A stretch of 64,000 nt of DNA from Tubulanus polymorphus. Lineage: Eukaryota > Nemertea > Palaeonemertea > Tubulaniformes > Tubulanidae. The stretch's first letter is position 1; each line of letters opens with the position of its first letter. The stretch covers positions 26,492,650-26,556,649 of the forward strand of contig NC_134026.1 of NCBI RefSeq assembly GCF_964204645.1. Reading direction: 5' to 3'. This document shows, in pieces, positions 1 to 64,000 of this stretch. Made by a program: the position numbers and the translations under genes. The notes beneath the pieces are model-generated. The model saw nothing but the letters and a program-made list of their open reading frames with translations. It ran no database searches and was not told the DNA's origin.

Positions 1-3000
1 AAACAAGCCACGATATAACTGACATAAGAATGATGTCATATGAGGCTGTTATTTTCCGCTTCATTTCCACGGATATGACTACCAGAAGGTGGCAAACATG
101 ATATAAAACTTATCGAAAAAAATCCTTTCAAATTTAAATAGTTCGATGCGAGCGAACTCCCCCGACGATGAACCACTCGGGTCATAAGGAGTCAATCATT
201 GTATGGATATTATCAAGTCACTTAAATGATATTTGTATGCCATTTTTTGTCGGTTATCCTTTGAAATAAACTCTGAATGGGCAACGTTTTTACAAGATTA
301 ATGGTGACATTGAATAACGAGTCGTTACTCTAGTTGATACTGATACATTCCAAAAAGTGCAGCCTGAATTTTCCGATCTGATGGATGGCCATCTAGATAT
401 CGAGATAGATGCATACCGCGAACTTCCGAATGACAACTCGGCAAACATGAATAAATATATAGTGCGAGGGGAATATGACAACCATTTCCTAACTAGTAAA
501 TCATAATACTAATGGCGAACATGCGTCAGGTAATCTCGATTTCTAGAATGACAACTAATCGCGTAATATAGTCTTAAAACCTTTTACTCGAGAAAGCCGA
601 AGCCGGCTGATATATCGTAATTTCCACTGATTGATCATCATTGAATGGATTTATCAGTTGTAAAACTGAAGAAACCTCAAGCCACTGAAATCAACACTTG
701 ATTTCTGATTGATATCATCATCAAAATTCGCACGAAGCCCCGACACATGCACACATGTTGTTAAATCACGGCCATTAAACATACGTCGTCGGTCCTCATC
801 GTATCATACACATTCACTGACATTTTAATCCATCAAAATCTGCATTCAATAGATGATTTCTAGTCTCCGAAATGAATTTATACGACAGTATTGATACCGG
901 CTGTTGTATAGAGAACGTTCCCGATGACTACATCACAAGTCTCGTATATCCATCCAGAAAACAAACATATAGTTTTCGACAATTGCATAAATAGATGTAT
1001 TTCCATTATGCTGCGATGCAAACCTGCGACAATCTGATGCTTGTAATCTGTTAATCTATCTTTTTATGAATTGATACGTCATTTTTCATGAACAGTAGCG
1101 AAGTTTTTTTTGGAACAAATTAGTAATGATTCACCTATTCATCACGACTATACATGATAAGCTTTAGCAAACAGAAACCGCACATCATCATCAGTTTTGT
1201 GAGAAATAAAAGCAATCTTATAATGGGCTTTTTCCTGAGGGAGACCCAAGAAGAGAAGCCCGTAATGCGAAATCATAAGAATAATTGTCTTCGTTGTTCA
1301 TAAAAACCATAGCAGCAATATGGTTATCGCTCATCACTGGAAGATAAATGTTTATTTGTTTCACATCAACTTCGATTAGATTGAACTTTGATGAAGCATT
1401 CGAAATCTTTTCATTACTTGTAGCAGGGAAGTGTGAGGAAAAATTTCATATGAGTTCTTGTACCATTTGAGAAGATAGTTTATTCTCTATTTTTAGAAAT
1501 ATGCGCTGCAGCTCAAGGCAAAGTAAGAAAGTTATAGATTATAAAAAGGAGTGCCTCTAGCAATATTGGGAAAATGTTTAGACATTTGGCTTAAAGTCAG
1601 TCCTAATATTGTTCATATGTGTAAATAGCAGTCAACATTTCAATTTGCCAAATTGTAAATTATGAACTTTTAAAGTGGCATTTCTTACATATTCAAATTT
1701 TATTACACCCGAGAATAACCAAACCATTAGACTTATACAATTGCGTTTCTTATTAGTATACTTCATGACTTAATTGATAAGTCCTTTGAGAACTGGATTC
1801 TGAGCGAGACTATTACCAAAGCAATAGATCTATTTTGAAATTTTCGCTTGACGCTACTCCCTAAAACAAAACCAGGATTGAATTCTCACTCGGTAAATGC
1901 TTTTATGGCAGCCATCTAAAAAATCTAATCGAGGATACACATAAAAAAGAAAATTGATACGTAACATGGTAAGATTGTGAAAGAGTTGCAGTGTGACACA
2001 GTGACAATCTTAAATTAATTTACAATGAGGAGATGTTAAACGCTATCAACTCAGTATACCGCACATGACAAATTCTTTTCAGAATCGAAAGCACGACATT
2101 GCGATATATCACGAGAGAAACATCTTCGATAATCAGAAGATAATTCAAAAATTACCAGCAAAATAGCGCTATTAATGTGTCAAAAAATGAGGGATTATGA
2201 AGCAATGGGGAGAATTTTCATCTACCAGTACTAGCCTGGCAATTTTCTTAATATGCAGAATGAGCCAAAATAAAACGCTTACATCAAAGTAAAACCTTCG
2301 TTCAAGGGTTTCAGACACGATCTGCATGTAATGAAACCTACCATTATGTCTCTAGTTGATTTTGAAAATTCGCCGAAAGCTGCACATAATCATTCGCACA
2401 GTCGTAAAAATAAGATGTCTCACTTTCCTCCTGGCACGAAATATAATCAAATGACATTCGACATATTTCGACAAAATGAAATGTTTGTAGGATCTGATGG
2501 AGATACAGTTCAGGCGCTGCTAAGCTTACAGCGATCATTTCATAAATTTGAGTGTCGACAATCTCAACGAAGTATTTAAATCTATTTCCCAAGGGAGCTT
2601 CTTGAAGGAACCGGCGCTCATGAAAAGCTTTCACACTTAAAAAAACATCCGTAATCACACAGAAATCATGATCAAAAGAAGGCAATTGTTGCCAGAAGGG
2701 CCTCGTGAGAGCTGAATTCACTAGGCAATCTTGAAGAATACTCCATAGCACTTGAAGAAGAAAAACTGCCATTTAGACGAATGAAGGAAGCGAAAAATTC
2801 GAGCAGCGAATAACTGTATTAAAAACGACTTCAGTCATTTTGCGTGAAACAACTGATTCAATTCCCAATGAAATGTCAAGCTTTGTCAACCACAAATGGA
2901 ATAACACAAATCATTGGCAAGGGAACAGTGCTGTAGATTAGACCTTTGATTGGAGTAATTTATGGAGTTCAAAGATACAACGGAAGTGGGCAGAAAAGGC

Positions 3001-3053
3001 ATGTTAATGCAAATGAGAATGATCCAAGTCAATTGCACGGATGCAATTCTATG

Positions 3054-3293
3054 GCCGCGATCACACAAAGATGATTTGGCCTGGATTAGGCCTGAACCAA
3101 ATTTAGCCCGTGCCTAATAGATACATAACAATGCTCAAACAAAGCGAAGCGAGTCATTTCTGGAAGCAGTTGCAATCTACACGCAATGATTTGTCCCATG
3201 TGTTAAAATTTGGTCCGAACAGGCCCCATTTGGCATTTGTGTGAACAGTTGTGTGAACAGTTGTTGGGTCAAAATCGCTCGAGTCATTGCGGC
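3054..3293 (+). mobile_element. Inverted-repeat element (MITE-like), copy 1
   Basis: This 240-bp element begins GCCGCGATCACAC and ends with a degenerate inverted copy (GTCATTGCGGC). Its interior shares with the copy at 56391-56683 the segments CAATGCTCAAACAAAGC, a GCCTAAT motif and GTGTGAACAGTTGTT. It is non-coding. It carries a small internal tandem duplication of the 12-mer GTGTGAACAGTT at 3239-3262. The 3' terminal repeat has drifted, suggesting an old insertion. Confidence 0.7.
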
Positions 3294-3609
3294 TTATCTA
3301 ACCATGTAGGTTTTGATGAATTCTGAAGATTATGACGATAGAATCTCAACATGAAAATCATGGGAGAATTAATGATTGAGTAATCAAAATCTCAATAGAA
3401 TACAATGAAGATGATCATGTAATAAAGGATGAGGAGAAACTTTTCCTGAGCTAAATAAACCCCTAACCAAGCCAAAGATACGTTCAATACTGAATCAAAT
3501 CACAATTCTGATCATTGTCTGATTATTGATTCATATGGATGGCAAACTCAGTTTGTAATCTTATTGTTGATATTTATTGGCAACCCTTCAGAGATTTATC
3601 GACATATAT

Positions 3610-3950
3610 GTGGAATACAATCAGCAACCAGCAAAAGCAGAGTGTCGGTTATGAGAAGGCTTCATCAAAACCTTGAACCTAAGATGAAAAGCACAATTGG
3701 AAACTGAAATACAGATGATAGTAGAAGCAGGTATCGTTGAATTGAAAAATTCAGCTACATAGATGCACGGCTAGTAAAAACGATTTCTCAACATGCCGAT
3801 GGGATCTAACAGAGCAATTTTTGCAAGATTCAGGATAATTGCCTTTTTTCCATGTAGGCCTAAGCTGTAATTGGGTTTAATGTCAATGCCAAAATGCCGG
3901 ATGACCAAATCTGGATGGATCAGCTTAATTTACGGAATGAAGGAACTGCC
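3610..3950 (+). pseudogene. Decayed Ty3/gypsy-type reverse transcriptase remnant
   Basis: In one frame from 3610 the translation gives VEYNQQPAKAECRL. After two stops, at 3697 in the same frame, it gives LETEIQMIVEAGIVELKNSA. These resemble the two conserved blocks that precede the Ty3/gypsy RT catalytic core (the QRPYR-like segment, then the E-x-GII-x-S-x-S segment), with about the right spacing. Farther on, near 3871, FNVNAKMPDDQIWMDQLN is reminiscent of the next RT block. There are several stops and at least one frame change, so the copy is dead. The match is from memory of the family and is moderate. Confidence 0.4.
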
Positions 3951-6900
3951 CTTATCCTCCGTGGTGTATCTGGTCATCCATCAATAGGATGGACAACAAT
4001 GTCAGTGAAATCGGAGATTGGCCTTCCTCTATTACGTTGCTATCAACAATCCTGTCACAAGTGATAGGAAGTCAAGTAAACATGTCAATTATATCCATTA
4101 ATCAAATTCAGTCAAGCTACAGGTATTGCATATGTCACGGATGTAGGTAGAAAAAATATAATTGACGATCATCATTTGTCTAAATTGTAGATTAGAAAGT
4201 GAGGGGCAGAACTGTTATAGGGAATCCATTCACAACTCTTTTTTACACTAAGCGCATACTGCAAAAGGTGATTTCCATCCATGAAAACTTTGACAAGGCA
4301 CGACGCTGTGATGCGTACACCATTCATACGTCAGTCAGCTTACCAATGAGCTTATCTGTAGATTACAGTGAGTGTCACAGTTGAGTGACACTATTACGAC
4401 AAAAGCGGAGGCAACGTTAGGCATATCTCCTACCACATTTGAAATTCAAATGACACTCCATCTGATGCTACAAAAACTACTACAAAATCTACCCTGTGAC
4501 CTTTTTTAATATGTACGGTACTTGAATCTGTAGTAAATTATAAAGTACAATTTATTTTCCAATTAAAACCGAAAATCTGGCAGGACCGATATCATTACAT
4601 ATGTTATTGATAGAATTAATAACAAGCAATCGCAGAGGAACTTCACAAATTGCGTGACTTCAGGAGACTTCATTCATTACGCCAGTGCGTGCATAGTTCG
4701 CTCAATTAGGATGGTATATGATAGTGCTATTTTTCATTCCCTTCCAGCTCATTAGTGAATGCATGGTGTCCAGCTATTTCATATGGCTAACCAAGCCTTC
4801 CCTGACAATGACATAAGTGAACTCTGCTTTTAAGTTCCAAGGGCATTCTCAAGAATTTCTACAGGCACATTTGTCAGCAAGTCTGATAACGAAACAATTT
4901 CAAATGGAAAATTTCCTAAAATTAAACAAACAAAAAAAATTTGGATTTTTTAATTTCATAATTACGAAGAATGCTGAAATACTTCAAAGACCACCATAAC
5001 AAATTTCTTTAATATAACCCCAGTATGTTCAGGCTACAATTCCTCTGCACTCATTCACATTTTGACAATATGAGCTGGCTTAGCGTTACAAAATCTTGCA
5101 GCGCAGACATGTTAGATATTCAAACATTGCTGCTTCGAGAATATCAATGAGGAGGATTACAGTCTAAGAAAATGAGTTTAATAAAATCCCTGATTGGATG
5201 ATGTAGTAAAAAATAGCCTTGGCCTTTATACAGATGACACTTATCTGGAAAGTCAATAATGTGTTGAGATTGAAATTGAAAGTTGAAGCGAGTAATTTAT
5301 TCATTGCCTAAGTGAATGGTTTACACAAGATTGTGTCATGGGTCACAAAATTTCAAGCACTGCAATGTTTGTCTTACATTACTTAAGACGAGCGAGATCT
5401 AGAATCGACACAACCACCTTCAGATATGGTAACTACATTCAAAAACTATGGAATAAGGACTGCTCAAATAATCACAACTCATATTCGAAACATGTTTTCG
5501 TGTTTTTTGATCAATGTATAGACATGATTGTCTTGAAGATGAAAACCAGAACAATCAAGTCAACCCTACAAGATAGTACAAATGTTGATGCATTTCGAAT
5601 AAGCAAATTTCACATTTTCCGCAAATTAGGCAGTCTGCACCATGGATGAAAAACATTATCGTATCTTTTTGAAGCAGGTTTTTCTCAACGGCCCACTAAC
5701 CAAGATTTTTTGGCAATTTAAGGTCATTGGCTCGTAGAACATTAGTTATTCTGATGGAAATGCAGCAATTTCTATGCCACAAGTTGAATGCATAAACCAA
5801 AAAAATGTGCACTATAAATGGAAAGATATAACGCTTAGAAAAACCTGCTGAAGAATAATAAAACTATCCATTATACCATCACCTCTCTACGCATACTGCT
5901 ATAGATGGTAAGTGACCAGTTCACTATTTATCAGATTCAAATATGAGATTTTTCATATACTGTGCACATCAAAGATTGGAATAATTAAAATAAACACAAT
6001 CAGTCTGTTGGCTACAGATCAGATGAACACAGTTATTGACAGAGGCGTGGGTAAGCAGATAATAAAAAATGAAAATCTGACAGGTGAACACACAATTATC
6101 ACGTTTCTAGAAGAGATTACAGCCAATGCCATTAATAATATTTCATTTCTGTATCGGTAATTGACCTGGAATGTCTGGCATATGCCACAATTATGAGGTT
6201 TTTGCGTGAATAAACAGCATGAATATCAGAAGAATAATACAAATTGTACAAAATGAAATAACGGTATTGTTTTGTCACCACAGGGCGATGAATTCCGATA
6301 AGTCATTTCATAAAATTGGTATTCATTTGTCACCATTCTCAGCCGATGCTTTTAAAAGGTATGCACTCGGAACGCCACTTGTTCGACGTTCATTGCGCTG
6401 ACCTTAAGCAAATACAGTCGGAAATAGCGACGGAAGAAGCATTTTCTTCCCTGATGGTTTTGTCCGCACTATCTTTGATTAAGTTATTGGAAATCAAGGC
6501 ATTCCGCAAGCACACAGTTAATTGACCAATTGGTGGAAACTGAACAAACTAATGCAATGAATGGCGGACAATAAAATAATATTCGTGAGGAGTACTGAGC
6601 TAAATGTGTTTCACTAGTGTTGTAGATGTATACAGTGTCCTTGAATACTAACCACTTTAACACTTGCGCATCATTTTACACTAACTCATATAAAAGGTTG
6701 GATTCATTTAAGCAGGACGTTCTTCCCACTCATACCAATAAGTGAATGAAGATAAGGAACAATCTCTAATTAAGAGTTTAGATTGATTGCGTGTCTTCGT
6801 CAAAGTACTGCTACAGTTATCCAACAAGCGTTCCTGGAGAAGACAATGACAGGCATGTGTTGAATTTAATTTTTCTTCACAGACACTTTGTCTGAGTAGT

Positions 6901-9900
6901 GAATTTTTACATAAAATTAAGCGAAAGATGAAAATTTTATGCATAAAATCTTTGTCGCCCAACTTAACGCTTTACTTGTCGATGCGATGATCTAATCGAA
7001 AAATCTATAGAAGTATCTCGCGAAATCTTATAGCGTTATCATTTCCATCGTCATGCTTCGACGATATAAGTATGTATGAGCTGGTTTTAATATGGAGCAT
7101 TTACCCGAAGAACATCACGCAGATCAATATAATATGGGCGCTTATTGCGAAAATGAGACTTGTACAAAATCTACTGAATAAATAGCCAGGGTTGAGCTGT
7201 ATAGAGCCAGCGGCGAGGATTGACAGGTAGTAAGTGATATGATGATGCCGGCTATGATGCAACTCAATAATCTCTGGTCAGATACGCATATATCCTCTGA
7301 TAAAATCAATGAAATTTGCAATGCACACATTCATAAGGCCGAGCGTAAGAATCAAGAAGTGGAAAATTCATCGGGAGCTATAATCAACGATTGAATCTTA
7401 ATTACATTTGACATTTCGTTTTTTTTCACTATTCACGCAATTCTCTTCAACGGAATCTTGTCAACCAGCGGGATAAAATCTTGCGACAGCGATCAATGGT
7501 GAAACCTGAGACAGGTTGTCGGATTATCAGCCAAACAATCAACACAAGCCTTAATGGCTCTGTCAGAGTCCGGGGCAAGTTCAGAAGAAAACATCTCAAG
7601 CTGACAATGGTAAATATCCCCTGTGACCATTAACACTGGTGAAATTGTTCCTTCAGTAACAGCTGTCATGGCATCACAGACATTTCAAGCTTAACTTTCA
7701 TTGTTCACAATATATATTGATCAAATTCTCAACTTTTTAATCGCTAAATTCATTATTGTGATGTGGAGCACTATTTGCAAACAACGAGGAAGTATCTGAA
7801 GGGATGCAACAGATGGAATAAACATCAAGTCAAAATGTCTCTAAATATTTGAAACCCGAGACAATTGTTTGAGATACCTGATTACACTAATTGGTTGTAT
7901 AGAATTTAAGATGCCTTCCTCAGAATTACGAGCGATATTCCAAGTTCTCTCACACAACAAACTTATTGGAACTATAGATGATTAATTTCTCCTCGATGAT
8001 GCGTAGGAGCAAAAAACACTGGAATCATAGAAAATAAACAGCGACTGTCACACGTCAGTATGAATATATCGACTGGAGACATGGCAAATGAAACCGTACA
8101 CATGATTTACTTTCATTGTCCAATATATAGCAGTTAATAATATCACTGACATCATCATCTCAACAGTCAATCATATCTTCATATCACTGGTTATTTGACT
8201 AATAAAAAAAGCCATATTCAATATTCCACCCACTGGTACATGATTACAATGGGATACAGAGTGATCATAGAACGCAGTGGTCAGTTATACGCTATCCTAT
8301 AAAATGACTGACAACATACCATGGTAAACATCAGTGAAGATATTATTTATTGCACCGAGATCATCATCAATCATTCACCATTCAGTTAAGAAATGCATCC
8401 ATCAGATTTTAGCAATGAATTCATGAAATATAGAGAAAGGAGACGCGGAAATGGATAAGAGTCTGCAACGAGAATTTGACGTGTCCGAATAAACATATTC
8501 ACTTCATCAAGAGGGATTAAAAGTGCCACAGGTTCATGACTGTGAAAATACAGAACATACAGAAATAAGACTGGCAAAAAACTTTGTATCATTTGTCTTC
8601 TGTGAAACCAACATTTTGGGAACATTCACTTTCATGTGAGGCGTGCGAAGCAATCAAACATCGTATTACAAAAGTGGTGTATACATCATTATAGCTACAC
8701 TCATTAGAACGCCTGTTTGATTGATGTGGTTTGTAAAAGTCATTTGATTGTCATCAGGTTGCACAGGTGCTTCTGCGAGGCAGCAAAAATCAAGATTGAT
8801 TGAGAAGTACCGATTCGAATGTCCCCTTCTACAAGACATAAACCTGTGAGAAAATGACGCGTGTACTTCAGCCCGGAAATGAATCAATGGGTTTTCTGAT
8901 CGAGTAACTCAACAGACAAGAAGCCCAAGGGGTATGCATATACAGAACAAAACAACCACTAAAGCGTCCTTAAAATCAGCATGGCAGTGCTTATCTCTGA
9001 ATTGTTTGTTACGTGTAGGTTATTATTTTGCCTGTTAAATGAGCAAAGACATTGAAGGATTTTTTATCCATTAACGAGGCTCTTTGTGCCAAATTGTCTC
9101 ATTTGCACTTCGGGTCTTAGAAGAATCGTTCAAACAACCATTTTCCAAATTCAATATTCATACGATAGGATTGATTGCACGTGATCATGTTTACCAAACG
9201 ATCGGGCAGCCATCAATATGTGATAAAACAGTGCTGAAACTCCCATCAACTTACAACTTATTTTGAATGGTTTCTCGTGACAACGTTGTTTTTAGGTAAT
9301 AACAATCAACAAGCCGAATTGGCCAACTGTTTATCTGGCAATTTGGTAAAGTAACAATTTTGGCCTTGACTCGGTGCAACTGGAAAAATTTACCTGAACG
9401 GAGGAAATTGCGGGATGTCAAACGATGAAATATCAGACCTGACAACCTCATTCCATCCAAGAAAACTGTGCTTGGAATGTATTCGGCTGATGTTATCTAT
9501 TTGTAGCCAAGACCTTTCTAACAATAGGTGTTTCAAAAAATAACAATATACCCTTACCGACAAATATTTCCATTCGAAAAGCTGCCTGAGATTTCAGGTT
9601 TCAACGTATCACACTCTACACGCTTTTTAAGTTGTAGGACATTGTTACGTAGGGGTATCAACTCAACTGTAAGCTTAGACGGTATTCAGGAATCACAATG
9701 TCTAAATCGAGGGAATTACACAGTATCTCAGATATGGATTTTAAGAAGGCTTAAATGGAAACAAAAGTGAAAGGGCACTGCCTTTCAAAATGAGCAAAGC
9801 TACATCTTTGAAGCAGCTGAAAAAAAAATAAGATGTTTTGAGTCGGTGGCCGAGACATTCAGACCTTAAGAGACTATCAATAATGCCTTTGAGTGACTAA

Positions 9901-11977
9901 GCAACGTAGTGGTACATCGCCCAGCAACCTGCTAAAAATTAATCACGAGCAATCAGTTGATTAGCGCAAACAACGTGGTCGATGATCGATGGTCACCAGA
10001 ATATACACAATCAACACTATGTGACGTGAAATGCCAATAATGCCACTAGCCCCCAACCTGAGACACTACCATTTATCACAAAGCAACAACAAGCAAAAGC
10101 CGACATTCTCAATCATCAGTACCTCCCTGAAAATAGTCAAATTTAGAAAAAAATGTACGCAAGATTGCACGGATATCGATCACCCCCTCTAAACATAGAT
10201 GCTATTAACCAGACTAGAGGAGGACATGCCTCTGGCATCTACTTAATCAGAACACTTTTACGACAAAAAACCATGAATGATAGCATCAGCACACTGACAA
10301 ACCGACACATTACACTCGAACAGCTTTACTTTAGAATCTTATTTCCCATTCTGGGCCAAAAATCCTTAACCAACGAACAAATGAATATATAATCTCAAGC
10401 AGCAGATGAATGAATATTTGGAAGCAAAATGAGGAATTCATTTCAAAGTGAAAATAATGCTGTGGTCGCTGCAGCTATTAAGATGCGGTGATGGTATGAA
10501 GTCATCTGAGGGCATGAAATCTATCACTCCCACAAGACACATCCATTAAACATGCTGACACACTCTGTATGCCGGTATCAATAAAAAATTTCAATAACCT
10601 TCAAGGTGGAGGTCCATGAACCCAAACAGTTTGATTTCGACAAACAAGCAAAGCATAAACTAAACGAAAATAATGGCAGCTATTGTGATATTCTTAATTG
10701 TTGTTATGGGGAAAATTTTCTCTTTGACAAAATTCTAATGGCAGGACGGAGTGCTATTTTTGGACAACTGGGAAAAGGCATCAGATTCCTGCAAACAAGG
10801 ATGACAGTCTGAAGTGAGTTCAATTCCATGCATGAACTTGTTTTTGAAAAATTATGTATGAAAACATCTCGACACCCATAACAAATATCCCACACATCAC
10901 CCTAAGTTCTAATGGCAACTGAACAATTCATTATTCGCAGAATATTGATTTAAAGCGATATTAATCTGGTTTTAAACTACGAGTCACGACAAGTCAGATG
11001 TCAAACCATGAAAGGGGTGATGTTTAATTCATTTCTTACCGGTCTTAGCTTATTAAGACAAGAATTGAAATGGGTAAAACATAATAATTCATTTTACAAT
11101 TCACATTTCCGCAAAAGATATCTTCCCTTTTATTTTTGGGGTTGGTTCTTTGATTAAATGAATGAGTACCAATAATTTCATTCTCAGAGCCCTGGCCGCG
11201 ACTTCAGAGCCATCTATCCACCAACATCGCGTTTAATCTAACATAAGTGATTATTACCCGATCAGAGAATTGCATTGAAAAGGACAATGAATATTGTTAT
11301 TCATAACTGGCCAGTTAACAACAAATAACTACTGGTAGTTTGTTATGTCACACAAGGCTGCCATTCTGGGCAGCTAGCTTTCACAGTTTGGATTTGGTGT
11401 TTAAAAGAGAACAGCACAGTAAGGATTACGCAATAAACATGGATTATTCAAACATCTGAAGTATATGAAAAGTAAGTAAAACTATGATTATTTTCTAGTC
11501 ATTTCCATTAATCTAAGGAGACTCGAGATTTTAGGAATAGTTTTATTTTGTAAATAATTAGGGTCTAAAAGAGTAGTAATATTAGGCAGGTCCGACTAAT
11601 GTCTTAGGTAGTAAAAATGAAATATTTAGATAACAAGAATCTAGACTCAAATTTTAAACCATAACTGCGACAACTGCAACTGTCTGGTGCAAGAGGACCT
11701 GTTTCTGTATATAGCAACATCCCCGTGAATACATATCTTCTGGTCATCAGTTGAAACAATGAAACTTTTGTATATGAGACAATAAGTTGCTAGGTTCTTA
11801 TTATCATACATTCTCGGTCCTCTTTTGTTCCTCGTATCTATAGCGTTTGTATAGAAACATGAATTCTGTATACAAAATAGATAAAATATTCATACATCAA
11901 TACTAAGTTCATCGACGACAATATTATGTATTGCAGGCAGCGGACAGTTTAATACATCCTACGAACTGTTCTCATTG

Positions 11978-11986
11978 TATATATAA
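11978..11986 (+). promoter_or_regulatory. Candidate TATA box for the 12080 GPCR gene
   Basis: TATATATAA lies 94 bp upstream of the ATG at 12080, a plausible distance for a start site near 12010. An alternative reading is that TTGCAG at 11931-11936 is the acceptor of a 5' UTR exon starting at 11937, in which case the real promoter lies farther left. TA runs are common in this DNA. Confidence 0.25.
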
Positions 11987-12079
11987 TAGTTCAGCACTCA
12001 ACAATCCAATATAACGGACTAGAAAATGACTTACTATCGCATTAAATTTAACAAAATGAGGTGAATTTATGGAACAATC

Positions 12080-14169
12080 ATGACAGAAAATCTATTGCTG
12101 GCTAGCAGTAGCGCTGCAATAGTTTTGGCAGTTCTACAAATAATCTTCTATATTTGGATGTTGATCAGCAATTTCCTGACATGGATTACACTACGAACTC
12201 TAAGAAAACAACATTATGGGCCCAGGAATATACTCTTAGGAATGGTAGTATGTAATCTACTATCCGCCACAGTCACAGTTGCGCTCTCGATACTTAAAGA
12301 TGCTACACAAGACTGGGAATTAGGCGACTTGTTGTGCAGTGTGTGGATTGGTTTGGACTTTTTTCAGCGGATGTTCTATGGTGTAGCCTTGTTGGCAATT
12401 ATGGTCAGCAAATTCATACAAAGCAAGCGAAGTTTGATGACTATGACAAGTAAATCATGGTGGCCGTATGTAGAGACTTTATCACCTTGGCTCGTAACAT
12501 TGATAGTAACTGTTATCTGTGTAGCGGCAATCGGTGATCATTTTTATATCAGCATAAAAGCGGATACGTATACAACACTAAAACAATGTAATTGGTTGAA
12601 TACAGGTACAGCAGTCCTAGTAGATCTTCTCGTATCATATCTAATATATTTCATTCCAACATTGGTTATGTACAGCATTCTGTTCACAAGTACATCAGTT
12701 ATACATGTACGAGATGATTTAAGATATCCGACGGATGAAGAACTGTTAGACGAGAATCGGCCACAAAGTCAAGACAGCTGTTACGGTAGCGAGATCAATA
12801 CGTCGCCTAATTCTAAAAAAGGGTCAGCAAAAAGTAACCGCACAAGGGTTTCATCAGGGGCTGCATCACGCTCCTCATCATATCGTTATCAAACGCCCGC
12901 GCCAGACAAGCCGCCGCTACCGAGCAATGAAATCATCGATCAACTTCGACCAGTTTCTGGGAAAAAAAATCGTCTGCCGAAATTGGAACAAGAATGGCCG
13001 ACGATTAACAGTTTCGCTTACAATAATCTATCGCAACAAAATATGACACAAGCGAGACCAGTAACAGCCCGTCTTCAGAATAGACTAATCATAGCTGAAT
13101 CTGACGAAAACATCGACACAATCGTAGCAAAACATGGGCAATCAAGCAACGGAGTTGTACAAAATATAAAAGTGAATAACTTCGTGCGACAGAAGTTAAA
13201 AGCAGTTAATTCTGTGGTGGGAATATGCGTAGCCCCTCGTCCGCATACCCGTCAATCCACGTTAAAAACAATCATAGATTCTGATCGGGAAGACGAAGAA
13301 AGCGAGACGGTCTTGGATACCCCGCCGAGTAGAGAAGGAAACCGATCCGAAAGTCGCGCTATCAGTCGAACATCAAGCCGAAACCAAATAGTGACAACAC
13401 CTCGTGAAGACAGACTGTCGCCTCGGCCTGTAATAACACCACCACAAAACAGAAATCAGAGTAAGCATCATTAGGCTTTAAAAAAATCATACCTTGTTTC
13501 TCATAATCAGCCAGGCCATGTTATTAACTAAAATAAAATTTGTGATCAGTTCATTTCTATAACTGCCGGGTCTATTATGATTAGCTTGATCATGATTTAA
13601 AAAAAAGTAATGTACAGGGTAGATAGACGACCGGCTGGGTCAACTTTTAAGCCCAACCGAAATGGCGGTTGGCCAGTTCAACTTGAGAATGAGAAACAAG
13701 GCATCAATTTTTTAAGCCTTTCATCTTTTTTGTCATTTCCAAATGATTTTTTTCTGATACACTAAAAACGAATATTTCATATGTAATTGTTTCAGTCGCG
13801 ACACCGCTTGGAGAACCTATGGAAAATGCAGATGAAACCCTGGAGAATTACTGTTATATCGAAAGAGAAACAACTATACTGGATATGAATAAACCAGATT
13901 TTAGTGCGGAGTGTGATCATCACACATTCATGAAACGTGCCGGGATATTGTTGCTGATTTTCTATCTCGCACATCTACCACGTTTGATTGCAAATATTGC
14001 TATTGCAACATGTGATTCATGTCAAATAACTGTGACTGCTTATTCAGCCGTACATTGGATTCAGTACCTCAACCTTGCACTAAATCCACTATTTTTTCTG
14101 TTAAAGTTTGCGGATTTTAAAAGGAAACTCATTAATGTGCTAAAATGTAAACTATCCGATTCAAAATGA
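12080..14169 (+). CDS. Aminergic-like class A GPCR with very long third loop
   Basis: Coding exons are 12080-13460 and 13796-14169 (phase 1 intron, GTAAGC donor, TTTCAG acceptor), giving 584 residues. Seven membrane segments are visible: N31 (1.50), C86 (3.25) paired with C170 in loop 2, W137 (4.50), P193 (5.50), F516 and P522 in TM6, and N557-P558 in TM7. D93 sits exactly seven residues after C86, the amine-binding 3.32 position. TM7 reads WIQYLN, matching the W-x-G-Y-x-N aminergic signature apart from the glycine. Departures: the 2.50 aspartate is N59, DRY is replaced by SKF (110-112), the TM6 CW pair is AH, and NPxxY ends in F. The third intracellular loop is about 300 residues, Ser/Thr-rich and probably disordered. 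The ATG has A at -3. The ligand is unknown. The gene runs antisense to INPP5F and may lie inside one of its introns. Confidence 0.88.
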
Positions 14170-14171
14170 AC

Positions 14172-14188
14172 AATAAACCTGTAATAAA
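14172..14188 (+). terminator. Polyadenylation signals, GPCR at 12080
   Basis: AATAAA occurs at 14172-14177, three bases after the stop codon, and again at 14183-14188. This would give a 3' UTR of only a few tens of bases. A third AATAAA lies at about 14355. The transcript would end just before the last visible INPP5F exon on the other strand. Confidence 0.45.
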
Positions 14189-14396
14189 GAGCACTATTTG
14201 AATGATTTTATGACAAAATGAAGTTGACATTTTAGTAGATAGAATCCATTAAGGATTTGTATCTTTAAAGTGTCTGTAAATTATCAATTTATTCATCTAA
14301 CACTGTCAAAGATTTGTGATGTCACTTTTGAAACTGATGTGATTGTTTTTCATCCAATAAAAAGACTTTTATCATAATAAAATACATGTTGTGTAC

Positions 14397-17300
14397 CTTT
14401 ATCTAATCTTGGAGGGGGTCGATACTTGATACCAGATTGACTCCAAAATACTGGTATAGATCCGCGAACCAGAACAAATGCAACTGTATGTGGCTGTTTT
14501 AGATCATGGGTGGCAATTATCTGAATAATAGTGAATGAAATGACGCAGATGAAAGATATTTCATGACGAAATGGAATGACAACGAATAGTAGGATTGAAT
14601 CGCATCTTGATACCTGCTCGGTTTCAACATAGTTCGCAACATGGCCATCTTCATCAACGCCTCGACAACGCACCCGAGTACCTAGCAGTCAACGAGAAAA
14701 ACCATAAATATTTCAGAACACTGGAGATACACACACGCCATCTATCAGAACAATCAATAATTGCAGCAACGACTGATCAGAGACCATCTATGAGACACAC
14801 TGATTAACAGTCATCTGCTTAGAATCGTTCAGTCTGCTTTTGAAGTTTATTATTCAAAGCATATAATAAATATCTAATATAACTACCCTTGAGGTTTGCG
14901 TTAAAATATCAAGGATAAATTGTACTTTGTATCATACATTGCACATAGATGTTTCGATGTTAATATATCAACTTCAACAGAACACATGGTTATGTACGCA
15001 GTTGTGTAAATACAATAGCCGTGCATATGTTACTGAATTACAGACTACAAGATCAATCTGCAATCAATAATTCAATCGGATTAGATTTTTGATAATACAT
15101 TGAATACCAGCTCATACCAGCTCGATGTCTGCATCTACGAGATATAAGACCTAGTGTAAAAACAAGCGGTTCACGCGGGCCACTCGAAGGTTGCAGCATC
15201 TTGTACGGATTGAAGTCCAATCGACAATGCTCGATTTGTATGTAACCTTGAATTATTGGCACGATCCAATGGTCAGCAGCTGCATCCTGAAACAAGCAAT
15301 TGGAATGATTAAGTTATCATCAGGAAATGCAGCCTTTATTTAAGGTGACATTTAATTCAATCAGAACAAGGGAGAAGTCACTACATATCAGGGCTGTAGC
15401 ATTCAATATCTATCAGCGTGCGATACTAACATTACACTGTATAAGATCATCAAGCATCGTCTTGTTCCAGAAGAAACGGTCATCGACTCGTTTCCACAAT
15501 GGTAACGTTCGATCGTAGTCCGGTGAATGTTGACGCTGAATTGTATTCGTCAGATCGCTGGTCGTACTGTAGTAAAACGAATCGAGCTCGTTGAACATTT
15601 TCAAGATTTCCTACCCGAAAAAAAAAACAAACAAAACATTTAGAGAAAATATATTTGAATTCTTCTTGATTGAGCGATGCTCATTTTCAAGCCCCTATCT
15701 TCACCTCGAGTACTCTTCGATCAAATTTCTCCTTTTCCTTGACTTCTTTCTGCAAAGGTATAAAAGACATTGCTCTATACAAGCAATTGGTTCCTTTGAA
15801 ATATACCTAAGTGGATACAGACGCCAACAATCAACATCAGATGTATCGATTGTCAATTACCTTCTTTGGTTTGACATTTTCAGCAGCTGATTTAATTTGG
15901 TTCCAGGTTTTCTGTAATGGCATTTTTGATCCATCTGGGGATTGCGTTATCTTCTCGGTCTTTCTCATGCCAAAGTGGTGTTTTTTGCATAGCTGTAAGT
16001 AACCAGCGATACCAGGTAACTGCAGATACATCCTTTGAAATGTTCGAGGATATTTATACATAATTCTCTACTTTGATATTGTTCACCGAATAAATCAGAT
16101 CTATTTGAAAAGAACCTTATATAAGAGGTGTAATAACTAGGGGAAAAGACTGATATGAAAATCGATTTATTCAATCAATCATGATTTGATTTTACTCCCA
16201 ACGGATACAAAGCTTGAACGTGTGGCGTGTTCGTTGATGAAGAATATCTGGACCTCAAAACATATCAGATAGTTACTCGCTTGGTTCATTAACTTCAACG
16301 TAAAATCGATTAAACGTTTGATGAATTCAAGAATCATTTGCCGAAGGACACAACACGAGATATGTTTCCTTTAATCGTATCCAGTCACGTGAATCTGAAA
16401 GCTAGTTGTATTCATCACATGGAGTTACATCAACCCGATTGTCCAGTGACTGATGGTAAACCAACCATTTGGCAGTGTAAGATAAACTGCAGAAATTCTA
16501 TCGACTATCCATAAATCATACATTCGTCATTATTACACGCAAACATATCAGATCAAGATACACGCACAAGAAAACCTTGTAGTATATATATATATATATA
16601 CAGATGAAAGTGTGGTATCACAGTAGGTCTACCCCTCAGTAGATTTACAATTGGAAAAAGAAAACTATGTTATGCCTCCAAACCGAGATAATTTTTTTCA
16701 ATCAACTAACTGTAAATAGAGGTTTCGTTAGTCAGTTATTCTTCAATTTGTTAGTAGTTTAGGGAACGACCATTCAAGTTAAAAAGGCAAGGGTTTGATG
16801 TCCATCAGTTATTTTCATTCTACCAATTTATATGATCAATTTGAGATATTATGGCTGAATGAGAAAATGTTTCTGATGCGTTGCAGTAGTTTATAGCCAC
16901 AGGCGTTTTTGGCATGTGCCAAATTATTCCCACGGGTGCCTCATGGACCCAAAACATCGGACCAGGCCAAAGCCAAAATCTAGCACGGGTCAAATTATTG
17001 CGTGTGAATTGCGGAAGTGAGTCACTATCGAGTGACGTGTGAATGCGCTCTCTAATTAGGCACGGGCCTGATCCGGGCCAAATCATGTCTGTATAATCGC
17101 GACTTAGGCCTATATCATTGAAGTACTGTCCATGTCACCTGTTTGCTTTCATTACTACATAAGTATTTAAAATCTAAAACCAATCACAGCATCTCGTGAC
17201 ATATACGAGCCATATATCAACCACAGTGTAGTCATGGCAATCAGTGGAATCAGATAATTCTTATTCCGTGACGATGAGAAACAATTTTTATACTAAAATT

Positions 17301-20300
17301 ATTAAAAAAATCTTGGATTTTCTTCTTTTAGATAGATATTTCTAAGTAATTCCGTTTGATAGATTGAATTGTTGAAGAATGCTGGGGGTGGCTGTTGATA
17401 AACTAAGAATATACTCATGCCCATACATAGAACTAATTACCAGTATGTCAGAATTAATAAAAACCATGACCAAATATTCCACATCTGCCACTAAAGGATA
17501 GGATTGAAATCTATTGTCACTGCTGCGTTTTATCAATGACATTGACATTATAGACTACATTTCAAACCGAAATTCAAAATGGGTAAAAACGATGAAATTC
17601 TTGAATGAACGAGGCATCCATTAACCCAGTAGTCAAAATGAGCTCACAAAATGAAGCGCGGTATTTTCTGCATTAATGCCTGTCTTTCCTGAAACATGTA
17701 TGCGTGATCGATCAAGGGCTATTTACTGAGCGATGATTTCAACTTAAAATCTTGAAGAAAATCGTATTGTAAAATACCCGGCATGCTGTGTGGGTTGCTG
17801 GAGATAGACGTGTGGGAAGACATCAGATGATTATTATTCTCTTAGGCAGAAAGTACTGTGAACACTTAAATTAGTATCTATCCCCATAGGAAAACAGTTT
17901 GCACATGGTGCCCATGATTATACATGGTAAGAAAGTTCTGTATTCTACCATTGAAACAACTCATTTCAGGATCAAATAACTCAGTCTCCGATATTTGTGT
18001 GGAATTTCGTTAAACCTGAAATCAGCACAAACCAAACGATGCCGCTTGCAGCTAATTCACAATCAAAGGGAGCCAACAGCGCAGAATTAATTGATAATCA
18101 AATGTTAGAGATAATTTCCTATCAAATACCTAATGGAAACTCATTGAAGGGTACTGAATAAATAAAACAATGATTACATAGTTACTGAACCGCATGTAGG
18201 AATTCGAGTTTGAATGATTTAGTAGCGCACTGGAGACACATGACATATCTATCATATACTACTGCATTTACCTCTACCATTTACCAAGTAACCATCTACC
18301 AATACTTCAAACCAATACCTGGCATATAGTGATTCCACATTATAAACCGATGTCCTTTATCTTATATAATATATCATAATACATATATTTTCTATGATAT
18401 TAGTTAATTCAGTGTCAAACAATATAATGATATGGATGTATACCTGAATAACAACTACTTAAGCACTGTTAAGGAAAGAAAAACATATAATTGAGTATGG
18501 TTTCAGCTACAGACATAAATCTTACTCACATTTCAAAATGATACACTACTGATCTACCTTTAAGTGGTTTTCAAAAATGACGCTAGATTAATTTTTTGAT
18601 ATAAAGTAGATATTCAGCACTAGGTTGTTATTTCAATAATTCTGATACTTTTTGTTACATAAGAATGTGTTTTCAGTTAGTCTCTCTTTCACATGTAATT
18701 AGTTTCACTTACATCAACCTCCAGATCTAAAGCTTCATTTGTTGAAAGTGTCAGAACAGTAACTCTTTCAATTTTATAGATGGGATGTCCATTGGGAAGA
18801 TCTCCAATTCTCCTCTGTTGTCTTATCAAGATTAAACGCCAATCAGAATCTGCAACATACAGTAATGCAAATGCATAGGCGCCTACATCTAAACTGATTG
18901 TTTAAATGAGCCGAGCTACAAACAAATATTGAATCGTGAAAGTGAAAAAAAAAATCATTAGCAATGAATTTGTACACACGGAAACTGTATGAAAATCTAT
19001 ATAACCATAATATCCAATATTTCATAACAAGGACAGTTATTGATTTCTAGTATCAAATATCAACACATTGGGAGTACAAACTCTTTATTTGATTAATCTA
19101 TTTCACAAGTTTAATCAACCACTTGATTTGATTTCAAAACAAAGAAATAGTGAGGTACCATCAGGACAGATAACACATTTGGTAGCCCTGCGTTTTGAAG
19201 TTGAAAGTGCTGAGTGAGTTTGTTGTGAGCATATCAGCATTCAGCAATTGCTGTGAGGGTTAACAGCAATCAGATTTTATCACAAAAAGCATGTATCTAC
19301 TGAATACTGGTTTAATCAATTATATAAGTCATAAAGATGAGAGTTTGACTATTGTAATTGTGGTAACACATGCTAATTCCAGCATCTATACAATTCAATA
19401 CATTGAATTACAACATGTTTTCTGTACATCAGAAGCGCTATGCATGTACAACCTGGCGGTACATGTGTGGTGCTGCTGGTTCATTTGACGCATTAGTCAA
19501 ATGATTACTCCAATGTCTCATGAAATTGGAGTAATCATGATTACACTCTAAAAAATTGATCACACTTCCAAATCATTAAAACTTTTGGGGAACAGGCATT
19601 TCTTCTTACCAGCCAGTATCCTAAACTTCCCAACTACGCCATAAACAATTCCAAGACATACAGGATTCCATGCGGAACAAAGATCATTTGCTGAAAAAAG
19701 ACATTAAATTATGAAGCTTTTCATGAATCCTATAAGTAGATCACCTAAACTTCTGCTTCTAAACTTTTTATGTAATAAACTTGATTAAAAAAATGCTGTC
19801 TCTTCTATGATGCAACCCCATTCAATGAAGTCTTTTTGGCAATCCTTCAAAATGAGTGCAGAATGGATTAAAATCAATGTTTTAGTTCAACTGCCCATCC
19901 ATCCTATGAATACTTTGATCAGGTAGGCCCTGACTGTGCTAGGCCACCCAGACTTCCTCTCAAGTAAAAAGTTGAAAAAAAAAACAATTAGTCATAATGT
20001 GGTGAAATAATTTCATTGAAAAAAGGAAATAAACAGAATAAAAATAAAATGATGTAGTAGGCCCTAAATCAATAAATTCTTAGGAATGATCTCAACTTCT
20101 ATGAAAATGTAAGCTTGCTTATTCAATTAATCATTTTACTAGGTTTGACATGTCATCATTATAATGTTAGGAATGAAAGGGTTTTACACAGACTAGAGAA
20201 GTGCATACAGAGAGTCAAGAAGAGTTGGTTTTTTTAGGCTACTAAAAAAGCGGTCTGTCAAATTTCAAATGAAGATCTACAGTAATTTACCATTTCCTGG

Positions 20301-20387
20301 GAATATATCTCCATTCGATCTGTTACACCATAATGAGAAATCACCATCCTGTAGTATATAGTGATCTCTAGCTTCGTATAATTCCAT
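14397..20387 (-). CDS. INPP5F: INPP5F/Sac2-like phosphoinositide phosphatase, 5' exons only
   Basis: Coding exons (minus): 20387-20291, 19690-19610, 18849-18713, 15992-15861, 15610-15431, 15286-15118, 14681-14614 and 14520-14397. All phases agree, giving 329 residues before an open donor (phase 1). The family dephosphorylates phosphoinositides on early endosomes and recycling membranes. The start MELYEARDHYILQ matches the vertebrate INPP5F amino end as I remember it. Further family-specific blocks are CKKHHFG, VDDRFFWNK, WIVPIIQGY, LISRRCRHRAG, GVDEDGHVANYVETEQ, and RGSIPVFWSQ followed by PPPRLDKG. These fit INPP5F better than SACM1L or synaptojanin. The catalytic CX5R exon and the hSac2 domain are not in view, so the entry is partial. 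The fifth exon uses a GTTAGT donor at 15430. The start codon has A at -3 and G at +4. Intron 3 is about 2.7 kb. Confidence 0.88.
16583..16600. repeat. Short TA microsatellite
   Basis: An uninterrupted TA run of about nine units lies inside INPP5F intron 3. Confidence 0.8.
16896..17103 (-). mobile_element. Inverted-repeat element (MITE-like), copy 2
   Basis: This copy is about 208 bp and inverted relative to the copies at 3054 and 56391. It lies in INPP5F intron 3. It shares GAATGCGCTCTCTAATTAGG, CACGGGCCTGATCCGGGCC and TTTTTGGCATGTGCC with the complement of the 56391 copy. Both termini are mutated (AGCCAC at left, TCGCGAC at right), so this is the most decayed of the three. The frame running through it is not a gene. 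Confidence 0.65.
19501..19538. repeat. Perfect 14-bp stem hairpin
   Basis: ATGATTACTCCAAT at 19501-19514 and its exact complement at 19525-19538 flank a 10-nt loop. It lies in INPP5F intron 2. No transposon ends or flanking duplication were seen. Confidence 0.7.
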
Positions 20388-20709
20388 ATTTAGAAGAAAA
20401 TGTAGCGGAAAGATGTCTAAGTTAGTTCACTTCCGTACTCTATGCCGCCATATTTGTTGTGATGGGTAGCTCCATCTTATTTACACTATTCAGCAAATAG
20501 AGGATAGCTCCGATATAATTCAAATCAGGGCATCCCAAGCGGTCCTAAAGTAATTAAAGGTTGTTTTCTATTTCTTCTTTTGATACTCATTTCCAAGTTT
20601 TCTTGAATTACTTGTTACCTATTCTCTTGTGTCTCAGTAACGTTGAATTTGTTTTACTGTTTTAGTTTTGACATTTCCATGCGATTCATAGTTCGTTCAC
20701 TTTTCCAAT
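20388..20709. promoter_or_regulatory. Shared bidirectional promoter of INPP5F and SorCS
   Basis: Only 322 bp separate the start codons of two divergent genes, so their promoters must be shared or overlapping. On the minus strand, 20428-20435 reads CGGAAGTG, an ETS/GABP core. On the same strand, 20444-20454 reads AATATGGCGGC, the classic YY1 site. Both are common in TATA-less bidirectional promoters. No convincing TATA box was seen. The site identity follows from consensus matching only. Confidence 0.6.
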
Positions 20710-21936
20710 ATGGCTAGAACCAGGAAGTATTTTATGTTTTGGTCCATTTGGATGATATTTCTCTGCTTTCCAAGTGTTTTCAGTAGACTTGACATACGCA
20801 AAGATACCCAGTTCGATGGCCAACCACTACGGATCCGGAATATTAAAAATCTGGGAACTGTCTTCGAACGAATCCGCCGTAGTAACCCGAAAAATCGAGA
20901 TGAATGCCAGAAATCGAAAGCAAAAAATCTTGCCTCATTAAGTGTCATACTATATGACAGCAAAAGACACAACCAAGCGCTTGTTCAATGGGCTGCAGAT
21001 GATGTAAGATAAAATTTTTGATTTATTTTGCTGATTAGCTATTACTGCACTCAAGGATTTTACCTAAGTCTCACTCATGGTCTCACTTATCAGGATCTTT
21101 TAATTGAATTTTTTTCTGTTCTAAGGTTGTTATAGTTTTGACAATAAATGAAGATTTTTCTACAGGGAATGTTACAGAAAGTACACTCTGGAGGTAGATA
21201 AGTGACAATTTTAATCTTGAAGTTAGAATAGGCAGGACTCATTTTTTACAAATTTCAATATGTGCATTGAATCTTATTAGGTCAGCTAATTATGGAACTT
21301 CGTTTAGCCCTATTAATAACACTCCCAAAGATGCCATTCTGAAATATTTTATCACTAGTAAGAATCGGAACCGGGTAGGCTAATATTTCGTAACATTCAA
21401 TGAATTCTTATTACATTTTCTAAAGTTACAGCGCAAAAGTTTTCAAATTCGACTTCATTTTAGATCATTTTTGTTGATGTCCACAAAAAGCAACTATATA
21501 TAAGCATTGATGCGGGTGCTACGATGAAGCGTCAACAACTTCACTTTGTGCCTGATAATATCAAATTTCACCCGACTAAAGAAAACTGGCTACTGTCATA
21601 TTCAACCTTTGAACAGTCTGTACGTAACTTAGAAAGGATTGATAACTGTATTCATTCATGATCAAGCAAAAGAAGCTCATTTCATCTCCTACTTTCAGCT
21701 TTACCTTTCTACTGACCTTGGTGAAACCTGGAATTTAGTTCATGATAATGTTGGCCCAAGGTTTTATTGGTGAGTCATGATACATTCAAAAACAAGAGCT
21801 GCCAAATTAATACATTTATGATAGATACCGTAATTCAAACTTTTAATCATTTACAATAGGGCCATAATCGGCATTGACAAAGATATACGAACGATACACA
21901 TGCAGGTTTTGGATATCAAAACAGGTAACTTATGTA

Positions 21937-21977
<41 letters not shown>

Positions 21978-24900
21978 CTTTTGAAACCAACATGTGCAGA
22001 ACCTTGTACAGAAATTAATTAATCATGTATGAACAAAATGGGACAGAGCATTATAGAATTAGTGTAATTCACAAATGTGTACAACTGCACACCCAACCAC
22101 AGCTGAAGAGGTTGCAGACTGAAGAGCACCAAGACCGATTCTAAATTTGTATTTTCAGGTAAATTCCGATATAAAGCATGTATTGCTGAACCTGCCTGTA
22201 AAGATGTCACCATGGAAGACTATGTTGGCGATGAAGATGTCATGTCACTACATGTTGATGGAAAATACATATTTGTAGAAGTAAGTGAAAATATGAATCA
22301 GAATACCTTATGATTCGATTGAGTGATTTGTTTTGATAACCTTTTCATAAATCATTTTGACAGAAAACTGTCAGTGGAAAAACTGCATTGTTCGTATCAT
22401 ACAATAGACATGCATTTAAACAAGCCATGTTTGGACCAGATGTGAAACCACAGGTAACTTAAAGTATATTCATTGACATCTAAGTGTATTCGTTTATTCG
22501 TTCACATCATGAGGTTTTACCTTGTTTCTCAAGATGCTGAAGTTCAAAATAGTCCCACTCACCATATTTTAAAAATTCTTTTTTATAAAAACAAATGTAA
22601 AATTTGCTATAAGTGAAATTTGATCTGTCAAGGAGCCTATGAATTTTCTATTTGAAAAATAGATAGTTTTGCCGTAGTCATGTTATTTTCATAGTATTGT
22701 ATGCAAATGCAAATCCTAGACGCTTTTCAATTTCATTCTTTCAGGCTTATTCTCTGCTGACCACGGCTAAGGATCAAGTTTTCATCGCTGTACTTGAGAA
22801 ATGGACCGATGCATCTATTTATATTTCTGATAGAAGTGGACAATATTTCACCAAGTCACTGGACAATGTCCAGACCCTCTTCTCTAGTCTTGGCGCTGAG
22901 GTAGACTTTTATGAGGTTAGTAGGTATCTTATCATGATATAATCTACTACTTATTGTATTTTTCTAGTACTTCCAGTATAAGTGATAATCTGTTATTGTT
23001 TTAGGTTGATAGTATGGAAGGAGTTTTCATCGCTAATCATCGAAATAAAGACAGCATTCATTTCTACAGTGTCATTACATTCGATAATGGTGGCAATTGG
23101 ACTCGCATTCCAGTTCCTAAAGTTGATCATACAGGAAAACCAATAACTTGTGTAAGTGTCATGTCTGATATTAAAAACCAAAGATAACATGAATTAGGCT
23201 AAAAAAGCTATTTACCCTAATGGTTATTCTCATTCTGGTATTAGATTTTGATTTCGAATCATTCAAACCAATAGATTAATATCTATGATTTATTTCAGGA
23301 GGATTGTTCTTTGAACTTGCATCTTGAATACAGTACTTATGCTTACCGAATTCCCCGAATTATCTCGGAAAAAGAGGCACCAGGAATTATTTTAGCTAAT
23401 GGTAAATATTGAGTTTTCTATAAAATGTTGAAATATATGAATAATAAAAAAGATATGGATTCTACTCTGATTTTTAAAGGAATGATTGGTAAAAATTTGT
23501 CATCAGCAAGTGATTTATTCCTCTCAACAGATGGTGGATTGACATGGACAATGGTGGGGATACCTTTTCCGTTAAAACTCATATTTCAAAAGTATTTGAT
23601 ATCAATTTTATCTTTCACTTAACATTTCTTGCAGCAATTGAAAGGTAGTTACTACACAAAGATAGTTGACCAGGGTGGTGCGATAATTGCCATTAGTGAA
23701 AATCCATATGCAATAGTCCCCCAATGTTCCGTCATGTACGTATCATACCTCTGTATCCATCTGTTACTTTTTCGCAGACGCGCGTAATGAATAACAATTA
23801 TCATTCATTTAGGTATACCTGTGATGAAGGAAAGACATGGGAAAATCATACATTTTCAAAAAAACCAGTTATCGTGGATGGCATTCTCACAGAGCCAGGT
23901 TTAACATCACTTATAGTCACGTGAGTTTTTCTAGAAAGGTTACCAAAATATGTAATAAGTCGAATGGCAAAAGTAAATTTGTATTGCACTTTCAAAATAT
24001 TTTAGGGTTTATGGACATGAAAGCAGTTTAGCGGATTGGAATTTGATTAAACTAGATTTTAAATCATTGCTTACCAAAAAATGTGCTAATAGTGATTACA
24101 TCACTTGGTTTCCAAAAGATAAGGTACGATAACATTTGTGTCATTCTAAAGATAGATTGAACATTTTTTTTTTCCACTGATGTTCAGTTTTAATTAATTT
24201 TTAGGATGAAGATCCATGCATTCTTGGTTTAAACTACACATATGTTCGCAGAAAGCCTGATGCATATTGTTTCAATGGTCCTGATTATCAAACAAAAATC
24301 ACTAAGCAAAAATGTGACTGTACAGAAAGAGACTTCGAATGGTAAATACCATGAATTTCAAATACCATTAGTTAGTGGAGTCAAAATGTTCTGGCAATTA
24401 ATTCTATTTGTATTTTAGCGACTTTGGATATCGGAGTGTCGGAAACCAATGTCAATTGGAAACTTGGTTTCATCCAAACAAACCTGATATAAATTGTCCG
24501 GAGAATTCAAACTACACTAAAACCAATCATTTTGGGTAAGTTATCAGACAGTATTGAGAATGACAAGAATGCTACTATATTGGGAGAAGAATGATCCATT
24601 TTCTCGGGAATTTTAGGAAACGGAAAGTGGTGGCCGATCAGTGTGAACCAAATGATGCAACTGACAAGTACAAGCCAGATGAGAGACCATGTCCTATACT
24701 GAAACCTGATCAAATTAATGTTCTTACAAAGAAACTCGATCAAGTTATCTTCCGGACTAATGAAGTAGTAGAATTTTACATGACCCAGTTCTTGGTACGT
24801 ACATATTTGTGTAATTCAGCCAGCCAATATTGGCAAGAAACTATAAGTTGAATACTAAATTCATTACAATAGGGAAGTAAAGCCTCAACCAACTACACGT

Positions 24901-27900
24901 GGGATTTTGGAGATGGAACATCGCCTGTTGTCAAAATTGGTTTCCTGAAAGGGTCAACAGTTAACCATACATATATAAAAGGAGGTGACTTCTCAGTTAA
25001 GATGACAGCGAGTAATGAAGCTGGAAGTAATACTGCATGTATTAATGTTAATATATTTGGTAAGTTTTATTACGAAATTATATATTGGTAGAGATACATT
25101 GATGGTTATCAATACATAAACAATAGTATTCATTATAGTTTTCTTCAATTGTTGCTCAGGCAAACTTCGGTTCTCGTAGTAAGTCAACTGCAAACTAAGT
25201 GAAGCTGAATGTCAGTAAGTCCGGTCCAAAAATAGCAAACCGTGTGATGGGCAAGATCTAACTTAAGTGCATTCAATTATTAGTTCCGACCGCTAAATGA
25301 CTAACTACAAAAACTGAAGTTCGCCCGAGCTGCTTTCAGAATTTGGGTTCAATCATGTTTTAAAAATTGACACACGTCGTATAAGTTTTTTTGCGCCCTC
25401 TCTGTAATCTCGATGTGTTAAGCTGTAGATAATACAATTCATGAAGCTGTTACTGATTGCAAGCCATGTCAGCGCAAAATCAAAAATCATCGGTGTTGTA
25501 TTGTGACCTATGAAGCTTAGAATCGTTTGCTGTATCGTGAAAGGCAACCAACAAGTGAAAAACATCACTACAGTTACAGCAATAGTTTTGATTGCTTTGC
25601 CACCTCCAATTTTCACTGGTTTGCCTCCATGGCGTGTGATGATAGATATGTCATGTACATGTCGGCGAGTTATTTTGTGAATTTTGTAGTATGAAAAAAT
25701 AATCAATATCATACCCGGAATAATCTGTAATCCAAATGAGTAAAGTACTATGTGATAGTTCATCGGAAAGTTGAAATGGCTCGCAAATGTACTCGGTTTG
25801 TAATAGTATTCGCCAAATCCATAAAATGGTGTTGTAAGTATGAGTGCATTAACCAGCCAGTTGGCAGCATTAATCATCATACATCTACTAGCAGACATGA
25901 TTTCCAAATAATGAAATGGTCTGCTTAAAGCCATGTATCGGTCAAAGCTCACTGTGCCCAGGGTTAGAATAGAAACGGCACAAAATAACTGCGCAAAGAA
26001 TCCATGAACTTGAACGGACTGCGTAGATGCCGGATAAACTCCGCTGAGTGAGTACGGTAAACTAGTGGTCAAACATACAAAACCGACTCCCAAATCGGTC
26101 AATGCCAGATTTACGAGGAAACATCCTGTATTGTTGTGTAACTTCTTCGTCGAAATAAGCACTGCAAAATTGAATATTGTTCCCACTAGAATAAAGAGTG
26201 TGATGAAGAATATGATAATCATGCAGGGAACACATTTAGTGCAAGCTGGTTTTCCATATGTATTGCACATCAATCCTGTTGTATTTACAGTCATTGTTTC
26301 AACGTCTGTTATATCTCTAGACAAGATGCATACCTCATTGGTATTCCGTTTGACATTCAGATTTAAGCCACTATCAATCCAGTACTTAGCTGAAACTTTC
26401 GCTTCTTATTCACATATTTCTGAGCTAATTTAGTTTATTTGCTTCTGCAGTTGAATAATTAATCAAATTCTAATGCATAACTATTGCTTACTTTAGAGGT
26501 AATTGTGGGAACTCCCATGTGGTTCAAATTACTGTATTGATCATTACTATGTCCATTGAAATCTGGACAGAACATTTGATCGATAAGAAATACATGCCAC
26601 ACGATTTATCGAAAAATCATATGTCATATGGCTTTTTCGATCAATTCTATTACAGATATTGTTTGTGATGAATAATTAAGATTTAACTCTTCTGTCTTGC
26701 TAGATGCTATTCTCGAGTTGGATACAGATGTCCCACATGGTGTAGTTGCAAACAGATCATTTTTACTGTATTCAACTGCATTACCTGTGAACGGTAGTCA
26801 TGGTCATGTATTTTATGCTTGGACATTTGGAGATGAGGTAGGCAATTTATTTAAGACCACAGAAATCTGTATAAAAACATGTCTCATGCTATACTTGATG
26901 TCTCAATGAATACTGTAAATCTTAGAAAAAAAAGCCTCCCATGTTGACCTTCAAGACTTCAGTGGAACATACGTATCGTAAAGCTGGTACATATACAACA
27001 ACTGTAGAAGCTTTCAACACAGTTAGTCGATTCATAAGAAAATTTACAGTTCATGTTTACCGTAAGTCTAATACCGTTTTTTTCTCATTGATAAATTGAA
27101 AATTCCTACATATATTTTTTCAAACATTGGCAAAATCTTTTTCACTTACAGCAACTTCTGAAGACTTCCTTATCGTTCATCTTGGATTTGATAAACACCT
27201 CGATCTAATGAAAATTGACACAGAAGAATGGAGGCTATTTTTTGGGAATCTATTGAAGAACAAGTTGCTTGCTGCAAGTATTTTTGTTTTAATATACCTG
27301 TATATCCTTTGATATGTTGATATAGACATGCATGAAATGTTTATTTCTATCCCATTCAGACTCTGTCGATGTCAAAAGATTTGACTTTAGATGTGATAGT
27401 TAACAAAGGTATACCAACTACTGCAGATGTTGAAATCTATGCGAGTACAAGTCAAGCTGAAAAATCCTTCAAATTTCAAATTAAAGAGGTGTGTTATAAA
27501 TTAAGGGTATAATGATTTTCAAATTGACCATTCATAGGTAAGGACTTAATCTCATTGCTATATATTTTTCTTCGTGGACAGTTGGGTAATGCACTAGTAC
27601 GAAAAGTGAATACCAGTCACATGATGATTGATTTTGTAAATGGTTATGCTGTGCAGATACGAAATGCCAAAATCGATGGTATGAAAAGAAAAAATTTCAG
27701 AAATTTTAAGTGAAAAATTGCGATTAGTCTCACTCTCTCCAGCTAATTATTGTTTGTTTGCAGTTCCAGTTCCTAAACCAACTCCAGGACTACCACCCAG
27801 AGGATCCTCTGGGTATGCAGCTATCTATATCTGTGTTCCGATACTACTTGCAGCTATATTCGTCTCTGCTCTTGTTGTTATCCATTATAAAAGGTAATTA

Positions 27901-28333
27901 CATGTACATTCATTAGTATACAGGTTGTTCAGTGTGTAAATCAAGTAGAATCAATCAGCTCAGAGTAGATCCATATTACATCATAACATCTAGATATACC
28001 TATTTGCATAAATTACAGAAAGTTCAGAAATGTTCATCGCTATGCAATGATGCGAAGCCGTCCACAAGCTGATAGTCTTTTAAATGATATGGACAATGAT
28101 CTTGATGACGATGATCCACCGTTGGATCCCAATCCAAGTATTCTCAATGACGATTCAGATGATGATCCCCTTGGTGAGTAAAATTAACCATTTGGAATTC
28201 GATGGTATAGATTTACAAAAAGTGGCTCAAAATTTCATTTCATTTTCCATTCTCAGTGGGTGAACCGACGTTGGTTATGATGACTGGTGCTGAAGTTGTA
28301 AATGATGAACAGAGAAATCAAGTTAATGTCTAA
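20710..28333 (+). CDS. SORCS: SorCS-type VPS10-domain sorting receptor (complete)
   Basis: Exons: 20710-21003, 21126-21193, 21281-21374, 21464-21619, 21699-21769, 21860-21924, 22159-22280, 22364-22453, 22745-22915, 23005-23151, 23299-23401, 23480-23553, 23635-23735, 23813-23920, 24006-24123, 24205-24341, 24419-24535, 24617-24794, 24873-25059, 26704-26837, 26926-27061, 27152-27273, 27360-27488, 27582-27678, 27764-27893, 28019-28173, 28257-28333. Total 3381 nt, 1126 residues, every phase agreeing. It is a type I membrane receptor that sorts cargo and neurotrophic ligands between Golgi, endosome and surface. Order of parts: signal peptide about 1-25; furin site RIRR (54-57) ending the propeptide; VPS10 propeller with STDGG and CDEGKTW Asp-box-like turns; cysteine-rich 10CC region about 588-700; PKD domain with WDFGDGT at 748-754; a second PKD-like segment at about 801-890; a SorCS-specific membrane-proximal region; TM about 1024-1047; and a 79-residue acidic tail with a YAMM endocytosis motif (1058-1061). 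The PKD domain separates SorCS from sortilin and SorLA. Intron 22 appears to be GC-AG. Confidence 0.93.
21939..21974. repeat. TA microsatellite in SorCS intron 6
   Basis: About 18 TA units start roughly 14 bases after the intron 6 donor at 21925. Confidence 0.9.
25353..26294 (-). CDS. Orphan class A GPCR, intronless, nested in SorCS intron 19
   Basis: This is a single open frame of 313 residues from the first in-frame ATG at 26294. The frame stays open upstream to a stop at 26406-26408, so a longer or spliced amino end is possible. Seven membrane segments carry N42 (1.50), D67 (2.50), D118-R119-Y120 (DRY), W146 (4.50), P193 (5.50) and CWLP at 248-251 in TM6. TM7 has N286-C-I-I-Y290, so the NPxxY proline is a cysteine. 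The usual disulphide cysteine at 3.25 is V94, and the second extracellular loop has no cysteine. The short amino end holds four cysteines (10, 18, 21, 24) and an N-glycosylation site NTT. There is no lysine at 7.43, so it is not an opsin, although the loop 2 text PFYGFGEY recalls opsin and prostanoid receptors. Ligand unknown. The host intron is 1.64 kb and is occupied mostly by this gene. Confidence 0.85.
   Translation of the reverse strand: MTVNTTGLMCNTYGKPACTKCVPCMIIIFFITLFILVGTIFNFAVLISTKKLHNNTGCFLVNLALTDLGVGFVCLTTSLPYSLSGVYPASTQSVQVHGFFAQLFCAVSILTLGTVSFDRYMALSRPFHYLEIMSASRCMMINAANWLVNALILTTPFYGFGEYYYKPSTFASHFNFPMNYHIVLYSFGLQIIPGMILIIFSYYKIHKITRRHVHDISIITRHGGKPVKIGGGKAIKTIAVTVVMFFTCWLPFTIQQTILSFIGHNTTPMIFDFALTWLAISNSFMNCIIYSLTHRDYREGAKKLIRRVSIFKT
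26608..26641. repeat. Imperfect hairpin upstream of the nested GPCR
   Basis: ATCGAAAAA pairs with TTTTTCGAT, and an inner CATATG pairs with CATATG, with two small mismatches. It lies about 310 bp upstream of the nested GPCR start and 63 bp before SorCS exon 20. It may be structural or fortuitous. Confidence 0.5.
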
Positions 28334-29309
28334 GACAGTGATGGATCTGGCACGGATTTATTATATTTTTATAGTTTTATGTATATTTACTAATAGCAGA
28401 GAAATACCTGGTACATGTACATGTATTTCGGATGAGTTTGTGAGCTGGGTGCATTTCATAAATATTTGTGATTGCTTGCAACAGATTTGGGTTCATTGCT
28501 GAAGATTCTTCTCCTTACTGAGTACCTGTACCAGTCAACTGCGCTCAAGGGAAAACTCCAGTATCCGATCAACTTGGTCTGAATGCTGTAATACAGTAGA
28601 ACCCGCTCAGCTCAGATCATTCAGGATCAATGGAATTCATCCAGTCTATGAGAAATCCGAATAAAACATCATATTTTACATATGTTTATGCATAGGTGGA
28701 CTGAACATGAAATCCAGATTAGATCAAAATCTGTAATAAACTGATCCGAATTAAGCGAGTTTGAACGTAGTCAGCTACTGAGTAAGGTGAAGTCTACTTT
28801 ATATGAGATCTTTTTAAATCTGGAATCAAAGTATGTAATTAAAATTCAAACAACTATGTCCATATTGTGAAAACTATTTATTCGGCTGATACATTCCATG
28901 ATTGTATTGTATAATTTTCATCTGTTTCCAGTCATTGCTTCTTAAGAAATCTTCAAGGCGAGTAACTTCGGGACCAAGTGCTATTTTCAAACTACTCATT
29001 CCTGTTTCATTAATGTGCTAATTATGTATTTAGAAATATTTTCTAAGGATTGTGTATAGGTTACTGGTATATTAAAATATTGTAAATATGTGACATATCA
29101 AAGTTAACTTGATCACCCTTCATGTTTTCAACAAACTGTTGTAAGAAAACAGCTATGTAATTTATAAAAAAAACTTATGAAGACTAATATGTTTATATAC
29201 ATGAGTACGAGTAGGTAATTCATACTGTCTATAAATTAGGAAATGTAAAATAACAAAATTTATTGTTAAATCTTTCAAAGTAGAAGTTGTGTTAAAAAAT
29301 ATCATGAAC

Positions 29310-29315
29310 AATAAA
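29310..29315 (+). terminator. SorCS polyadenylation signal candidate
   Basis: AATAAA lies 977 bp after the SorCS stop codon; I noticed no exact AATAAA nearer the stop. Assigned by position only. Confidence 0.4.
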
Positions 29316-29597
29316 CTGATCATCTTTTTTCATCTATCTAGATAAATTTGATTTCTTTATTTTTTATGTACCTGGGAGGTGTAAATTCAATTGGTTTTCT
29401 GTAGAATCCATTAACTCTTCAATCACTTGGTCACCTTTTTTCTGGATATAGAATATTACAACTTGCAACAAGTCGATTACATGTTCTTGCAACCGATGGA
29501 GACTAAGTCGCACACATTCGCTGGCAATCGCTTCACAACTGACCTACGCCCAGCTTACACGTACAACATATGCAACACATGTTTTAATCATAAACTG

Positions 29598-29603
29598 TTT
29601 ATT
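29598..29603 (-). terminator. CARD-DD gene polyadenylation signal candidate
   Basis: AATAAA on the minus strand lies about 340 bp beyond the stop codon of the gene at 29944-32358. Confidence 0.4.
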
Positions 29604-29943
29604 AAATTAGAAGTGTTAACAAGAATAAGATCTTATTGCACTTCATATCACCGGAAAAGATCATATTGATCTGGCATTTAATTGAATCAATTACATTACA
29701 TGTCTGGCTTGCCACTGTGGAACTTTGTTAAAACATCGGATAATGATTTATCAGTTATCAAAAATCAAGAATTTCATCCCAAATATAAGATTTTGACAAT
29801 TTCATACTGGATATATAGAACTATCAGTTATAACATGAACTCCAAAACGAAAGAGCCCATGGTTATATCAAACATATTTTCTGGTCACCTGAAGATTGTT
29901 CTAACGAGGTTCCACTGTTACTGTTGTTTGACAATTGACTGCG

Positions 29944-32358
29944 TTAACTGTTTCTGAAAAACTTAAACAGAATCCCTGTACTAACTCCAATGATAGCAAT
30001 TATCCCACCAGCCACTACAGCTTGATTTCTGAATATGTTTCCTCTCTCATTATGACCATCATTTGATCCACGCCCAACAGAATTTGTGACAATTGAATGA
30101 TCAACATTGCAACTTTTTGGCACTTTATCATAGTCTTTTTGAGCAACATCACTCTCACTCATGAATTCACTGCCAGTATGGGATTTTTCAGCAGACATCA
30201 AACTATTTTCATTTTCTGTTGCTTTATCATCATTTTCTGGTTTGTCAGCGGATTGAGGGGATACGGATGCATCCTCAGATACATACGTATTTAAGCTGTT
30301 TTCATCACTAGCATTTGAGGTTTCAGTTGAAACCTCGTGCTCTTCAGTCTCTTTATAGATGCCACCTTGAACATTTTCTTTCCCACTTGCCTGGTTTTTC
30401 TCCATCTTTTTACCACCGGCATTATTGTCACCTGCTAATGTCTCAAGGATCTCTGATTCATTTAATGATGTTTCTGGCATACTCGAGTGATCCTCTAAAT
30501 TTTCATGTAGTCTACGTATATCATCTTTTGTTTTAGTTATCAGCATGTCAGCTGCCTTAGGTTTGACAATACCGGTACCTCCATTATACCTCTCTTCCTC
30601 AATAATATTCGGTTGTGCCCATGCTCTTTCCTCAGTTGTCAGGGATGTAGGTGGTAAGCATACGCTGGAGGTTTGAGAAACCTTACTTTGAACATGTTCC
30701 TGTAATGTTGGATCATTAGACTTTTTTGTAGGCAAACTTACACGAGCCACCTGCAAACTTTTCACAGTTGATGCCTCGCAATGTTCATTATCCTGGAATT
30801 CTGAAGGCAAACTTAACACTGCTTTCAATTTTTTTGGATCCATTGGTTGGTAATCTTCTATGTTATCTAATGACTGATTATTATTAAGTATTTTCTTCTC
30901 TGCTCTGGTAAGGGTCAAAGTTCTATTACCATTGTTGTTGAGGCTCAACACATTTTGATTTGAGTTCGCATCTGTGTTATTAGCTGAACTCATTGATTTA
31001 CCAGAAACATTCAAGGGATCATTTACTTGTTCTTGAACTGCATTTTGAGTCATGACTGACACATTCATAACATCATCAGCTACATCAGTCTGAAATATTT
31101 GAATTCAACATACACAAAGAAAGATAACATTTTGACACATTTTCTTCTTGTTTAATTCACCACGCTTAAAATGTACCTCATCAAATCTAATATTGTTTAT
31201 CCAATTGTAGCCATCTACAGTGCTTATATCATATAACACATCTAATCGCTGAATTGCGTACAAAGCTTGCAGTAATTCACCAAGTGTAGGCAGCTGAACA
31301 GATGACTGCCACAAGTCTAACATTGTCAAAGTAGGACTGAATTTTGCTGTGTTAGCGGCAGCAATGTCATCTGCTCCAAGACCTAAAAATACCAATTTCG
31401 TTAAATTGCATTCAAATTCATCCAAATTCTTGTTTTGATCAATTAATCACACAGCGCATTTACACTGAAATTTCTTGAACTGGAGGTATAAAGTACCTAA
31501 TTTTTCTGCAAGAAATTCCCAATTACGAGTGAGAGATTGTGCAGCACAATAATCCAAGCGCCTCAATTTTTCATTGACAAAACTCTTGTAAGGTATTTTG
31601 TGAAAAAGGGTATCAAGTGTTGCTTCCTTTAAGAGTTGTCTTGGCACAGTTGGGTGTTCCTGAAGTATGCAGGCAAAATATTCTCTGATCATATAGCAAT
31701 TAGATATGTTATGGGAAATCTGATTGCCCTGATTGAACAGGTCATAAGTATTCAGCTACATTTATTCTGAGTAAAACAAATGAATATCTACGAATATTAC
31801 CAATGGAATTTGTTCCGTTTGTGGTTCATTCGTTCTTCTATCTATAAGCATAAATAAAACCAAAAATAGGTGAACCCATCAAAGTTTAGTGTGTTTAATA
31901 CGTCAACTGCTTCATCTCTATGAAGAAAACTAACCCATCAGAATATCGGAAACTGAATTTAGTCTCATGTCTTCACTGTTCAAAACTGAGTCAAGCTGTG
32001 ACACCCCATTACTTTTACCATATAGTGATCTTAAAAAACTTGATAGTGCTTCGGTATTTCCATATCTGTCATAGTCACACATCACCTTCTCCTGAAGAAT
32101 TTCAAAAATGCACAGCCACATGTCAGAGATGCAAGATATTATTCAGGAATAGTTTAGTGTAGTTAAACTGACCATTTCTCAAGCTCTCACTCAGTTCTCA
32201 ATTCCTATACCATAACTTACCCATTCTTGACTTGTTAATACTTTACGAAATACTGTATTCTTTAAAAGACGAACATCTAGCTTCAAAGATATTTCATTTA
32301 TATGGCTTTCCATTCTTTTAATCCCCTGTTTATTTTGTTCGTATGTTTCAGAAGTCAT
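29944..32358 (-). CDS. CARD-like plus death-domain tail-anchored adaptor (MAVS-like)
   Basis: Coding exons (minus): 32358-32221, 32091-31935, 31841-31801, 31659-31497, 31382-31177 and 31089-29944; 1851 nt, 616 residues, all phases agreeing. An acceptor at 32366 just before the ATG implies a 5' UTR intron. Residues about 10-98 look like a CARD: the LT-x14-GN spacing (LTSQEWEK then GNTEALSSFL) is the same as I recall in the CARD of vertebrate MAVS. Residues about 134-220 form a death domain: NWEFLAEKLG, DDIAAAN, TMLDLWQ, LGELLQALYAIQRLDVLYDI, closest to MyD88-type domains. Residues 236-588 are a Ser/Asn/Glu-rich disordered linker with a TRAF6-type P-x-E-x-x-D site (PSEFQD, about 330-335). Residues 591-610 are a single hydrophobic helix followed by KFFRNS, typical of tail anchors of the mitochondrial outer membrane. 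There is no TIR or kinase domain. By inference it is an innate signalling adaptor; an alternative is an unrelated death-domain membrane protein. No clear pLxIS IRF-docking motif was seen. Confidence 0.8.
31801..31841 (-). other. 41-nt microexon of the CARD-DD gene
   Basis: An acceptor ending CTTATAG and a donor CATTG|GTAATA bracket 41 nt. The microexon takes phase 1 in and phase 0 out, which is exactly what the neighbouring exons need (31935 ends phase 1, 31659 starts phase 0). It encodes the linker DRRTNEPQTEQIPL between CARD-like and death domains. Skipping it would shift the frame. Confidence 0.7.
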
Positions 32359-32366
32359 TTTGTTTC

Positions 32367-34248
32367 TGCAATAAAAATAACGGTTCACAGAAGATTTTCT
32401 AATTAGTAGGCCTACTGGTACCGTACTTTCAGTTGCACAACACATGGCTCGGAATCATGCAATTTTGCGCCTTACCCTTTGATTGAAATTCCTGGTGACG
32501 CCGTAGTTAATTACCGAATCATTTGGACCTAGTAAGCTTTATTATCATCAGCTTTATGAAAATATCCGATCGTGAAACTAAACCACAGACAGGTTACATG
32601 GCCGGACATCGATGGCATGACGACCAGGCATGGTTTGATTAATGATTGATAACAAGGAAGCTGGTCAGCGAACAACTTCCATTTATTTGTCCTTCCTGGG
32701 CCTGGCCTATCCTTCCTTTTGGCCTTGGACCTTGCTTTTTTAATTTTTAGGCCTATCTACTTTTAGTATTACTAATTATTATTATTAGTCTCCTGCATTT
32801 TATGATTGAAAACTTAATCCCCAGCAGCAAATGTCTTATAAACTACATACCGGTACTGAATCTATCTAAGCCAAAGCATGAATAAATGGAGCGTAATAGT
32901 CGAGAATAGAAACACAGACTGATTGAATGATCGATGTTGGGTTTTTCCCTGGTCTCTGTACTCCCCGCATGCCACAGTAGGATAGTCAATTAGTATGAAA
33001 TCTTAACCGTCAAGTGCTGCCGCTTTACATAATGTTGACGGCGAATATGTGAACTAAACTATATACTCAGGCACCGCAGGAGGAATATTGATTAATGGTG
33101 TTAGTTTGCATGTTCACCGCTTAATGTTTTATATAGCGACAGCACTTCACGGTTAAGATTTTACACCGTCGGCGGTCGTTATCATCACTCTTTCGGTGGA
33201 AAATCATTCCATTGTTTTATGTTTTATGGTTTGCGCAACTGGTTAGGATTTTTTGCAGTTACATGCATGTAAAACATTTGCAGAAAGTTACATTTCGCCA
33301 TTCGCTTTCCTCGGGCATCTTTTCCTCCCACTCCAGGTCACGGGGTATCGCCATTTGTTCTACCAAGAATTCAACCAAGACACCAAATGTGCGTGCGTTT
33401 AGAACGAAATAGAGCAATTTGAATATTATTTCATAAATGGTATTTTCCAAAAATGTACGAGCTACACAATGACTTGTACTATCTTTATCTTGATTTTAGT
33501 TGAAAATTCCTTGTTACATTTATATGCACGGTGGACCCGAAATCAGAATTCACCAATGAATTCGCACTGCAAATCGTCACGCAATTTAGGGGCCAATACA
33601 AAGTTGTGACCCTAAGAACCAAATGCTGTCTTTGCAAAAATGTTGATTTTGATGTACGGTAAATTCAATAAGCACCTAATGCCACGAGTAAAAGCAGATC
33701 TATGTGTTCCAAAATGTAAAAGGTATCGTGTTTTTGATCGAATAGAAGTGATGCAATTTGAGGTTGACTGTAGGATTTGTCGAGGTTGGTCTATGTGCAA
33801 GATTTGATGACGCACCAAGATTAAGGTCTGAGTGGCTTAAAAAAGGTCCAGCAAATGATTGCTTTTGGTCGAGTCTGACCAAAAGTAGTTCGTGTAACTA
33901 TAGCAGATCTGTAGCCCTAATTTCACCGATCCCGTATCATGCATGTTTATATTTGTTTATTTGTTTTGTCACAGATATGACGTAAACAGAGGACAATGTA
34001 GTACTACAGTCAACGTCATATCGACTGGCGGATCTGATATAAACAATCACACAATAACAGCGTCTATAGCAACCGTTAGTACTGGTCTGTTGGTAGACTA
34101 CCGGTATAAACATTGAATCTAGTGACGTAGGTATATCTGTGATCAAAACACCGCGACTAATCTCTACATGACAGTCAGACGCGTTTAACCATCCAGCCGG
34201 TACGGAACTTAGAAATACCAACTTAAGAAAAAGAAGCTATCCACCAAA
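32367..34248. other. Divergent intergenic region, CARD-DD gene and stathmin gene
   Basis: This region holds the 5' UTR and promoter of the minus-strand adaptor and of the plus-strand stathmin gene. It contains a foldback element at 32998-33161. Short frames on both strands (33212-33450, 33612-33985, 33937-34221) overlap one another, match no family I know and are not called. No TATA box or other clear promoter motif was recognised. Confidence 0.5.
32998..33161. mobile_element. Foldback (inverted-repeat) element, 164 bp
   Basis: The left arm starts AAATCTTAACCGT and continues AAGTGCTG-CGCT. The right arm is its complement (AGCG-CAGCACTT-ACGGTTAAGATTT). Over about 30 bp the arms differ at roughly four positions. 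The interior is non-coding. No target-site duplication could be fixed. Confidence 0.6.
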
Positions 34249-35730
34249 ATGGGATGCAAGAACAGCAAAGCAGCGGCAGTCCGCACCGTGACCAGCGGCA
34301 CCCGAAAACGAGTCTCGCCGATGGATGATGTGACAACTCCACAAAAACAGACGATTGTAATCAATGACAAGAACACATCCTCGAAAAAATCTTTGAAAAA
34401 ACCTTTTTCTCGTGGTAATTCTGTCAACGGCTCAATGGATAGTATCCTGGATTTAGCTGATAATAACGATAGTGACAGATTCGGATCGGCTGGGTCGAAG
34501 AGATCAAAACAGAGCAACGATTCGGGTTTGGGGGATAATTATGCGCATTTCATCACTGAAAATTCAGATCCGAACCTTGTTAAACAAGTGGAATCTGATT
34601 TCCTCGAGAAAGATGATCTAGGTAAGTGTAGAAATGAACTTTATGCGAATGAAATATCTTTATCATTTACTATATTTGATTATCATCTATTTATTTGTAT
34701 GTATAATTGTATATTATGTTTATTGTATTGTATATGTTATAGAATTTAAATAAAACATTACACATTATTTTCTAACAGATTTATGTGTATCTGGCACGGC
34801 ATGTCCAAGATTACTGAGTGCGAAAGACAAAGAAAGACAAGAAGAACAACGTGTATTGGCGGCACTTAGAGAAGAGGGCCTCATAGCCAGGCCGAAATCG
34901 AGAGCCGTTGGGGGTCTAGCGTTCGAGATTACCGAGGACGAAACGGACACGTTTAAACGACCCCCTAGGCTGGCTAAATTAGAATTGAAGCGTCGTAAAA
35001 AGAAGAAAGTTCTCACAGAGGAGCAAATCAAGGAAAAATTAGAAAAAGCTGAAGAACGCAAAAAGGTAACGAGTTTTTTTCTAGTACGTCCCATATTTTC
35101 GATATACATTGTACGATATAATTCAGATCAGTTTGCCCTAATTTTCATTCTCAGTAAAAAAAACACCTCGAAAATACACAATTCTTTTCAATGCTTGCAG
35201 TATTTATAGTTTATTGAATATTTTGTAACCTACTTGAACGTGTGCGTTTTTGAAATTACATAGAGCCGGATCAATAGTTCGTTGTAAAATTTCACTCTAG
35301 AGTAGTTAGTTCATTCACAGTTATTCGAATCAGTCAAATCTTAATTAACAACCTTTGAACTGCTTATGAATCTCTAAATTTTTGTGTATAATCTATTGGC
35401 TGATTCTAACTATTTCAGCTAAAAGAAGCTGAGCGATTGGCGAGAATAAATCAGCTGGAAAAGAATACTAAAACTGCCTTAGACACTTTCGAACAATCGC
35501 AAAAGCAAAAGGAATACGAAACGCTGGAAGAACAACAAAAACGAATAGAAGTTGCGTTGGACAATCGTGAGAAAAAACTCAAAGCACTTCGTGAAAAATT
35601 GAGACGGAAGGCTGAACATGCAGAAACGGTACGCCAACGAAAAAAGCTCAACCTGGATACTGTTTCTGATTTGAATAATGCTGATGATGGCCTCGAATCA
35701 CAGCAGCAAACACCGAACGACAACCTATGA
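34249..35730 (+). CDS. STMND1: Stathmin-domain protein with N-terminal acylation signal
   Basis: Exons are 34249-34621, 34779-35065 and 35419-35730 (phase 1 then phase 0), giving 323 residues. The amino end MGCKNSK fits N-myristoylation at G2 with palmitoylation at C3, so membrane attachment is expected. Residues about 20-140 are Ser/Asn/Asp-rich and probably disordered. From about 163 there is a stathmin-like region: GLAFEI, a basic KRRKKKK stretch, LTEEQIKEKLEKAEERKK, then a long heptad-rich charged helix to about 310. Stathmin family helices bind tubulin dimers; here that role is inferred. The MGC start plus late stathmin domain matches the little-studied vertebrate STMND1 rather than STMN1-4. 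The start codon has A at -3 and G at +4. The exon 1 frame stops soon after the GTAAGT donor, supporting the splice. Confidence 0.82.
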
Positions 35731-36760
35731 TCTCAATAATATATATGCATAAGATACATGTATATGAATATAGAAATTATATATCAATAATATATATGAT
35801 TTATATGGACCTTTGTTTTAAAAGGTAGTTTATCTGTGATATTGATCCCATCTATTTTATGTGAATATCTACCTCAATAATACATATATACTCTCAGGCG
35901 CGCAATAGATGTTCGATTTAGGATGTAAAGTCAATTAGCATTGTTGTGACCACGATTCCACTGGTGGATTAATTGTTTATGACGAATTCATGAATGTTTA
36001 CTGCTATAAATATTAGCGGCAATTTAGTACATACCATACCCAAACCACGGACTAAGAGATTCTGTAATGGTGGTTTTAGTACGCACGAGTGAGTCGTGGT
36101 CTCTATATTTTGGTATAAAATAATCGGTAGTGCACATACAATTTTCAACGAATTAGTAAGCGGAAAATCCCCCAATAAGTCCGGATTGCGGGAATTTCTG
36201 CTTATTCTCGCACAGAAATTGCGTATTATCTCGACCTGTTCAGCGAGCTCTTACGATGCAGAATCGTAATTTGCAAAGCTTATGATCAAACGACTTTTTA
36301 AAAAGCATTTTTTTCAAAGATTCAGACATTTTCGCGATAGGATTCTCAAAATTTGAGAATTTATCACATTCAACAACAAGGAATGCTGTTTCGTATTTAA
36401 TTCGTTTGAGAAAAAAATTGAGATTTAATTTCGTTTCATACGTTGTTTCGTATAGTGTGATCCCTGTAAGCAAAGACCATAAGCTTGTTTTACTGTTATT
36501 TCGTTGTCATTTGTGGTTTTTCATCCGAAACATTTTTCGCGCTCGGCCTAGTGCCGCTAATAGGCTTGTTAATTTAGGCATTTCGTATTTCGTGGATGAA
36601 AAAGCATAAAGTCAACGGATCTAGATATTTACATGGAACCGTCATATACGACACGTCTCATGAACGGGTTTTTGTATGCTGGTCATTATAATTGTTGTAA
36701 ATAAATCGTTGGGTGCAATCGAACTGTGTAAGAAAGAATTCAATTGTTTTCAATAAAGTT
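35731..36760 (+). other. 3' UTR of the stathmin gene
   Basis: About 1 kb of AT-rich non-coding sequence follows the stop. It has AATAAA at 36700-36705 and again at 36752-36757; the second is a good candidate for the transcript end. The small frames within it are not supported as genes. Confidence 0.5.
36752..36757 (+). terminator. Stathmin gene polyadenylation signal candidate
   Basis: AATAAA about 1.02 kb after the stop codon, with a second hexamer 52 bp earlier. Confidence 0.4.
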
Positions 36761-43797
<7,037 letters not shown>

Positions 43798-44024
43798 CAT
43801 GGGCGGATCTAGGGTCTGATTCAGCGAGGGGTGCACCCCCGAAATAGGGCATAGCGTATAATTTCATAGCGGGCACCGCGAAAAAAAGCTCATCGCGACA
43901 ATTCATTTTTGGGATTACAGAGATAAAGCTTATGAATTCAAACTTTTTTAGGTATCAGTTTGATATTTTTCATTTTAGGGGGCGTCATGCGGACCCCCTG
44001 CATCGTCCCCTGGATCCTCCCATG
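43798..44024. mobile_element. Terminal-inverted-repeat element, 227 bp
   Basis: Left end CATGGGCGGATCTAGGG; right end CCCTGGATCCTCCCATG. The 17-bp ends are inverted copies with two mismatches. The interior (CACCCCCGAAATAGGGC, then a run near GGGGGCGTCATGCGG) is non-coding. Ends of this GGGCGGATC type recur in short non-autonomous DNA transposons of marine invertebrates, as far as I recall. No clear target duplication. Confidence 0.65.
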
Positions 44025-47000
44025 TGATACGTAGAACGATGACGAGATTTTGTTCTTTTTCCATGAAATGTGTCTCTTCCTACCGGATATTGATAAGGCA
44101 TCACATAACCATGAAAGACCAGTGGGGACAAATCCTTCATTCCAATACTCTCGACCATCAATTGTTTTTCTGATGATTTATACATCGGTTGGACATAGTA
44201 TTATGGATAATATGTCAAAGTAGGATCATATACTTGTGATTTATAGAACAGTCATGTCAGTGAAACTTTATCAATAGGATACAAATCCCTTGATGGGTGA
44301 TAAATCTGGATATTCCTGGGTAAATATAGGGTATATTTCACGCTATCTCCAACTGATTAGTAAATATGGTAGCGGTCTGACTATAATTATAGCCATATCA
44401 AACAACTCATCAAAGCTTCACTGACCATGTTCTGGTTTTGAACCCGCTGTTATTCATTTGATGTTGGCCAAAATGTGAGTGTTAGTGCTAATATGATTTG
44501 GAACCTTTTTGAACTAGTTTTTCGATCGCTATGCTCCATGACTCAAGGGTGAAACCTAAATAATTAACGCGCCATTTTGATTCAACAACAAAGATTGATT
44601 ACTTCTGGGCAAAAACAACCACTTTTTTACTATCGTGACAAATCTGTAAAATTGGGGAGTGACACTAAATTTGTTTGCGCCACGAGCCATGACGTTTTCA
44701 AAGAAATGATGAAATTCAGTCAAAACTCTTATCGTTTTAATTAGAGTCTATGTAATGTTAGTGTTTTTATATAAAGTTTCAGTTTGCACAGTTTCAGACA
44801 TGTGCTCAATGATGTCACCAAAATTTCAAACATAAAATGATTGACGATAATTGATTCAATGGCTATAATAATGATGTTTGATCATCGTCGACTTCGCCAA
44901 ACTGAAATTAATGTTCTTCTTTGATTTCGGGCAACACTTTCAGCATCCAACGCGATGCTGCCTGAAAGAATTCGATGGCAATTTACATTTTAAGGAGACA
45001 TCAGACTTGACTGATGAAAATATTAAATTGATTCATGATATGCTATTATTGTTCAGTGAACAGCCTGGCAGTCGTGTCGTTGAAAATTGTTGCCATCTAC
45101 ATTTTACTTCTTTCTGATTCAAAAAATACCTTGTCTTCATTCTGTAAGTACTTTCTTTGACGTTTTATATGAAAACTTATACAAGCTGGAAATTCAAAGG
45201 AGATATGTTAGGTATTTGGGAACAATAATCATCATTTATTATGCCTTTTTAAACTGGAAATTGGGATATGATTTGTTGCTATTCTTCCAAAGCTGGTACC
45301 GACTGAGTTGAGTTGTTTAACCCCGCATCAAGAAGAAGATTGTTCTTATCTGATGATATTGTACAACTGTAGCCTCTACTATTTTCAGCATTTTATCAAA
45401 AGCGAGTCTCTGCAGTAATGGCTATTGACACTTAGTTGGGGTCTAATGGATCACAGTTTTGCATAGTCTGTCAAATGCGATATTCTTGCTCGATGCAGCT
45501 GACAGTCAGAGAATATTGCTGCCAAAATATTTTCTGCTTTCCGGATCTTCAAAGATCTTAAGTTCATGAATATGCTATGAAAGAAATGCTCAATCGTTTT
45601 AAGGAGAAAATGTAGAGTGCACTTGTATATTGTAATTCATGTTTTGTGAAACTCTCAGATATATTGATGCTTATGTATTTCCTAGCTGATTGGATTATGG
45701 AGTTCTGGGTTTAAGTTTTGGATCGTGAATAATGCGGCATAATTAGCGGACAGAATGAAAATAGCCTTGAACTATTTCTATAATATCAGAGATTTGAGGC
45801 AATTTTGTAATTTCTTATAATTTTTTACAACAGTTGTATAGTATAGTTTATTTTGCATAGTAGATTGAAAGATATGTAATTACAATATGATGCGGAACAG
45901 TATGAAAATATAATAACAATCATTGTAGCAATAGATTATGCGAGGAATTAGGAAAAGCGAAAGTTGGCTTAAACTAGTCCTAATCCCTCGTTCATTCACT
46001 CCCACATGCACACCCTCATTCACTCTCATATGCACACGTTACCAAACGTTAGGATACATGTGTGTGACACATTTTATCTGTTCCATCTATGTGAAATTGT
46101 AAAGCCTTGTTGCAGTTTTGTCGTAAACATTTGAGACTTGTAACAGGCAGCCATCGGTAGCTGAATATCATCAGGATTTCTGATAATTCCGGGTAAATGT
46201 CATGACACCGCAGCCGGCTGATAATTACTAACATCTTGTTACCCTTGACGGCAAATAAGCGAGATAAAGAAATAACTTTGATTTTCACACTGACGTCAAT
46301 GCTGAGGCTTGGAAAAACTGCCTGACGTCATGAAGCACCTACTGGTGGTGTACGGCAGCAGAGTAGATGACACCGATATCTCATCTGCCAATTTGTAACC
46401 TATCATCTTCTTGTTTCTTTATATTTGATGTATGAACCGGGGCCTTTACCTCCGCATATCAACCGAGTATTATTCATTAGGCAACTTTTTGACCCGTCGT
46501 TGGAAGCTCATATAAAACAATTCTGGACATTTCATCAGTGGCAAAGATTTACCGCATTGCTAAATGATCTGCAAATAATCGGGATGAAAGGTTTACATAC
46601 ATGGTTCTAGGCTATAATGATATTTCTGAAACGAGAAACCTTCGCGACCTCCCCCGTATAAAAATAGTCAATGCAATTTTTCCACGGAATAATGGTGCTG
46701 GTTAACTATGTTATGGTTTTAGGGATAATCTGGTATCTGTCAAATCAATATGATGTATCGATTAGTTATTGATCGTGGAAAAACCTCGCGGCTCATCGGA
46801 AACATTAGTTACCAATAGAAAATTGGTGGAACCTTTGAAGTTTTTATTAATACATGGGATAGGTAAGGATATACTTTATGTTCAGTCGAAAAAAGCAAGC
46901 AACTGGGCTGGGTAAGACAAGTGTTGTGGGTGTGTGATTCAAGCAGGTGATGTTGTAACTTATTTTCCACTTACGGTAGATATAATGGTCAGGCAGCTCC

Positions 47001-50000
47001 GCTCTGAACTAACCATGATTTGTTTAGTTGATAGATGTGAAATGTTGACCCCGCGTGAGCTAAGCCACCTCATCATCGTTCAACCTCTGCACGCTGTTGA
47101 TGAGAACTGTAATGTCGGATCATTAGAGAATGAACCTATAATAATCCGGAGAACTGGCGGAGAAAATTTGTGACAACTCGCACGTTTTTAACGAGGGCCT
47201 GTTATAACCAGATAATAACGACCGACCGTGAAATAGATACGTCATGTTTACTGGATGAAAATCTGAGCGGGAAATTAGTTAGATAATTTGATCAGGTTAC
47301 ATGATAGCCTCAAATCAGACACCCAAAGGTTTCATTCACCACTAGGGTTATGCTGCATATGAATCCGTGACAGCACCGACAACGAGACAACATTTGATTA
47401 TCTTAGAGATAATTTTGGGTATGCTTTAAAGGAGAATTTCATAGGCGAATCATTCGCCGTATATTTTATTCGGGAGACGGAGTTTGATGTGAATTCGATC
47501 AAATGATTACATGATTCAGTATTTCACACTGGGCGAAATTAGCAATCGCCGATTAAAAATGCGGCTATCATATCTAGCATGTTCGATTTGTCCAATCCCT
47601 TGGCGCGCAGCGCAAAATTTGGCCCAGTAAATTCGCCTATGATATTAGCCTTGTCTGCCAAGGGCTTAAAAGTTGATATTATTAGTGAATATCATACTGC
47701 GAGTTCTAACAACGTTTTGATTGGAAAATATAGCAGATTAAGAGAGCTTGACATAGTTAACAGCTAAGACTTGTGTTTATATTGATCCTAAACATATATC
47801 CAATACCAAAACCTATTTTGTCGTGATGGCTCTTCGTGTGTCTTCTACGAAGCGGTTTCAGATGGAATATGGGAATTTTGAGTGTTGATGTGTATGCATA
47901 ATTCATTGAATGTATCGAGAATGAATTACCAGAGAAAATACTGTCCTGTCAGATTCGAAATGTGTTTATTGTGGCATAAACTTTATGTTACCTCTCTGAG
48001 TTGATCCAGTGGCATATCGTCTAATCCTCCGTCTAATCCTCTGTACTAATCATGTTTTTAACCAGTTAATTTCCAATGGGTACAGACAGCCTGTCTTCAT
48101 CAGTATCAATTTTTCTTGATCTTGTACATCAGTTCTTTTCATCCTTGCTGTGAAGTGCAAATTACTACAGCTTTGAACTGGTGTCCGTCTATCAGGGAAC
48201 ATAGATATTACACTTCAGTCAATCTATTTGAACATGCCTTGTTAAAAGAATCTTGTTGAATTTGCCACTTTATGCAGATTGAATTAGCAGCTGTTATTTG
48301 GATATTAGGAAAATTCTCTGCACTGCTCTCCTTATAAACCGTCAAAACACTTTTTGAAATATTACTGCTCCATTGATGCAAATGAAATGTCATAGTTCAC
48401 CATTTAAGAATCTCAGCAAGACGGGAAGTGCTGACATTTATGTTTTGCTTTGATGTTACTTTTAGATTCATATGGTGAATGGAGATTTCGGAAACTAAGT
48501 ACAGGACAATGATGAATATTGCTTGGCTCTTACTCTATCAATATTGCAGGATGTGATTCTTTTCAATCTTGATTTTAAAAAACATCAAACATTTTAACAA
48601 TAGATACAGACCTCAGTAGATTTAATAAGGTTAGCCGATTAGAATACTTAATGAATATTTTGATACATAAAATGCAGTATTAAGTTAGCTCTTCGCATTG
48701 ATATATGGATTTGCTGCCTCAGAACTAATCTGAAAAGTGTCTGTAATCATAGACTCTTAGAGGCTATGGTATTGTCATTGATCATTGATGCGAATAGCGT
48801 TTAAAAGGGACCTGCACATTTTCTTCACAATCCGTTAACTTAGAGCAAGAAATGACGGTTGCTGATGCTTTTCAGCGAAATCGTAAGTTAAGTGTTATAA
48901 ATTGGTAACGTACATGTGAATTTGTCTTGCACGCAGTTCCATTCCATTATCACCTGGCGGTTGTCTTTATTACCCACAGTTCTTATTATTGATTCGTGCA
49001 GACGATGCAAGCAAGCGAGCACACTTCCACGTCCACCCATCCATCCAATCAGTATGCTTGGTGATGCAACACACGGTAGCAGAATGCTTCTTCACTCAGT
49101 TAGACAACTCGTAACTGCTTGGACTACTCGATTTCTGTGACTAGGATTTAATGTTGAGATAATTTGTGGTAGACAGCAGAATTAACTGTCGACCCGTTAT
49201 ATAAAATACATTAATTTACACTGGGCTGGACAGAATTGTTGATTCAGTTTTTTCAGAGATAAAGTTTTTCAATCTATTCAGATGAAGCAGGTGAGTACAT
49301 ATTCATGTTGAAAAGTCTTGAAATAATATCAGATATTTACATCAATTTGTGGAAATTGCTTTGATAAATCAGCGTATTAGTGTTGTGTTTGCATTAAACA
49401 AACTTGATATAGAATGAGCAGGCACCTGTGAATTGTTTAAATCAGTTTAAAGATTGGTCTAATTAGAGCAATGATTCTTTGCCAGCAGCATTTAGAAAAA
49501 GGAATATTTGCAACTTATCTGAGATACAGAATTGTATGTGCAATATGCATCTTAAGCAAATGAGTTTTCATCACCTTAAACCCCTCAGCAATTAGGTGAA
49601 GAGTTCTCTAAAAAAAACTCATCAACCATCAACCATCAACCGACGGAAATGAAGATTTACTATATGAAGGGGTGCATTAGTGGGTACAATTCATTAACTA
49701 ACGTTGCAACCATGACAACAATTAATTTGCAGAAATGCAGCCCATGGTATTATAAGACATACTTTTGTAGATCGATTGAAATGATATGTTATAAACGAAA
49801 ACCCCGAGGCAACTGCAGCGATAAACAACACGCAGAAGATCTGATCAGAAAATTGTTAGAAACCGCTTTAAGATGACATCAGACCATCGTTGTCATTAGT
49901 TGGATTTCAATTATCAAATGCTTTAATCCCAACATTATCGGGTTACCGATACTACACAATTTCAATGGTTTTATGCCCTGAATTTTATGTTGAGTTTGAC

Positions 50001-51821
50001 ATTTTACCAGTGAAGCAATACATCATTGAAGGCACTCGTTTAAGTTTCAGAATGCAGTTTTGATTCGAAGGAATTTACATTTAATACGCGGATTAAACAC
50101 TGTCAAGGGATTTATACGTGTAATGAAGAATATCTGCAACTGCGGAGTTAGTTCTGGATAAACAGTAGATTTTTCAATGAGCACAAGGCTCAAACAAGAA
50201 TCTGCAACATTTATCTCACATCAGTTTCTTTTTATGATAAAAGTAATGTTTTGCTTATCAGTGAGATGAAATTTTGATGAATATTTAAACAGTTTACAGT
50301 ATTTGAATGCTTTAGCTGTTCATTATGCTCATATTGATAGTGCAATTTATTTCAATAGTATAAAAAGTATAGTGCGAGATTACTGCTGCCTGGATAAATG
50401 ACTAGAACATTTCATTATGGGTGAATTTTGTCTCAAGTGACTGTAATTTGTAAGGAAAAATATCTACATTTACCGAAGAAATTCATTGCTGGGCATGTTT
50501 CATTTCATCATCAGAAAGCTATTGATGGCTAAATGAGACAACAAAATTCAATAGATTCCAAGAACCACTGATACTGTTCGAGGCCGCCTCGCTGTCCTGT
50601 TTTACTAATTTGCTTTGAGTGATGATCATAGTAAATCAGCAGCCTTGCTTGTACAATATGGATTCTACTCTCAAAAGGTATCTTGCCATTCCAAGGTAAT
50701 TACAATGGAAAAGATAGATATGTTGCAAGGGCAGTTAGTCAATAGAAGGATTGGCTACCTTCAAAATATAAACATGTTAATTGGTTGAAGGAAAATTTAT
50801 GTCTCGAGAAAAAATGTAAAGTCTCAAGAATTTCTTAGAAAAGCAGTTGTTGAAAGGCAATTATGTAGTCTAGTGGTGCCAATTTACAGTCCATGGAAAT
50901 ATCCCTGCTGTAACCTAAAACTGACACTCAAATATCCATCTTGGTTTTACTGGGTGTGATGTTCTCTGGTTTTTTCTTCGATTTCAACCTTTCCGTTGAG
51001 TGAAGTAATGAATGTTATTGCTACTTTTATCGCACTGGTCCCCTTAATTTGTCCACCCTGGGGAATCTAATTATACATGGCATGTCGTGAGAGTAAAGAG
51101 CTCCTGTGATACTGAGCCCCGGTAGAGAAGCTCGACGGTGAATCGAGAATAGAAACAGTTACTTCATTTATACAGCAATATGTATTTAGACATTGGTCAC
51201 GTTGAATGAATTTCAGAACATTCTATTTCTTTATGGTTGCCGTACATTGGATGCATTTAATCTAGTTTTTTGGACGTTGTAATTACGAAGAATTCTGCAA
51301 AATAAATAGCGTAGTGTGAGTCACGCTTTCAATCATATTACTCTTTAAGCTGCAATATGTTTATATCGGCGCCAGTCAATAAAGGATTAATTCTTCGTTC
51401 TAGTCTTCACCATTGATGTCGTCCTGTACATGATAAATGCAACCATGTCTTTATGAAAAACCGGTACACGAAGCAGCTTTTAGTTTCCAGTGAACGAAAA
51501 TCAGAAAAATCGTGGCTACGTGTGTGCAACAGCCATAGAGTATTACTGATTTGAATTCCGATGGTGGTGATATCATTCTCTGAATCGCGTGTAGAGTTAT
51601 CACCCAGTTCCACTCTGTGGATCATGAAGAATGCTGCTGAGGCAGCTGCGATACCGTGTAAGTGATATACATGTAGGAGTTGGTCAACTCTGATAAATTC
51701 CCATAAAGATTTATTGATATGTTTCCGTGATAATAATCTCGGCAAAATCCACTTCACGCTTTCCCATGCCTTATTCTTTCTTTTTCATTTCGTTTCATTA
51801 TATCTTTCTTTTGCCTCGCAG
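44025..51821. other. No recognisable gene
   Basis: No frame above about 80 codons and no family features. Two CRE sites lie near 46.3 kb, listed separately. A short direct repeat ATCAACC occurs three times near 49621-49640. Confidence 0.45.
46291..46330. promoter_or_regulatory. Paired palindromic CRE sites
   Basis: TGACGTCA occurs at 46291-46298 and 46323-46330, exactly 32 bp apart start to start (about three helical turns). Full palindromic CREs bind CREB/ATF-family factors. No start codon of a supported gene is nearby, so this may be an enhancer, the promoter of an unseen gene, or chance. Confidence 0.4.
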
Positions 51822-51922
51822 CTGACACAAGAAGCCAGTATTTTTCCATTAGTCAGTCCTGATGCTTCAGGCACTTCATCAGTGATGGAATTTAACAGAT
51901 TTTCCCATCTTCGGCTCACTCG
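51822..51922 (+). other. Uncertain exon-like stretch
   Basis: A pyrimidine-rich acceptor ending CGCAG and a donor CTCG|GTACAT bracket 101 nt that is open in one frame (LTQEASIFPLVSPDASG onward). No family is recognised and no neighbouring exons were found, so it could be chance. A CAT-rich microsatellite follows immediately. Confidence 0.2.
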
Positions 51923-51927
51923 GTACA

Positions 51928-51965
51928 TCATCATCATTATCATCAGCAGCATCATCATCATCATG
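51928..51965. repeat. Imperfect (CAT)n microsatellite
   Basis: CAT/CAG triplets with interruptions, non-coding. Confidence 0.75.
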
Positions 51966-54900
51966 CAATATCTGTTGCTTCATATTTCAGGGCTTTTTTT
52001 ACAATCGTTGGGAAAAAACAACGTTGAAATCATGACAGTTATTATTTCTCTGACTAGCTTCAAAGCCTTTAGCTTGGGATTAGTTGTTACTTTTTAAATG
52101 CTTTGAACAGTGTTGAATGAAGTTTGAGGCATCTCTTTTTAATGTAAACATCATAGATTGAATGAACACGTGATTTTATATGAAGCATAACACACACACA
52201 TATTGGTTAATGTGTTTTGATGTCTACTTATACAATCTCTTCAATTAGTGAATCGATCCATTATATGATTATCTGTGACACTCCTTGCTATGAAGTGTTG
52301 CTAGCAATTTTGTGGCACACTTTTGTTTACTATGTTTGCCTTTGGGTTGAATGTTGACTTCAGGCAGAGGTGCGTCTGAGAGAGGCAGCCATTGTTACTT
52401 AAATTTCCCAGAAAACATGGGCTGTGGTTGAGTTTTTAATACAACGTATGAAAACTCCCAAGCTCTCGGCTAAGAACCTCAAAATTATTTTCTTGAAATT
52501 TTCTTTCGCCTTATGCGATCCTAGGTGAGCTGAAACTAGAAGGTATTTGCATAATTCGCATTGATTCAATCGTCAATTATTGATGAAAATAGAGCCATTT
52601 CGAAAGGTGAAAATCTTGAAAATGAAGCATTCTAGAATTAGGTGTGTATGGAATCAAGATGCAATGAATATTTTAGAAAGCATTCACTGTAAAGATGAAT
52701 CTATAACTGCAGTTTCAGTGTGGCTTGTCATACCTACAGTAACAAGGTTGACATTTTCTTGCCGTGGAATTTATGCTGCTGAAGTTCATGCATGATTGCT
52801 ATCTCTTTCTACTATAGTACTCTTGTCAAAGATGAATGGATAAATGGTGCGATGCTCTCATATCATAATTACCCCTACGGTATCAGTTATTAATATGCAA
52901 CTTCATTAGTCATTACTTTTAAGTAGATAAGACAGAACTAAGGGGGGTATATGAAAGATATTGTGTATTATGATTTTCATTGATTAAAAGCTTATAGAAT
53001 ACTGTTTGAGATGTAAAACCATTGCCAATGAACACGATTACAAACCTAAACCGATCTTTCCATTTTATCCGCCGATAATATCTTAATTTCTGGCATTTGT
53101 ATACACTACAATGCATTGCAGAAATTCCTTTACTTTCTAACTAGATTCAAAACTAATAATTATTAAATGAATCTAACACATCCATGTAATGTTACTGGTA
53201 TGTGTCACTTCTAACATTTCACGGTTACTCAGTGCATTTTTTTATGTCATAAACATTGCTACGTATAATTCACAAAGTCAACTGGTGTTGTATGTGAAGG
53301 AAGTATAAATCCCCCTCAAAGAAGCCCATTTTTATTCTATCCATGCTATACTGTGAATTTTTAGACCTGTCACAGTATATGATGAAATTAGTCAGCCAGT
53401 GTCTTTCTACAACAGACGTGTCGCGCTTTGCCCGTTTGTTGTGATATTATATCTCAGTTCGGTGTTGATAATTCCAGCTTACTGTGGGTAGCGAAGATAT
53501 CCTTACCGCTTGTATCCAGGTACCTGGAGCCCAGCTTGCCGTGTGTCTTCCCTGACCACTCAGCCCTACAACGACAAGCTTTTGAGATCATTAACATGCT
53601 TTAGTCTGTCTTTCAGCATACGTGCATCATGGAAAAAGCTGATAGTATTGATCATCTCCAGGCACCGGGACTAGCCTCAAATTCCCATCGAGTGTTGGTT
53701 GCAGCTCACTGACTGCTTCCTCACTGACATCGATTGCATGTTTCTCGGTGACAATATTCAATTAAACAGCCATGTTGTTTTCTCATTATTATTGCCATGG
53801 TGTAACAGTTGCGAGATATTCTATTTCAGGACAAATCAACTTTTGAATTAAAAGACAATATTGTATTTCAGCGTTTTTGAATTACTTTAACAGTGGGAAT
53901 TCACATGCTGTCCCTGTAGGCAATTAGCCGGAGCAGAGGGGGCCTTGATGGTCATGCTTCCACAACCAATCAGTCAATTTTAGTCATGGAATATTAGTTC
54001 TATAATTATACATTCTACCATCTATAAATTTGATTTAGTTCCATTTTAATGGTTTACTCTGATGAATGAGAATCATTTCATGACCTGACATTCTGCCATT
54101 GGTTCTAGTGCAAGTCGTTCTACTGTGATATCTGAGTTTGATTTCATATTCTAGTGTAATTTCCATGTTTTTGACATCATTCCTATCTGTTTTGTATTGA
54201 TATTTGAAGATCTAGTCTTCTCAATGGTTAATTAAGTCATCAGTTTGGACTCTTGCTTAAGTGATACTCGAAAAGTTGCAGCCGATAATTGATTTATTAA
54301 AAAGTCTTTAAGATGAAGACATTACGTACATAAGTATGGCACGTACAGAAAAGTTTCTGTACCAGTACTTGAATTGAATTGTTCCTTTTACAAATCTGAA
54401 AGCTGTCGTAGAAAACATCTCATATAAGACCATTCTAAAAACACAACCTAAATCTTAGATGGTTTGACTTTTTATATCACATCATTTAAATGAGCTGCTT
54501 ATTGTTGCATGACTGTGAAATAACCCTCACTAATTCCAGTAAAGCATCTAATTCAATAGATTGGCATTTATTCCCACATGGCTTCATTTGGTTCACGTTA
54601 GCTCTTTAGGATGTTACATGTCTTTTTAATGGATTGACTTTTGGTTAGGTAACTGAATGCGTCATTCGTACTCACCTTAACAAGCATGCACATCTTGGTG
54701 AGCTATCACTTCAAGTAAACGGGTATGTTTACAAATTGACAAGTTGAGGGGATAATTGTGTAATAACATACAGTTTCAATGGCTTGCCTGAAGACATTGT
54801 AGATATTCATCTATATATATAGTTTTGTTAGTATGAAGGTCTTGCTATAAGACATCTTTTCGTCGCCATACACACATAGGGATCAGATTTTGGATATGAG

Positions 54901-56390
54901 CATCCTTTGTTGGCTTTCAAATCGTATCTAATTACAGCTAGTTACCAAGAATTTACCAAGAATTCATTTACCGGGAGGCATTCATTATCCGTATCAGGGG
55001 ACAATTATGAGCGGAAAATTATGGAATTTAATGCCTACGTTTTTTGTACATTACCCAGGCAAGCTACTGTGGTACATCCAATTACACTTGAATCTGATTC
55101 TTATCGCTCATGAAGGTAAAACAAATATCAAAAGTGCATACATTTTTTACTTCATTTAGCTTTTCTATTACGCGGATGCTCAATCGAATTCCTGTAGCAT
55201 TTTATCAATCTATCATCTAGTATTATCCCATCAATCACTTACTTTGATTGCATTGTAAGACAATGTATTACATCATTTACCTGCTGATTACACACCAGTT
55301 AAGAATGTTTCAATCGATAAAAACGTCCATGAATTGATCAATGATTTTCAATTGCAAATTTCTTCTTTACTGGAATAACTATGTGATGATGCCTTTCAAT
55401 ATACTGAGCAGTCATTTTTTCCACCATGCTCTGTCAATACTTGACGCAAATTTGCAAGATTTGTAGAGTAAATTTTACAATATTATCAAACTGAAAAAAT
55501 CAACCTTATCTCTCTGTTAGGAGTAGATCATGTTCATTAATTCTACGATGAACTAACACTTTTTAGATTGCTTTGTCCCAGTGACAAAAATCTGTTTATG
55601 TACAGTATACATCTCATATATTATCTTTCACTCTCAAGGTAGAACCATTATAGTGCTTTTATTCATTAAGACCTTGGTGCAGCCATTTGGAAATAATTTT
55701 TATGGCAGTCTTTTAGGTGCAACATTCACTTGTAAAACAGCATCAATTATTGGAATTCGATGGATTGATTGTTTAAGAGCAATTTAGTGGTATGATGCAT
55801 TCAATAGGAATTGGGCGCCAATATGAAACTATGGACAGTGGTTGATGTATGAAGTCAGATACATTAGAACGACTACTAACAACCATGGATGTTTATACTC
55901 CAAGCAACAACTCACTGTATTCGGACACGAATCACTACTATCTATATTTGCTAGTGATCGAATAAGTTAACACGTAATCTTGATGTAATGTGTGTATGTA
56001 AATGATCATCATTTTACACCTCTTATGACTTCAGTCACAGCTCATGAGTATTGATATCCGTGCTCAATTGCAGCCAATAAAATGTCCTGTTTATCTGTTA
56101 AACTAAAGATTCTAAATAAAATATTATAACCACAATTATAAGTGGAAAGAAAATGTCTAGCAACGCTGCTATTTAGATTTTTTTCTGGATGCTGCATTTC
56201 CTGGTATACTCAAAATTACATAGATCTGACGTCATTAATGGTGGTTGTTACATTGTCTTTGTAAGGATTCATGATTCGGAGAGGTGTTAGATTGAATGTA
56301 CGTCATTTATTATATCAGTGGTAGATGTCCTTTTATGTATGGACACTGTGTAAGCTCCTATTTCAGTAGATAAAGATTGCTGCATGATAA
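51966..56390. other. No recognisable gene
   Basis: Only short frames without supporting splice pairs or family resemblance. A single CRE (TGACGTCA) lies at 56227-56234. Confidence 0.45.
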
Positions 56391-56683
56391 GCCGCGATCA
56401 CACGGAGATGATGGCACGGATCAGGCTCGGGCCAAATTTGGCCCATGCCTAATTAGAGAGCGCGTTCACTCGCAAAACATTCACTCGATACTAAACAATG
56501 CTCAAACAAAGCAAAGTGGATCATTTCCGTCGCCAGTTTCAATTCAAACGCAATCATTTGTCTGGTGCTTAAATTTGGCTGTTTTTGGTCGGGCCAAATT
56601 TGGCCCGCGCCAAACAGGCTCTGGCACATTTCGCGCCCGTGTGAACAGTTGTTCCGGGCCAAAAATGCTCGTGTGATCGCGGC
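56391..56683 (+). mobile_element. Inverted-repeat element (MITE-like), copy 3, best preserved
   Basis: This 293-bp copy has perfect 14-bp terminal inverted repeats, GCCGCGATCACACG and CGTGTGATCGCGGC. The interior is rich in GGGCCAAATTTGGCCC-type palindromes. It has no coding capacity; the 99-codon frame through it is spurious. The flanks are A on the left and TA on the right, so a TA target duplication is possible but cannot be fixed. Confidence 0.8.
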
Positions 56684-59600
56684 TATTGACGCCACATTTT
56701 GAGGAAATACATGTAAATCATTTTCCTTTTCCCCAACTAGAATATTTTGTCAGAAGTATTTGCAATTTTGATGATTTTGAAAATCTTTTATTACCATATT
56801 CCTAGTTAAAGAAATCAACATTGCGAAACATGACTTGCAATAAACTTATGATTTAAGAAACAATTACTGTCAGTTAGGATCAAGATTCAACTCTATGTGA
56901 AATATCTTACTCATAATGATAGGACTGGCTCCTGAAGCTTAGACAGATAGATAACTGGGCAGCCATCAGTGTCTATAATGACTAGTTGACATTTATCAGT
57001 AATTATTTCATATGTATTGCACAAACATACTGAAAGATCTCTGTGAGTCTGTTATATTAGCCTTTGGTCATAGGAAGTGTGGGCGTATCTTATTGTATGT
57101 CCTCGTTGTCATTCATGTAGATATCTTTAATTCTGCCACTATATACTGAATTCATCTATTCTCTTATGCTTTCTGGCTAGCTAGAAAAAGAATCATTTTG
57201 GACAATATTATGTGTAATCAGAAATCCCAAATTGCACTTTACAGCAGTTGACTGGGAGTGATTTCATGTAATGGTAAGCGTGGCTTGCTGAGGTAATCTT
57301 TCTTCTGGGACACGCTACTCCTTGAAGGAGGTTTCGTACATTGATATCGTCTATCATTTCATTCTCACTAGAAAAGTGTAGAACATTCTCCCTTGTGTCA
57401 TCTGTGACCAGGCAAACAGATACAAGTATCTATTGATGAGATCATAAACACATTTATCGTCTCAAGTTGACAAATCTTGCCCCAGTCAATCAACGTTAGA
57501 TGACCACATTTTATGTGACACTCCTGAGGAATTTTGAGTGAGTTACTGACTTGACAACAGGAAATTAATTTTCGCAGTGGTTTAGTACGGCATGAACCAT
57601 GATTGATTGACATGTTCACCATGGCAACCCTAGATTACCGCTTCATTATTGCACTCAAAAAAGTTACTGCAACTAATCCATACATCAGCTATGATTATCC
57701 CTGTTTGTAAAAATCCCCCCTGTGCATTTCATTCAACTATAGTTTCATGGGTCGGATGATGCATTGTATTCCACATGGCACTACCTTCATAGAGATGTTC
57801 AGCTTGTATCAATGGCTTAACTTAAAATGATTGAAATTCGGTATATCTTCGTGTTTATTTTTAGTTCGAAGATTATCCTCATCCATTCACGCTCAAAAGA
57901 TTTGTCTCGCAAAGAAAATGTTGTTTCCTCAAATAACTATAGACATTAAGATATTTCTGCACATCAATCAGCTTGTTGTGGAATAGTTACGACAAATTGT
58001 CGGGTCATCTGTGATTATCTTACCTTCCTCGCTGCCAGTAGTTCCTTCTAATTATGGCTCTTGCTTCCTGCTTTATCGGGACTGCATGTGACCTTTTGAA
58101 ATAAGTATCTGATGTTGCAATGGCTTTTATAATTGCAGGGACCTATGAGATAGGTTCATGATTATGGTAACAGCGTTTTAGAAGACTTAAATCAATTAGA
58201 CGATGAAGAATTAGACAGCTATAATGTAGGGTTTTTATGTGATGCGATATCATTATGCCTACAAATGGTGAACTTGAATTATGTCAAGAACAATTTTTCA
58301 TTAGGTTTACATCGGTCACCAACTTTACTGCTGATTGCACCTAACTTAGTAGCCAATAGGTGTCAATATTGACTACCCATTAGCAGAACTATTGATCAAA
58401 TCAATACGGATACAACATTGACCAGTTACTTATAGTTTTTCAATAGAATTCCTGGATGAATGAACTAACGAGCATGATTAGAAAAAAGATAATGATGATG
58501 CAGCCAGAACTTTGTTCCATACTGTACTAAGAGGCTAAGAATTTCTGAAAATTGGAATTCAAATAATTGCAGGACAATTGTACAGTGTGTTATGCAAGTA
58601 TAAGAATGCTCTGGTACATAAATTCAGATATAGAAGGTTAGGAAATGGATAACAAGGTTAACATCACCAGTTCCCAGTAGATGTATTGTGTAGGTTGACA
58701 GTAACATGATAAAGCTCTATAAAATGCTGGTTAAATCGAGATGAATCTGGAATAGATAAATTCTGTTGAACACGAAAGTAAACCTAAAAATGTGTTGATT
58801 CAGATACTGATTACTTCTGAAATGGAACTGCCGTTATCCCCTTAGATATTTCATATCAAACAATGACAAATTAGAATCATTATATACCCATTGATAACTC
58901 TTGTCATGCAGGCAATGACCCATAGAGTGCAACTCCACTGAGCTGTGTAATAATATGTCATCCTCAGGTTCATGGGCGTGTATCAATAGAGCTACCATTT
59001 ACTGGTGTCTAGTTGACTGCAACTGTTAATGATTTACCTGCATTTCCAAGTTCATTATGATCAAGCTTATGTTCATAGAACTAATATAGTGTAATACACA
59101 GATTCATTGTATAAATCATGATCAAGGTTTGCAGTTGAATTATGTATGTATGCAACTGCGATGAAGATGAAGATATACATATATATCTTTCAATTGTATC
59201 AACTGTCAGAATTCTTGCCTAGAGACACACTGTTCCCTAAGTGTTTGAGATGTCAACTGTCATTTGATACATCTGTTTATGTATGATATTACATGGCAGT
59301 TCATATTATTTACTAATTTATTCAATCTGGATCCACGTATTAATTTCAAAATTTGATTGACTTCAAAATCATATAAAAGTGTTTGGAAGACTGTTCGGAC
59401 GCATTGAACAAGTCATAAAAATGTTGTCTATTGCGATCAAGGGAATCAAAAACTATATAAAGATAGAGAAGCTACAAACTTATTCATGAAGTCCAAAACT
59501 ACCATTTCAGCTACTCAAGTTTGATGGTGATATTGTGGACTAATATTTCGTTGTCTCTGATGATATCAAATGGGACTTCATTTCATATTCATTGTATTTG

Positions 59601-61857
59601 ATGGAATGAATTTCATCTCAAACCGGATTGCTTTACATTTCATGCTTGTGTGAAAAAAGAATTTAGATATTCTGAGTGAAGCGCGCTGCTTATAAGATTG
59701 CATGTATTTTTCAATATCATATAGACAAGCCTTGACAGCTTTAACCTCACGATCCACTTGGGACCAGCTTATCATTGTAATCTCTTCTGTGAAGCAGCAA
59801 CCCATGGAATCAAATGTCATGTCTCCTAACCTGCTCATTCATTTACAAGGGAGGCATGATGGATTTAATCCTCCCCTTTCAAATCACTGCGCATCCTGAC
59901 ACTTGCAATTTTCCATCATATTAGATGAAATTCTGCAGTGTTCGTGCATTATGAATTGCGTTTACCCGCTTATATTTTGTTAGTTTTCAAAACCACGGCT
60001 GGTTTGTGAAACTGATTGTCTATTTCTAAAATCTAATGAACCAGTGTGAATGAAACATGTTTTCATTCTCAAGAAAATGCAAATCATCGTTTAGATGATG
60101 ATTTCATTCTTTTCTGAACGGATTGAAGCATGTGATGATGATGTTTGCGTAGTGCTCGATGAATGTCCCAAGAGAAATTAGTGATTGTATTCGAGTAGGT
60201 TTTCACAAGAACAACTTTTAAACACACCACTGCCTGTTGTGTTGACTGAGTTTATACTTTTGAAATTCAGTAAACAGCGATTTTTCTCCAGGTTTATTCT
60301 TGTGACATTTGTTACTATTCGAGTCATTGTGTGTGTGTTAGTATTCTACCATGACGTGTGTAAATTGTTATTTCTTTCAGTGTCCATGACGAAGAAGATG
60401 AAATTGCCATTGATTTACATAATGGATTTTTCAAAAAGGTTCTAATCTATGAAAGGCTGGCAAAGAAGGCTACATCGCAGAATGTAAACAGTGTGTTATG
60501 CCAAAATACACCATCTAGTGTGTTTATACACGTAGGTAAAGTAACCATATTATATATTTGAAAAATATGTCTATTACTTACTGCAAAGAAAGAAATGAAT
60601 AATGATACCATATCATGGGAAAATGTCATAGAAAAGAGAAAAATTTTGCTTTTTGAATTGGTGTACTGGAGAAACTGTATTATCACTTTTTCTTAAAGGT
60701 CTTATGTTTTTTCTCATGATAACATTAATTTACGCTGTTATTATATGGCCTTATATGCAATTATTAGACCTCCATCCATCATGTTACTGTGAATATAGGG
60801 ATGGCAGTTTGGTTACCCAGGCTTATTGCCTTTGTCATCCGTGACATGGCCATCCTGTATTTCACCCTGCAGTCAACTGGTTGTGATTCATTGATGATGA
60901 AAAGCTTCAGGTAGATAGAAATGATGAAAATTTTAACCCGCGCAGTTATGATCTTTGTATATGGGAATCTGTAATGTCCTTCGAGCAAGAGAACTTTATC
61001 AAGCTTCATAAGGGCACCTTTGAAATATTTCGATCAAACAGTACTTTTTAATTGCACCTCTCTGGTTGTGAGCTAATTCACAAAGGAGCTTTTCTGTTTT
61101 GATAGAAATGAATATATGAGCTCAACATTTATCTTCTCGTGAAATGAGATCTCATGTTTTACGAATCGATATTGGCAATTGTCATTTTTTTCCATCAAAG
61201 GCAAGAACCATCCGTATGGAATATGATATATGATATGATATGTAGTCCTGCTTTAAACAAACATTTTGTCAGTAGCATATACCCATTAATGTAACCAGTG
61301 ATAAACATGCCACTCCTTTGATTCTATGGTATACATTGTATATTGCAACCAAGATGGATGAAAAGTGCCCATATAAATCTGAATTTATTATATACCACGC
61401 TTGGAAGAGTTTTCGTTTCACTTTTAATTTAAGCCTAGTTATTGGGGATGGACTCATATACTTCCTACATATTATATTCTCTACTAAGCTGATCATCTTA
61501 AGTTGTTTCTACCATAAATAGATGCTGTTTAATATGTATAGCAGCTCTCATAATCTCTGACAGTCGCTCCTAATGCATTGTCTTCCTGATTGTGATCATT
61601 TCAACATGACGATGCGTGGGTAGCAATATTACCGGACATTTTAAATCTTGCCGGGAACTGCTGTATTCTATATTTAGCGAAATTGGCTATTTGATGTCAT
61701 GACTTCGTTCTTCCGTTTATTGCAGAACAATGATACATGCATACAAATGACTAATTAATACATGAACGTGTTCACTATCTGATTTGTTTTTCGACAGTTT
61801 TGTATAAGAAATGTTTTCCAATACAATGATATGCATCTACTAGCAGGTTGATTTTTG
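56684..61857. other. No recognisable gene
   Basis: Short frames only. I see no exon pair, RNA gene or transposon ends. Confidence 0.45.
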
Positions 61858-62012
61858 CTGAAATGTAAGCCTAGCGCTCGCAGCAACAGGAAACAAATAA
61901 GTTTCGACTGCATTGCTCTGAAACACAAAGCAATGATTTGATAAACCATGTTTCATGTTTCAGAGCAGTGCAAACAGTCAAGAAACAAGCCAAAAAAGGC
62001 TTACTTTTTCAG
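61858..62012. mobile_element. Foldback (inverted-repeat) element, 155 bp
   Basis: Outer arms CTGAAATGTAAGCCT and AGGCTTACTTTTTCAG are inverted copies with small indels. Inner arms TGCTCTGAAAC and GTTTCAGAGCA pair perfectly over 11 bp. The whole can fold into one long imperfect stem. It has no coding content. Confidence 0.55.
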
Positions 62013-64000
62013 GTTTATGTCTTGCTGTGTGCGTACGTTAGTTGGTCTAGTTTCGGACGAGTATCGGGTTGCGTTTTTACAATTATTCATTTAACTGACA
62101 TTTCGATAATCTAGTTTGATTTTTCTGTATCTACAGTAATAATCCAAAAACGATACTTCTCCTATAAGCTCATTCTTATGATCTCCAATTTCAATGGGAC
62201 TGACAACATAAATATCTGAACATTGAAGCGTCTGAAATTTATTGAATGTGATTAGCACAAGCTAATCTCATGAATTCAATTCGATTTCATGTTTTCTTAA
62301 ACAAGGGGAATGGTCTTGGCTTTCCCTTGTATCGGGCGGGGGGGGGGGGGTATTCTTTATACTTCTGTTTGTACAATTCTGTTATAATTCAAGGGAAAAA
62401 TAAAGTTTTTGTCATTATTGTTAAATGAAAAATACAAGATATCTGTCGGCTAGATAAACCAGTTTGTTTATTAGCTGCAACTAAATACTTGCGATGAATG
62501 CAAAAATAGATAAGGTATTGTCACAGCATCATTGTCTGATAATCTACAAAATATCACATGCCTCCTAGCAGAAAAGGTACGTGCACCACACTACAATGCA
62601 ATGCAATCTAGAATGGCTAAATTGGGAAGTTATAGACATATAAAACAGTTCATTAGTGTCACCATCAATAGTTCGTAAATGGTCAGCCCGGGGTGGACGA
62701 AATGACAAACACGGCATACAAATATGACCAGAGTAGCTGTTAAGTTTACAGTCGAGAGATGTATTGCGCTAAGCTATTAGTCAAACTAGACAGATACATG
62801 CTCCTTTTACTATTTACTACTGTTACGAGATTCTAAAGCAATATCAGCAGATAAGTCCCCGGTATTACCAGAATGTCGCTGTGCTTTCCCGTGATCTTTT
62901 TGTAGAATTTGATTCCGATTGGCGTCTAGATGATTGAGGAATATTTGATATGATATAGACACATGCACAGCTATTTGGGGGTCAGTTTTTTGCGCGAACG
63001 TCATGTGGGATAACTATAAATTACCAAAGTATTTGCCTAACCTAAACTGAGGAAATGATAGGTGTGTACAGAGACTTCCAAGGACACTTCTTTTGTTCTT
63101 ATGCCAACATAGTGTTTGCTTGTTATCGTCTTGGCTGGCTCGCCACACTGTTGACACTGCTACTGCTGAGAGCATGGTTGCGGTCCTGTTGCCATCAAAT
63201 CGGTAAGGACTGCCACTCCTACACGCCAAATGCACCAGTAATACATCAACACCTCATGTTCAGAAATTGATTGCTATTAATTTGAGCTGTTCTGAAAGAA
63301 CCCATTAACATTGTAAGACACGCTATACCAATTATGACACGTATCTTTCAATTGTGCATTGGAAGGCTGTGTCAGATTATTTTCTGTTTAACTGTGTTTT
63401 TCTGTTACCGGTATCTAACTCATCAGTCAAACATTTCATTTACACTTCTACTCCATATTCGGAGTCCAATTCTGCGATTACAGTGTAAGAATCTTCAAGT
63501 TCAGGTGCTCATTCAACACAGTAATTATCTGTCATTTCTTCCACTAAATATCCCCCGCCGTCAAGTATACATGTGATGACTAATATATCACGTTTTATGT
63601 CTGTCCGTGGTACTTATTTGCAATGAAAATACCAGACCCTAGATAGTGGACATTCCATGATCAGCAAATAGATCTATGACATTTAGCAATAATTATGCTT
63701 CGTCTTTGATGCAGGAAATAAATGATTGTCACAGATGAGGGCATCAGGGGTGGAGCTGGTTTTTTATTTCATGGTTTTTGATCGGATGATTATTGATCAA
63801 TAGGATTATATCTAAGTATCCTGTTATCGGGACCACCACTGCTATCGAGGGTACCGGTGCACTCCTATTGATGTCACACATGTGGTCGTGGTCGACTGAT
63901 ATCGAATGACAAATCGTCCTTTTGCATGAAAATTTCAGCTCGAAATGTCTTGGGTTTCCGTGTATACAGGAGTATAGGTTACTATATGTAGATTACACGC
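62013..64000. other. No recognisable gene
   Basis: Overlapping frames at 62810-63270 on both strands look somewhat protein-like but match no family and lack workable splice sites. A run of 13 G lies at 62338-62350. Confidence 0.4.
62338..62350. repeat. G13 homopolymer
   Basis: Thirteen consecutive G residues, unusual in AT-rich DNA. The length is uncertain in most sequencing chemistries. Confidence 0.85.

Follow-up and report, generated by a model that had tools for sequence, protein, structure and literature searches.

The window analysed here is a 64,000-nucleotide stretch of Tubulanus polymorphus DNA, and on its minus strand, between positions 32358 and 29944, lie six exons that splice in phase into an open reading frame of 639 residues with no internal stop, as the sequence-only reading had proposed. 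Exon boundaries were set by GT–AG rules and by frame; GT–AG ends are present at all five introns (129, 93, 72, 114 and 87 bp) and the exons measure 138, 157, 41, 232, 206 and 1146 bases in order. Exon 1 (32221..32358, residues 1–46) holds the probable ATG and the first part of a CARD, and ends at a GTAAGT donor. Exon 2 (31935..32091, residues 47–98) holds the remainder of the CARD and begins at a tandem acceptor, 32091 or 32088, the second choice giving a protein one residue shorter. The 41-bp exon 3 (31801..31841, about residues 99–112), bounded by GT–AG, is a linker exon whose omission destroys the frame. A death domain is divided between exon 4 (31497..31728, residues 113–189 and one base of residue 190), which also encodes the region preceding it, and exon 5 (31177..31382), which completes it and runs to residue 258. 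Exon 6 (29944..31089, residues 259–639) supplies an acidic polar linker, a tail anchor and the terminal stop codon, the only stop in the used frame of that exon. The used frame is the sole open frame in four of the six exons, exon 1 among them; two frames are open in exon 3.

The start codon is probable but unproven, because the unspliced frame of exon 1 reaches another methionine 29 residues upstream, itself preceded by a stop. An acceptor-like TTGCAG seven bases upstream of the ATG raises the possibility of an additional untranslated exon on the 5′ side. No tandem copy of the MAVS-type gene was found in the 64-kb window by tblastn (best other match E = 0.88), and Rfam and ARAGORN searches gave no match. 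When the 258 residues from the CARD to the DEATH domain were compared with viral sequences, seven stretches fit the peptide pattern and none of them was confirmed by tblastn, a result that is uninformative for an animal gene.

Several other genes share the window. A stathmin-like gene (34249–35727, plus strand; PF00836 E = 4.9e-4, under the cut-off), starting MGCKNSK, is divergent from the MAVS-type gene, the two start codons lying about 1.9 kb apart. The sole GGGW5CCC match in the window, at 32939–32949, precedes the start codon of the MAVS-type gene by 581 bp, and we take it to resemble a Rel/kappaB site; the expected number is 0.12, at least one occurred in 10 of 100 shuffles, and the pattern was picked after the sequence had been seen. 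The stricter GGGRNWYYCC has two matches in the window, none near the MAVS-type start. The ISRE-like pattern GAAANNGAAA occurs 15 times in the whole window against 5.5 expected, a count reached by one of 100 shuffles, with no occurrence within 32359–34212. Further away on the minus strand is a rhodopsin-type receptor gene in a single frame (25356–26405; 7tm_1 E = 1.3e-35), for which GPR21 was the best PDB match, followed by the beta-1 adrenergic receptor and GPR52, among the best 60 of 588 matches. A receptor-like gene of at least two exons (12065–14169, plus strand) has in its second exon the remainder of a 7tm_1 domain (E = 5.9e-6, under the cut-off); its first exon, which encodes a long polar loop as well as a hydrophobic region, has no Pfam match and weak PDB matches (5-HT5A, E = 9.6e-5). 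A SacI homology domain exon (14353–14688, minus strand; Syja_N E = 5.2e-21) probably belongs to a gene for a phosphoinositide phosphatase. Finally, a PKD-domain exon (E = 1.2e-6) at 26926–28178 on the plus strand is followed downstream by two separate exon-like frames, one of which contains a hydrophobic stretch and the other an acidic tail; these frames, which are left unjoined, perhaps belong to one type I membrane protein.

The CARD of the 639-residue protein (residues 10–87; 31969..32331, minus strand) is split by intron 1. It matches PF16739 (CARD_2), which we take to be the RIG-I/MDA5/MAVS CARD family, with E = 1.2e-5 for the piece and 1.8e-4 for the whole protein, and the score of 25.7 bits is just short of the curated cut-off of 28.2. 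Exon 2 alone matches CARD_2 with E = 0.01 and exon 1 alone has no Pfam match. CARD_2 is the only CARD-type Pfam family matched by the piece; PF00619, presumably the classical (caspase-type) CARD model, is absent from the matches at E up to 10, a range in which the HMMER filters discard most matches above about 0.1. Control pieces (two reversed, and two of the four shuffles made) matched no Pfam family at E up to 10, and a match of the CARD piece to ACP_syn_III_C (E = 0.19) was taken as chance.

A phmmer comparison of the CARD piece with 177,635 PDB sequences gave two matches at E up to 10, both weak (E = 0.31 and 0.63) and both to MAVS; they are the engineered horse MAVS CARD mutants E26R and R64C (PMC3932521). 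Aligned without gaps, the Tubulanus CARD is identical to the horse stretch, here the E26R mutant, at 13 of 56 positions and to human MAVS at eight of 55. The corresponding ungapped BLOSUM62 scores are 60 for horse and 20 for human, and 20,000 shuffles reached at most 16 and 9, respectively. All three proteins share an LT-to-GN spacing of 16, in agreement with the sequence-only reading, which had noted that the spacing equals that of vertebrate MAVS. This stretch crosses the junction of exons 1 and 2, and a spacing of 16 requires the first acceptor (32091); the alternative at 32088 gives one less.

Filament contact residues of human MAVS, taken from the published description (PMC3932521), were placed on the same ungapped alignment. 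The contacts Asp23, Glu26, Arg37, Leu48, Trp56 and Arg64 are changed to Arg, Lys, Gln, Arg, Ser and Gly, respectively, while Asp53, Arg65 and Tyr30 correspond to Glu, Lys and Phe. In the vicinity of H3, Asp40, Arg41 and Arg43 correspond to Glu, Lys and Met. Glu26, Trp56, Arg64 and Arg65 are contacts common to MAVS across species, and at these positions Tubulanus has Lys, Ser, Gly and Lys, with a conservative change only at Arg65. The horse E26R mutant carries a basic residue where the Tubulanus CARD has its lysine. Assignment to the CARD fold family is supported by these comparisons, which likewise suggest that the contact chemistry of the vertebrate filament is mostly not conserved.

The death domain (residues 171–242; 31225..31554, minus strand), split by intron 4, is the firmer of the two matches to its family: PF00531 is found with E = 2.1e-9 for the piece and 1.7e-8 for the whole protein, and the score of 37.8 bits is above the cut-off of 22.6. 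Exon 5 alone matches PF00531 with E = 1e-4 and barely passes (22.8 bits against 22.6), and exon 4 alone has no match. Other Pfam matches of the piece, to bDLD3 (E = 0.034) and Death_EDAR (E = 0.06), are weak and under cut-off. Profile searches of both regions, which had been suggested earlier, give CARD_2 just short of its cut-off and PF00531 above it. The domain had been called a death domain of MyD88 type, of which the death domain stands and the MyD88 specificity does not. A PDB search listed 14 sequences, with Unc5h2 (E = 0.025) slightly better than MyD88 (E = 0.053), then NF-kappaB p105 and p75NTR; moreover, unlike MyD88, the Tubulanus protein has no TIR family among Pfam matches at E up to 10. 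A structure prediction for the 68 residues of exon 5 by itself is all-helical and weak, with a mean pLDDT of 61 and a pTM of 0.29, and speaks neither for nor against a death fold.

Between the death domain and the C-terminus is a linker of about 350 residues (259–608), of which 69% are drawn from the set EDKRQSNPGT and 22% are hydrophobic, with 4% proline and a net charge of −25. Its composition suggests that it is disordered. The 19-residue Kyte–Doolittle mean peaks at 2.32 for residues 615–633 (29965..30021, minus strand), whereas no window that begins before residue 594 exceeds 0.72, and this predicted transmembrane segment is followed directly by the C-terminal KFFRNS. The long linker, anchor and basic tail noted earlier are all borne out, the disorder from composition. 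Short anchors that end in basic residues are suited to the outer membrane of mitochondria or peroxisomes, and the tail would accordingly anchor the protein in an organelle membrane, most likely the mitochondrial outer membrane.

The known MAVS phosphorylation motif, pLxIS, has no match in the 639 residues, and PxQx[TS] is also absent from the protein. One TRAF6-like PxExx[acidic/aromatic] site is present, PSEFQD at residues 353–358, and as many occur in 0.27 of 2000 shuffles; three [PSAT]x[QE]E sites lie in the linker, with as many in 0.16 of shuffles. Both counts are within chance and, in the absence of pLxIS, TRAF/TBK1 motifs were rejected as support for MAVS identity.

The anatomy of the locus is thus one gene model with two death-fold-family domains, identified by profile match, and a hydrophobic tail. 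On sequence grounds the protein is most probably an invertebrate MAVS with the bivalve-type layout of CARD, DEATH, linker and TM; MAVS is the adaptor, held by a tail anchor, through which RIG-I-like receptors signal. The features of that layout are present: an N-terminal CARD of the RLR/MAVS class (under the cut-off), a death domain that follows the CARD and, by hydropathy, a TM segment at the C-terminus.

This architecture has already been published from oyster and scallop (PMC5557890, PMC9879056). In the oyster Crassostrea gigas, CgMAVS, whose GenBank accession is KY630189, is described as having an N-terminal CARD, then a Death domain in place of the proline-rich region, and a C-terminal TM segment (PMC5557890). 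The truncation series reported for CfMAVS of the scallop Chlamys farreri, accession OM069740, comprises the CARD, CARD plus DEATH, and all minus TM (PMC9879056). As far as published domain descriptions allow comparison, each has the elements of the Tubulanus protein in the same order. An earlier proposal of a MAVS-type adaptor with an extra death domain is therefore well supported as to the adaptor, and a novel architecture is ruled out by the CgMAVS and CfMAVS layouts (PMC5557890, PMC9879056); the arrangement had looked new because the comparison was with vertebrate MAVS only. With vertebrate MAVS the protein shares an RLR/MAVS-type CARD, the LT-to-GN spacing, a long linker and a C-terminal anchor. 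It differs in its CARD filament contacts and in lacking pLxIS and PxQx[TS]; in addition, the position taken by the Death domain in CgMAVS is proline-rich in vertebrate MAVS (PMC5557890), the Tubulanus linker being only about 4% proline. Elsewhere among molluscs, a Sydney rock oyster transcriptome lists a MAVS, with no domain layout in the available text (PMC4892480), and the available part of an Aplysia study gives MAVS as not identifiable (PMC9334734).

What is reported for the bivalve proteins suggests how the Tubulanus protein may act. The TM segment of CgMAVS is required for self-association and for binding the RIG-I CARDs; CgMAVS binds TRAF6, with binding of TRAF2 and TRAF3 reported as undetected, and the full-length oyster receptor and full-length CgMAVS are reported not to bind each other (PMC5557890). 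Its localization is given as cytoplasm, and in that account mitochondrial placement is not shown (PMC5557890). Scallop IKK3, a TBK1/IKKepsilon-type kinase, is bound by CfMAVS truncations, the CARD being enough for the kinase domain, and the two full-length proteins are reported not to bind (PMC9879056). Binding of the CfMAVS DEATH domain to CCD1 of IKK3 is implied by the truncations and was inferred by the authors (PMC9879056). The sequence-only reading had suggested that the Tubulanus protein could join RIG-I-type and MyD88/IRAK-type signalling on mitochondria; since scallop IKK3 also binds MyD88 (PMC9879056), the two pathways may instead meet at the kinase. In oyster, IKKalpha/beta-2 is reported to bind MyD88 and not to bind CgMAVS directly (PMC6685332). 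By analogy with the bivalves, from which each binding step is transferred, activated RIG-I-like receptors with bound viral RNA would nucleate the Tubulanus CARD, and the tail would hold the protein in an organelle membrane and, as described in oyster, help it to self-associate. DEATH domains clustered in this way would, together with the linker, recruit TRAF6 and IKK/TBK1-type kinases, and this recruitment would lead to activation of NF-kappaB and IRF.

RAIDD/CRADD combines a classical caspase-type CARD with a death domain and has no TM segment. A cell-death adaptor of this kind that had acquired a tail anchor, and recruited caspases to mitochondria, would also possess both domains found here, but we consider such an origin improbable. 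The CARD matches CARD_2, with PF00619 unlisted within the limits given above, and the two PDB matches listed for it are both MAVS; the Tubulanus protein has a TM segment, and the long acidic linker and tail suit MAVS and are unlike RAIDD. The domain order, too, is that of bivalve MAVS (PMC5557890, PMC9879056).

There is also a small chance that the gene encodes a MAVS paralogue without forward RLR signalling, a decoy or regulator whose CARD is incapable of vertebrate-style polymerization. The mostly changed filament contacts point that way, although invertebrate contacts may have drifted together. CgMAVS is reported to activate neither NF-kappaB nor IFN-beta/ISRE reporters in human cells and to attenuate TRAF6- and IRF-driven activation, which may be a species effect; against a decoy, knockdown of CgMAVS gives higher mortality after OsHV-1 (PMC5557890), and the 64-kb window contains no second copy of the Tubulanus gene. 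That the exons come from two genes, with the fusion an artefact of exon joining, is most improbable, judged on a sequence with GT–AG at every junction, phase kept, each exon open in the used frame and a resulting domain order known from bivalve MAVS (PMC5557890, PMC9879056).

Under the preferred assignment, an invertebrate MAVS of the bivalve type, the second domain invites a further suggestion. Lophotrochozoans have RIG-I-like receptors whose N-terminus bears a death domain in place of CARDs (PMC8998645), and a death-domain RIG-I-like receptor is reported in oyster (PMC5869526). We raise, as an unlikely but specific idea, that invertebrate MAVS has in its death domain a second port, at which death-domain receptors dock through death–death contacts, with CARD receptors docking on the CARD, and that vertebrates lost both halves together. 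In a literature search mostly of sources outside subscription journals, the available text held no statement of the MAVS death domain as a port for death-domain RIG-I-like receptors. If the idea is true, one adaptor serves two receptor classes.

The locus contributes a clean gene model for the CARD–DEATH–TM form of MAVS and, in an animal outside the bivalves, would broaden the range in which the sources cited here describe that form. Given the existence of death-domain RIG-I-like receptors in some invertebrates and the changed filament contacts of the CARD, the role of the extra death domain becomes a testable question.
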